Positions 1 to 64,000 of a stretch of DNA of 64,000 nt are shown here, one piece after another. The stretch comes from Spiroplasma platyhelix PALS-1 (GTDB lineage: Bacteria; Bacillota_I; Bacilli_A; Mycoplasmatales; VBWQ01). The position numbers and the translations under genes are program-made. The stretch covers positions 186,001 to 250,000 of the forward strand of contig NZ_CP051215.1 in NCBI RefSeq assembly GCF_021496725.1, written 5' to 3'. The number at the start of each line of letters is the position of its first letter. Within the stretch, counting starts at the first letter, position 1. A model generated the notes under the pieces. It did no database searches, was not told where the DNA came from, and saw only the letters and a program-made list of their open reading frames with translations.

Positions 1-922
1 AGGAAATGTTAAGACTCCTTTGATTGTGGCTTCTATTTCTTTAGTTTTGAATACAGTTCTAGTTTGTACGCTTTCACTACCCTATCAAGGTTCTCCTAAC
101 TTAGGGATTGAGGGACTAGCAATTAGTTTGATTACTTCAAGAGCAGTAGAATGTTTAATTTTTATTGGTTACTTAATTTATAAAAAACCAGAGTACGCGC
201 CAAATTGAAATATCTTTAAAATTAGTAAAGAACTACATTGAAACTATTTTAAAGCTTTCATTCCAATGTTTATTAATCAATTATTTTTTGGCTTGTCTCT
301 AATTATTCAAACGGTTATCTTTGCTTACTATGGTAGCACAACTGTTGTCGCAGCAACTAGTATCGTTTCAACCACAATGGCAATTTTCTATTCAACTTAT
401 CGGGGTTATAACGCCTTAGTTTCTTACTATGTCGGTCAGAATTTAGGTAAGGGTAAGTTAGCTTTGGCAAAAGAGAACGCCAAGAAAATTTTACAATTGG
501 TCTTTTTAATTTCAGTTGTGACAGCTTTAGTTATTTTAAGTTGTGCTTTCTGAGTACCAAGATTTTTATTTGTCAACTTAAGTGCTGAAGGATTGAGTCT
601 AGCAATTTGATATTTAGCATTTAGTGCGATTGGTTATTTTTTCTTTAATATGATGCAACCAATTTTTAGTTTCTTATATGCAGGAGGTTACACTTTAATT
701 GTTAGCATCACTGATTTGTGTTTAGTTTGAATTGTTGACATTTTTGTTACTTTTGCATTATTACAATGAACTCAAATGGATATTAAATATGTGATGATGA
801 TTTCTTGTCTAACAAAATCAATTGATTTTGCTGTTAGTTATGTTTTATATCGTGTTGTTCCTTGAAATAAAAAAATTATTAGTAAGAGTGAAATAAAATT
901 ACCAAAAGCAATTTTAGAATAA
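1..922 (+). CDS. MATE-family multidrug/cation exporter, C-terminal part (5' end outside window)
   Basis: The reading frame is open from the first bases and ends with TAA at 920-922, with TGA read as Trp. The visible ~306 residues form repeated hydrophobic helices. Near the start is GNVKTPLIVAS, which fits the G-x-x-K-T-P loop of MATE (NorM/DinF-type) exporters, and further on are YVGQNLGKGKLALAKENAKK and PIFSFLYAGG, also typical of the family. MATE proteins expel drugs or metabolites across the membrane in exchange for H+ or Na+. The substrate cannot be told from sequence. The N-terminal half lies outside the window. The family call is firm, the role inferred. Confidence 0.85.
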
Positions 923-955
923 AATTAAATAATATAAAATTTATTTTTGATTCTA

Positions 956-983
956 TTGTTAATTATTTTTAGAGGTATATAAT
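956..983 (+). promoter_or_regulatory. Promoter of the secreted-protein gene
   Basis: A -35 TTGTTA (956-961) and a perfect -10 TATAAT (978-983) are separated by 16 bp, about 60 bp before the ATG at 1043. No regulatory protein site is evident. Confidence 0.55.
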
Positions 984-1042
984 TTAATTTATATTCGTTT
1001 AATATTTTTAAAAATATTAAACTTTTGAGGGGGTATTAATTT

Positions 1043-1618
1043 ATGAAAAATTTATTAAGCGTTTTAGGAATTATTGCTATTGCTGGTAGCGCTCCAGCTG
1101 TATTGGTTAACAGTAATCAACAAAGTGAAAATTTTTCTCAACAGTATTATTGAAATGGTAGTCATAGTAATGAAGCACGTTCAGTAACAGCTTCACCTTC
1201 TGTAAATGGTGAAACAAATAGAAGCGTATTGACTTTAAATTTAGGAAGCCAAAAACCTAATTTTAGTTCTTTTTCTTTCAATGGTAATCATGATATTAAT
1301 TTAAGTTGGGGTGGCGACTCTTATGGTCCTTATAATGTCAATTTTGGTGGACTTGCATTTGGATCAAATAATAATGAAAAGGTTACTGAGGCTAACACTG
1401 ATGCCATAGATAAATATTCAACAATTGAAATTTTTAATGAAAGATATTCTTCTGGTTTAGCAAAACTTGATGCTACTATTTATTTTGGTTATACATGATA
1501 TTATGAATCTGGAAACTATTATTTTCAATTATTAGTAAATCAATTTGTTAATCCAATGAATTCTTTTTCTTCAGCAACTCTTGATATTAATTTAGGAGTA
1601 GGCGCAATTTTAAGTTAG
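1043..1618 (+). CDS. Small secreted protein with signal peptide, unknown function
   Basis: 191 residues. The start ATG follows GAGGGGG. The first ~23 residues (MKNLLSVLGIIAIAGSAPAV) make a signal peptide of the spiroplasma lipoprotein style, but no lipobox cysteine follows, so the product is probably secreted or held by an uncleaved anchor. The mature part is rich in Asn, Ser, Gly and aromatic residues (for example FNGNHDINLSWGG) and looks beta-rich. One internal TGA is read as Trp. It has its own promoter and terminator. I do not recognise a family. Confidence 0.7.
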
Positions 1619-1643
1619 AAAATTGCAAATAACAATTTAAAAT

Positions 1644-1678
1644 AAAAAAAATATCCTAATAAATTAGGATATTTTTTT
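1644..1678. terminator. Bidirectional intrinsic terminator
   Basis: A perfect 10-bp stem (ATATCCTAAT / ATTAGGATAT) with a 2-nt loop, A-run on the left and T-run on the right, lies between convergent genes and serves both strands. The stop codon of the minus-strand gene lies inside it. Confidence 0.85.
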
Positions 1679-3104
1679 ATATTGTCAATTGATTTCAATT
1701 TTCTAAAGCATCAGGACTATAGTAGTCTTTAAGATCTTTAGCTACTAAATAATTTGCCAGTTGATAGATACTTTGTTTCACTAAAAAACTTACCCCACCA
1801 AAGCCACTATCAGGGTTTAGATAGTGGTTAAAATCATCGCTTCATAGTGAATCATTATGGTAGCTGGGCATGTAAACATTAGATCTTGCTTGAATGTCAC
1901 TTAATTGTTTTAAAAAACGAGGATCTTTAGTTTGATCTAAAAGATTAAAGATAACATCATTATTGTATTCTTTAATGAAAGACAAAATATCAGTGTTGGT
2001 GTATAAATAGTTGTTGTCATATTCAATTGCTGTAGTTTTGCTAAATGGTTTTACTAAAAGAACAGGGAAAGCTCTGGTGAAACTAGGATATTTCTTTTCA
2101 ATTGTAACTATATCTTGATAGTCAATCCCAGTATGGTTGTATGCTGAATTAGCAATAGGTAGACTACCTGTTCCATTGTTACCATGATCAGAATTGATAA
2201 CAATCATTGTGTTGTCGTAGATGTTATTTGCTTTTAAATAACTAATAAAATTGTTGATTTTTGTAACAAAGCCTGTTGTTGATTTATAAATGTTTTCAAT
2301 TGTAACATTAGAAGTTTGATAGTTACCAAATTGATCCATAACAGTTGGACTATGGTTGCTTTCATTCATAATTGTCATAAATTTATTATTTTCAGTATCT
2401 TGAATCTTACAATGACTTAGATACTCACTAATTGAAATAAAGTTAGCGTTGCTGCTTTTTAAAAAGAATTGATTAGGTAGATTTATCTTTTTATATAAGT
2501 TAGGATATTGGTAGTAAAGTAAACGAGTAACATCATTGGAGTTAATTGCTTTTAAGTTATATTCTTTAAAATCAGATTCTAATGTTTCTCAATTTGAATC
2601 TCAGTATGATTTATTTGAATTATAGTTATAGTACTGATTGCCTATAGCACTTAAGTCTCAGTTGCTTTGACCAAAAGCGCTTATTAAAATATTCATTGCA
2701 TTTTTCATATAGTCTTTAAATTTAATACTTTCAATTTCTGCTGGACCATGATTTTTATAATAAGGATTAAAATCATATCCGCCAAAAATATTAGGAACAG
2801 AAGCATTGGTTCCTCAATTGGTTGAAATAACATTTAAATAATTAGTGAATCCAGAAAAATTATTAGCCATTTCTGGGTTAGATTGTAAAATTGAAGTCAC
2901 ATCAAATCCAGTTGTCATGTCAATCATAATATAAACAACATTCTTTTTATTCTTTGAAAGAGTCATAGTTGCTTCAACTTTAGCAAAGGTGTTAAAAGGA
3001 TAGCGATAAGGACTAAATATAGTGCTAACAGCTATTATAATGATAGTTAAAATAATAAGAAAGATAAAAAATGGAATTAGAATTAAATTTCAAGATTTTT
3101 TCAT
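1677..3104 (-). CDS. Membrane-anchored alkaline-phosphatase/sulfatase superfamily ectoenzyme (LTA-synthase-like)
   Basis: 475 residues. One N-terminal transmembrane helix (about residues 5-30) precedes a large extracellular domain. The domain opens with VVYIMIDMTTGFDVTSI, which resembles the metal-binding Asp plus Thr-nucleophile region of the sulfatase/alkaline phosphatase fold. It later has SDHGNNGTG, the family's conserved Asp-His metal pair, followed by a conserved His region. Length and order fit LTA-synthase-like or sulfatase-like phosphotransferases, but the usual five-helix LtaS membrane domain is absent. The start follows AAGGAAATTATTG. The substrate is unknown, since Mollicutes have no wall teichoic acid. 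It may act on a glycolipid headgroup or host glycan (inference). Confidence 0.7.
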
Positions 3105-3264
3105 CAATAATTTCCTTTAGCAAAAGTTTATGTCTATATTATAAGGAATTTTATTATAAAAAAACATTTAAAGAAATGTTATAATCTTGTTTTTTACAAT
3201 TAAAAAGGTAAAATAGTATCATACTATTATCATGAGTATCAATATAAAAGAGTAAAATTAAATT

Positions 3265-3440
3265 GTTAATATAGAGACTTAATGGTTGGTGGAAATTAAG
3301 CAAAGTTTAGTTTGAAGGTAGTTTATATTGTTGACAAAATTAATAAACTAATTGAGTGCTTCAATATTTAAAATATTGAAGAATTAGGATGGTACCGCGT
3401 TAAATAACGTTCCTAAATTATTTTTTAGGAACATTTTTTA
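3265..3440 (+). promoter_or_regulatory. T-box leader controlling valS
   Basis: The leader has the Stem I landmarks AGAGA (3273-3277) and a CTTAAT...ATTAAG arm enclosing GGTTGGTGGAAA. A probable specifier codon GTA (Val) lies at 3318-3320 after GAAG. The T-box proper is AGGATGGTACCGCG (3386-3399). Its TGGT would pair with an ACCA 3' end of uncharged tRNA-Val. A terminator hairpin follows at 3409-3432. T-box leaders read through when the cognate tRNA is uncharged. The specifier assignment is my reading of the loop and is less certain than the T-box itself. Confidence 0.9.
3409..3438 (+). terminator. T-box transcription terminator
   Basis: GTTCCTAAA (3409-3417) pairs with TTTAGGAAC (3424-3432), followed by a T-run. 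The left arm overlaps the antiterminator region, as expected for a T-box switch. valS begins 18 bp further on. Confidence 0.8.
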
Positions 3441-3455
3441 TGAAGGAGTAAAAAA

Positions 3456-6074
3456 ATGGAAACAAAATACAATCATAAGACAATTGAAGCAAAGAGCTAT
3501 CAAAAGTGACTGGATGAAAAATTGTTTGTTGCTAGTGCTGAAAGTAAAAAGCCTAAATTTTGTATTGTTTTACCACCTCCAAACATAACAGGACAATTAC
3601 ATTTAGGTCACGCTTGAGATGGAACAATTCAAGATGCTTTAATTAGATATAAACGTCTACAAGGTTTTGAAACACTTTTTGTTCCAGGAATTGATCATGC
3701 TGGGATTGCTACTCAAGTTAAGGTGCTTGAAGAAATTAAAAAAATACAACCTGATGTTTGAAAGAATTTAGATCAAAAAACATTTTTTGATTATGCTTGA
3801 AAATGAAAAGATAAGTACTATCAGGTTATTCATGAACAGTGAGCCAACCTTGGATTGTCGTTAGACTATACAAGAGAAAAATTTACTTTAGATCAAGATG
3901 TTAGTCAAGCAGTAAGAAAAGTTTTTGTTGACTTATACAACAAAAAATTGATCTATCAAGGAACAAAAATTGTTAATTGAGATCCTTTATTGAAAACAGC
4001 AATTTCTAATATTGAAGTAAACTATCAAGAAGTTAAGGGAAAATTATATTACTTAAAATACTATCTAGAAGATAAGTCTTCTTATCTTGTTGTTGCAACA
4101 ACAAGACCAGAAACAATGTTTGCTGATCAAGCATTAGTTGTCAATAGTAAAGATGAAAGATATCAAAAATTTGTTAACAAGAAAGTAATTAATCCAGCTA
4201 ATCAAGGATTGATTCCAATCATTAGTGATGATTATGTTGATGTTAGTTTTGCGACAGGAATTATGAAATGTACTCCAGGGCATGATTTTAATGACTATCA
4301 AATTGGTTTGAATCATAAGTTAGCAATGCCAATTTGTTTAGATGAAGCAGGAGTAGTGAACCAATTAGGTGGTAAGTATGCTGGTCAAGATCGTTTTCTT
4401 TGCCGTAAAAATTTAATTTCTGATTTACAGAAAATACAACTAGTAGAAAAAATTGAAGAGTATGTTCATCAAGTAGGTTATTCAGAAAGAACTAATGTGG
4501 TTGTTGAACCTTATTTATCAAAGCAATGATTTATTAACATGAATCCAGTAGCTCAGATGATTTTGAAGAATCAAGCAGATGAAAAAGATAAAGTAGATTT
4601 TTTCCCAGAATTTTTTGAAGAACAACTATTAAAATGAGTAAATAATATTCAAGATTGATGTATCTCTCGACAATTATGATGAGGACATCGTATTCCTGTT
4701 TGATATCATAAGCAAACTAAAGAAGTTTATGTTGGCGTTGAAGCACCAAATAATGTTGCTGATTATGAGCAAGAAACAGATGTTTTAGATACATGATTTT
4801 CAAGTGCTTTATGACCTTTACTAACTTTAAATTGACCTAATGAAGATGCTGTTGAATTTAAGAATTTCTATCCAATAAATGTTTTAGTTACAGCGTATGA
4901 TATTTTATTTTTCTGAGTTGTGCGAATGATGTTTATGGGCTTAGAGTTCACAGCGACTAAACCTTTTCAACATGTTTTGATTCATGGGTTGATTCGTGAT
5001 GAGCAAGGTAGAAAAATGTCAAAATCATTAAATAATGGGATTGATCCAATTGCCGTCATTGATGAGTATGGTGCCGATGCTTTGCGTTATTTTTTAATTA
5101 GCAATTCTGCACCAGGACAAGACTTACGTTTTAGTAAAATTAAAATTGAAGCAGCTTGAAATTTAATTAACAAGTTATGAAATGCAGCAAGATATGTTTT
5201 ATTAAACTTACCTGAAGATTTTAATTATCAATTTGATGCAAATGCTGTTAAATTTAGTTTTATTGATCAATGAGTGCTAACAGAATTAAATCAATTGATT
5301 AGTAAAGTTGAAAAAAGTATGGATGAGTTTGATTTTATTAGTGTTAGTCATGAGTTATCAAATTTCATTTGAAATCAATATTGTTCGTGATACATTGAAT
5401 TGAGTAAAGTTAACTTACAAAATAAAGAGTTAGCTGTTGCTTCAATCAGTACTTTAATTTATGTTTTGAAACAAGTCATCATCATGTTACATCCATTTTT
5501 ACCTTTTGTAACAGAAGAGATTTATCAAAAAATGAAGTATCAATCAAGTATTTTATTAGAAAACTATCCAAAAGTTGAAAGTTATAATTTTGAATGTAAT
5601 GCTGAAGTATTTGTTAAAAATTTGATTGAGATTATTTCTGCAGTAAGAGAAATTCGTAATCAATTTGGTTTAGCTTTTAAAACTAAACTAGATTTACATA
5701 TTATTTCAGATCAAGATTTATTTAAAGCAGAAAAAGATCAATTAAATAAATATTTATTAAAATTAACAAATAGTGAAATTGTTAGCATTGACATTGCTTC
5801 TTTTACTAAAGAAAAGAAAATTAGTAAAATTATTAGTAATGCTGTTGTTGAAATTAAAACTGAATTAGCAGTGGACAAAGATAAAGAACTAGTAAAATTT
5901 AAAAAACAATTAGATAAAATCACACTTGAAATTGAAAAATGTGAAATCCTTTTAAATAATCAACAATTTATTAGCAAAGCTGCACCAGAAAAAGTTAAAT
6001 TTCAACAAGAAAAATTAGCGCAAAATCAAAAGCAAAAGGAATTAATTTTACGAAAAATCAAAGAATTAAGTTAA
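3456..6074 (+). CDS. valS: Valyl-tRNA synthetase
   Basis: 872 residues, the normal length for class Ia ValRS. It attaches valine to tRNA-Val in the cytoplasm. The signature [13 protein letters not shown] (HIGH-type motif, residues about 40-51) and KMSKS (about 520-524) are both present. The editing domain shows [15 protein letters not shown] and a downstream [12 protein letters not shown]. The C-terminus is a Lys-rich coiled-coil arm typical of ValRS. AAGGAG lies 8 nt before the ATG. Many Trp codons are TGA, including inside conserved motifs. Expression is governed by the T-box immediately upstream. The call is secure. Confidence 0.98.
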
Positions 6075-6111
6075 AAAAATATTAATGTTATAATTGCTTT
6101 GAGGTGGAATA

Positions 6112-7062
6112 ATGTTCGTCTTTTATGGCCTAGATAATTTTTTACTTAATCAAACAGTGAACATTTATTTGAAAATGAATCATCTGACTGATCAACCAAA
6201 TCAGGATGTACATGAAAATGATGCAGTTGTTTCTTACTACTTAGAACCAGAGTATTTTCAACTAACAATGGAAAAAATTCTGAACGAAGTTAGTAGTTTA
6301 GATTTGTTTAACAATAAAAAAATTATTATTATCAATGATTATTATTTAACTTTGAATAGCGATTTAGCATTGGTTGAAAAGTTTATTACTAAACTGCAAC
6401 AATTTAAAAATGATAACCTTGTTATCATTAAAATGTTGACTAAAAAATTAAATCCACAATTTTTCAAAGCTAAAATTGAATCAATTTTTGTTGAATCATA
6501 TAATAAAGAACAATTAAAAAAATGAATTATTAATAAAAATTTAGAATATAAAATTAAGTTTGCAGAAAATGCACTTGATGCAGTTGTGACAATGTTTCCT
6601 AATTCTTTAAGTATTATTGACAATGAATTGAAGCAATTGCAACAATTAAATCAATCTATTGATGTAGAACGAATTAGAAAACTTAGCAGTAAATATTTTG
6701 CTTTTAATCCCTATCAATTAATTAATTTATGATTGCATAAAGATTATGTAACATTTTGATTTCACTATCATTCTTACTGAGAAAAAATTAAGTATGATAA
6801 GTTAAATTTATTTTTAATTGCAACCTATCAATTAGAGTTAATTAGAAACATTAAATTGCTTTTGCAAGATGGTTGTTCTGAATACGAAATTGGTGTCAAA
6901 CTAAATATTTCAATGCTGCAGATTAAAAGTTTATTAAAGTGCCAATTAGAAATCAAAGAGATCAATCAATTATTAGTTAAGGCACATGAGTTTGATTTTA
7001 AGGTAAAAAGTGGAAAATTAGCAAAAAATCTCGCAATTGATATATTTTTTTGCAAAATTTAA
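6112..7062 (+). CDS. holA: DNA polymerase III delta subunit (clamp loader)
   Basis: 316 residues, with the length and overall character of HolA/YqeN. The N-terminus MFVFYGLDNFLLNQTVN matches the delta-subunit opening (Y/F-G-x-D-x-F-L) used in place of a true P-loop. Later segments are helical and Lys/Gln-rich, with a weakly conserved collar domain. Delta opens the beta clamp during loading in DNA replication. The neighbourhood supports this: rpsT, a common holA neighbour in Firmicutes, lies 1.5 kb away. It starts after GAGGTGG, 37 bp after valS, and is probably co-transcribed with it. Confidence 0.8.
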
Positions 7063-7098
7063 GATATAATAATATAGTTATTATAAAGAGGTGAAGAG

Positions 7099-8538
7099 AT
7101 GAGTAAAAAAGACGACTTATTAAATAATAACGAGGATAAGAAAAAAGAAATAAAACCAAGAAAAAAGAAAACTGAGCAAGCAGTAGTATTAAAAGATGAA
7201 ATTAAAGAATCAAATATTGATCAAGATCAATATTTAAATAAAGATGAAATTATTACCGTTGAATTATATAATGAAATTTTAAGCACTCTTTTTAATAGTT
7301 TAAGTAATCCAATTGTCAGAAATGAAATTAAAGTTAATGAAAATATTTTAAAATATACTGAATTACAAATTTCTAATTTGTTCTTTTTAGAAACAGCATT
7401 AAGTAAAAAACTAACAGGTCAAAAAATGGCAAAAGAATTTTTACAATTAACTGCTAACATTACTGACTTAGCTTTATCAATTAGCAAAAGTCCTAAAAAG
7501 ACAAGAATTGATATTTTAGAAGATCGTAATTTATTAATTGTAACTATTGTTAATAGTTGTAAAGGTGTTGAACGTGAAAGTTTAGAAAAAGTTCGCACTG
7601 TTGATTCAGCAGCTTTAAAAGGTTTAAATGATCAAATTTCTGCTCTAAGTAATTTTACTAGTGAAGAAAAAAGCAATACTGCAGATCAACCTGTTTTCAA
7701 TCAAGATAGTAATTCAGAAAATACTAACAATCAAGTTGAAAATAATAATTTAAATAATACTAATATTAGAGATTTAAATAACAATATGGCAAACTTAACA
7801 AAATTAGGTGTGTTGCCACAGCATCCTGCTTCAAGCCCTAATTTTTATCCATACTTGACTAAACCTGGAATTGTTCCAAACTTGAAGAAAGCTTTAGCAG
7901 GATTATTGATTCTTTCAAATTTATTTATTATCATTACAATAATTATTTCATCATTTGTTAAGGGTCCACTTACAATTGATATTAATAAAGAACCAGTTGA
8001 TTTTGTTTTAAGTCAAACAAATAATTGACTTATCTTAATCATGACAATAATCTTATATTTTTCATTTGCGTATATTTTTATTAGACCAACAAAAATTTTA
8101 AGAGAAAAATATCGTATTTCTTTCTTTATGTTAGGTTTATTATTCTTTTGATTAATTGTGACAATGTCTTATTTCTTTTGAGAAGTAAGTGATAATTATT
8201 ATCAAAACTTTTTCCTATCTGTAGTAAAAAAAGAAGACTTAAATCCTGACGTTGTTAAGCATTTGAAAGCTTTACCTAACTTTAAAGTATTTAAAATTTT
8301 TGCTATTATCACTTCTGCTATTTGTATCCTACCTTTACTTCTTGTTTTAGTGTTGATCTTAATCAATCCAAGAGTTGATCGTAACAAGGTTATGAGAGCT
8401 AATGTTGAGTATCAAAATGCAATTAATGCTGCTTTGAATGGTAAAAAATATGACATAGATCAAAGTTTATTTGATCATGATGAACCAGCAAATAAAGACA
8501 AGAAAAGAAGAAAAGCTAACTTTAGTGGTCGATTCTAA
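7099..8538 (+). CDS. Multi-pass membrane protein with long cytoplasmic N-terminal region, unknown
   Basis: 479 residues with TGA as Trp. The first ~250 are soluble: a Lys-rich start, a helical middle (about 50-190) and an Asn/Ser-rich linker (about 200-240). Four hydrophobic helices follow (roughly 265-290, 308-325, 340-360 and 395-420), and the tail is Lys/Arg-rich. It starts 36 bp after holA behind AGAGGTGAAGAG, so it is probably in the valS-holA unit. I recognise no family. The layout suggests a cytoplasmic domain tethered to the membrane. Confidence 0.65.
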
Positions 8539-8561
8539 CAACAAAACAAAATAGTTTAAAT

Positions 8562-8595
8562 AAAAAAAATAGTTCTTAAACAGAACTATTTTTTT
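8562..8595. terminator. Bidirectional terminator between convergent genes
   Basis: An AATAGTTCT / AGAACTATT stem is flanked by an A-run and a T-run. It serves the plus-strand membrane-protein gene and minus-strand rpsT, and overlaps the end of rpsT. Confidence 0.8.
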
Positions 8596-8858
8596 GCTTC
8601 TAAGCTTTTATTATATTTAGTCATCATTCTAGCTTTTTTGTTAGCTGCTTTGTTAGCATGGAAAACACCTTTGCTAACTCCTTTATCCATTAAGCTACAA
8701 AATTCGTTTACTAAAGAACCTGCTGATTCTGAGTGAGCATTAATTGCTGCAATTGCTTTATTGTAAGCAGTTTTTACTTTGCTTTTATAGCTTTTATTGA
8801 TTTGATGATCTTTTTCATTAGTTTTAATTCTTTTAATTTGTGATTTAATATTTGCCAT
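8586..8858 (-). CDS. rpsT: 30S ribosomal protein S20
   Basis: 90 residues, basic and all-helical, beginning MANIKSQIKRIKTNEK as in S20. HANKAANKKARM matches the conserved H-x-N-x-A-x-x-K-x-R segment near the C-terminus. It binds 16S rRNA in the small subunit body. AAGGAG lies 7 nt before the ATG, and a good promoter lies 55 bp further upstream. Monocistronic. Confidence 0.96.
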   Translation of the reverse strand: MANIKSQIKRIKTNEKDHQINKSYKSKVKTAYNKAIAAINAHSESAGSLVNEFCSLMDKGVSKGVFHANKAANKKARMMTKYNKSLEAKK

Positions 8859-8912
8859 TATTTTCTCCTTGTTTAATCTTTAAGTTTTATTTAAGTTTTT
8901 AAAACAAAAGTA

Positions 8913-8941
8913 ATTATAGCAAATAACTTCAGATTTTGTAA
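8913..8941 (-). promoter_or_regulatory. rpsT promoter
   Basis: On the minus strand, TTACAA and TATAAT are separated by 17 bp and lie about 55 bp before the rpsT start. Confidence 0.6.
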
Positions 8942-9088
8942 GAGAATCTCAGGATTTTTCTTTCATAATTTTAAATTGAATTTAATAAAATCTTGACTGA
9001 TAAACGAAATTGTAATAGTAATATCAAATAAAAAAGTATAAGATAACTATTGTGATTTAAAGAAAAAAAGAAAGGATAATAATTATAT

Positions 9089-10297
9089 ATGAATTTAATT
9101 TTACAATCTGATGTTAGCGATGCAGTTGTCAATACACTTAAAAGTTGAGGATTTTGAAGTGCTATTATCGCAACAATTGTTGTCATTGGACTGGGTTTTC
9201 TTTTAACAAGAAAAAACATCTTAAAAAAAGAATGAGATAAAGTTTTAATTAAAATGGTTATGATTATTGGTCTACCGGCATTAGCTTTACAAGGATTCTT
9301 AACTGATATTACATTAAAGCAATTAACATCTGAAGGTTTTGTACTGCTAACAGGATTCTTATTCTATGGAATTATGGTTTTTGGTGCTCGATTATTTTAT
9401 TTAAAATATGATAAGGATATTCAAGATACTCTAACTATGTGTACTGCCTTAGCATCAACAACATTTTTTGGAATTCCAATTGTTAGAGAATTATTTGGAG
9501 ATGGTTCTTTAATTACTGCTAACATGTTCAATGTCCCATATCGAATTTTCCTATATTCTTTAGGATTTATGATTATGTCACAAAAGCATATTGGTGCAGC
9601 ACTTTCAAGAAAAGAAAAGAAGGCAATGGAATTGCTTGCAATTCCAAATAAAGAAAAAAATCCAGAAGGATACGCGAAATATCAAGAGAAGAAAATAGTG
9701 CAAAGAAATACAAATTTAAAGAATATTTTTTTAAATCCAATTTTAATTTGTACTTTTGTTGGACTTTTTATTTGAATTACGCAGTTGATTCCTGGGATTA
9801 ATTGTGTGCCTGGTAAACCATTTGGTTCAACAACTGATTTTTCACCATTAAGAATTGATTTATTGTTTCCACCAATTGCGAAAATTCTTTCAGTAGTAGC
9901 TGCAATTTGTACTCCTTTAGTTTGAGTGGCAATTGGAATGCAACTAGCTGCAGGAGATTTTAAAAAAGCAATGCGCTCAAAAACAGTATGATATGCTTCA
10001 ATTATGAAAGTAGTTGTTGCACCAACAATTATTTTATGTCTAACATGTATTATTGCTGCAATTGCATTTGCTGGTCGTGGTAATGAACCAGCAATGACAG
10101 CAACAGCATTAGGAGTATTAGTGATTATGACAGCAACTCCACCAGCAAGTGTTGTAGTATCATACGCTATTGCATATGACAAAGAACCACAATTAGCTTC
10201 TAATTTAACATTAGTATCGACACTGCTATCAATTATTACTTTACCAATTTGAGTTATTATTGTTACTGCGATTGGAGCAACTCCATTATTTGGATAG
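9089..10297 (+). CDS. AEC-family permease (auxin efflux carrier/malate-type transporter)
   Basis: 402 residues with about ten hydrophobic helices in two halves. The first half carries MIIGLPALALQGFL and a Thr/Ala-rich segment (CTALASTTFFGIPIVRELFG). The second half ends in VIMTATPPASVVVSYAIAYDKEP, the AEC signature loop. A hydrophilic insert (about 160-205) separates the halves. AEC members move organic acids such as malate, citrate or lactate. The stop codon abuts the RBS of the D-lactate dehydrogenase gene, so the two are translationally coupled. A role in lactate or malate exchange is therefore likely (inference). Confidence 0.82.
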
Positions 10298-10306
10298 GTG
10301 AATAGA

Positions 10307-11317
10307 ATGGCAATTAAAATTGTATGTTATGGTGTAAGAGATACTGAAAAAGAATTCTTTACATCATTAAATGAAAAATTTGGATACGAATTAGTATTGG
10401 TAGAAGAATTATTAACACATGATAATATCAACACTGCACAAGGTGCTCAAGCAGTAATGTTGCGAGCAAACTGTGTTGCTGATAAACAAAATTTAGATAA
10501 GATGAAAGAATTTGGTATTAAATATGTCCTAACAAGAACAGTAGGAGTCAACCATATTGATGTTGATTATGGTGATCAATTAGGATTTAAAATGGCTCGA
10601 GTACCATTTTATTCTCCCAATGCTGTTAGTGAGTTAGCTGTAGCTTTAGCAGTTGGATTTCTAAGAAATACTTTCTACATGGCTAATAAAATGAGACAGA
10701 AAAACTTTAAAGTTGATGATTTCATGTTTGCTAAGGAAATTAGAAATTCAACAATTGGTGTGATTGGAACGGGAAGAATTGGAATGGAAGCTGCTAAGGC
10801 TTTTAAAGGAATGGGCGCTAAAGTTTTGGGATATGATATTTATCCTAATGATGCTAACAAAGCAATTTTAGATTATGTTTCATTAGATGAGTTACTTGCT
10901 CAAAGTGATTTGATTACTTTACACTCACCATATATTCCAGGTCAAAATGATAATATGATTAATAAAGATACAATTGCAAAAATGAAAAAAAGTGCAATTA
11001 TCATCAATGCTGCAAGAGGTGAATTAATTAATCCTGAAGACTTACTAGCAGCAATTAAGTCAGGACATATTAAAGGTGCAGCCTTAGATACTTTACAAAA
11101 TGAAAGTCAAATTTTCTTTAAAGATTTTGAAGGTAGAGAACTACCAATTAAAGTTTATGAAGAACTTCATCAATTCTATCCAAGAGTGATCTTCACTCCT
11201 CATGTGGGTAGTTATACTGATGAAGCTGTCAAGAATATGGTTGAAACATCATATGAAAATTTAGCAGAATTTGAAAAATCGGGACAATGTAAGAATATTG
11301 TTAGCACTAAAAAATAG
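10307..11317 (+). CDS. D-lactate dehydrogenase (D-2-hydroxyacid dehydrogenase family)
   Basis: 336 residues. Rossmann motif GVIGTGRIG (about 148-156); the catalytic Arg lies in NAARGELI, with the Glu and His (TPHVGSY) further on. TVGVNHIDVDYGDQLGFKMARVP is characteristic of the D-LDH branch, which makes D-lactate from pyruvate and NADH. An in-frame GTG lies three codons earlier, but AGGTG is correctly spaced for ATG 10307. Spiroplasmas usually carry an L-LDH gene; a D-specific enzyme here is notable but not unprecedented. It recycles NADH from glycolysis. Confidence 0.88.
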   Translation: MAIKIVCYGVRDTEKEFFTSLNEKFGYELVLVEELLTHDNINTAQGAQAVMLRANCVADKQNLDKMKEFGIKYVLTRTVGVNHIDVDYGDQLGFKMARVPFYSPNAVSELAVALAVGFLRNTFYMANKMRQKNFKVDDFMFAKEIRNSTIGVIGTGRIGMEAAKAFKGMGAKVLGYDIYPNDANKAILDYVSLDELLAQSDLITLHSPYIPGQNDNMINKDTIAKMKKSAIIINAARGELINPEDLLAAIKSGHIKGAALDTLQNESQIFFKDFEGRELPIKVYEELHQFYPRVIFTPHVGSYTDEAVKNMVETSYENLAEFEKSGQCKNIVSTKK

Positions 11318-11336
11318 TCTCTTCGAGACTATTTTT
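11311..11336 (+). terminator. Terminator after D-lactate dehydrogenase gene
   Basis: AATAGTCTC / GAGACTATT with a 3-nt loop is followed by T5. The stop codon of the dehydrogenase gene lies in the left arm. Confidence 0.85.
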
Positions 11337-11408
11337 GTTTATCTAAAGTTATCGTGTAAAATTATAATGAGCAAAGTTAAATTGCATTAAAGGAGACCTA
11401 GTTTATCT

Positions 11409-12212
11409 ATGTTAGATTTTAAAAATAAATTAGAAAAAACAATAATTGATTATTTTATTAAATATAATGTTAATCCTAATCCAGTCAACGATGGCAAGGT
11501 AGTTGTTTTTGATCCAAAAAATCAAATTCATTATATTAATTCACTTGCTTCAGCTAGTAATTTAAATGTTGCTGTTTCTAAAAACTTAGTAACACAAAAG
11601 CAATATGATAAGGCGCTAGAAATTATTAAAGTATGACAAAAAAATAAAATGCCTTTTACATGAGTTGTTGTTTCAGACTCCCAAGAGACAAAAGAAAAAG
11701 AATTCTTTTTAAAAGAAGGATTTATTCATTCAGAAACTATTATCGCTATGGTTGCTGATTTAAATCAATTTAATGAAGTGTTGCCTTTGAATAAAAATGA
11801 AAAAATTAAGCAAGTTGAAACTTTAGCAGATGTTGAAAAATTTCGTAGTGTCATCAAGAATTCCTTTTCATTAATTTTGATTGATTTACAAAAATATTAT
11901 GGACTTTATGAATTAAGAAAAACACAAAAAATAGACTATCAAGTATATCTAACAGTTGACGAAGTTCCAGCTTCAACAGGTCAATTTTATTATGAAGATG
12001 ATTTAGTTATCATTGATGATATTGCAACAAGTCCTAATTTTCAAAAGCGAGGTTTAGCAAAAAAAGTATTAAATCATTTGCTGACTACTGCAAAGAAGAT
12101 GGGTTATCAGCAAGTTGCTTTAATTGCAACTCCAGAAGGATTTCCATTGTATCAAAAGCTTGGTTTTAAACCAATTAAATTATATTTTAATGTTTATGAA
12201 ATTAATTATTAA
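11409..12212 (+). CDS. GNAT-family N-acetyltransferase
   Basis: 267 residues. The C-terminal ~110 residues hold the GNAT core: a strand with DDLVIIDDIATSP, the acetyl-CoA loop FQKRGLAKKVLNHLL (R/Q-x-x-G-x-A/G pattern) and the final GFPLYQKLGFKPI. The N-terminal ~150 residues are unlike the core and may be a degenerate second GNAT half. The AAAGGAG before the ATG is 12 nt away, rather far. The substrate is unknown. Confidence 0.75.
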
Positions 12213-12251
12213 AAATCTCATGACATTTTTTAAAAAGTGAAATATAAAGTT

Positions 12252-12266
12252 ATCATAAATTCAAAT
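12252..12266 (+). repeat. 15-bp direct repeat, left copy
   Basis: ATCATAAATTCAAAT occurs here and again, identical, at 12828-12842. The two copies flank the small secreted-protein gene. Confidence 0.5.
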
Positions 12267-12279
12267 GAAAGAGGTTTTT

Positions 12280-12828
12280 ATGATGCCAAAATTATTAATT
12301 TCACTGGCTGGTTTAGCACTTCTGACAACTGCGTCAACATCACTTACTCAAGAAACAATTAATACTCAAATTAAGCAAAACTTTTCTATGCCGCAAGAAT
12401 GAAATATGAAACCTGCCACTGTTAGCGAAACGAAAGGTCCTAATGAAAGTTTGAAGTTTATTGTTAGCGTAATTGATTTAACTTCATTGAAAATTAAAGA
12501 TGAACATCAATTTTTACATGACTATAAATCAGTTATCATTCCTGAATTAAAAGTATCTTATAATGGGTTTGTAGCTTTAGATACTGATAGTTGAAATGTT
12601 AAAGATATGCGACGTCAAAATAATGAAATTTGAACAGAATTATTTAAACAAGTTAGTGATGCAACTACTATGACTTTAGAACGTGGTTATTATTTATATT
12701 ATGATGTTTTTGATCGTCATTTAATGTTACGCTTATCATATCGTGCTTCAATGATTATTGAAGAACCTACAGGAAATAAAGGTGGAGAAATTAGTTTTTC
12801 ACGAGGTTCTGTTATTAATATCACATAA
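12280..12828 (+). CDS. Small secreted protein, unknown function
   Basis: 182 residues, with ATG at 12280 or, one codon later, 12283; GAGGTTTTT precedes. The signal peptide MPKLLISLAGLALLTTAS has no lipobox Cys. The mature region is about 160 residues of mixed alpha/beta with charged stretches, and three TGA codons are read as Trp. The gene is flanked by a 15-bp direct repeat. No family recognised. Like the secreted protein at 1.0 kb, it may face the host. Confidence 0.65.
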
Positions 12829-12842
12829 TCATAAATTCAAAT
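12828..12842 (+). repeat. 15-bp direct repeat, right copy
   Basis: Identical to 12252-12266. It begins on the last base of the secreted-protein stop codon. Confidence 0.5.
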
Positions 12843-12849
12843 AAGATGG

Positions 12850-12880
12850 AAAAAAAATAGCTTATAAAGCTATTTTTTTT
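12850..12880. terminator. Bidirectional terminator
   Basis: AAATAGCTT / AAGCTATTT with a 3-nt loop is flanked by A and T runs, between convergent genes. Confidence 0.85.
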
Positions 12881-14288
12881 ATTCTTCTACTAGTAAGACA
12901 TTTTTTAATTCTGGTTCTTCAAGTTTTATTTTATTTTTATGTTTTATTCTTTTATATAAATAGTAACTAAATCAAACTAAGTAACCAAAAGCCATTGAAC
13001 CAAGATAAGAGAAAAGCATAATACTGTTGGTAATAGTTCAAGGGTCACCAATTATTGGTGGAATTAGTGTTAGTAGTAAAATTACAACAATAACACCCAT
13101 GGCAAGAAAATAAAGCATTAGTTCTCATCATGGAATTTTAAGCATTTTCTTTTTAAAGTGCAGATAGCATATTGCAATAAAAGTACCTAAATAGTTGACC
13201 ATGTAAACAATAGTTCCTGCTGTGACCATACTTTCAAAAGCATTTTCTAAATTGAAAATAATTGGGATGATGACAAATAAGATCATTGAAACAATTGTTG
13301 CGCCAAGTGCTAAATACATTGCATTTGAATACTCACCAAAACGATTTTTTTTCTTAAACATTTCAGGCAGATAACCATCTTCTGCCATTGGAGCAATGAT
13401 TCTTGCATATCAAATAGTGTAACCAAGTTGACTGCTAAGACGATTAAATGTTGCTCCAATAATGAAAATAATTAATCCAGTAACTGAGAACGCTTTGAGA
13501 AATATTCCTTCATAACCTTTAATATTTTGTGCGCCATTAATTCCTAAAAATAAAAGACATGTTAGCAGATAAAATGAAAAAACTAAACTATAGATGATAA
13601 CCATTATTTTTTTAAATTTAGTGATGCCAATAGTATCTTTTGAAAGGGCTGCAATATTATTGAACCCATTAAAAGCAAAAATAAAAATCATTGTTTTAGC
13701 AGCGATAGTTGAAAGATTTATTTTTTCAGTTGCATTAATGTTTTCACTAAAACTGTTATCTTTGAAACAGAAATAAATTATTAAGATTGTTCCACCAAAG
13801 ATAATTAAATATTTAAATATTGCAAAGATAAGTAAAAAGATTTTTGAAACTTTTAAACTAAAAACAGCAATTAGTGTAATTAGAATAAATAGTATCACTG
13901 AACCTACTTTATAATAGGTTTGATTTGCTGGTGTGCTATCAAGTAAAGTCAGAAGTTCAGAAAGAAATAAAGGTGCTGTTGCTGAAAGCAAAAAGATATG
14001 AGAAATTTGGTTTCAACCTTGAAAGAAAGTAGCAAATTTGCCAAATGCTAATTTGGTGTAACCATATGTTCCACCAGAAACTTGGGGATACTTTTCTGTT
14101 GCTCTTGCAAAAACTAACATAGTTGCAAAAGAAACAAAGGCGGCAATAGCAAAACATAATAAAGATCAAACGCCTAAGTTAACAGTTTTTGTTAGAGCTG
14201 TGATAAAGCCAAAGCCAACAATTCAATTGAAACCAAAACAAATGAATTGAATTGTATTCAATTTACTTTCGCTTTTAAATTTAATCAT
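12879..14288 (-). CDS. Amino-acid permease (APC superfamily)
   Basis: 469 residues with about 12 transmembrane helices. The first helix region reads FNWIVGFGFI and is followed by YPQVSGGTYGYTKLAFGK, which matches the G-G-x-Y loop after TM2 in APC transporters. Further on are FAFNGFNNIAAL and AEDGYLPEMFKKKNRFGE, the latter resembling the D-G-x-L-P-x-x-F motif of the family. It probably imports an amino acid by proton symport, the substrate being unassignable. AAGGAAAC lies upstream of the ATG. Many Trp codons are TGA. Confidence 0.85.
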
Positions 14289-14406
14289 TTGTTTATATGT
14301 TTCCTTTCTAATTAGTAAGGTATTAAAAGAATTATTATAGTAGTTAAATTAATAATATAACATTTCTTTATATTTTATATATTTATATTTAGTGTAATTT
14401 AGTAAT

Positions 14407-14435
14407 TTGTTTTTTTCTTTGAAATTCAGTATAAT
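14407..14435 (+). promoter_or_regulatory. Promoter for the seven-gene run
   Basis: TTGTTT and a perfect TATAAT are separated by 17 bp, 44 bp before the first start codon at 14480. Confidence 0.6.
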
Positions 14436-14479
14436 TATTACATTAACAAATAGAAAATGTTAATTGTTGGTGAGTGTTT

Positions 14480-14755
14480 ATGAGTTATTATTACAAGAAC
14501 GAATATAAATTTTCTGATCATGCTTTAAATAGAGCTAAAACTCGTTTAAATTTAAAAGATTTGAGTGATTCAGAAGTAATTAATCATTGCTTAAAATTAA
14601 TTGAATTAAGTCATGAAATGCATGAAACAAAAACTTGTAAATATATTAATGTTAATAAAACAAATCTTTATTTTGTGGTTGATATAAATGAAAATTTGAT
14701 TATAACACTATCACCATTTAAACCAGACAGATTATTAGGAATATTAAATAGTTAA
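14480..14755 (+). CDS. Small protein, DUF4258/RelE-like pattern, unknown function
   Basis: 91 residues, ATG preceded by GGTGAG. The pattern F-S-x-H-A-x-x-R-x-x-x-R (residues about 10-21) followed by short strands ending IITLSPF resembles DUF4258 and related small alpha/beta folds near toxin families, but the similarity is only by eye. There is no antitoxin-like partner next to it. It is the first gene of a co-directional run with 22-23 nt gaps to the next two genes. Confidence 0.5.
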   Translation: MSYYYKNEYKFSDHALNRAKTRLNLKDLSDSEVINHCLKLIELSHEMHETKTCKYINVNKTNLYFVVDINENLIITLSPFKPDRLLGILNS

Positions 14756-14778
14756 AAAAATAAAAAGGTGAAAAAAAG

Positions 14779-15375
14779 ATGGATTTAAAGAGTTCATGAT
14801 GAATGCTACTTTTAATGGCAGTTGTTTTAATAATTTTTATTGTTTCTTCAGTTGGATCAAAAAAACGTAAGAGACAAGAAAAGCAAAAACGTCAAAAAGA
14901 AGTAAAAGAAGTAATAAAAAATTATATGCGTGATGAATTAAACTTACGTCATAAAACAGTTGAATTTGATCAAGTAATTGCTCGCAGTAGTAAAGATTAT
15001 CGCTACCGTGATGTTTTTGATGTGGTTGTAAAGCTTTATGATTCAAAGAAAAATGATTTATATGCTACTAAGGCCTTTGAAGTTGAAGGATTTGCTAAGC
15101 AAATTTCTAAAAAAGAATTTGAAACTATTTGAAAAGTTAACTCTGAGTTAGATTTTGATGAAACTTTAAAACGTATTACTTTAGAAAAACGTAAGTCTAA
15201 GAAAATTAAAAAGAAAACTGTCGATGATAAGAAGTTAATTGCTGAAGAAAAAGCTGCTTTGAAAGCAAGTATTCAAGAAGAAAAGCAATTAGCTAAAGAA
15301 AGAAAAAGTAAAGTAAAGAATTATGAGAAGCCAAAAGTTCCTGTTGGTGAAAAATTTACTGGTTTAAAAGATTAA
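14779..15375 (+). CDS. Single-pass membrane protein with charged coiled-coil tail, unknown
   Basis: 198 residues. A helix at about 7-27 (SSWWMLLLMAVVLIIFIVSS) is followed by a Lys/Arg-rich stretch (positive-inside), so the rest is cytoplasmic. A folded segment occupies about 50-115, and a Lys/Glu coiled coil fills the C-terminus. AAGGTGAAAAAAAG precedes the ATG. No family recognised. Confidence 0.65.
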
Positions 15376-15397
15376 CATAATTAATTAGGGGTGTTTG

Positions 15398-17158
15398 ATG
15401 AAAATTTATAAAGATGACTACAAACATTTTCGTACTTGTCAGAAATTAGCTTGATTCTTAAGTGAGAAACACTATCACTTAGCGAAGAAATTGATTGACG
15501 ATAAGTTAATTGTCAACTTTATTGAACTAACAAATACCAAAACAAGTAGTAAAATTAATGGCTTTGAAGCTAAATTTGAAACTGAAGAACAAATTCGAAC
15601 TGTTACTGATTTGGATTATTTAAATTTTGAAGATCAAGAATTTCAAGAAGAAGTTAGTGATGATTTTTATGCTGGTGAAACAATTGCTGATGGTTTAGAA
15701 ACTGGACACTATGCTCAAGAATATTTTATGCAAGACTATCAATGTTTCAATTTTGAAACACAGCAAACTAACAATCAAAGTGAAATTTTAAATGATAAGA
15801 AGTATCAAGTTTTTTTTGAACCAAGATTTGAATACAATAGTTGTGTGACTAAGTGTGATATCTTAAAGCGTAATGGTAGTGGTTGAGATTTAATTGAAGT
15901 AAAGGCCGTTACTTGAGTTAAAGAAGAGCATATGTGAGACTTATTATATCAGTATGATATCTTGACTAAATGTGGGCTTGATATTGTGAATGTTTACATC
16001 ATGTATTTAAATAATGATTACATCAGAAAAGAAAAGCTTGATTTAAAAGCTTTATTTATTGCTAATGGGTCAACTTGACAAAAATCTAATAAGACTAAAA
16101 AATCTTTTAGTTTGTATCAATCAATTCAAGAAGAATTAGTTGATCATCATTTAGCACAAGAATATCAAACAATTGCTGATATTCTAGCAATTGCTGATGA
16201 GCAAGAAGCATTAAAATTACTAACAAATAAATATTGTGATGCTAAGCAGCAACAATATTGTTTCCATATTTTTAATTACTTTGATCGATATAACACTATT
16301 TTTGAACTCTATCGTTTAAGAAAAAAGAAAAAAGCATTTTGATACTATGAGCATGATTTACTTTCATTGCAAGATGAAAGATTACTAACATTTGTGGTTG
16401 ATAGTAAATTACACTATCGTCAGTATCAAATAGCTAATCATGGTGAGCAAGTAATTAATTTATCATATTTAAATCAATTAAAAAGTGAACTATCAAAATA
16501 TCAGTATCCTGTTTACATGTATGATTTTGAAACAATGAAATCAGCAATTCCTAAATTTATCAACAGCAAGTCCTATCAGCAAATTCCTTTTCAATACTCA
16601 GTTCATGTTTTATTAGGTCCTGACTTTGATTTTAAAACTAATCAAAATATCAAGCACTATCAGTTTCTAGCAGATGGTACAAATGATCCAAGAAAAGAAG
16701 TTGTTAGTCATCTATGTCATGATTTAATTGCAATTCATGGTTTAGGGACTTATGTTGCTTACAATCAAAGTTTTGAAAAATCAGTTTTAAAAAAGTTGAT
16801 GTTTAATTTTAAAGACTACTATCATGAATTAGAGAAAATTTTCAATAGAACGATTGACTTACAAGATTTCTTTAAAGATTTTAAAATTTATAAGTCAAGT
16901 TTTGCAGGTTCACTATCAATTAAAAAAACACTTCCTGCTTTTGATAGCAATTTTTCTTATCAAGATTTAGCAATTCAAAAAGGTGATATGGCTTCTGAAG
17001 TTTTTCGTAGAAGAGTAGAAAACAATATTTCGCTTAAAAACTGACAAGAAAACTTTTATCAGAACATGTTGGATTATTGTACAAGAGATACTTTAGGTAT
17101 GGTAGTATTATTTTGACATATCAAACATTTGATTGAGAATAATCAAGAAATAAAGTAG
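15398..17158 (+). CDS. DUF2779-type protein: PD-(D/E)XK nuclease domain joined to a DEDD exonuclease domain
   Basis: 586 residues. The N-terminal half carries a Cas4/RecB-type nuclease pattern, with D154 (KCDIL) and then E167-V-K169 (DLIEVKA). An early FRTCQKLAWF and scattered Cys recall the Fe-S cysteine frame of Cas4/AddB, though not all four are evident. The C-terminal half is a DEDD (RNase H-like) exonuclease: D376-x-E378 (YDFETM), VAYNQSFEKSVLK, TIDLQDFF and finally YCTRDTLGMVVL (D564). This is the DUF2779 arrangement seen in Mollicutes. A DNA-repair or RNA-decay role is inference. Only 7 nt separate it from fmt. Confidence 0.78.
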
Positions 17159-17165
17159 GAGTATC

Positions 17166-18110
17166 ATGGTAGAAAAAGTTAATGTTTTATTTATGGGAAC
17201 AACAATATTTGCCAAAGAAATCTTAACTAGTTTACTAGCAATGAAAGAAGTAAACATTGTTGGGGTGGTTTGCCAACCAGATCGAAAAATTGGTCGAAAA
17301 CAAGAGATTGTTTTTTCGCCTGTCAAACAATTAGCCTTAGCAAAAGCAATTAAACTTTTTCAACCAGAAAAGATTAGTTCTGAATATGATAATTTAAAAG
17401 CCTTAGCAATTGATGTGATTGTTACTTGTGCTTATGGACAATTTCTACCAAGTAAGGTGCTAGAACTAGCTAAAATTCTGCCATTAAATATTCATGCTTC
17501 TTTGCTACCAAAGTTACGAGGTGGAGCGCCAATTCAATGAGCAATCATCAACAACTTTTCTGAAACAGGTATTACTTTAATGAAGATGAGTCCAAAGATG
17601 GATGCTGGTGACATTTTTAGTCAAGAGCAAATTAAAATTACTAGTGAAGAAACTTATTCTTCTTTAGAAGTAAAATTAATTGCCTTAGCAAAGCAAATGA
17701 TTGAAAAAGATTTAATTAAAATCATTAATGGTCAGATTCTAGTTAAACAACAAAATGAAAATGAAGTTACTTTTGGTCTAAATATCACAAGAGAAGATGA
17801 ATTAATTAATTGAGATCAGAATGCTGTTTTAGTTTCTTGTAAAGTAAGAGGATTATATGATCATCCGATTGCTTACACGACAATGAATAACTTTATTTAT
17901 AAAATTCATCAAGTTGTTGTTAGCGAACAGAAATCACAAAAGCAACCAGGAACAATCACTTTAATTAATAATTTAGGAATTTTTGTAGCAACAAAAGATT
18001 ATGATGTTGTGCTTAAGCAAATTCAAGCAGCAGGCAAAAAAGTAATTAGTGCTAGTAGTTATTTTGGTTCTTCAACTAATCCTTTAAAAGTTGATTTAGT
18101 TTTTAATTAG
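17166..18110 (+). CDS. fmt: Methionyl-tRNA formyltransferase
   Basis: 314 residues, standard length. It formylates Met-tRNAfMet from 10-formyl-THF. Visible are FMGTTIFAKEIL at the N-terminus, LNIHASLLPKLRGGAPIQWAI (the conserved N-x-H-x-S-L-L-P-x-x-R-G loop, residues about 108-126) and MDAGDIF. The C-terminal OB-like domain is present. It starts 7 nt after the nuclease gene behind AGGAG. Confidence 0.96.
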
Positions 18111-18121
18111 TGGTTCATTAA

Positions 18122-18730
18122 ATGTATCGCTTTAAATCAATTAAATACCTTGCAGTAACAGGATTCATGACAGCTTTGTTGTTTGTTGTGGCTTATCTTT
18201 CATCATTATTTTTCGCTTGAACAATTAGTGTCTTTGGTGGTACAACAACTTTACAATTATTTGATGCTTTGTTTGTTCCTTTTTGTGCAATTTTTAAAGG
18301 ACCAATGATGCTGTTTGCTGGTTCAATTGCAGGTGGAATATTTGATTTAGTTAGTGGAGTTAGAATTATCACGATTCCAGTGACAATTCTAATTAGAGTT
18401 TTAATGTTTTTTATCATTAAATTACTAACTAATCATAAGTGATGAAGTTCATTTTATAGTTTTTTTATTGCAGTGGTTATTTTAATGTTTGGTTATCCGT
18501 TGTACTATGTTATGATTTATCATGATAGAGCAATAGTGATTAGTGAGTTGATTGGGGATACTATTCAGGCTGGGTTTGCTTATGTAGTTGCAGTACCACT
18601 TTATTACTATTTGTCTCGTATACAAACAAATAATCATTTTTGAAATGATAGTCAATTTGATTATTTAAGGTCAAAACAAAAAAGCGAATTTAAAGAAATT
18701 TATGATGGAGAAGAAAATGGCAATTGATAA
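18122..18730 (+). CDS. ECF transporter S component, substrate unknown
   Basis: 202 residues with about six hydrophobic helices. The N-terminus ([13 protein letters not shown]) and the internal [28 protein letters not shown] resemble the first helices and central Gly/Ala loop of energy-coupling-factor substrate-binding subunits. These bind a vitamin and dock on a shared EcfAA'T module, which is not in this window. A folate- or thiamine-type ligand is possible but not supported. Its end overlaps the lepA start by 14 nt (with a TGA Trp as last residue), implying translational coupling. Confidence 0.65.
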
Positions 18731-20525
18731 AAAATATATTCGTAATTTTTCCATTATTGCCCATATTGATCATGGTAAGTCAACTTTAGCAGACCGAATT
18801 TTAGAGTTGACACAAGCTGTTAGCGCAAGAGAGATGAAAGATCAATTATTGGATTCAATGGAACTTGAACGTGAACGTGGCATCACAATTAAATTAAATA
18901 GTGTGCAATTAAATTATCATGGGTTAGATGGACATGATTATTTGTTACATTTAATTGATACTCCAGGTCATGTTGACTTCACTTATGAAGTTTCAAGAAG
19001 TTTGGCTGCTTGTGAGGGTGTTATCTTGGTGATTGATGCAGCGCAAGGGATTGAAGCTCAAACCTTAGCAAATGCGTATTTAGCTTTAGATAATAATCTA
19101 GCAATTGTGCCAGTAATTAATAAAATTGATTTGCCAAGTGCTGATGCTGAACGAGTTCTGTCAGAGATTGATTCAGTGCTTGGGTTAGATGCAAGTGATG
19201 TGCCTTTAATTTCTGCTAAGAATGGGATTAACATCCGTGATGTCTTAGAAGCAGTAATTAAAAATATTCCTTATCCTGATCAAGCAGATGATCGTGAACC
19301 TTTAAAAGCACTAATCTTTGATTCTTATTATGATAAGTTTCGTGGTGTTGTTATTTTTATTTGTGTCAAGCAAGGAACAATTAAAGTTGGCGACAAAATT
19401 AAAATGATGTCAACTAATAGTGTTTACGAAGTAACAGAATTAGGTGTTCGTACACCTAAAGAAATTAAGAAAGATGAACTAGTTGCTGGAGAAGTTGGTT
19501 GATTAGCAGCTTCAATTAAAGTTATTAGTGATGTTCATGTTGGTGATACTATCACTCATGTCAAGAATGCAGCAGTCCAGGCTCTACCAGGATACAAGCC
19601 GTTAAAGCCGATGGTTTTTTGTGGTTTCTATCCAATTGATACTAATAAATATAATGATTTAAAAGAAGCACTTTTAAAAATCCAATTATCAGATGCTTCA
19701 TTGATTTTTGAACCAGAAACTTCACAAGCTTTAGGGTTTGGATTCCGAATTGGATTTTTAGGTCTTTTACATATGGATGTCATTAAAGAAAGATTAGAAC
19801 GAGAATACAATCTGAATTTAATCTCAACAGCACCTTCAGTAATTTATCATGTTAACTTAACTAATGGTGAAACTTTAAAGATTGACAATCCTGCTAAATG
19901 ACCAGAAGTACAAAAAATTAAAACAATTGATGAACCTTTTGTTCAAGTGACAATTATTTGTCCTGATCAGTATGTTGGAGCAATTATGCAATTGTGTCAG
20001 GCTAAAAGAGGAATCTATCAAGATTTAAAGTATTTAGATCATATGAGAAGAAATTTAACATATAAAATGCCATTAAACGAAATTGTTTTGGATTTTTTTG
20101 ATAAATTAAAATCAATTTCAAAAGGTTACGCTTCATTAGATTATGAGTTAATTGGTTACAAAGCAAGTAAATTAGTTAAAATGGATATCTTGATTGCTAG
20201 TAATCCAGTGGATGCTTTATCAGTTATCGTTCATAATGATTTTGCTTATGACCGAGGTAGAGCTTTATGTGAGAAATTAAAAGAAATTATTCCACGTCAA
20301 AATTTTGAAGTTGCAATTCAAGCAGCAATCAATAATAAAGTTCTTGCAAGAGAAACTGTGAAGGCAGTAAGAAAAGATGTTATTGCAAAATGTTATGGGG
20401 GAGATATCACAAGAAAAAGAAAATTATTAGAAAAGCAAAAAGAAGGTAAGAAAAAAATGAAAGCAATTGGTAGCGTTGAGTTGCCACAAGAAGCTTTTAT
20501 GGCTGTGTTGAATATTGATGAATAA
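18717..20525 (+). CDS. lepA: Elongation factor 4 (LepA), ribosomal back-translocase
   Basis: 602 residues, the family's usual length. G1 HIDHGKST (residues about 15-22), G3 DTPGHVDF, G4 NKID and the LepA-specific C-terminal domain ending [29 protein letters not shown] are all seen. It remodels stalled or mistranslocated ribosomes. ATG 18717 is preferred because GGAGAAG precedes it; two ATG codons at 18702 and 18705 are in frame but fall in the RBS region. The call is secure. Confidence 0.97.
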
Positions 20526-20545
20526 AAAAGAAAGAGAGAAGTAAA

Positions 20546-21610
20546 ATGAAATTAACAGATAAATTTGAATTTATTAAAAATAAACCAGCAAGAAATCGAA
20601 TTGTTATGCCACCGATGGATACGCTAATGGCAAATGATGGGTTTGCTAATGAATTTCACATTCAACATTATGGAGCAAGAAGTTATGGTGGAACAGGGAC
20701 AATTATTATTGAATCAACTGCTGTGCAAGAAAATGGCAGAATTAGAGAAAAAGATTTAGGACTTTGAAAAGATGCACATATTGAACCATTTAAGCATGTT
20801 GTGAAGGCAATTAAACTTGGTGGAGCATTAGCTGGTGTGCAATTGAATCATGCTGGAGCTAAAGCAGAATTAAAAATTAATACTGTTGGTGCAACAAATT
20901 TTTATGACTACATTGATCAAACTAATTTTAGTTTGCTAACAGTTGAACAGTTAGCAGACATCAAGACTAGTTTCATCAAAGCAGCAAAAAGAGCCCAAGA
21001 AGCAGGGTTTGATTTTGTTGAGTTGCATGCTGCTCATGGTTATTTGTTAAGTGAGATTCTATCTAAAAAAATTAATGAAGTTACAAATGATCAAGATATT
21101 TTAAAAAGGGCAAAAATAATTATTGAGATTGTTGATGCAATCAATCAAGATATTAAGATTCCTGTTGCGATTAGATTTTCAATTTCTGATCATAGCAATG
21201 ATGGGATGAAAGTTGAAGATTTTGTACCACTATTAAAGGCATTAGAAAATAAAGTTGTTTACTTCCATATTTCAAGTGGTGAAGTAATTAGTAGAGTTGA
21301 TATTCCAAAAGTAATCCAAGAAGCAGGAACTAAGTTATTTAGAATTCCTTTAGCACTTAAAGTAAAGCAAGCAGTTGCAACGCCAGTGATTGCTGTTGGT
21401 AATTTTGATTCAAGAAAAGATGTTGATAGTGCAATTAGTTTAGGAATTGATGCAGTAGCAATTGGTAGAGAACATTTGTTTAATCCTAATATTGTTGTCA
21501 ACACTTTATTAACTACTGAAGAAGTTGATGAAAAGTTGTATCATTGAAATAACAATATCTGATTCAACTATAAAGGTTATAAAACTTTAAAAGATCATTT
21601 AGATAGTTAG
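20546..21610 (+). CDS. NADH:flavin oxidoreductase, old yellow enzyme family
   Basis: 354 residues forming an FMN-binding TIM barrel. Motifs: RNRIVMPPMDT near the start, GVQLNHAGAKA (FMN/substrate loop with H and G-A-K), FDFVELHAAHGYLLSEILSKKIN (catalytic H-x-A-H-G-Y-L), then TPVIAVGNF and IGREHLFNPN (phosphate loop). The family reduces activated C=C bonds such as enones and quinones with NAD(P)H. The iron-sulfur half of 2,4-dienoyl-CoA reductases is absent. The stop codon overlaps the convergent glpQ stop by 2 nt. Confidence 0.9.
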
Positions 21611-22326
21611 TTTTTAATTTTTAGATCAGGGTTGTCGCTTATGAATCCATAAACTTGATTTTGATAGGCAGCACTTATTTGTGCTGCTTCTTCATTTGTT
21701 TGGAAAGTTCAAATATTTAGTGGTTTATTAAGTGATTTTAATTTAGCAATCATTTCTGGATTTAAAGCTGTAGCAATCCCAGGATGAATGTAGTTAAAGT
21801 CTTGGCCATATTTTTCATTAAAGGTTGCTTGTGTTTCAAATAAGTAACCTTTTTTCATTGGTTGACTAATGCGATGATTGATTTCGTTTAAGATAGCATG
21901 ATTAAAAGAAGAAACAATGACTTCAGCTTTAGTGTGGTCAAGAAGTTTTTTAATTGTGCTAAAGATAAGATCAAGTTCTTTACTAGTGTAGTTACGATTG
22001 ATTTCTTCTTTGATTTCAACATTTATCATTTGATAGTTGGAACTTAATTTTGTGATGAAATCAAGAAATAATGGTGGAGTTGCAGTTGGATTTTGTTTGA
22101 AAAATTCTAATTCTTTTATTGCTTGATAGGTTAAGTCGTGTACGCTAACATCTTGATGAGCAATTCTTTTAAATGTGTCATCATGAAAAATAATCACTTG
22201 ATTGTCTTTAGTGAGTCTGATGTCAAATTCTACTGCTGGACAAATTTTTAAAGCATTTTCAAAATCAATCATGCGATTTTCTCCTGCTGCAGAACGGAAA
22301 CCACGATGGGCAACTAAAATAGCCAT
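21607..22326 (-). CDS. glpQ: Glycerophosphodiester phosphodiesterase
   Basis: 239 residues, cytoplasmic form without a signal peptide. It opens with ILVAHRGFRS (catalytic His and Arg), then PAVEFDIRLTKDNQVIIFHDDTFKR (E-x-D and HD), and later NVEIKEE. It hydrolyses glycerophosphodiesters to glycerol-3-phosphate and an alcohol. In mycoplasmas GlpQ products feed glycerol metabolism and H2O2 formation, though no glpO/glpF is nearby. No clear terminator lies between it and the convergent gene. Confidence 0.93.
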
Positions 22327-22478
22327 AATTTAAACTCCTACTAAATAAATGTTTTTTTCTTTTATTATAATCTTTTTAGTTTTATAAAAGGTTTATTTGA
22401 AAATGATTTATTAATATTAGGTGAATTATGTTATATTTAGGTTATTGGATAGTTGAGTGTTTTAAAGGAAGAGATAGA

Positions 22479-23723
22479 ATGTTTAATAGTTATGTTGGTC
22501 CTTGAGGGATTTCTTCTGATTATGGTTGGTTTCATGTTTATGCTTTTACCATGTTCTTCGGAATGGTAGTAGCAATTCTTTTTTCATGATACCGTTTGTA
22601 CAAACAAAAAGTTCCAACTGATGGTTTTATTTGATCAGTTGTCTTTATTATTCCTGCTTCTTTGTTAGGAGCTAGTTTTTTTGGTAAGGATGATCCAACC
22701 CGACCAATTGGTTTTTGAGAGAAATTTGCTTTCTGACAGCCTGGAATGTCAATTCATGGTGGCGTATTGTTTGGTGCAATTGTTGGGTTGATTTTCTTTG
22801 CTATTTATAAAAAGAAGACTAATGTATCATTATGAGTTTATGGGGATTGTATTATCCCAAACATTCTATTAGGTCAAGTGATTGGTCGTTGAGGAAACTT
22901 TTTTAATCATGAACTTTTAGGTGCAGTTGTTGGTTACAGTGATGTTTTAAATGCTAGTCATATTTCTGCTATTTCTTGACTACCAGCATTTATTCGTGAT
23001 AACTGTTTTCAATTATTGGGTGGTAGTCCAGAAACAGCATTCATTGATGGTAAAGAGATGATTGTTTTTCGTGCACCAATCTTTTTATATGAATCACTAG
23101 CTAATTTAGGATTTTGAGCTATTCTAACTTTTTTACTACCAAATGCTTTTCATTGATTCAGTAAGAAACCATGGAAAGTGGAAGCAAAGAAATATCAACT
23201 GTTGACAATGGCAGATATTCAGAAAAAAACTAAAACTAAGAGTAATTCAGTTTCAAATTACTTTACTTTAATTCACCAAAATCATAAGCTAAAGCAAAAA
23301 TATTGAAATGAAGCTTTTTATAATTATAAAGCTGATGGTTTTGTTGTTAAGGAAATCAATCAAAAATATAAAGCAAAGAAAGCAAAAGCAATGAAAGAAC
23401 AATTCTTTGTTAGAAATGATTTAATCACTAAAGCTTATTTTGCTAGAAGTAGCAAACTCTATCATTTGAATAATCCGAAAGGTTATGTTGTTCTTCGTTC
23501 TGGAGTACAAATGTGACTATATTTCTTTGGTTGAAATTTCATTCGTTTCTGTTTGGAGTTACAAAGAGATGATGCAGATTTATTTTTAAAGCATCGTCGA
23601 ACTTTAGATTACACAATTTTGATTTTAATTTTTTTTCTAGGCTTGGTTTTAGCAGTTTTAAGTCAATTAGTTTTTGCTAGATATTTTAGAAAAAATGGTT
23701 GAACTTATGAAAAAGAATACTAG
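22479..23723 (+). CDS. lgt: Prolipoprotein diacylglyceryl transferase, enlarged form
   Basis: 414 residues against the usual 260-300. It adds diacylglycerol from phosphatidylglycerol to the lipobox Cys of lipoproteins, in the membrane. The core is intact: GMSIHGGVLFGAIVG (active-site His-Gly-Gly) and GRWGNFFNHELLG, the Lgt signature. The extra length is a Lys-rich hydrophilic insert at about residues 225-330 before the last helices. AAAGGAAGAG favours ATG 22479; an in-frame ATG at 22428 behind AGGTG is an alternative. It serves the lipoproteins of this genome, including the one at 62.0 kb. Confidence 0.95.
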
Positions 23724-23856
23724 CAGTTAATAAAGTTTTGCTAGCATTTATTTGTCAAATAGGGAAAAAATTTCTTTGTTTATATACAAAACAGAAATTA
23801 ACTGTTATATTTTGATATAATTATAATGAAAATTTAGATATTTAAGAGGGTTAGTA

Positions 23857-24156
23857 ATGTTCATTAGTGCCAGTGACTCATCAAATACGATTGATTTTTT
23901 AGGAATTCAAATCTCAATCTCTTCTTTTTTACTAATAGCTGGTGGTATTGCTTTATTAGTTTTTTTAGGTTTATTAGTAATCTTGCTCTTGATGTATTTG
24001 CGTAAAAAAATGGCAATTAAAGGATATTTAGGTTTTGATAAAAAAAGTTATCAAGTAGAAGATGAAATTTTAGAAATTGAAGGAGAAATCTTACAAATTC
24101 AAAAAAAACTTTATCTTAACAAGCAAATAAAAAAAACAAAGAAAGTTTTTTCTTAG
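23857..24156 (+). CDS. Small membrane protein, unknown
   Basis: 99 residues. One long hydrophobic helix (about 20-47, LLIAGGIALLVFLGLLVILLL) precedes a cytoplasmic Lys/Glu coiled coil. GAGGG precedes the ATG. The next membrane-protein gene starts 15 bp later, so the pair is probably co-transcribed. No family recognised. Confidence 0.6.
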   Translation: MFISASDSSNTIDFLGIQISISSFLLIAGGIALLVFLGLLVILLLMYLRKKMAIKGYLGFDKKSYQVEDEILEIEGEILQIQKKLYLNKQIKKTKKVFS

Positions 24157-24171
24157 CATAGGTGGGTCTAG

Positions 24172-25218
24172 ATGGCTAAATGAAAAGCAAAGTTTGCTGC
24201 AAAAGTTTTGAACAATAAAAAAGAAGAAAGTCATGAGCAACAAAAGCCCAATGACTATTTTCATAATATTGTGCCACCAATTACTAGTAGTTTAGATAGT
24301 AAGCAAAATGCTAGTGATGTTCAAAAGATTCGTACTATCAAAGATGTTCAAGTTACATCTTCTTTTGTTATCCCATTAAATGAAAGAGCAAAGCAAAGTT
24401 CTTATCCTCCTTATCCAAATAACAATGATTTTTTCCAACAAGAGCAAAATTTAGTTAGTGAACCGAAAATGGATACGATGGCTTTAGTTAGTTTTAAAAA
24501 TAATTTTAAAATTCCTCAAGCAATTGGTTTTGAAATTAGAATTGAAAAGTTAAAGCAGTTACTTATGTCTTTATTTAGTTTAATTGTGATTTCAATTTGT
24601 TCAACATTTATTGGTTTTTATTTTAGTGACTTAAATTTAAGTTATATTCCTCATCCAGTTCTCACAATTCCTTTATTGATTTTTTCTTTGATGATTCTAG
24701 CAGTGAACTTAGTTGATTTTTTTTCTTTGAAAAAAGAAGTTAACTTATATATCGAGAAAACTTTAAAAGGTTCTTTGATGCCTCCTAATTTTATCATTAG
24801 AAATTATCGTAAGATTCATGGGCGCTTAATTATCTTCAATTGAATGTTTAGTTTCTGTTACGTTCTGATTGGATTAATTACTTTAATTATGTATCTAATT
24901 TCAGGACAAAAGTTGACTTTTTTAATTCAATCTTGAACAGTAACAGTTCCTGATTTAAAAACTGATGCAGTCACTTTATCAGTCGTGCTAGCAGTGATGT
25001 TTTTTATCCATATGATGAGTATTGTTTTCTTTAAAAAACGTAAAGGTAACATCATTAGTTATTATGGCTATGAAGTTGTTAGCCCAAATGATTTAGAAGT
25101 TTATAAGAAAAAAATTAACCGTATTTGTCTGATTATTGCAATTAGTTTTATTGCAATTATCTTTTTTGCCATTGCAATTCCAATATTAGTTGTACGTCGT
25201 AGAAAAAAGAAGGCTTAG
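24172..25218 (+). CDS. Multi-pass membrane protein, unknown
   Basis: 348 residues with TGA as Trp. A ~110-residue hydrophilic, Gln/Asn-rich N-terminus is followed by five or so helices (about 130-150, 160-185, 222-243, 270-285 and 320-342) and a Lys/Arg tail. GGTGGG precedes the ATG. Its layout (soluble N-terminus, membrane C-half) resembles the protein at 7.1 kb, though the sequences are not visibly alike. No family recognised. Confidence 0.6.
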
Positions 25219-25224
25219 TTAGCA

Positions 25225-25842
25225 ATGGAACAAATAATTAGTCAAGATTTTTTTCTTAGTGAAGCAACAGTTGTAGCAAAAAACTTGCTAGGAAAAATTT
25301 TAGTTAGAACTATTAAGGGTCAAAAAATCAAAGCAAGAATTGTTGAGACTGAAGCGTATATGGGTGGTTTTGATCGTGCTTCTCATAGTTACGGATTTAA
25401 AAAAACACCAAAAACTCTGCCTCTCTATCAAGAGGGTGGTAGAATTTATATCTATTTAATATATGGGATGTATTATTGCTTTAATATTGTAGTTAATACA
25501 AAAGATAATCCGCAAGCTGTTTTAATTCGTGCTGTTGAGATTATTGAAGGACATGAAGTAGCAATAAATTATCTTGCTGGTAATAATCATAAAAAAAGAT
25601 CACATCATTGAACTAATGGTCCAGGGAAACTTGCACTAGCATTGAATCTTGATCAGAGTTTAAATAATTTACATTTGTTGAGCAATGATTGTCTTACTTT
25701 AGTTAGCGATGATTTTTTTGTTGGTCCAGATGAAATTGTAGCAGCAAAAAGAGTCAACATTGATTATGCACAAGAAGATAAGGAGCATTTTTGAAGATTT
25801 TATTTAAAAAATAATCTATTTGTTTCTAAGGTGATTAAATAG
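25225..25842 (+). CDS. DNA-3-methyladenine glycosylase (AAG/MPG family)
   Basis: 205 residues, normal length. IVETEAYMGGFDRASHSY carries the catalytic Glu and the D-x-A-S-H motif, GRIYIYLIYGMYYCFNIV supplies the nucleotide-flipping Tyr region, and TNGPGKLALAL closes the site. It removes alkylated and deaminated purines in base excision repair. It starts 6 bp after the upstream gene. Confidence 0.95.
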
Positions 25843-25863
25843 TTAGAAAAATTTCGTTATAAT
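25835..25863 (+). promoter_or_regulatory. gapN promoter
   Basis: TTAAAT and TATAAT are separated by 17 bp, 28 bp before the gapN ATG. Confidence 0.5.
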
Positions 25864-25891
25864 AAATATTAGTTACTAAGGGAGTGAAAAT

Positions 25892-27322
25892 ATGAATAAA
25901 ATTGAACAAATGTCAGCTTTAATTAATGGTCAAAGTTATCAAAATGGTAAGTGAGTTGAGATCATTAGTCCAACAACAAATGAAGTTATTGGACAAGTGC
26001 CTGCTCTAACAAAAAATGAAATTGATAAGGCTTATCAAATAGCATTTGATGCTCAAAAATTATGAGCAGAAATGCCTTTATTAGCAAGAATTAAAGTTTT
26101 AAATCAATGAAAAGAATTAATCACTAGTCATAAAGAAAAAATTGCTGATTTAATGGTGTTAGAAATAGCTAAGGGTAGAAAAGCAGCAATTACTGAAGTT
26201 GAAAGATCAGTGATGTATATTGATTACACATTTGAAGAAATGAAAAGAATTCATCCACGAGCATATAATGGTGATAGTTGAAATGCCAAAAATAAACTAG
26301 GAATTTTTGAGTATGTTCCAAAAGGAGTTGTGTTGGCAATTTCACCATTTAATTATCCAGTTAACTTAGCTATTTCTAAGATTATTCCTGCGTTAGTTGC
26401 TGGTAATAGTGTTGTTTTTAAACCTGCGTCTCAAGGTTCACTAGTAGGTCTTTATTTAGCACAACTAGCAAAAGCAACAGAAATTCCAGCAGGAGTTTTT
26501 AATGCTGTTAGTGGTAAGGGGAGTGAGATTGGTGATATTTTAGTTGAGAATCCATTAATCAATGTCATCTCATTTACAGGTTCTCCTGAAGTTGGAAAAC
26601 ATATTGCAAGTAAGTCTTTAAAAGTTGACATGATTTTAGAATTAGGTGGTAAGGATCCAGCAATTGTTTTGGCAGATGCTGATTTAGAGGATACTGCTAG
26701 CAAAATTATTAAAGGTGCCTTTAGTTACTCTGGACAACGTTGTACAGCAATTAAAAGAGTTTTAGTTGATGCTAAGGTGAAGAATCAGTTAGCAAAAATT
26801 TTAGTTGCTAAGGTTGCTAAATTAAGTGTAGGCAAACCTGAAGATGATTGTGATATCACACCAGTGATTGACAACAAAACAGTTAAGTATATTCAAGGTT
26901 TAATTAGTGATGCATTGAAAAAAGGGGCAAAAAATTTAATTGGCAATAAAGTTGAAGGAAATTTAATGATGCCAACTTTAATTGATAATGTGAAGGAAAA
27001 TATGAAGTTAGCATGAGAAGAACCTTTTGGGCCAGTGCTACCAATTATTAGTTTTAAAGATATTGAGCAAGCAATTAGCATTGCTAACAAGTCAGAGTAT
27101 GGTTTACAAGCAGCAATTTTTACAACTAACATCAACTCTGCTCTAAGTATTGCTAAGCGTTTAGAAACAGGAACAGTGAACATTAATGATCAAACGCAAA
27201 GAGGACCAGATCACTTTCCATTTACTGGAATCAAAGATTCAGGATTGGGAGCACAAGGAATTCATGATTCTTTAATCTCATTTATGCGTCCAAAAGGGAT
27301 TGTTCTGAATTGAAAAGACTAA
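25892..27322 (+). CDS. gapN: NADP-dependent non-phosphorylating glyceraldehyde-3-phosphate dehydrogenase
   Basis: 476 residues, aldehyde dehydrogenase fold. Catalytic C284 in SYSGQRCTAIK and general base E250 in LELGGKDP are present. INDQTQRGPDHFPFTGIKDSG near the C-terminus is the GapN-type substrate loop that separates it from other ALDHs. It oxidises glyceraldehyde-3-phosphate straight to 3-phosphoglycerate, making NADPH and skipping one ATP. In a cell without an oxidative pentose pathway this is a main NADPH source (known for relatives, inferred here). It has its own promoter. Confidence 0.93.
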
Positions 27323-27362
27323 ACAAATTTTTTAAAAAGTGTAGTCAAATCAACAAATAATG

Positions 27363-27500
27363 TGCTAAAATATATAGGCTTAAAAGATATTTTATTAAGC
27401 GTCACATTAATTAATTCATAGCCTTGTGCTTTCAATGATAATGAAAGTGGTTGATGTTCGAAATTAATGGAAGAAAAACAAATTTACTAAAGGAGAAATT
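27363..27500 (+). promoter_or_regulatory. rpsB promoter and structured 5' leader
   Basis: An extended -10 (TGC-TAAAAT, 27363-27371) is followed by a ~125-nt leader with two stem-loops: GCTTAA (27378-27383) with TTAAGC (27395-27400), and CTTTCA (27429-27434) with TGAAAG (27442-27447). Long rpsB leaders in other bacteria mediate S2 autoregulation. The same role here is inference. Confidence 0.45.
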
Positions 27501-28307
27501 ATGTCTATTGTAACAAGAGAAAAGCTTTTAGAAGCTGGAGTTCAATTTGGTCATCAAACTAAAAGATGAAACCCAAAAATGCGTAAATATATTTTTAATC
27601 AAAGAAATGGAATTCATATCATTGATTTACAAAAAACAATGCGTAAATTAGATGAAGCTTATAGTTTTGTTAAAGAACTTAGTGCTAATGGTGGCAAGAT
27701 TTTATTCGTTGGAACTAAAAAACAAGCTAAGCAAGCAATCCAAGATGGAGCTTTAAAAACAAATTCACCATATGTAACAGAAAGATGATTAGGTGGAAAC
27801 TTAACTAACTTTAAGACTATTAAAACTAGTATCAAGAAGTTAATTGATCTTGAAAATAAAGAAAAAAGTGGCGAATTAAAATTACTAACAAAAAAAGAAC
27901 AAATGCTTATTGCGAAAGAAAAAGATCGTTTAGATAGAAATCTTGGTGGGATTAGAAATATGTATAAACTGCCAGATGCAGTTTATGTTAGCGATATCAT
28001 CACAAATAAAATTGCTGTTGAAGAAGCAGTTAAATTAGGAATTCCTGTTATTGCAATTTGTGATAGTAATAGTGATCCAGATGACATTAGCTACATTATT
28101 CCAGGGAATGATGATGCTACAAAATCAATCACTTTAATTACTAACATAATTGCACAAGCAATTTTAGATGGTAAAAAACCTACTGGTCAAACACTAACTG
28201 AACCTGTAAAAGAAGAAGTTAAAGCAGAAGCAACACCATCAGCTGACAAACCAGCTGAAGAAAAACCTGAATCTGATACTAAACCAAGTACAGAAGAAGG
28301 TAAATAA
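27501..28307 (+). CDS. rpsB: 30S ribosomal protein S2
   Basis: 268 residues. Conserved segments: [19 protein letters not shown] (residues about 9-27), [14 protein letters not shown] and [18 protein letters not shown]. After the S2 core (ending near residue 225) there is a ~40-residue disordered tail rich in Lys, Glu, Pro and Thr. AAAGGAG lies 7 nt before the ATG, and tsf follows 13 bp later in the classic rpsB-tsf order. Confidence 0.97.
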
Positions 28308-28320
28308 TAAGGAGATTAGC

Positions 28321-29163
28321 ATGTCTGATATTAAAGTTGATATTAAATTATTAAAAGAATTAAGAGCAACAACTGGTGTTGGTTTTAATGATTGTCGCAT
28401 TGCTTTAATTGAAGCTAACAATGATTTAGATAAGGCCTTAGAAATCTTAAAGGTTAAGGGGCTATCAAAAGCATTGTCTAAAGTAAACAATGAAGCAACT
28501 GAAGGTGTTGCTAAGATTTTAATTGATAAAAATCGTGCTGTGATTATTGAGTTAAATTGTCAAACTGACTTTGTTGCCAATAATTTAGAATTCAATAATG
28601 TTTTGAATCAAATTTCAGTAACACTTTTAAAATCTGAAGCTGTATCAACAATTGATCAAGCCTTAGCTTTAGCAGTTTCTAAGACAGAAACAATCAAAGA
28701 TTTAATTACTAGTGCAATTACAAAATTAGGAGAAAACATTGTTTTAAAACGTTTTCAAGTAGTTGATAAAAAAGAAGATGAAATTTTTGGTTCTTATATT
28801 CATACAGGAGCAGTCAGTGCTGGACTTGTTGTTCTAGAAGGAACAAAAGATCAAGAGTTAGCAAAAAATATTGCAATGCAATTGGTAGCAATGAAACCAA
28901 AGTTTATTGATGTTAGTGATATTGATGAAACAGTAAGAGCAAAAGAATTAGAAATTGCTCAAGAGCAAGTTAAGGGTATGGAAAAGCCACAAGAAATCAT
29001 TGAAAAGATGGTTCAAGGAAAAGTTAACAAATCCCTAGCTGAACTAACAATTACTAGTCAAACTTACATTAAAGATCCATCATTAACAATTAAGCAATAT
29101 TTAGATAAAAATAATGCTAAAATTAAAAGTATGATTAGATATGAAGTAGGAGAGTTGGTTTAA
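28321..29163 (+). CDS. tsf: Elongation factor Ts
   Basis: 280 residues. KELRATTGVGFNDCRIALIEAN is the N-terminal UBA-like EF-Ts signature, followed by EGVAKILIDKNRAVIIELNCQTDFVA (core). It exchanges GDP for GTP on EF-Tu. AAGGAG precedes the ATG. Co-transcribed with rpsB. Confidence 0.97.
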   Translation: MSDIKVDIKLLKELRATTGVGFNDCRIALIEANNDLDKALEILKVKGLSKALSKVNNEATEGVAKILIDKNRAVIIELNCQTDFVANNLEFNNVLNQISVTLLKSEAVSTIDQALALAVSKTETIKDLITSAITKLGENIVLKRFQVVDKKEDEIFGSYIHTGAVSAGLVVLEGTKDQELAKNIAMQLVAMKPKFIDVSDIDETVRAKELEIAQEQVKGMEKPQEIIEKMVQGKVNKSLAELTITSQTYIKDPSLTIKQYLDKNNAKIKSMIRYEVGELV

Positions 29164-29198
29164 TTACCTAACTCAAAAAAATACTTTGAGGTGAAAAA

Positions 29199-29807
29199 AT
29201 GGCACAATTTAAAATTATTTATTATATAGTTTTAGTAATGTCTTTTCTATTAATTGCAGTTTTTCTTTGAGGAGCTGTTACTTATAAAAAGTCTAAAAGT
29301 AATGTACGATTTTTAAATCGTCCTTTATTAGCACTAACACTATCTATTGCAGCAGTTAGTTTTATTCTTGCTTGAATTCCAATTATAATGAAAGTTTGAG
29401 CATATGATGATGAATTTGTTAGATCAGATCCAGCATTTATTTCAATTTTAGTTTTTGAATTTATTTTCTTAATTGCTTTCTTAGTTTTAGCTTATGTTTT
29501 TGCCTTTGATTTTGGGATGACATTAGAGCAAGATACTAATCGCTTACAATTCTTTGGTCAAACAGTAAACACTGAAAAAATTATTGCCTTAGAAGAAAAG
29601 CCACATTGCTTAAAAATTGTTTACGAACAAGGATTTAAAAACATTAAGAAAAAAATTACTATCTTTAGTCCTAAGGCAAGACTTTTTGCTAAGGAGATTT
29701 TAACTGATATTGTTGCAGCAAATCAAAGTCAAAGAGCAGCAGCACTAGCAATAGAAAATATTGAAACAACAGATTCAACACAAAATGTTGAACTTGAACA
29801 AAATTAA
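29199..29807 (+). CDS. Three-helix membrane protein, unknown
   Basis: 202 residues with helices at about 5-26, 42-64 and 80-105, then a ~100-residue cytoplasmic domain with a short beta pattern (LQFFGQTVNTEKIIALEE, LKIVYEQGFKNIKKKITIF) that could be PH-like. The match is by pattern only. GAGGTG precedes the ATG. It is the last gene of the rpsB-tsf unit before a terminator. Confidence 0.6.
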
Positions 29808-29813
29808 TAAAGT

Positions 29814-29842
29814 AAAAAAACCACAAACACAATGTGGTTTTT
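29814..29842 (+). terminator. Terminator of the rpsB-tsf unit
   Basis: CCACA / TGTGG with a 7-nt loop, flanked by A7 and T-run. Confidence 0.8.
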
Positions 29843-29872
29843 TATAATTAAAGTAGAAATTTGGAGGGAATA

Positions 29873-30616
29873 GTGGAAAATTTTAAATATAAAAGAATTT
29901 TATTAAAAATTAGTGGTGAAGCATTAGGGTCAACAGATGACTTATACAGCAATGAAAAAATTGATAAGATTTGTCAACAAATTAAAACTTTAATCAATAG
30001 CAAAGTTCAAGTTGCACTAGTTGTTGGTGGAGGGAATATTTGAAGAGGTGCCAAAGAAGGTCAAAAAGTTGGGTTGGATCGTACTAACGCTGACTATATG
30101 GGGATGCTAGCAACTGTGATGAATGCTTTAGTGTTGGAATCAAAATTTAGAGCATTAGGTCTAAATGTCATTGTGCAATCAGCTTTAGAAGTCAACAAAG
30201 TAGCAGAACCTTATTACTATAAAAAAGCAATTAGCAGACTAGAAAAAGGTTATGTTGTGATTTTAGCTGGAGGAACAGGTTATCCTTACTTTACAACTGA
30301 TACCACAGCAGCTTTAAGAGCAGCAGAGATTAAAGCAGATGTCATTTTAATGGCAAAAAATGGGGTGGATGGAGTTTACGATCAAGATCCACAAGTAAAT
30401 AAAAATGCTGTTCGATTTTCTTCTTTAGACTATCAAGATATCACTAGCAAGAATTTAAAAGTGATGGACCTAACTGCTTCAACAATGTCAATGGAAGCTG
30501 ATTTAGAAATTGTTGTGTTCGATATTAATACTCCAGATAACATCATCAAAGCAGCACAAGGAACAGCGATTTCTACAACTATTAGTAGCAAAAAAAATAT
30601 CAATTCTAAGGAGTAA
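29873..30616 (+). CDS. pyrH: UMP kinase (PyrH)
   Basis: 247 residues, amino-acid-kinase fold. KRILLKISGEALG, VVGGGNIWRGA and LDRTNADYMGMLATVMNAL are the UMPK signatures. It phosphorylates UMP to UDP with ATP. GTG 29873 is preferred because GGAGGG lies 4 nt before it; upstream in-frame codons would place the start inside the RBS. frr, the usual next gene, is not here: pta begins 5 nt after the stop. Confidence 0.96.
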
Positions 30617-30621
30617 TCTAA

Positions 30622-31677
30622 ATGAATTTAGAGCAACATATATTAAGTACAATTTATAAAAAAAAACCAGAAAAACCAATTAGAATTTTATTCCCTGAAG
30701 CAGAAAATGAAAAAGTTCAAGCTGTAGCATTGAAGTTGATTCAAAATACTTTTGTTTACATAACTGAAGATAAAAAAGAGCAAACAATTAGCATTAAAGA
30801 TATCATTGAACCAGTTTTATTGTTTGATGAAAAAGATAGTATTCCTGAAGCACTAGCTAAGCAAGTTACAATTATCAAAACTACTGATCAATCAAATTTG
30901 GCTCAAAAGTTGTACCAAATTAGAAAAGAAAAAGGTCTAACATTAGCACAGGCGCAAACTTTAGTAGCTGGTAAGAATTACTATGGCATGATGCTACTTG
31001 ATGGCAATGAAGTTGATTGTTTAGTTGCTGGGATTAACTACAAAACAGCAGATATTTTAAGACCAGCTTTACAAATTATCAAAGCAGATAAGAAAACGGT
31101 TGCCAGCACTTTTATTATGAATAAGAATGAAGAAACTTATCTTTTCAGTGATTGTTCAATCAATATTTTACCAACAGCAGAACAATTAGTTGAGATTGCA
31201 GATAGCACCATTAATTTTGCTCTTGATTTTGATTTTAAAACTTTTGATTCAATTAACTTTGAACATTTAAATGTTGCCATGTTATCTTATTCAACTAATG
31301 GTAGTGGTACAGGTCAAGATGTTGATAAGGTGAGAACAGCAAGTCAAACACTAGCGCAAAAGAATTGAAATGGTGAACAAAAAGTAAACATTGCTGGAGA
31401 AATTCAGTTTGATGCAGCATTTGATGAAACAGTTCGCAAAAAAAAGTTTTCTAATCTTGAGATGAAGGGTGCATGTAACATTTTTATCTTTCCTGACTTA
31501 GAAGCAGGGAACATCGGTTACAAAATTGCCCAAAGAATGGGAAAATTTAAAGCAATTGGTCCAATAATTTTAGGGTTGAAAAAACCAGTGAACGATTTAT
31601 CACGTGGTGCAACAATTGATGACATTTATGATACAGCACTAATCACTTGTGCCCAAAAATTTTTAAAAAGTAACTAA
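30622..31677 (+). CDS. pta: Phosphate acetyltransferase
   Basis: 351 residues (slightly long). RILFPEAENEKV at the start, a middle YYGMMLLDGNEVDCLVAG (matching the conserved G-x-x-L-x-x-G-x-x-D-G segment) and GACNIFIFPDLEAGNIGYKIAQR near the C-terminus identify Pta. It converts acetyl-CoA to acetyl phosphate. AAGGAG precedes the ATG, and the gene is coupled to pyrH. With ackA (33.3 kb) it makes ATP. Confidence 0.95.
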
Positions 31678-31688
31678 CTGAAACTTTG

Positions 31689-31718
31689 ACTGGTATTTAG
31701 TAAAATATCAGTTTTTTT
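31689..31718 (+). terminator. Terminator after pta
   Basis: ACTGGTATTT / AAATATCAGT (one G-U pair) with a 4-nt loop, then a T-run. Confidence 0.8.
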
Positions 31719-31742
31719 ATTAGATTCTTGCATTAAGGTACA

Positions 31743-31771
31743 TTGAAAAAATCGTTAATTAGTATTAAAAT
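31743..31771 (+). promoter_or_regulatory. lpdA promoter
   Basis: TTGAAA and TAAAAT are separated by 17 bp, 38 bp before the lpdA ATG. Confidence 0.6.
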
Positions 31772-31809
31772 GATAGGACATTAATTTTAGATTTAAAAAG
31801 GAGAAAAGA

Positions 31810-33279
31810 ATGAATTATAATTACGACTTAATTATTGTTGGAGCAGGCCCTGGAGGATATATTGCAGCAGAACGTGCTGGAAAATTAGGGCTAAAGACAG
31901 CAATTGTTGAAAAAGGAACTTGGGGTGGTGTTTGTTTGAATATCGGATGTATTCCAACAAAAACATTGCTAAAAAATGCTAAGGTTTTTCACTATCTAGA
32001 TGTTAGTGAAAAATATGGAATTAATTATGATAAGAACAGTATTCATATTGATTGAAATGTGGCACAAAAGAGAAAAGATGATGTTGTTAAGAAGTTGACT
32101 ACTGGTGTGCAATTTTTAATGAAAAGTAATAAAGTTGATAGCATAGTTGGAACAGCATCAGCAGTTGATAGTCATACAATTAAAGTGACAGATAAAGAAG
32201 GGTCACAAAAAACTTATACTGCTAAATATCTAATCATTGCTACTGGTTCAAAAGTAAAAATGTTTGATAATCCAAATGTTCCTGTTACAGGGTTGAGTAC
32301 AAATGATTTAAAAAATAATCAAACTTTACTAACTTCAACTGAGATTCTTTCTTTAAAAGAAATTCCTAAATCACTAACAGTAATTGGTGGTGGAGTTATT
32401 GGTTGTGAGTTTGCTGCTTTGTTTAGTACACTAGGTACTAAAGTAACAATTATTGAGTATTTGCCTTCAATCTTAGCTATTTCAGATCGTGATATTAGTA
32501 ATGAACTAACAAAGATTTTTATTAATAATGGCATTGAAATTCTAACAAATCATAGTGTTGCTAGTTTAGAAGGAAATACACTAACTTATTATGCAGCAGA
32601 TGATAAGGAACGAAAGAATCCTAAAACAATTACTAGTGACTATTTCTTATTAAGTACAGGAAGAATACCAATTACAGAAGGTTTTGAAAACCTTGATTTA
32701 CAAATTAAACCTAATGGTGCTTTTGCTGTCAACAATAAATTAGAAGCGTTAGATAAGAACAATCAAGTGCTTGATAACATTTACATTATTGGTGATGTAA
32801 CAGGAGAAAAAATGTTAGCTCATGTTGCTTCAAGTCAAGGATTGATGGCTATTAACAACATCTTAGTAAAAGAAAAGAAAGCAAACTATCAAGAACGAAT
32901 AGTTAACTACAATCAAATGCCAAGTTGTATTTATTCTTTCCCTGAAGCAGCTAGTGTTGGTTTAACAGAAGAAGAAGTTAAGAAACTCTATCCTGATGAC
33001 TATTTAAGTAAGAAGATTCCATTTAGTATTAATGGAAAAGCTTTAAGTGATGGTGAAACTGATGGGTTTGTTAAATTGATTATCAGTAAAAAGTATGGTG
33101 AGATTCTTGGTGCTCATATCTTAGGAACAACAGCAACAGACATGATTGCTGAAATTGTGAATATTATGGTGAACGAAGATACTATTGTTGAGTTAGCAAA
33201 TGCTTGTCACCCCCATCCAACGCTATCAGAAGTAGTGATGGATGTTGCTCAAGATTTAGCGTTACAAATTAATAAATAA
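31810..33279 (+). CDS. lpdA: Dihydrolipoamide dehydrogenase (E3)
   Basis: 489 residues. FAD motif [17 protein letters not shown], the redox pair C42/C47 ([13 protein letters not shown]), NAD site [15 protein letters not shown] contact [14 protein letters not shown] and the catalytic C-terminal [10 protein letters not shown] are all in place. It reoxidises lipoyl groups of pyruvate dehydrogenase. There is no N-terminal lipoyl domain, unlike some mycoplasma E3s. E1 and E2 genes are not in this window. AAAGGAG precedes the ATG. Confidence 0.96.
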
Positions 33280-33309
33280 GCATAAGCAAATTAAAGGAGC
33301 AAAAAATAA

Positions 33310-34563
33310 ATGAGTGACAAAATTTTAGTTATTAACGCTGGTTCTAGTTCAATTAAGTTTCAGTTGTTTAATATTCTTAGTAGCAAACCAGAATTTCAAA
33401 TTCTAGCAAAAGGTTTAGTTGAACGAATTGGTATCAAAGATAGTAGAGTTAGCATTGAATTAATACAAAATAATAGTTTTATTAAATATGATAAGCAAAT
33501 TGATGTTCAAGATCATGCCTTTGGTGCGAAATTAATTATTGAGCAATTGCAACTTTATTCAGTGATTTCAAATTTTGATGAAATTGTAGGGATTGGCCAT
33601 CGTTTAGTTCATGGGGGAGAAAAATTTAAAACTTCAACAATAATAAATCAAGCAGCTGAAAATGCAATTATCAAAAGTGTTTCTTTAGCACCTTTACATA
33701 ATCCTGCTGCTTTAAAGGGTTACAATGCTTTTAAAGCTTTAAATCCAAAGATTAAACATGTTGCTGTTTTTGATACTTCTTTTCACATGACTCTACCAGA
33801 AGAAAAGTATCTTTATTCAACACCCTATCAGTGATATCAAAAGTATCAAGTAAGAAAATATGGTTTTCATGGCATTAGCTATCGTTACATTTTAGAGAAA
33901 CTAGCAGCAATTTTAAAAAAAGATGAGAAAAAAATTAATGCTGTTGTTTGCCATTTAGGGAATGGAGCAAGTATTTGTGCCATTAAAGATGGTCAAAGTT
34001 TCAACACAACAATGGGTCTGACACCTTTAGATGGTTTAATTATGGGAACAAGAAGTGGTGTGGTTGATCCTTCAATTCATCAATATATTTGTGAGATAAC
34101 AAAAAATACTAGTGATGCTCAAACAATTGCTAGTGTGACAGATATTTTAAATAAAGAGTCTGGATTGTTAGGAATTAGTGGTGTTTCATCTGACATCAGA
34201 GATGTGACTGCAGCAAAAGAAGATGAGAATCATCCTAAGCATCATCTAGCTAGTTTGGCAATTAAAATGTTTTGTCAGCGCATTGCAAACTACATCATTC
34301 AATATAGCAATGATTTAGACAATAAAGTTGATGCCTTAGTTTTTACAGCAGGGATTGGTGAGAATGGTGTTTTAATTAGAAAATGAGTGCTTGAAGAAAT
34401 TAAGATTCTCTCATTAAAACTTAACAGCAAAGCCAATGAAGAAAAGTATGATGATTATGTTTTAATTAGTGATTTATCTTCAGTGTTTCCAATTTATAAA
34501 ATCAGAACAAATGAAGAAATTATCATTTGTCACGATACTTACGAATTATTAAATAAAAAATAG
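33310..34563 (+). CDS. ackA: Acetate kinase
   Basis: 417 residues, a little longer than the typical ~400. VINAGSSSIKFQLF at the N-terminus, GHRLVHGGEKF, GNGASICAI, GTRSGVVDPSI and TAGIGENGVLIRKWV are the family motifs. It makes ATP and acetate from acetyl phosphate. It starts 30 bp after lpdA behind AAGGAG, so the pair forms an operon. Confidence 0.97.
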
Positions 34564-34585
34564 TAGCAATTGCTACTATTTTTTT
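34554..34585. terminator. Bidirectional terminator
   Basis: An uninterrupted palindrome at 34559-34580 (core AGTAGCAATTGCTACT) with A-run left and T-run right, between convergent genes. Confidence 0.85.
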
Positions 34586-34832
34586 AATTTCTTCAAATGT
34601 AAATTAGAGCATTTGCTGGTTTGCCACAACCGCAAATTCCAATATTTTCTTTCTTTTCTTTTAATTCCATATTGGCATTAAAGTGATCTGAAAATCCTTT
34701 GTTTAGTGATGATGAAACATACTCACCAATTTCTACTGCAGCAAGGATTGTTTTTCCTTCAGTTAGTAAGTTTTCAATGTTACTAAAATCCCCATCAAGG
34801 ATTTCAATCATGTTATTTAAATCTTTTGCCAT
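34584..34832 (-). CDS. Small soluble protein with CGCG motif, unknown
   Basis: 82 residues. The bulk is an acidic helical segment (MIEILDGDFSNIENLLTEGKTILAAVEIGEY). The C-terminus carries GICGCGKPANALIYIWRN, with two Cys separated by Gly and a Gly-Lys-Pro. GAGGTAGAG precedes the ATG. Two closely spaced Cys in a Mollicute cytoplasmic protein might bind a metal or thiol, but I recognise no family. Confidence 0.55.
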
Positions 34833-34950
34833 TTCTCTACCTCTTTTTTAATTTATTAAGAAAATTGTATCATGCTTGCTCTTAGTTCTTAGCAGATAAA
34901 TTTATTTTTTTCTTTATTAAAGAAATTAATTTTTTTAGTGTTCAAAGGTT

Positions 34951-34956
34951 TATAAT
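34951..34956 (+). promoter_or_regulatory. -10 element of nox
   Basis: A perfect TATAAT lies 54 bp before the nox start; no convincing -35 lies 16-18 bp upstream. Confidence 0.35.
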
Positions 34957-35010
34957 ATAAATTAGAATGGGTATATAAAATCCAAATGAATGATTTAAGG
35001 AGTATAGATT

Positions 35011-36549
35011 ATGAATAAAAAAACTAAGGTTGTTTTGATTGGTATTAATCATGCAGGGACAACAGCAGTAAAGGCTTTAATTAGAAATAATCCAAATGCA
35101 GAAGTTGTTGCTTACGATCGTAATGACAATATTTCTTTTTTAGGATGTGGGATTGCATTATGAGTGGGAAAAGAATTTAGTAATCCAAAAGGACTATTTT
35201 ATGCTACAGCAGAAAAGTTGGCTGCGATGGGTGTAAACATTAAAATGAGTCATGAGATGACAAAATTAGATGTAAGCAAAAAAACTTTAGAGATTAAGAA
35301 TTTAAAAACTAATGAAACAATTACTGAAACATATGACAAGTTAATTTTAGCAATTGGATCATGACCAATTTTAAATCCAGGTGGCAAGGAAATTCCAGGA
35401 TTATTGCAACTAACAAATGGTCAACCAACTGAAGACTTTTTGAATGGTTACAAGCTAACAAAAGGAATTCATCTTTCAAAACTTTATCAACATGCACAAT
35501 TAATTATTGAACATTTAAATAAACCAGAAGTTAAAAATATTGTTGTGATTGGTGCAGGATACATTGGGATTGAATTAGTAGAAGCTTTTGTTAAGGTGAA
35601 AAAGCAAGTTACTTTAATTGATTTTGAAAGTCGTATTATGCCAAGATACTATGATCCTGAGTTCACAAATGATTTAGAAACAGAAATGAAGAAAAATGGA
35701 GTAAAATTACAATTAGGTGAAACTCTTGAAAGATTTACTGTTGAAAATAATCAAGTTGCAGGAGTAGTAACAAATAAAGGAAATTATCCAGCTGATTTAG
35801 TTATTATGGCTGTTGGCTTTCTACCAAACACATCAGTTTTAAAAAATACTGATGGATCAACACAACTAAACTTAGATGCTCGTGGAGCAATTGTTGTCAA
35901 CCAATATTTTCAAACTTCTAATCCAGATGTTTATGCGATTGGTGATTGTATTGCTATTCATTCTAATGCTTGAGGAAAAGATGTCAACATTGCCTTAGCA
36001 ACTAATGCTGTTCGTAGTGGATTAGTAGCAGGACTAAATATTAGTACTGACAACAAAGTACCATTTCCTGGTGTGCAAGGAACAAATGCAATTGCTGTTT
36101 TTGGATGAAAGCTAGCTGCAACAGGACTATCAGAAATATCTGCTAAAGCAATTTTAGGAAAAGATAATATTGAAGCAGTGTACTATCAAGATACAGCTTT
36201 TCCACCATTTATGAAAGAAAATCATTTAGTTAAGATTAAAATTATTTGAGAAAAAGAATCAAGAAGAATTGTTGGAGCAGAAATTGGTTCAACACAAGAT
36301 CACACTGAAGTAATTTTTATGTTCTCATTAGCAATTATGAAAAATCTAACAATTGATGAGATTGCCTTAATTGATATGTACTTCTTACCGCACTTTAATA
36401 AACCATATAACTATGTAACAGCAGCAGCACTATTAGCAATGGGAATATTAAAGCAAGAAGATATTGTGTATCCAGATCCCTATCAAGAAGAAAATAAAAA
36501 AAAAGAGTTATTTAGCACAGAAACTATTGAGCAAATAAATCAAATTTAA
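35011..36549 (+). CDS. nox: NADH oxidase (flavoprotein, Cys-sulfenic type)
   Basis: 512 residues. The active-site C46 lies in FLGCGIALWVG, the hallmark of H2O-forming Nox and CoA-disulfide reductase relatives. The NAD site is VVIGAGYIGIELVEAF and the second FAD contact DVYAIGDCIAI. It is ~50 residues longer than typical Nox, mainly in the C-terminal dimer domain. It reoxidises NADH with O2, freeing pyruvate for acetate formation. AAGGAG precedes the ATG. It is first in a run with the hydrolase and lplA. Confidence 0.9.
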
Positions 36550-36560
36550 TTGGAGTAAAT

Positions 36561-37697
36561 ATGTTACAAGAAAAAAGTAAAAATGTTGCACCGATGCCAG
36601 CAAAAGCACCTGCTGTTAAAGAAATTAGATATCACTTTTTTTGGGTGTTTCAAATTTTACTTTTTTTAACATTGCCTTTATGAATTCTACCAACTTTAAT
36701 TATTAATTTAATTATTGGTAGAAAGTTGCGTGATGCCTTAGAAATTATTCCTAAAGCAGGACCAGTTAACTTTCCAGGTTATGAAGGTGTTGACTTCAAC
36801 ACTTTAGAATTTTATAATCGTGACATGGAGATAAAGCATGCACCAAAAGAGTTATTTATTAGTTCTGAAGAATGATTTAGTATGAAACCAGAGAATGTAG
36901 CCATTCCTACTTTTGATGAAAAAGTTCTAGCAGCTTTCTTTTTAGTTAACCCAAAACCAACTAATAAATGAATTGTTGTGGTTCATGGGTGAATGCAAAA
37001 TCGTTACAGCATTTTATATCTTGCTAAGCATTTTTATAAAGGTGGCTTTAATGTCTTGGTTTATGATGCTAGAAATCATGGTTCAAATGCTGATAGCAGT
37101 TGTACTTTTGGTAGTAAAGAAGCAAAAGATTTATTTTATGTTGTCAAGTATGTTAGAGAAAAGTATCAAGGACAAACACTTGAGTTTGCGTTGATTGGTA
37201 ACAGTATGGGTGCATCAACTATTTTACAAGCAGTTACTAATTATGATTTAGCAGCTGTTGGTGTCAAATCAGCAATCTTTGATTGTGGTTACGATGACTA
37301 CACGCACATGTTGAAAATTTTAGGTAAGACACGAGTGCACTGACATTGATTTTGATTCTATTACGGAGTTAAGTTCTGACTTAATGTAAAGGATAAATTT
37401 AGCCCTGTTGAGATTAGACCACTTAAGAAAATTCAAAATTGTGCCAAAATGCCAATGTTGTTCATTCATGGAACAGCAGATCAAACTGTACCACTAACAA
37501 TGACTAAAAAAGTTTATAGCGAAAAAATTAAGTATGAAGTAGCAACAAAGAGTAAGAAACCTAGCGAATTATTGCTAGTTCCTCATGCGCGTCATGTTGA
37601 ATCTGCATTGACTGATTATCCATTATATAGCAAAACAACTTTAAAGTTTGTTAGCAAATGATTCAGCAAGGATAGTAAGAAGAAAACAAAGGAATAA
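36561..37697 (+). CDS. Membrane-anchored alpha/beta-hydrolase
   Basis: 378 residues. A hydrophobic helix near residues 28-52 anchors the protein. The hydrolase domain shows WIVVVHGW (oxyanion region), LIGNSMGAS (nucleophile elbow G-x-S-x-G, Ser), then LFIHGTADQTVP (acid Asp) and PHARHVES (catalytic His). The likely activity is a carboxylesterase or lipase-like enzyme. It starts 11 bp after nox. The substrate is unknown. Confidence 0.85.
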
Positions 37698-37704
37698 TTA
37701 AACA

Positions 37705-38697
37705 ATGATTTATTATGTCAATCAAAGTAAAGATCCATATTTTAATTTAGCATTAGAAGAACTACTAACAAAAGATGACAGCATCACAGAAGAAATTTTA
37801 TTACTATGACAAAATGACAATACAATCGTTATTGGAGTCAATCAAAACACGATTGAAGAAATTAACAATGATTACGTTTCAGAGCATCATGTTAGCGTGG
37901 TTCGTAGACTATCTGGTGGTGGAGCAGTCTATCATGATTTAGGTAACTTAAATTTTACTTTTATCTTCACCAAGAATAAAGATACTGTTCGTAATTATGC
38001 GTTGTTTACTCAACCAATTATTGATGTACTACAAAAGATTGGACTGAATGCTAAGTTTAGTGGCAAGAATGACATCTTAGTTGATGGCAAAAAAATATCA
38101 GGTAACGCACAATATAATCACAAGAATCGCATTATGCATCATGGCACAATCTTATTTGATGTCGACATGAGTATTTTGCCTCAAGTGCTTAAACCCGATT
38201 TGTTGAAATTGCAATCAAAAGGAATCAAGTCTGTGCAAGCAAGAGTAACAAATATTTTACCTTTACTAGCAAATAAAATTAGCATTGATGAGTTTAAAGA
38301 ATTAATTGTGCGCGACTTACAAGAAACTAAGCAAGCTAAGATTGTTTACCCTAGTAAAGCATTAATTGCCCAAGCAGAAAAATTAGCTGATGAGAAGTAT
38401 CGTACTTGAGTGTGAAACTATGGTCACTCACCAGAATTTAATCTTACAAATAAAGTGCGAATTGAAGGCAAGGGAACAGTTGATGTTCGTTTAGCAGTTG
38501 AGAAAGGACTGATTAGATCAATTAAGATTTATGGTGACTTTCTTGGTACTTTAGGTACTAAAGCATTAGAAGATAAGCTGATAGATCAGCCTTATCAATT
38601 AGCAACCTTAAGCAGTATCATTTCAGAAGAAGACATCAAAGCAGTCTTTGGAGCAAATTTTAGCAAGGATGAAGTTCTTTCTGTTTTGATTAGATAG
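37705..38697 (+). CDS. lplA: Lipoate-protein ligase A
   Basis: 330 residues. VVRRLSGGGAVYHDLGNLNFTF is the lipoate-binding R-R-x-S-G-G-G-x-V-x-H-D motif, GKNDILVDGKKISGNAQ is the lysine/ATP loop, and the small C-terminal accessory domain is present. It attaches free lipoate to lipoyl domains. Its place beside nox, and 5.9 kb from lpdA, ties it to pyruvate dehydrogenase. It starts 7 bp after the hydrolase. Confidence 0.96.
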
Positions 38698-38705
38698 GAC
38701 AAAAA

Positions 38706-39071
38706 ATGGCACGTACAGGCACTTATACAAAGTGATTAGCAGAAGAAGATTTATATTGTGTTGATAGATTTATTAAAAATTATTTTGAAAAATTAATTAA
38801 ATCTGGTCAACCTGTAAATAGTAAAGCGATGGACTTAGAAGTTTATTTATATAATGAACGTTATAATAAAAAAAGAACAGAAGCAAGTGTTAGATTAAAA
38901 TTTCATAATATAGAACATTTAGCTTTTAAATGAGTGAAAGAAAATGGTAATCCTTATAATGTAAATATAAAAAAAGGTATGTCAAAAAGATCAAAGCAGT
39001 GTTTGAAATTTTGAGAAGCACAAATTGAACAATATTCTAATGAAATAAATAAATGATTAAATAAAAAATAG
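38706..39071 (+). CDS. Small hypothetical protein, unknown
   Basis: 121 residues only when TGA is read as Trp (four TGA codons), so standard-code searches miss it. It is basic and helical, with MARTGTYTKWLAEEDLYCVDRF at the start and a Lys/Asn-rich end. It begins 8 bp after lplA and ends at a terminator, so it is the last gene of the nox-hydrolase-lplA unit. No family recognised. Confidence 0.55.
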
Positions 39072-39092
39072 TCCTATATAGGACTATTTTTT
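39063..39092. terminator. Bidirectional terminator
   Basis: A palindrome at 39067-39088 (core TAGTCCTATATAGGACTA) with A and T runs, between convergent genes. Confidence 0.85.
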
Positions 39093-39093
39093 A

Positions 39094-39663
39094 TTAACCT
39101 GCATTAATTGGCGCAGTGGGTTGAGATTCTTCTAGAGCATCGTAACTGATGATGTAGTACTTCAATCGTAGGTCTCATAGATGCATCACAGGTTGATAGA
39201 GGACGCCTGCGACAACAGCATTGCTGACTCCGTGAACAGCATCGAACAACAGACCATTCAATCAATAAGCAAAGAAAGCACTCTTACCATACATCAGCAG
39301 ATGAAGAAATGCATCTAAGGTACCAAAAGTGAAACCTCATAAGCTATTAAGGACAATAAAGAGTCATCAATGTTTTTTGATTACTTTTTTAAATGATCAG
39401 ATTAAGAGCACTAATAGTGGTCAAGCAATAAAGTATAAGATAACTCAAGTTGCTACTCCTCTTAAGAGAATTTCACATAAATTAAAAATTAGTGGGATAG
39501 AAATGCTAATAGAAAGTGGGAACACTAGAGCTGCAAAAGAAAGTAAGAAAGTCACCACTTCAATATTAGGTAAGATAGCTAGTGCTTCTTTTAGGGCAAA
39601 AACTAGTGCACTATATAAAGCAATAATTAGTAGTCTTAGTAGCTTTTGAACATGTAAACTCAT
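39094..39663 (-). CDS. ECF transporter S component, probably cobalamin-specific
   Basis: 189 residues, about six helices. The start ALVFALKEALAILPNIEVVTFLLSF and the later IAWPLLVLLIWSF and AFFAYWLNGLLFDAVHGVSNAVVAG fit a conserved ECF S-component subfamily. The AdoCbl riboswitch and its terminator lie directly upstream on the same strand, so the substrate is most likely vitamin B12 (inference from regulation). It needs the shared EcfAA'T module encoded elsewhere. GGGAG precedes the ATG. Monocistronic. Confidence 0.78.
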
Positions 39664-39677
39664 TTCTTCTCCCTAAT

Positions 39678-39704
39678 AAAAAAGCACACTAACTTTGAGT
39701 GTGC
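39678..39704 (-). terminator. Riboswitch expression-platform terminator
   Basis: On the minus strand GCACACT / AGTGTGC with a 7-nt loop is followed by U6. It sits between the aptamer and the S-component start, so it is the switchable terminator. Confidence 0.8.
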
Positions 39705-39719
39705 GTGAAAAATCATTAG

Positions 39720-39910
39720 TTTTCTAACTGCACCCAGAGTTGTTTCTTGGTTTATTAATTAAATCGGTCTCCTGACTTAACTTCATTTTACTAGTTAGCC
39801 TTCTCAAAACATTTGTTTCAATGGTTTATCTAACGTTCATCAGTATTACAGTTGCTGGGGCAGTCTTAGAATTGCACTAAATTCCCTAAATATTTAATTA
39901 ATATTAAGTT
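39720..39910 (-). promoter_or_regulatory. Adenosylcobalamin (B12) riboswitch
   Basis: Read on the minus strand, the region carries the family landmarks in order: GGGAA, AGTGCAATTC, GACTGCCCCAGCAACTGTAAT (the aptamer core, plus 39845-39865), and then the B12 box AAGTCAGGAGACC (plus 39765-39777). Binding of the cofactor normally turns the downstream gene off. The match covers several separate conserved blocks, so the call is strong. The pairing of each arm was not folded by computer. Confidence 0.9.
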
Positions 39911-39927
39911 TGTCTTTTTATTATAAA

Positions 39928-40485
39928 TTATTTTTGGTCTTTATTTAATAAATCTACTAATTTATCTTTTTCTAAAGTTAGCATTTCCTTTTGGTACTTA
40001 GTGAATAGTCGTTGGCAGTCATTAATTTCGTTTAGTGCCTGCTTAACATCCATTCATCCTTTAATGACAACTTTTTTATTTTGTAAGGCTTTGTATTGTA
40101 AGAAGAAGTTAGTTATCTCGTCTAATAGATGTTTAGGAACGTCTTTTAAAGTTTGATAGTCTTTGAATCTTGGATCACTCTTAACAACACCAAAGATTTT
40201 TGTATCAATCTCACCATCATCAATCATTTCAATTGCACCAAGAACACGAATTTCAATCAGACATCCAGGAAAAGTAGGATAAGTAATTAATGAGATCACG
40301 TCTAATGGATCACCATCATAATCTAAAGTATTAGGAATGAAGCCGTACTCACCAGGATAGAAATTAGCACCAAATAATGGGCGGTCTAAAATAAAAGTTT
40401 TTCTCTTATTATCAAATTCAAATTTATTTTTGCATCCTTTAGGGATTTCAACAACCATTTCGATTGTTAGTTCATTGTTGGCCAT
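39928..40485 (-). CDS. ppa: Inorganic pyrophosphatase (family I)
   Basis: 185 residues. VEIPKGCKNKFEFD (K-x-N-K-[FY]-E), PGEYGFIPNTLDYDGDPLDVI (E-Y-G, metal-binding D-G-D-P-x-D-V) and LGAIEMIDDGEIDTKI (M-x-D-x-G-x-x-D-x-K-I) match family I. It hydrolyses pyrophosphate in the cytoplasm. AAGGAG lies 12 nt before the ATG, a long gap. A Lys-rich helical C-terminal tail of ~40 residues follows the core. Confidence 0.96.
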
Positions 40486-40593
40486 TTAAGTAGACAACTC
40501 CTTTCATGTTAATTTCAATTATATAATAGTTTTATCTTTTTTATATTATAATTAACATGATTATCACGAAAAATTAAAAATTAGGATTCAGAG

Positions 40594-41232
40594 ATGGCCA
40601 AAAAGAAAAATAATTTCAAACAATTTTGAAAAAGACAATGAGCAAAAATTGTTGAGGATTTTCAACTATCAACTCATAAGATTGCTTTAATTGGGATTTT
40701 TCTTGCGTTGACAACTTTAATTAGTTTACTTGAGATTCCAACCTTTTTTAATAGTTTTCTATCGATTGATTTTGCGATCACAATTAATCTGCTAGCAGTT
40801 TTTATTGTGGGTCTACCTTATGGTTTGTTGATTGCGATAATTTTTCCTTGAATTAGGTTAGGGATTCCCCATACAATGCCACCAGATGTGGTTGGTGCAC
40901 TTTCATCAATGTTGAGTGCGATCACTAGTTTGATAGTGTTTTTTGCAGTTCATGATTTGCTGTTGCTGTTAATTAAAGGTAACAGAGATAGTTGAAAACC
41001 ACATTTAGTAGTGAACATCCTTAGTATTATTTTAGCTTGTGTGTTGATTTCTTTATTGAATACTTTTTATAATTGAGCATTTATTTTAGACTTGTATGGT
41101 GCTTCAGAACAAAAGCAAATTTTATGAGTTGTTTACTTGCCATATAATTTACTTAAGTTTAGTTTGGTGCTGATTTTATTCTTGCTACTAGAGAAGCCAT
41201 TAGCAATTTTAAAGCGTCATTTTGACTTATAA
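40594..41232 (+). CDS. ECF transporter S component, substrate unknown
   Basis: 212 residues, read through several TGA Trp codons. A basic N-terminus is followed by about six helices, beginning IALIGIFLALTTLISLLEIPTF and continuing FAITINLLAVFIVGLPYGLLIAIIFPWIRL, the Gly/Pro-containing loop typical of S components. It resembles the riboflavin/folate-type branch only loosely. A related S component follows 87 bp downstream. Confidence 0.65.
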
Positions 41233-41319
41233 GATTTGACTTGCTTTATTTCTTATTTTAATTTATAATTTATATAAATAATTAATTATTAAATGATAAA
41301 TTTTCAGAGAGGTAAGTAT

Positions 41320-42051
41320 ATGGAAAATCAGGTACTTGAAGAAAAAAAATCAACTTCAAAGTTGAAAAATAAGTTCTTTAAGTTTAAGCGTAAAGAAAAA
41401 ATTGAAACTAAAGATCAAATTTTTAAAATTGTTCTGACAGGACTTTTATTAGGTTTGTCAGTAGCATTTTCTTTAATTGAACTTAAAATTCCAATTATGG
41501 GAGCAAGTATCCCGTTAAGAATTTTTGATGCTTTGATCATGGCGATTGCGATTCCAATTATTGGACTTTGATACACGGTTTCAATTGCGATTATTGAACC
41601 TTGATTGCATTTTGCGATTGATAGCGATCATCCACCTATTCAAATGTTTTTTGATAACATCGCCAATGTTGTGTTTGTTATTTCATTTGTTTTAGTATTT
41701 TATAAATTATTTAAATTGAATCAAGTTGATACAACAAATAAGAAAACTTTTATTGCTAAGAATACTTTTGCTGGTCTAGTTTTAGTACCATTAAATGCAA
41801 TTGTTTCATCATTGATGTTTGTCTTTACAATGTTAGTTTTATTGAACACAGGTTCAGCTGAACATGTTGATGTGTTTCATGGTGATCATGAAGGGATATT
41901 TGATGGCGTAACAGCATTTTTTGAAAATGCTTCAGCAATCTTCTTTATCTTACTAGCAATTGAAGTAGCTAGATTCTTATTGATTTATGTGTTGTTTGCT
42001 TTAGTACAAAAGCGATTGTCTCAATTAAATCGTTTTCAAAATAATAATTAA
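41320..42051 (+). CDS. ECF transporter S component, substrate unknown (second of a pair)
   Basis: 243 residues. After a Lys-rich 35-residue N-terminus come helices starting IVLTGLLLGLSVAFSLIELKIPIMGASIPLRIFDALIMAIAIPIIGLWY, close in layout to S components. A hydrophilic His/Asp-rich loop (EHVDVFHGDHEGIFDG, about residues 185-200) is unusual and could sense or bind a metal, as speculation. The start at ATG 41320 follows AGAGAGGTAAGT. Confidence 0.68.
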
Positions 42052-42053
42052 TT

Positions 42054-42087
42054 TAAAAAAATCAGTTTAAAAAAACTGATTTTTTTA
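42054..42087 (+). terminator. Terminator of the S-component pair
   Basis: AAATCAGTTT / AAACTGATTT followed by T7. Confidence 0.8.
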
Positions 42088-42140
42088 TATAATTTATTAT
42101 AATTATTTATATCTTGAATTAAAGCTATTAAGAGGGTCTT

Positions 42141-42896
42141 ATGAGTAAATGAAAAGATAAATGATTTTATTATAAAGTTGGTTCAGCTTTTTTAATTTTG
42201 GGGGGTTTGTTTGCTCTTTATTTGTATCATATGATTGCACAAACATGAGTTAGAGAATTAGGTTATCCGTTTTCTTATTGAATGTTTCAAGGGCAATTTT
42301 TTAGTTTTTTTACTTTTCAAAGTAACTTTATTGTTGGTGTTTGGTTTTTAGTAGCAGCAATTTATCACAAGCAAAAAAATCATTTACTTGATAATCAAAA
42401 GCTTACTTTAGCAGTTACTTCTTATATTTCTGTTACTTGTTTTGTGTATGTGGTAATTTTATTTCCTGGGTTTTTTATCAGTCATCAAACGCTGACAACA
42501 GAAGAGTGGATTACTGGACCATACTTTCATTTATTAAATCCAGCTTTGATGATTGCTTATAGTTTGACTCATGTGCAAGCAATTAAACTTAGTGCTAAAT
42601 CTTACTATTCTAAGTATTTCTTTTTTTATTTAATTTATCCATTGCTCTATATTTTATATCTAATATTTCGTATTGTTTTATATCGTAATGTTGCTATTTT
42701 AAAAGATGTACCATTTTATATTGTTTACCCTTATTTTGTTGTGTTGAATCCAGATCAAGATATTGCAAAAGTTACTGTTCCAGAAACAAATGACTTGATT
42801 TTTATTGGTGTTTTTTTATTAGTTGCGTTGATTTTATTTGCTGGGTTTAATTTGATTTATTTCTTTAGTTTCAAAAAAATGACACAAAGGAAATAA
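42141..42896 (+). CDS. Seven-helix membrane protein, Pr6Pr/TMEM164-like, unknown function
   Basis: 251 residues. About seven hydrophobic helices. The segment FFSFFTFQSNFIVGVWFLVAAIYH and the downstream HLLNPALMIAYSLTH resemble the F-T-x-x-S-N and H-x-x-x-P signatures of the Pr6Pr (FAR-17a/AIG1-like) family, whose eukaryotic members are lipid hydrolases or acyltransferases. The match is by eye. GAGGG precedes the ATG. Confidence 0.5.
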
Positions 42897-42966
42897 TTAA
42901 TACCATTTTACTTAACTATATTGCTTTTTTAAAACAAACAAGTTAATATTAGTGGTGTAAAAAAAT

Positions 42967-43042
42967 GTCCGCGTAGCTCAGTGGATAGAGCACCGGCCTT
43001 CTAAGCCGGGGGTCACAAGTTCGAATCTTGTCGCGGACGCCA
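42967..43042 (+). tRNA. tRNA-Arg (anticodon UCU)
   Basis: 76 nt with encoded CCA. Acceptor GTCCGCG / CGCGGAC, D-arm GTAGCTCAGTGGATAGAGC, anticodon arm CCGGC-cttctaa-GCCGG with anticodon TCT, and T-arm with GTTCGAATC. It reads AGA/AGG. The DUF3196-like gene starts 40 bp later. Confidence 0.97.
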
Positions 43043-43082
43043 TTTATTTTAATTAGCAAATTTAATCATGAGGTTTAATAAT

Positions 43083-43844
43083 ATGGATAATTATTATCAT
43101 GAAATTATTGCTAAAATTAATCATCTCATTAGCAAAAGAGCTTGAGATCAAGCTTTAATTTTAGTTCAAGAAGAATTAGCAGTAACATATATTCCTAAGC
43201 AATATCAAGAACAGTTTGAAAAGCTATATTCTGATATTGTTTTTAATCTGAAAATGGTACAAGAGAATAAAGAAGCAGCAGATTCTATTTGACCTTTAGC
43301 AATGATTAGCAAAGTAATTAGCAATCCATTAGAAGAAGAGCAGCATCCAATTGCTTTCTATCATTTGCAAAATTATAATGTTAGATTAATTTTGCCAGTA
43401 ATTATTGAATATTTATTAAATCCTAATATTAGCAACATCAATAAAACAAGATTGGTGATGTTGTTGAAAAATCAAGGAATTAAAGAAGAGTTTCAAGTTG
43501 TTAAGAGTCATGGTACTTTTAGCATCAACCCAATTAAATTTCCTTTATGATACGATTTAAAAATTTATCAAAATATTAGCAAATTGCTAGAACAAAAAGT
43601 GTATAGCGAGAATCCTAGTTTGTTTCAAATTTGTGGCTTTTTATTAAATAATTATTTTGAGAGTTTAATGCCAAAAGTTCCCAATTTAAAGCATACTAAT
43701 GCCATAGCAGCAGCAATATATGTTCGTGCTTGCAGTTTGCAATTTATTAGAGTAACATTATTATCAAGTACCAAAATGTTTCATTCAACATCTGAACTAA
43801 TTAAAAAATATTTGTTAGATTTGAATCAACATAAAATTACTTAG
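43083..43844 (+). CDS. DUF3196-type protein, unknown function
   Basis: 253 residues, soluble and mostly helical, resembling the DUF3196 proteins that sit upstream of the trigger factor gene in mycoplasmas. Opening RAWDQALILVQEELAVTYIPKQYQEQFEKLY suggests TPR-like helices. No strong SD lies before the ATG at 43083. The tig start follows 11 bp after the stop, suggesting coupling. Function unknown; association with translation or folding is suggested only by context. Confidence 0.65.
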
Positions 43845-43855
43845 GAGTGAGTATA

Positions 43856-45283
43856 GTGAAAGAATACAAAAATATTGAATTAAAAACAAATAAAATCCCT
43901 TTAGAAGGTTTAGGGCAATGAATCATCACTATTAGTGGTGATGATTGAGCAAAGATTTTAGTTAGAGCTGAAAATAATTTAGTAGCAAACTTACAAGTTC
44001 CTGGCTTTCGAAAAGGAAAAGTTCCTGCTCATATAGCAAAAAAACATATCAAGGATGATGAAGTTTTAAGAAATGCTGGAAACAGTGCAATTAAAATTGC
44101 TTATCAATATGGTCTAGATCAAAAAGATTTAGATGTGAAGGTGACAAATAAACCTGGAGTTGAGATTACTGATTTATCAAAGTCTTTATGTAAGTTAATT
44201 TTTAATTTTGACTTACCTTTAGAAGTTGATTTAAAAGCTTACACTAATTTTGATATCAAGAAAACAGAAGTTGAAATAGAGCAAGCAGAAATTGATCAAC
44301 AAGTTAAATTATTAAAAGATCGTTTTGCTGTTTACAGTCCAAAAGAAAAAGGTAATTTAGTTACTGGTGACATTGCAGTTTTTGATTTCACAGGGACAAT
44401 TAAGGGTGAAGAATTCCCAGGTGGTAAAGCAGAAGATGCGCAATTAGAAATTGGTTCAAATCAATTTATTGCTGGTTTTGAAGAACAAATGATTGGTATG
44501 AAGCAAGGAGAAAGTAAAGTTATTAAAGTTACTTTCCCTCAAGAGTATCACATTGAAAATTTAGCTGGCCAAGAAGCAGAATTTGCAGTTACATTAAAAG
44601 AAATTAAAATTAAATTACTTACTGACAATAATGAAGAATTAGTACAAGATGTCAACATTCCTAATGTTAGCACTTATCAAGAGTTAGTAGAATATATCAG
44701 AGAGCAATTAAAAGAACAAAAGATGCGTTCAGTAAAAGACGAGTTTATAAATAATCTCTTTACAGAAATTTTAAAATCAGCAAATATCATTGTTCCTAAT
44801 TCATTAATTGATAAAGAAACAGATCGTTTACTTAATGAGTTTAAAATGCAATTGAAACAACAAAATGTTACTTTTGAAGACTATCAAAAAATGACAAATC
44901 TAACAGAAGAAGAAGTTAGAAAAGAAGCCCAAAAAGATGCGCTTTGACAACTACAAACTTATATCCTAACAGAAGAAATTGCCAAAGCAGAAAACATCAC
45001 AGCAACTGATGGAGAAATTGAAGATTACATCAATCAAATTAGTATGCAATTTAACATCCCGATTGAAGAAATTAAGAAAAACATGAAAGATTTAAATTTC
45101 ATTGTTAGCAACATCAGACGTAATAAAACATTAGATTGATTGTGAGAAAACAATGGATCATCAACAAAAACAGTAGAAAAGAAAGCAGCAGCAACTGCAC
45201 CAAAATCTAAAACAACAGCTGATGAAGTAAAACCAAAAGTTTCAAAAGCAAAAGCAGCACCTGCTAAGTCAAAGAAAAATTAG
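43856..45283 (+). CDS. tig: Trigger factor (ribosome-bound chaperone/PPIase)
   Basis: 475 residues. The ribosome-binding tail motif is GFRKGKVPAHIAKKHI (G-F-R-x-G-x-x-P). The FKBP-type PPIase domain follows (GDIAVFDFTGTIKGEEFPGGKAE, about 165-190), then the C-terminal arms. Beyond the normal end lies a ~35-residue Lys/Ala/Pro-rich disordered tail. GTG start behind AGGAGTGAG. It folds nascent chains at the exit tunnel. Confidence 0.95.
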
Positions 45284-45291
45284 TAAATAAA

Positions 45292-45325
45292 ATAAAAGCA
45301 GTTTTTAAAAACTGCTTTTTTATTT
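45292..45325. terminator. Bidirectional terminator after tig
   Basis: AAAGCAGTTTTT / AAAAACTGCTTT stem flanked by A and T runs. It also ends the small minus-strand gene. Confidence 0.8.
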
Positions 45326-45526
45326 TTCAAAATTGTTAAGTTTTTCTTGTTTGATTTCGTTTGTTTCTATGATTTCTTTTTCTTGGGTTGCTAATTCTAA
45401 TTTTATTTTTTTATTTGCTAATCGAAAATAATTGATTCCTGCACTTAAAAATTGAATTACTAAGACAATAATAGTAATTCCTATAATAAAACTAACTATT
45501 CCAATCATTGAATATAATACTAACAT
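45320..45526 (-). CDS. Small single-pass membrane protein, unknown
   Basis: 68 residues. A long N-terminal helix (about 4-32, MIGIVSFIIGITIIVLVIQFL) is followed by a Lys/Glu coiled coil. GGGG precedes the ATG at 45526. It lies opposite the lon promoter region. No family recognised. Confidence 0.5.
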   Translation of the reverse strand: MLVLYSMIGIVSFIIGITIIVLVIQFLSAGINYFRLANKKIKLELATQEKEIIETNEIKQEKLNNFEK

Positions 45527-45638
45527 TATGTATCCCCTTTTTTCTTAAATATAACATATAAAAAGGGTTAAACATTTTTTTTATTTAAAATATTATAAAA
45601 TTATAATGTTGAAAAATATTTCTTGAGCGGGGGATATT

Positions 45639-45665
45639 TTAGCAGTTATTATTTGTAAGTGCTAA
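45639..45665 (+). promoter_or_regulatory. CIRCE element (HrcA operator)
   Basis: TTAGCAGTT-N9-AAGTGCTAA matches the CIRCE consensus TTAGCACTC-N9-GAGTGCTAA with two substitutions in the left arm and one in the right. It overlaps the -35 of the lon promoter, so HrcA bound here would block lon until heat shock. hrcA itself is not in the window. Confidence 0.85.
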
Positions 45666-45681
45666 CAATTTATATTATAAT
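45653..45681 (+). promoter_or_regulatory. lon promoter
   Basis: TTGTAA (45653-45658) and TATAAT (45676-45681) are separated by 17 bp. The -35 lies inside the CIRCE spacer and right arm. Confidence 0.75.
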
Positions 45682-45738
45682 AATTTATATCAATAAATTA
45701 TGATGATTAAATTAAAACAATAATCTTGAGGTGAAAGT

Positions 45739-48105
45739 ATGAAAGAAAAAAAACTTACTGATATTCCAGTTCTTGTAACATTAGGAAATTTTGTTTTTCC
45801 AAATGTTGAAGTAGAACTAGAAGTTGGTAGAGCAAAGTCAATTGCTGCTATCAATGAAGCAAAGCAAAATGGAAATTCTCAAATGATCTTATTATCACAA
45901 AAAGATCCAAAAACTGAAAATCCAAAATCTAGTGATATTTATCATGTTGGAACTTTATGTGATGTTACAATTAAAAAAGTTTTTCCTGATGATACACTAA
46001 CAGTAGTTTTTCAAGGTAAAGAAAGAGTAAAAGTTACTAACTTAAAAGAAAAGACTTTCTACTCTGGTGATGCAGAAATTATTGAAAAAGAAGCAATCAA
46101 TAAAGAAGATGAAGAAGAATTAATTCAATCAATTGTGAACAATCTACAATACATTTTAGATGTTCATGGTTCAATTCCACAAGGAGTAATTAGTCAAATT
46201 ACTGATGGGATGGAAGCAACTGAGATCATAGATAAGATGGCTCAATTCCTACCTTATCTAACAATTGAAAAGCGTCAAGCATTGTTATCTGAACCTAATG
46301 TTAAGAAGCGTTTAGATTTATTAGTTAAAGATATCAGTGGACAAAAACAAGCTGGTATTATTGAAAAAGAACTAACAAATAAAATCAAAGATCGTATTGA
46401 TGAACAACAAAAAGAATACTATCTAAGAGAAAAACTAAGAGCAATTAAAGAAGAGTTAGGTGAGATTGATGGTAAGTCAAATGAACTTAATCGTTATCTA
46501 GAACGTCTTGAAACTGAACCGTTCCCAGAAAATATTAAAGAACGTATTAGAGAAGAGATTGCTCGTTGTGATGAAATGCCACAAGCTTCAAGTGAAGCTA
46601 ACATTTTACGTACTTACATTGATTGAATGATGAATATTCCATGATATCAAAAAGATAGTGAAGAAAATTATGATTTAAAGCGTGTTCAAGCAATTCTTGA
46701 TAAGTATCATTATGGATTAAATAAAGTTAAGGAAAGAATTGTTGAGTACTTAGCTGTCCAAAAAATGTCTAAAGCCCTACCAGGCCAAATTATTTGTTTA
46801 GTTGGGCCTCCAGGGGTTGGAAAGACTTCGTTAGCAAAATCAATTGCTGAAGCAATGGATCGTTCTTTTGTGAAGGTTTCACTTGGTGGAGTGAAAGATG
46901 AGTCAGAAATTCGTGGCCATAGAAAAACATATATTGGTGCGATGCCAGGAAGAATTATTCAAGGTATGAAGAAAGCTAAAGTTATCAATCCAGTCTTCTT
47001 ATTAGATGAGATTGATAAGATGGCATCAGACTATCGTGGTGACCCTTCTAGTGCGATGTTAGAAGTGCTAGATCCTGAGCAAAATGCTAACTTCTCAGAT
47101 CACTACATTGAAGAAAACTATGATCTATCAAAAGTAATGTTCATTGCGACTGCTAACTATATTGAAGGGATTCCTGAACCATTAAAAGATCGTATGGAAA
47201 TCATTGAATTATCTTCTTACACAGAGTTAGAAAAAGTAGAAATTGCTAAGCAATATCTAATTCCAAGAGTGAACGAGATCACAGGATTAAATAATAAATT
47301 AATTAAATATAAAACTGATGCAATTGAAGAAATTATTAAATACTACACTCGTGAATCTGGTGTGCGTCAAGTAGAACGTTTACTAAATAAGATTTCTCGT
47401 AAATTCATTGTTCAGTATCTAAACAAACAAATTTCTAAGTTAGAACTAACAAGTGAAAATGTGAAGGACTATTTAGGAAAACAAATCTTTGACTACACTA
47501 AAAAAGAAGAAGCATCACAAGTTGGTGTTGTTACTGGGTTAGCTTACACTCAATTTGGTGGAGATATCCTACCGATTGAAGTTAACTTCTTTAAAGGAAA
47601 AGGTAACTTAGTGCTAACAGGTAAATTAGGAGATGTGATGAAAGAATCAGCAACTATTGCTCTAGATTACATCAAAGCAAATAGTGGTTTATTTGAGATT
47701 GATCCTTCTGTTTTCGCAACAAATGACATCCACATCCATGTTCCCGAAGGTGCAGTTCCAAAAGATGGACCAAGTGCAGGAATCACACTAACAACAGCAA
47801 TCATCTCTGCTCTATCTCATAAGCCAGTATCAAAAGATATTGGGATGACAGGAGAAATTACGCTTCGTGGTCATGTGCTACCAATTGGTGGTCTAAGAGA
47901 AAAATCAATCTCTGCTAATCGAAGTGGTTTGAAAACAATCTTAATTCCTAAGCAAAACTTAAAGGATTTAGATGACATTCCTGAAGAAGTAAAGAAGAAA
48001 TTAAAGATTCTTCCTGTTGAGTTCTATCGTGAAGTTTACGATATCATCTTCAAGCAAAACAAAGTAAGAGTTAAGCAAGATGAAGCTCAACCAGAAGCAT
48101 TTTAG
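45739..48105 (+). CDS. lon: Lon ATP-dependent protease
   Basis: 788 residues, LonA architecture: N-terminal substrate domain, Walker A GPPGVGKTS at about 356, Walker B LLDEIDK, and a protease domain with the Ser-Lys dyad S679 (PKDGPSAG) and K722 (GGLREKS), exactly 43 apart as in the family. It degrades misfolded and regulatory proteins. GAGGTGAAAG precedes the ATG. Heat-shock control is shown by the CIRCE element over the promoter. Confidence 0.98.
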
Positions 48106-48133
48106 CAAGTGTAAAATTAGCATATAAAAATAT

Positions 48134-48164
48134 GAAAAAAGACCTTATTTAAAGGTCTTTTTTT
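48134..48164 (+). terminator. Terminator after lon
   Basis: AAAGACCTT / AAGGTCTTT with a 4-nt loop, then T7. Confidence 0.85.
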
Positions 48165-48244
48165 GTATGGTTTAATGTTAGAATTAGGTTAGAGATTTTA
48201 GTTTAATTAGGTTTTTAAGAGCAAATATCCAATTTGAAAAAAGG

Positions 48245-48299
48245 TAATAAAAAGCCCAACAGCCAGGGTTGGGAATGCGAAGGCTTACTCCTTCTTTAC
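48245..48299 (-). ncRNA. Candidate small RNA with two hairpins
   Basis: A GC-rich island (GC well above the surrounding AT-rich spacer) in the lon-engB gap. On the minus strand a -35 TTTAAA, 17 bp, and an extended -10 TGT-TACAAT (plus 48306-48334) lead into a first hairpin GAAGG-AGTAAG-CCTTC (plus 48279-48294). A second hairpin CCCAAC-CCTGGCT-GTTGGG (plus 48255-48273) follows and is immediately followed by CTTTTTATT, a textbook terminator. The transcript would be about 55 nt and codes for nothing evident. Promoter, stems and T-run are seen; that it is transcribed is inference. Confidence 0.5.
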
Positions 48300-48305
48300 A
48301 TTTAT

Positions 48306-48334
48306 ATTGTAACATTATTAATTAAAATTTTAAA
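48306..48334 (-). promoter_or_regulatory. Promoter of the candidate small RNA
   Basis: On the minus strand TTTAAA and TACAAT are separated by 17 bp, with TGT directly before the -10 (extended -10). It points toward lon and away from engB. Confidence 0.45.
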
Positions 48335-48383
48335 GATTAAAAGTTGTAATATAATTAAATAAAGAAGAAGTAGTGAGGATAAA

Positions 48384-49004
48384 ATGTTAGCAATCAAACA
48401 AGCACAATTTCTGACTAGTGCAGTAGAAGAAAGTCAGTGACCAAAAGATCAAATTATTGAGTTTTGTTTTGTTGGTCGTAGTAATGTTGGTAAGTCTAGC
48501 TTTATCAACACTTTAGTTAACCAAAAGAATTTAGCTAGAACTTCTCAAACACCAGGAAAGACACAAATTTTAAATTTCTTTAATATCAACAATAATCAGT
48601 TTCGTTTTGTTGACGTGCCAGGATATGGATTTGCTAAGGTGAATCGTAGTAAAAAAGAACAATTTGCTGACATGATGGAAGAATATCTAGCAACAAGAAA
48701 GAATTTAAAAGCAATCTTTTTACTATTAGATTTTCGTCACCAGCCAACAAAAGATGATGTTTTGATGTTGGAATATTTGCAATATATGAAACATAAGATT
48801 TACTTAGTAGCAACAAAGGTTGATAAGGTGAGCAAGAATCAATATATCAAACAAAAGAAGTTACTGCTAACAACTTTAAATCTACCAATTAGCACAGAAG
48901 TAATTTTATTTTCTAGTGTCAAGAAAATTGGTCTTGAAGAGGTGTTAGAAATTTTTGATAAGACGCTAACAAAAGAAGCTGAAATTTGAAAAGCACAACA
49001 ATAA
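48384..49004 (+). CDS. engB: Ribosome-biogenesis GTPase EngB (YsxC/YihA)
   Basis: 206 residues. G1 GRSNVGKSS, G3 DVPGYGFAKV (the EngB D-x-P-G-Y-G-x-A), G4 TKVDKV. It assists late 50S assembly. GAGGATAAA precedes the ATG. It follows lon, as in many Firmicutes, but the two are split by a terminator and the small-RNA candidate. Confidence 0.96.
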
Positions 49005-49033
49005 AAAAAGTACATCGTAAGATGTACTTTTTT
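49003..49033. terminator. Bidirectional terminator
   Basis: AAAGTACATC / GATGTACTTT with a 4-nt loop, between convergent engB and the reductase gene. Confidence 0.85.
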
Positions 49034-49034
49034 G

Positions 49035-49862
49035 TTAGTTGTATTCTAAATGTTCAACTAGGGAAGAAATTTCATTCATTTGATTTTCAATATTTTTGAT
49101 TTGTTCTTTTGCTCCTTGATAGGCTCATTTCCCAAAAAAGGCTTGATCAATATTGATGTTATTTTCATCAACTAATTTAATTAAGGCATCCATTGCTTTG
49201 TCTGGGTCACCTTCTTGCTTGTGGTTCATTTCATCTCAAGCAGAATGGACAGCATTAGTTTTATAGTCAGAAATTCTTTGATCAGAAACTTTTAGTGAAT
49301 TGTTATTTAAAAAGTCAGTGTTGAATGGTCCAGGCATGACACATAGCACTCTAATATTTAATGGTTTTAATTCATGTTTTAGCGAATCGCTAAATCCAAC
49401 AACAGCAAATTTACTTGCGTTGTATGCTGTTCAGTTTTCGTAACCAACAAACCCAGCAATTGAAGAAATATTAATTATCTGACCAGATTTTTGTTTTCTC
49501 ATAAATGGTAGGATATTTCTGATTGTGTTGAATGTACCAAAGACATTAACATCAAATTCTGTTCGCATTTCAGCATCAGATATCTCTTCAAAAGCTCCTA
49601 ATAAGCCATAGCCAGCATTATTTACTAAGATGTTGATTGCACCAAATGTTTCAATTGTTTTTTCAACTGCTTGCTTGACTGTTTGTTCGTCAGCTAAATT
49701 CTTAACTTCTAAGGCTAAAAAATTGCTATCTTTGATGTCAGCAAAACTTTCTATTGATCTGCTTGTTGCAGCAACTTTATCGCCACGTTTTAATAGTTTA
49801 TTAACTAAAATTCTTCCGAAGCCTTTACTAGCTCCAGTGATGAATCATACTTTGTTTGTCAT
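49035..49862 (-). CDS. Short-chain dehydrogenase/reductase
   Basis: 275 residues; no long standard-code ORF shows because of TGA Trp codons. GASKGFGR (cofactor loop T-G-x-x-x-G-x-G type), NNAGYG, ISSIAGF and the catalytic YNASKFA (Y-x-x-x-K) identify a classical SDR. The substrate is unknown. Its start is 18 bp after the aldo-keto reductase stop, behind AGGAG, so the two form an operon under the MerR-type promoter. Confidence 0.9.
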
Positions 49863-49879
49863 ATCTTATCTCCTATTGT

Positions 49880-50866
<987 letters not shown>

Positions 50867-50885
50867 TTTTATCACCTCTGTTATA

Positions 50886-50916
50886 ATTGTAAAAGATTAA
50901 AGTTACTTTAAGGCAA
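50886..50916 (-). promoter_or_regulatory. MerR-type promoter with operator in a 19-bp spacer
   Basis: On the minus strand TTGCCT (-35) and TACAAT (-10) are separated by 19 bp, too long for ordinary sigma-A use. The spacer and -35 edge hold the perfect palindrome TTAAAGTTACTTTAA (plus 50897-50911). This is the layout that MerR-family activators distort to allow transcription. The divergent merR-like gene starts 24 bp to the right. Confidence 0.8.
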
Positions 50917-50934
50917 GGAGAATAGTTAAAAAAA

Positions 50935-51339
50935 ATGAAAAAATTATATTTAAATGATCTTATAAAGAAGTTTGCCATTAGTGGTGCAACAATTAGATAC
51001 TATCATGAGCAAGGTTTGATGCCATTCTTGAAAAGAGATAGCAATGGCTATCGTTATTTGAATGAAGTTGATTTATCATGAGTGGAAGTGATTGTTTGCT
51101 TAAAAAAGACAGGAATGTCACTAAAAGATATCAAAAAATATCTTGATTTATGTACTAAAGGTCAAAGTACGGTATCAGAACGACACTTAATGATTATCCA
51201 GCAACAAGAAATTGTTCAAGCAAAAATTGCTGAGTTACAAAATGAATTAGATTTTCTGAAATATAAAGAGGAATACTATCAAAAATTAGTTAATAAAGAA
51301 ATAGGGATTAAAGATCATCCATATTCATATTCAAATTAA
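50935..51339 (+). CDS. MerR-family transcriptional regulator
   Basis: 134 residues. The N-terminal winged-helix DNA-binding domain shows ISGATIRYYHEQGLMPFLKRDSNGYRYLNEVD, the MerR signature, then a dimerising coiled coil (about 80-120). No Cys cluster for metal binding; the layout resembles the aldehyde- or redox-responsive AdhR-like subgroup. AAGGAG lies upstream. It probably activates the divergent AKR-SDR operon. Confidence 0.9.
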
Positions 51340-51347
51340 AAAGAATA

Positions 51348-51374
51348 GAAATCTCTTGATTAAGAGATTTTTTA
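51348..51374 (+). terminator. Terminator after merR
   Basis: AATCTCTT / AAGAGATT with a 4-nt loop, then T6. Confidence 0.8.
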
Positions 51375-51415
51375 TTTTATACTTATCTTAATCAATGGAA
51401 TAAGGGTTTAATAAC

Positions 51416-54400
51416 ATGAAAAAAGGATACTATGATTTATTATTAAACTTAACAGATGAAATTAGTGATAGTTATTTAACTAAAGACATCAAAAACGAAG
51501 CAAAAACTATCAATAATATTGATAGTTACTTAACTAATCAACTTAGTAGTATCATCGTTAATCACTTATCAAATATTGATAGTGTCAGCGATAAAATTAA
51601 ATTTTTAAATAATTTACTAGCAAATTTTAGTAGTCAACAATTTAGTCATGATGTTTTGTTACAAATTAAAGACTCAAAGCAAGATATTAACTATCAAAGT
51701 AACATTAGATTAGTTGACAACTACTTATTTACTAACAGTAAAGAACAAAATCTAATTGAACAATTAAATAAAGAAATCATCACTAGTGATGCTGTTGCAT
51801 TTGTTTATCCTTTTATTTCTAAAGCAATGATTAATAAGTTACGTAATGCTTTTAGTCATGCTTTGCAACATAACATTCCAATTACTTTGATTACTACTAC
51901 TTTTGATGATCAAGCTTTGTTTGTTAACTTATATGAATTAGAGCAATTGATTAAGACTTATCCTAATATCACAATCAGAATTGAAGACAACACTGAGTTG
52001 AGAAGTGAAAGAATCCATATCAAAGCAGCAATCTTTCAAAGAGATTCGGGGTTTTCTTCGGCTGTTATTGGGTCTAGTAATCTAACAATGCCAGGAATGG
52101 CAACAGGTAGAGAATGAAATTTAAGAATTAGTCAATTTGATAATCAAGAATTGTATCAAAAAGTTGAACAAGAGTATCAAAAATTATGAGAGGATAATTT
52201 GCTTGATTTTAATGATGAATTAGTAAGAAAAGAATTATTCAAACGAATAGACCAAAAGCAACAAGATAAACATATTCAATTAGTTAATTATGTTTTGTAT
52301 GATTTTCAAATTGAAATCTTAGAAAAGTTAGCTTATCGCAGAAAAATTAATAAGCATAAGCATTTAATCATTATGGCGACAGGTACTGGCAAGACTGTTG
52401 TTAGTGCATTTGATTATTTAAAGCAAGTTCAAAATCATGGCAGAAGACCAAAAATCTTATTTTTAGCGCATCAAAAAGAGATTGTTGAACAAGCGCTAGC
52501 AACTTTTAGACAAGTCTTGAATGATGCTAACTTTGCTAGCATTTTAAATGTTGGCAAACATAACTTTAGTAGTGGTTACTTATTTGCCACAATTCAAACT
52601 GTGCACTTACATTTAAAGCGCTTTTCTGTTAATCAATTTGATGTGATTGTTTTTGATGAAGCACATCATATTGCTGCAAAAACCTTTGATCGTGTCTTTA
52701 ATTACTTTCAACCAGAAGAAGTTATTGGTCTAACAGCAACTCCAGAACGAGAAGATAATAAAAGTATCTTGCCTTACTTTGATGATGAGTTTGCTTACGA
52801 GTTAAGGTTGTGGGATGCAATAGATCAAAGATTACTATCAAAATTTGATTACTATTGTATTGATGACATTCAGAGTAATTTAGTTGGAGTGGATTTAAAC
52901 AATGATCAACAAGTCTTTCGAGCACTAAATAATCATGGTAGAAATGAATTGTTGTTTAGTGTGATTAAGAATTATATCGGAATCTATCATCAGCCCTTAG
53001 CATTAGTATTTTGTATCAATGTTGAGCATGCTGAGGTTATCAGTAACTTTTTAAATCAAAATGGCTTAAAAGCAGCGTATCTAACAAGCAAGACTAATCA
53101 TTTGCGTAGTAAAATCATTAGTGACTTTAAAAAGCGAAAAATTAACTATTTATGTGTTGTTAATATGTTTAATGAAGGGATGGATGTCCCTGAGATTGAT
53201 AGTATTATCTTATTACGACCAACAAACTCAAAAACAATCTTCTTACAGCAATTAGGTAGAGGGTTAAGAAAGACAAATAGTAAGAATAAGCTATCAGTTT
53301 ATGATTTAATCGCTAATATTGATCAAAAGTATGATATTACAGTAGGAATTAAGAATTTGTATCACAATCAAGCAACTTTAAAGCATAAGGATATCTTTGA
53401 GCAAGGCTTCAGTCTACCAGAAGGTTGCACTATTAATTTAGAAGCAAGAAGTAAGGAAGTTATCTTAAACAATTTACAAGCATGATATCAAGTACCGAAG
53501 CGAATGTATCAAGTGGTACGAGACTACTATCAAAAGTATCAAATGCAAGGACTAGCAAGGATTATCGCTGATTATGATTTAAGTTTGCCTTTATTCTATC
53601 AATATCTAGATAACTTTTATCTTAAAGTAGCACTTTCATTTAATGCAGACACTGCCCTTAAAAATCAGAGTGGTCGTAACAAAAATATCTTAAAACAATT
53701 CTTATTTTTAAATAACTATCACATTGTTAGTTATTTCTATCATCGGTTAGCCAATGATTTGAGTAAATTTGAGCTTAACTATTATTATGACAACCTATTA
53801 GTGGTGTCTTTATTTCCTGAAGTGACTAGTATGAAGGTATTTGATGCTAACTTTGCTAGTTCTAGTGAGGATTTAGTGCAAGATTTCATTAGCAATCATG
53901 AATTAATCGTAAAAGAGCTAATCATGATTTTAGAATATAAATTAAATCATGAAACTTTACTAGTTAGTCAAAGTGAAGTTGAGCATCATCCTTTATTGAT
54001 TAAAGATACTACTTATACCGTTAGACAAGCCTTAGTAGCAATTAACAGACTTAATTTTTTGAAGCAATTAGGACCATTAAAGGTTATTGCATTTCAGGCA
54101 GGTTACTTAACCTATGATCAAACAAAATCTGTTGTTCTAGCAGATGTTGATGCTAGTAATTATGGTAAGTTAACAAGATATGATGCTGATAGACAAGAAT
54201 TCTATTGATCAGTTCCAGAAAATAAAAGTATTAGCAGTAAACTAGTTCGTGATTTACAAACACAAGATATTACCAAGTTTTTGTTTCTAGATAACAAAAT
54301 TAACAAGAATTATCCTAATTTATCACTAAAGCTTTACAATTTTGTGGGTGTTGGAAGTTATTTAGCAACCTTAAATGATAAATATTTAACAATTAAGTTC

Positions 54401-54421
54401 AAAATTGAAGAAAAAAAGTAA
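51416..54421 (+). CDS. PLD-nuclease/superfamily 2 helicase fusion (DUF3427-type)
   Basis: 1001 residues. An N-terminal phospholipase-D-like nuclease domain has the H-x-K...N signature (H201, K203, N222 in GSSN). It is followed by a DEAD/DEAH helicase: Walker A ATGTGKT at about 321-327, DEAH at 414-417, GLTATPER, and motif VI QQLGRGLRKT. The C-terminal ~400 residues fit the DUF3427 region. This family often lies in defence or genome-maintenance loci. The start is ATG 51416, with only a weak SD. No restriction partner is adjacent. The role, possibly processing of invading or damaged DNA, is inference. Confidence 0.85.
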
Positions 54422-54436
54422 AAAAGTGAAAAAATA

Positions 54437-54466
54437 TTGGCATTTTTTAAATAATACATATATAAT
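54437..54466 (+). promoter_or_regulatory. rpmF promoter
   Basis: TTGGCA and TATAAT are separated by 18 bp, 35 bp before the rpmF ATG. Confidence 0.6.
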
Positions 54467-54501
54467 TTATTGGTATGTAAATTTCAAGGAGGAACATAAA
54501 T

Positions 54502-54771
54502 ATGGCTGTACCAGCAAGAAGAACTTCAAAAATGCGTAAGAATACTCGTCGTAGTCATCACGCTTTAATTTCTCGTACAACATCTAATTGTCCTAATTGT
54601 GGTTCAGTAGTTTTACCTCATCATGCTTGTATGAAATGTCATACTTATAAAGGTGAAAACATTCCCACAAGTAAAAAGACTACAGCTTTAGCACAAGAAA
54701 CTGAAGCTAAGTCAGTTGCAACTCCAGTTGCTGATAACAAGGATAAAGACAAGACTGAAATTAAAAAATAG
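54502..54771 (+). CDS. rpmF: 50S ribosomal protein L32, tailed
   Basis: 89 residues against the usual ~57-60. AVPARRTSKMRKNTRRSHHAL and the zinc ribbon CPNCGSVVLPHHACMKC (C-x2-C...C-x2-C) are standard L32. The extra ~30 C-terminal residues are Lys/Thr/Glu/Asp-rich and disordered. AAGGAGG lies 9 nt before the ATG. Own promoter and terminator. Confidence 0.96.
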   Translation: MAVPARRTSKMRKNTRRSHHALISRTTSNCPNCGSVVLPHHACMKCHTYKGENIPTSKKTTALAQETEAKSVATPVADNKDKDKTEIKK

Positions 54772-54778
54772 ATTTATT

Positions 54779-54817
54779 TAAAAAAGGCATTTTCTTAAAA
54801 AAAGAAAATGCCTTTTT
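54779..54817 (+). terminator. Terminator after rpmF
   Basis: AAGGCATTTTCTT / AAGAAAATGCCTT with an A5 loop, then T-run. Confidence 0.85.
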
Positions 54818-54878
54818 GCTTGATTTTACTGACTAAAAATCAATGAAAAAAAATAATTCTTTTTTTTCTTTAATTTAG

Positions 54879-54907
54879 TTGACAATGGTTTTGCTTTTAG
54901 GTAGTAT
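54879..54907 (+). promoter_or_regulatory. rRNA operon promoter
   Basis: Consensus TTGACA (54879-54884), 17 bp, then TAGTAT (54902-54907), about 120 bp before mature 16S. Confidence 0.8.
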
Positions 54908-54955
54908 TCTTATTGTGACCGAAAACAAAGGTTACAAAATTAAGAAAAAAAGAAC

Positions 54956-54970
54956 GATCTTTGAAAACTA
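54956..54970 (+). promoter_or_regulatory. boxA-like antitermination element, 16S leader
   Basis: GATCTTTGAAAACTA resembles the Gram-positive rRNA boxA. A matching copy, GTTCTTTAAAAACTA, lies in the 16S-23S spacer at 56712-56726. Confidence 0.5.
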
Positions 54971-55026
54971 AATAGAACAAGAATTAATCCGTCAATTAAG
55001 TCAGAATTATACTTTAATTAAAATTT

Positions 55027-56553
<1,527 letters not shown>

Positions 56554-56786
56554 ATGGAGAATTGTCTTTACAGACAACAATGTATAGAAATTTAACCTTG
56601 ATTTAATACGGATTATTAAAGTTCGAGTTCTATTTAGTTTTCAGAGATTGTTTTAATTTCTGAAAAAACACATTTTCAAACATTTTTAACAAAATGTTTT
56701 CGAGTGTAATTGTTCTTTAAAAACTAGATAAGTAGACATCAAAATTAATCAAATTTTTTATAAATTATCTTGCAATAGGATTATTC
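56554..56786 (+). other. 16S-23S internal spacer without tRNA
   Basis: ~233 nt, AT-rich. I see no tRNA genes in it, unlike many Bacilli, but in line with most Mollicutes. It includes a boxA-like GTTCTTTAAAAACTA at 56712-56726 and complementary stretches likely to form the RNase III processing stem. Confidence 0.75.
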
Positions 56787-59714
<2,928 letters not shown>

Positions 59715-59810
59715 AGAGAAATGCGCTATTGCGAACAAATTTATATCACGATTTATTGTGATGCCTACATCTAGTTTTTAGAGAATAATTACATAAAACA
59801 CAAAGTTCAT

Positions 59811-59921
<111 letters not shown>

Positions 59922-59947
59922 TAATTTCAAGCGTCAGCTTGACCGAG

Positions 59948-59983
59948 AAGACCCTTTCTTTTTAAAAGAAAGGGTCTTTTTTA
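59948..59983 (+). terminator. rRNA operon terminator
   Basis: AAGACCCTTTCTTTT / AAAAGAAAGGGTCTT, long and nearly perfect, with a T-run. Confidence 0.9.
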
Positions 59984-60037
59984 TTTGAATAGAGTGGCTT
60001 TATGATACAATTTAGCAAAGTATAAGGAGTTAGAAGC

Positions 60038-60820
60038 ATGAAAATTGGTTTTTTAGGTGCAGGTCATTTAGGTGGAGCCATCATTAAAGGTTTATTAGCT
60101 AGTAAGAAGTATCAGCAAGAAGACTTTCATATCGTTGTTGGCTCAGATAGCAGTATGGCAGCCTATCAGAAAGAAAACTTTAAAGTTAGCAAGGATTGAG
60201 CTACTTTAGCAGATTGTGAGGTTGTTTTGTTGGCTTTAAGACCAGATGACATCAGCAAAAACAAAGAGCAACTCTCAGCAATATTTAGTAAACAGCAAAT
60301 CATCATCTCAGTTGCAGCAGGTGTCAACTTACAGCAATTGCAAGCAATATTCCCTAATGCTTCAGTTAGCAGAGCTATGCCTAACACTTCTTGTCAGTTT
60401 AATCAATCGATGACAATGATCGCGCAAGAAGGTAAGCCAGAAGCCAATCAAACTGCTCAAGAGATTTTTAATTTATTAGGCAAGACTATCGTCTTGCCAG
60501 AAGAAAAGATTCATGTGTTCATTGCTATTTGTGGTAGCGCTAGTGCCTATCTTTACTACTGATTGCAACCATTGATGCAAATGGCTCTGGATAGCAAAAT
60601 CAGTTTAGCAGACAGTAAGAGCATCATTACTGAACTTTTAGTAGGTGTAGCAGCAAATATTCAGCATAGTTCAGATAGTTTAGCAGAACTGCAAAAGCAA
60701 GTTAGTGTTCCTGGTGGTACAACAATTGAAGCAATTAGCGTTTTTGATCAACACAATCTCAAGCAAGTTGTATCTGAGGCAATAGCAGCAGTAGCAAAAA
60801 GAAGTCAAGAGTTAGCTTAA
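60038..60820 (+). CDS. proC: Pyrroline-5-carboxylate reductase
   Basis: 260 residues. MKIGFLGAGHLGGAIIKGL (Rossmann G-x-G-x-x-G), VSRAMPNTSCQFNQSMT and VPGGTTIEAISVF near the end, the P5CR signature. It makes proline from pyrroline-5-carboxylate with NADPH. AAGGAG precedes the ATG, and a TACAAT -10 with a TGA extension lies upstream at 60006. An isolated proC is unusual for a reduced genome; the other proline-synthesis genes are not in the window. Confidence 0.95.
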
Positions 60821-60849
60821 TTTGTTTATTTATTCTTGTTTATTATATT

Positions 60850-60880
60850 TTGACAATTAAAAATAAATTGTAGTTATAAT
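60850..60880 (+). promoter_or_regulatory. Promoter of the Cys-rich peptide gene
   Basis: Perfect TTGACA (60850-60855) and perfect TATAAT (60875-60880), separated by 19 bp instead of 17, 32 bp before the ATG. The long spacer is the kind that activators of MerR type correct, but no palindrome is evident in it. Confidence 0.65.
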
Positions 60881-60912
60881 TAAAGCAGAATTAAATAAGG
60901 AGGTTCAGTAAT

Positions 60913-61029
60913 ATGGATGAAAATATGCAAGGAAGTTCAGAGCAAGACAATCAAGATAGTTCAGAAGAACAATGTACTTGTCACTGCGAACAATGTGACT
61001 GCGCAGGTTGTCACTGTCAACATCAATAG
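60913..61029 (+). CDS. 38-residue Cys/His-rich peptide, metallothionein-like
   Basis: 38 residues, too short for usual gene callers. AAGGAGG lies 8 nt before the ATG. The first ~20 residues are acidic (Glu, Asp, Ser, Gln); the C-terminal half reads CTCHCEQCDCAGCHC followed by QHQ, with seven Cys and three His in 18 residues. C-x-C repeats like these coordinate Zn, Cu or Cd in bacterial and fungal metallothioneins. Own promoter, and a terminator just after. A metal-binding role is inference; the sequence is otherwise not one I recognise. Confidence 0.7.
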   Translation: MDENMQGSSEQDNQDSSEEQCTCHCEQCDCAGCHCQHQ

Positions 61030-61051
61030 CACTATTTAGTGTGCTAGGTGT

Positions 61052-61085
61052 AAAAAAACTAGTAGGTTGCCTACTAGTTTTTTTA
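61052..61085 (+). terminator. Terminator after the Cys-rich peptide gene
   Basis: AACTAGTAGG / CCTACTAGTT with a 3-nt loop and T7. A smaller hairpin (AGCAC / GTGTGCT) lies at 61028-61045. Confidence 0.85.
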
Positions 61086-61189
61086 TGCCTGAATTAGAAT
61101 TTATCTCTTATATCGGCTGAATAAAATTGTTTCCGGATTAGTTCAATTCACTATCGTGCACTAATCAAAAAAAGAAAGAAGGAAGCAAT

Positions 61190-61543
61190 ATGGTAAATCA
61201 AAACATTAAAAAAGTTTTTCTCAATAAAAAATGAATCATCAAAGAAACACCTTATTTTATCAAAATAATTCCTCCTAAGCAGTATCTTGAGCCAGCAGAT
61301 AATGTTGATGCAGGAATCTTCTTGTCTCGCTTAGTTGTTTCATCAGCAATTAGTTCTGATGAGTTAATGGTTGTTGAGATGGATTTTAAAAAAGAGTATC
61401 AAATCATCATCTTTGACTACGAAAAAGCAGAGATAGCAACAACATTAGTTCTTGGTGAACAGTTGTATCAAGACTTAAAAGCAAATGAAGATGATGTTGA
61501 TTGCTATACTGAGAATCAGCAAGATCATTTCTTAATTTATTAG
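61190..61543 (+). CDS. Hypothetical protein, probable element-borne gene
   Basis: 117 residues. The pattern is mixed strand/helix, with FLNKKWIIKETPYFIKIIPPKQYLEPADNVDAG at the start and acidic segments at the end. AGAAGGAAG precedes the ATG. It is the first of a co-directional set leading to the conjugation genes, though the left edge of the element is not defined. No family recognised. Confidence 0.5.
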
Positions 61544-61579
61544 CGTAGTTGACAAAATTGAATAGCAATTGAAAAATTG

Positions 61580-61709
61580 ATTCATTAATTCGTGGTAGAT
61601 TAGTGAATTATTGGGGGTGGTAACCCTGACCATAAGCAATACCAGCACTTATAAGTGCTAGAGTCTTAAAAGGACAATAAAATATTTATAAATTTTAGGG
61701 GGAAAAATT
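61580..61709 (+). promoter_or_regulatory. Structured leader upstream of the 94-residue gene
   Basis: ~130 nt with a TAATTC / GAATTA hairpin near 61586-61610, a short GGGTGGTAACCC element (61615-61626), a perfect 16-bp palindrome AGCACTTATAAGTGCT (61644-61659) and a final TTAGGGGG before the ATG. It looks like a folded 5' leader or an operator array. The class is not identified. Confidence 0.4.
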
Positions 61710-61994
61710 ATGTCAATTAACGAAATAATTAAGAAATATCTACCAGTGGAAAATCAAAAGTTATTATATGCAAACAAGCAATACAATTATTGTTCGGCTT
61801 ATAGCTATCAAAACTGTAGTAATTGTAAAGAAATTAAACCTGTTAAGTGTTGTAAGAAATTGGTTTATCAATCTGCTAAACAAATTAGTGAGCAGCGTTG
61901 ACATGTCTATTTTCTTTGTGGCGATAGTCATTTAGTGATTCGTTGAGTGCTGATTGACGACAGTTCAATTTCAGTTGGGAAAATCAAAAATTAG
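61710..61994 (+). CDS. Small Cys-rich protein, unknown
   Basis: 94 residues read with TGA as Trp. YCSAYSYQNCSNCKEIKPVKCCKKL gives six Cys in a C-x7-C-x2-C-x6-C-C arrangement, and another Cys follows in YFLCGDSH. This could be a zinc-binding knuckle. The next gene, a lipoprotein, starts 13 bp later. No family recognised. Confidence 0.5.
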
Positions 61995-62007
61995 TGGGGG
62001 AAAAGAG

Positions 62008-62544
62008 ATGAAAAAAATTTTAAGTTTAGCTGCACAGGCATTAGTAGTTAGCAGTGCAGGTTTGACAACTGTAGCTTGTAGCAATTCTTTGAATAGTGCT
62101 GAAGATGGCAAATCAAAGCCACCTGATCCAATTGTCCAGAATATCAAATACTATCAAGTATTAATTAAAGAAACAGAAAACTATATCCTTGACTGTGATG
62201 AAATGTTAGTAGAAATTAAAGATAATCGTGATGGTTACGATGATGAAGTGGACTATCAAAGTGCGCTTGATGAAGTTAAGGCACAACGCTTTGCCTATCA
62301 AGCTGAGATTTGTGACTATCAGTATCAAATTTTATTGTTAGAGTTTAATGAAAAGTTTACTGCTGAGCAGGTGTTAGAAGGTATTGTTATTTTTAGTACT
62401 AGAGTTAGTAGTTTAGAGCAAGAGTTGAAACTAAAAGAAAAGTATCCAGATTACTATACTGAAAAAGAGTTAGAAATAATTAGAAATGATATTCAAGTAG
62501 CAAAGCTAATTTTAGAGATATTTTTAGCGCTTAAGGAGGACTAA
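62008..62544 (+). CDS. Lipoprotein, element-borne
   Basis: 178 residues. Signal peptide MKKILSLAAQALVVSSAGL ends in the lipobox TTVAC, with Cys-24 as the lipid site. The mature part is an acidic helical coiled-coil domain (about 45-175). GGGGGAAAAGAG precedes ATG 62008; an in-frame ATG 54 nt upstream would hide the signal peptide and lies inside the previous gene. Comparable lipoproteins sit beside conjugation genes in mycoplasma ICEs. Confidence 0.8.
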   Translation: MKKILSLAAQALVVSSAGLTTVACSNSLNSAEDGKSKPPDPIVQNIKYYQVLIKETENYILDCDEMLVEIKDNRDGYDDEVDYQSALDEVKAQRFAYQAEICDYQYQILLLEFNEKFTAEQVLEGIVIFSTRVSSLEQELKLKEKYPDYYTEKELEIIRNDIQVAKLILEIFLALKED

Positions 62545-62545
62545 A

Positions 62546-62860
62546 ATGACACAATTTGCTTTATCAGTCATAACTATTTTAGCAGATGTACCTGACTTTA
62601 GTGCTGTTACAAAAGAGGTGACAATTTGAGTTAACGCAGCCTTAGCAGTTTTGATTGCTTTAGAGATAATATTTGCTGCTCTGAAAGCGATTTGAATTTG
62701 ATGAAGTGTGATTCGTAACTCTGATGAACCAGATTCAAGAGCAGTTTATTTAAATGCCTTAAAATGACCAGTTATTGCAATTGTTGGTACTTTGGCAGTA
62801 GTAGGAATAGCTAATGTTGTTATCAAAATGGTTGAAACACCAAGTTTAGGTGGTAGTTAG
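62546..62860 (+). CDS. Pilin-like conjugal transfer protein (Mbov_0395-type)
   Basis: 104 residues, with five TGA codons read as Trp, so no long standard-code ORF exists. Two helices (about 32-52 and 76-98) flank a short charged loop, in the style of VirB2/TrbC pilins and of the small Mbov_0395 family protein of mycoplasma ICEs. AAGGAGG precedes the ATG, 1 nt after the lipoprotein stop. Order next to the VirB6-like gene supports the assignment. Confidence 0.65.
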
Positions 62861-62899
62861 AGTGAAGTTGGTTAACTCTCTTAGAAAGGGGATGAATTT

Positions 62900-64000
62900 A
62901 TGATTTGAAATGCGATTTTGAAACTAACATGGTTTATTTTTGTTCAAGGACCATTAAATTTAATTTCAGCATTTAACACAGTACTAGAATATTTAACAGG
63001 TGGATTAATTACTGATATTTTATTTGGATCGTCAACAGAATTTAATTGGAATAATATTCCAGTACAATTTTGATGATTTGTTGTGGTGGCTTTATGTATT
63101 TTTAGTTTAGTCTTCACTATTCAAATGATTGTCTTAATGTTCAAAGAATCAGTTGAAACAAAAGCAAAATTTGTGCAAGCAATTCAAAATTCTGTCAAGG
63201 CATTTGGTTTTATGTTTCTAATTCCAATTTTCTTTTTCCTTGCTAACTTTATTATCCAAAGTTTAGCAATGACAGTGATTAATCATTTTGGAAACAACAG
63301 CAACATTGCTCAATATCTCTGACATATTGGTGATCCAACTTGAGATGGAACAGCTAATAATGTACCTGGTGATTTTTCAGTACCTGGGAATGTTAATGAT
63401 TACAATATGATGGCTCAAGTGTTTGGGACATGATTTATGTTGTTTGCTATCTTTATGATTGGAATCACTTTAATCCAAAAGATTATTGAATTATTCTTTT
63501 TATTTGTGATTAGTCCGATTGTGATGATAGTCATGGTTGTTGATGATGGCAAGGCTGCTTTTAGCTGAAAAGATATGGTTGGAGCGAAGTTTCTAGCTTC
63601 AACAGGAACTTTAGTTAGTTACTACATCTTTATTTCAGTAACACAAATTTTATTAAGTTCGGGGCTAACAGGGTTAGAGACAAGTAACTTTACTAAATCA
63701 TTGTTTATTATTTTATATTTATGTGGTGGTGGTTTAGCAACAATGGCTGCTTCTGACATGATTGCTCATTTTGTTGGCGAAAGTGCAGGAATTAGAGAAA
63801 GTATGTCTTCAATGCGTTCAACTATGGCAGGAGGAATGATGGCTATGGGAGCAGGGAAAATGGCAGGTAAGGCAATGGGCTTTGCGCGAAGCAAACGTGC
63901 GATTAGACATTCAGGATCTTTAGGCAATAGTTTTGCCAGTGCCATGAGTAATCAGTCTGGTGAAGCAAGTTCAGAGGGAATAAATTTTACGAGTTATCGT
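62900..64000 (+). CDS. ICE transmembrane protein, VirB6/TrbL-like (Mbov_0396-type), cut at window end
   Basis: 367 visible residues, no stop reached. About six to seven helices, including FWWFVVVALCIFSLVFTIQMIVL and WFMLFAIFMIGITLIQKIIELFFLFVISPIVMIVMVVDDGK. A Gly/Ala/Met-rich cytoplasmic tail starts near residue 310 (SMRSTMAGGMMAMGAGKMAGKA). This is the layout of VirB6/TrbL channel proteins and of Mbov_0396. GAAAGGGGATG precedes the ATG. It should form part of a type IV secretion-like mating pore. Confidence 0.75.

Follow-up and report, generated by a model that had tools for sequence, protein, structure and literature searches.

What would a Mollicute do with a cobalamin riboswitch, and which genes would it govern? 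A 2009 survey found nickel and cobalt use lost in 88.2% of 17 Mollicutes (PMC2667541), and by our reading of its tables urease accounts for the other two, so that neither would use cobalt. We addressed the question for Spiroplasma platyhelix PALS-1, whose assembly consists of one contig of 744,499 bases (93.85% complete, tool estimate). The locus lies in a 64,000-nucleotide stretch of this contig (NZ_CP051215.1, positions 186,001 to 250,000), called the window below; coordinates are window positions unless a prefix is given. A reading made from the letters of this stretch (the sequence-only reading) had proposed an adenosylcobalamin (AdoCbl) riboswitch on the minus strand, followed by a switchable terminator and the start of an ECF S component, and had predicted B12 uptake and at least one B12-dependent enzyme.

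The riboswitch aptamer

The cmscan search returned a full-length match to RF00174 at 39912–39745 on the minus strand (77.7 bits, E = 2e-17, model positions 1–189 of 189). This is far over the gathering score of 31.5 bits, and by its covariance score the element is a cobalamin riboswitch, of the Cbl-I type. Its ligand is most likely adenosylcobalamin. Both blocks quoted in the sequence-only reading, CCCCAGCAACTGTAA (39860–39846) and AAGTCAGGAGACC, were found within the aptamer in the expected order. The extent it had given, 39678–39910, takes in the terminator as well as the aptamer, which by itself spans 39745–39912. In a genome of the same genus, the S-component ortholog likewise has an orthologous aptamer on its 5′ side, 84% identical to that of the window. 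The 5′ neighbor, outside the switch, is an inorganic pyrophosphatase gene (39928–40485, minus strand; PF00719, 180 bits). A consensus scan upstream of the aptamer found no sigma-70-type promoter.

The S component and its transporter

The S-component start expected behind the terminator was located at 39663, where a 189-aa open reading frame begins (39094–39663, minus strand, code 4). Neither Pfam nor NCBIfam named the product usefully; it scored under the cut-off of Pfam ECF_trnsprt (PF12822; 15.3 vs 30.7 bits), a broad model that does not define CbrT. The name came from the PDB sequence search: as a single sequence, the protein matched chain A of 6FNP (CbrT) with E = 1.8e-8 (phmmer). A profile of 14 members of the S-component family matched 6FNP with E = 1.9e-15 and returned no other solved S component, only one chance-level chain besides. 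The AF2 model (pLDDT 88.5) was submitted to Foldseek, which returned the S components ThiT, HmpT, FolT, RibU, and BioY with probabilities up to 1.00 (ThiT); the best TM scores by query were 0.64–0.65 (4HUQ_S, 7NNT_C), with every E-value at 0.001 or above. These structural matches give the S-component fold for the model and do not tell the substrate. The 6FNP matches and the fold support a CbrT-type S component, with B12 as the putative transport substrate.

The protein might instead import another corrinoid or a B12 precursor, such as cobinamide or a lower-ligand base, so that the switch would report the overall corrinoid state. CbrT binds and transports cobinamide as well (PMC5997447), and the fold is silent on the substrate, as Foldseek returned S components for several vitamins. 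We consider this reading unlikely, since the sequence matches no solved S component other than CbrT, and the sole B12-dependent enzyme found in the genome, NrdJ, requires complete AdoCbl. Cobalamin is the substrate that we favor.

The predicted uptake also calls for an energizing module, and an EcfA–EcfA'–EcfT set was found elsewhere in the genome, with an EcfT of 152.7 bits, two ABC ATPase frames upstream, and truA downstream. The CbrT-like S component would share this ECF module of the cell. In the ECF-CbrT of Lactobacillus delbrueckii (6FNP, PMC5997447), the S component belongs to the same sequence family and also works with a shared ECF module; in contrast to it, the window S component sits behind a cobalamin riboswitch. 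The AATAGTCCTA/TAGGACTATT hairpin with its T-run (39065–39088, minus strand), which lies between convergent genes and is absent from the scanner list, is the probable transcript end. Near the riboswitch gene, the plus strand at 40594–42051 encodes two more S-component-like proteins, one MMSYN1_0877-like and one MPN160-like, both under the NCBIfam cut-offs.

B12-dependent enzymes of the genome

The search for a B12-dependent enzyme yielded a class II ribonucleotide reductase, one of the two candidates that the sequence-only reading had named. Its NrdJ scored 1318 bits with NF005991 (cut-off 854) and 562 bits with TIGR02504 (cut-off 400), and 1XJE, a B12-dependent reductase, aligns with it at the TNPCGE motif and the flanking cysteines. 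The other candidate, epoxyqueuosine reductase, was not borne out: no QueG (PF08331) was found in the genome. MetH and the mutases were rejected as B12 users as well, the genome having no B12-binding domain PF02310. With neither this domain nor QueG found, the families tested yield NrdJ as the sole B12-dependent enzyme. A class III reductase was not found in this genome. An adenosyltransferase of the CobA type is present with an intact frame; the PduO type is absent. Adjoining nrdJ (L035:9532–12072) and divergent to it, a kinase-like frame (L035:8744–9367) resembles the deoxynucleoside kinase encoded in the salvage operons described below.

A second riboswitch ahead of a class Ie reductase

Outside the window, the genome carries a second cobalamin riboswitch (L003:9755–9921; 90.2 bits, model positions 1–189). 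It lies about 150 bp upstream of nrdF, which is followed by an 870-codon frame (L003:11112–13724; C1:646111–648723) that joins NrdI (residues 23–150) and NrdE (168–870) in one 870-aa protein. Genomes of genus g2 have this fusion as well (868–878 aa), but the two genes are separate in G312, which belongs to the same genus as PALS-1. In NrdF, V119, P179, and K213 replace the metal-binding carboxylates, and D88 and Y126 are present (for the class Ie numbering of Asp88, Tyr126, and Lys213, see PMC8902622). Among known structures, class Ie proteins such as 6GP2 and 8BT3 come nearest to this NrdF, and the three substitutions are invariant in all 13 riboswitch-linked NrdF sequences compared. Judged by these residues and gene identities, nrdF and nrdI-nrdE encode a ribonucleotide reductase of class Ie (R2e VPK), predicted to work metal-free.

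The class Ie reductase of Mesoplasma florum (6GP2, PMC11846895) has the same V/P/K at the three metal-ligand positions, the tyrosine of the DOPA site, and the gene order nrdF-I-E. In contrast to M. florum, here a cobalamin riboswitch stands ahead, NrdI is fused to NrdE, and NrdJ is encoded in the genome. A survey of VPK loci lists two without nrdI (PMC11846895), which an NrdI–NrdE fusion might account for.

With the second switch on a class Ie operon, the biology extends beyond uptake alone. Over their whole length, the two riboswitches of the genome (L003:9755–9921 and window 39912–39745) are only 70% identical, yet one stretch of about 60 nt (GATGAACGTTAGAT...AAGGCTAACTAGTAAAATGAAG) is almost the same in both; the pattern suggests local gene conversion.

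Expression platforms and predicted direction of the switch

Inspection of the window copy showed that L5 (GCCCCAG; core CCCCAG at 39855–39860, minus strand) is complementary to CTGGGTGC, the loop of a hairpin immediately 3′ of the aptamer. This P13/L13 hairpin (AACT-CTGGGTGC-AGTT, 39726–39741, minus strand) would be both the kissing partner of L5 and the antiterminator strand. The nrdF copy is built alike: its L5 (TCCCAG) is complementary to L13 CTGGGGGT in the hairpin TATTC-CTGGGGGT-GAATA. L13 loops of the CTGGG type were also found in most relatives whose L5 reads GYCCCAG.

Downstream, at 39704–39684 on the minus strand, the stem-loop GCACACT-CAAAGTT-AGTGTGC is followed by TTTTTT. This intrinsic terminator was the sole site meeting the scanner criteria in 39050–40050, where shuffled sequences gave 0.4, and it is present in the minimum-energy fold of the platform, also with L13 held unpaired. 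When the 3′ arm of the terminator was omitted, L13 was predicted to pair with the 5′ arm in both copies of the genome. The pairing comprises four core pairs in the window copy (GUGC/GCAC) and more in the nrdF copy, and a terminator-like hairpin precedes nrdF, too. The switchable terminator of the sequence-only reading was thereby recovered, with mutually exclusive folds predicted in the expression platform, weaker in the window copy.

With ligand bound, L5 would kiss L13, P13 would hold, and the downstream GCACACT strand would be free to build the terminator. With ligand absent, L13 would pair with the 5′ arm, and the importer would be expressed. The terminator folds when L13 is unpaired, as in the kissing state; therefore, the predicted direction is transcription OFF in the presence of ligand.

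The Shine–Dalgarno-like AGGGAG (39669–39674, minus strand) lies less than 20 nt from the terminator, within possible reach of another stable fold. The platform could then work mainly on translation, by masking this site rather than by premature termination. This is improbable in our view: a stem with a T-run lies ahead of the start codon as the only scanner match against the chance expectation given above, nrdF has its hairpin as well, and the antiterminator pairing is aimed at the terminator arm in both copies. Transcription termination remains the favored mode of control.

Riboswitch targets across the order

To place the two switches of PALS-1 in context, 320 genomes of the order were compared. 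The closest named relatives by S component were Spiroplasma sp. JKS002669 and Spiroplasma sp. AdecLV25b. A riboswitch above the cut-off occurred in 35 genomes and an above-cut-off NrdJ in 36, with both in 22 (Fisher p = 5.5e-16, shared ancestry ignored). Counted by genus, NrdJ overlapped with nine of the ten riboswitch genera (p = 1.7e-5, phylogeny ignored). CobA was found in 35 of the 36 NrdJ genomes (p = 9.9e-35 for NrdJ and adenosyltransferase over the 320 genomes, phylogeny ignored). Thirteen riboswitch genomes had no above-cut-off NrdJ, and 14 NrdJ genomes had no above-cut-off riboswitch, so the coupling is not universal.

Targets were read for 61 riboswitches. Most of the strong ones with a readable target stand ahead of B12-uptake genes or of B12-independent routes to dNTPs. 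The uptake targets were the S component, with or without a DUF4430 protein; surface proteins of a family that we call P394 were targets as well. Among the dNTP routes, the class Ie operon nrdFIE recurred, all 13 NrdF compared being of the VPK type. In G166, the target was the class III pair NrdD and NrdG (609 bits), of which G169 carries what looks like a broken copy. In genus g32, the riboswitches (L063, L067, L071, L076, L081, L084, and L088) precede a salvage operon of purine nucleoside phosphorylase (PNP), deoxynucleoside kinase, a transketolase-like protein, a KDPG-type aldolase, and nucleoside deoxyribosyltransferase, and are kept even in genomes without NrdJ. Deoxynucleoside salvage is thus a candidate new target class of cobalamin riboswitches. 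No recognizable target was found for several of the 61, for example in G306, G307, G309, and G310, and partly in G172.

Genomes missing NrdJ often had a broken P394 (G165, G167, G170) or adenosyltransferase (G170, G306, G307, G309), which fits uptake, adenosyltransferase, and NrdJ behaving as a unit lost together. G319 and G172 were exceptions, retaining NrdJ with uptake genes broken or not found. This decay in relatives, which extends to the S component in G319, would favor the view that the window switch is a neutral vestige in a genome that no longer uses B12. We find that hardly credible for PALS-1, in which the frames of the S component, adenosyltransferase, and NrdJ are intact, both aptamers score far over the threshold, and the L5–L13 complementarity is kept. 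A functional switch remains our reading.

A probable B12 economy for dNTP supply

With the above results in hand, we consider it very probable that the window holds an AdoCbl OFF switch before a CbrT-like S component, and that it is one of two switches in a B12 economy serving dNTP supply. With B12 present, NrdJ would make the dNTPs, its AdoCbl being provided by uptake plus the CobA-type adenosyltransferase, and AdoCbl would close both switches, on uptake and on the class Ie reductase. When B12 is short, uptake and the B12-free, metal-free reductase would both open. The aptamers, terminators, gene identities, and inventory of this model come from the sequence; the ligand, OFF direction, substrate, and active reductase are what we infer. 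The short antiterminator in the window, the lack of a consensus promoter, the S-component score under the Pfam cut-off, and the non-universal coupling speak against it.

The same logic appears in Streptomyces coelicolor, where nrdABS is under a B12 riboswitch in a genome that also has NrdJ, according to the passage of PMC4991794 that cites Borovok 2006. As described there, the cobalamin riboswitch holds down a class I reductase that needs no B12, beside NrdJ. That reductase is a metal-dependent class Ia enzyme of a large-genome actinomycete, whereas the one described here is a metal-free class Ie enzyme in a 744-kb Mollicute; compared with the S. coelicolor case as given in that passage, in relatives of the window genome the same kind of switch also stands before genes for class III reductase or for deoxynucleoside salvage.

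Each of the components is already known. In a limited open-access literature, we found no report of cobalamin riboswitches in Mollicutes and none of cobalamin-riboswitch control of a class Ie reductase or of deoxynucleoside salvage; in the open-access literature, no paper linking Spiroplasma with a class II reductase was found either. One Mollicute lineage still has the means to import, adenosylate, and sense B12, apparently for the single enzyme NrdJ. Within 744 kb it maintains one reductase that depends on B12 and another that requires neither B12 nor metal, and an RNA switch seems to make the choice between them, which offers a testable model for the coexistence of class Ie and class II reductases. 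These findings suggest that host-supplied B12 may shape these host-associated bacteria.

Candidate capture proteins linked to the riboswitches

Loci outside the Mollicutes with the same S-component family had a cobalamin riboswitch upstream in 18 of 20 cases, usually with a gene for a small membrane-anchored protein between switch and S component. DUF4430 was detected at E = 0.01 or better in 18 of the 22 anchored proteins compared (16 from non-Mollicute loci and six from Mollicutes). This is a C-terminal domain of vertebrate transcobalamins (PMC4350170), and the DUF4430 profile gave a weak match (E = 0.007) to one B12-binding protein, transcobalamin-1. The Pfam domain is the same as in the vertebrate proteins, and here it is found beside a B12 S component or in an nrd cluster; in contrast to the transcobalamins, the bacterial protein is single-pass anchored, has about 130–175 aa, and lacks the rest of transcobalamin. 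At L057 and L051, the S component runs on into a C-terminal region that, read by eye, is like the anchored protein; Pfam made no DUF4430 call in these two regions. Related genomes therefore differ from L. delbrueckii ECF-CbrT in pairing the S component with an extracellular DUF4430-type region, apparently fused in two.

P394 (L003:13789–14973 and relatives) is a secreted or anchored family whose genes follow cobalamin riboswitches in several genomes of Spiroplasma. It matched no Pfam family over the cut-off and, with a poor AF2 model (pLDDT 63.7), no known fold. We regard it as a candidate surface B12-capture protein. We lean toward a dedicated regulon in Spiroplasma and its relatives, in which AdoCbl would hold off the B12-free dNTP routes (class Ie, class III, salvage) together with a capture and uptake module that includes DUF4430 proteins and P394. 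At L003:16637–18859, a further frame encodes a 740-aa protein with many near-identical repeats of the MADSITKIEEGQ type.
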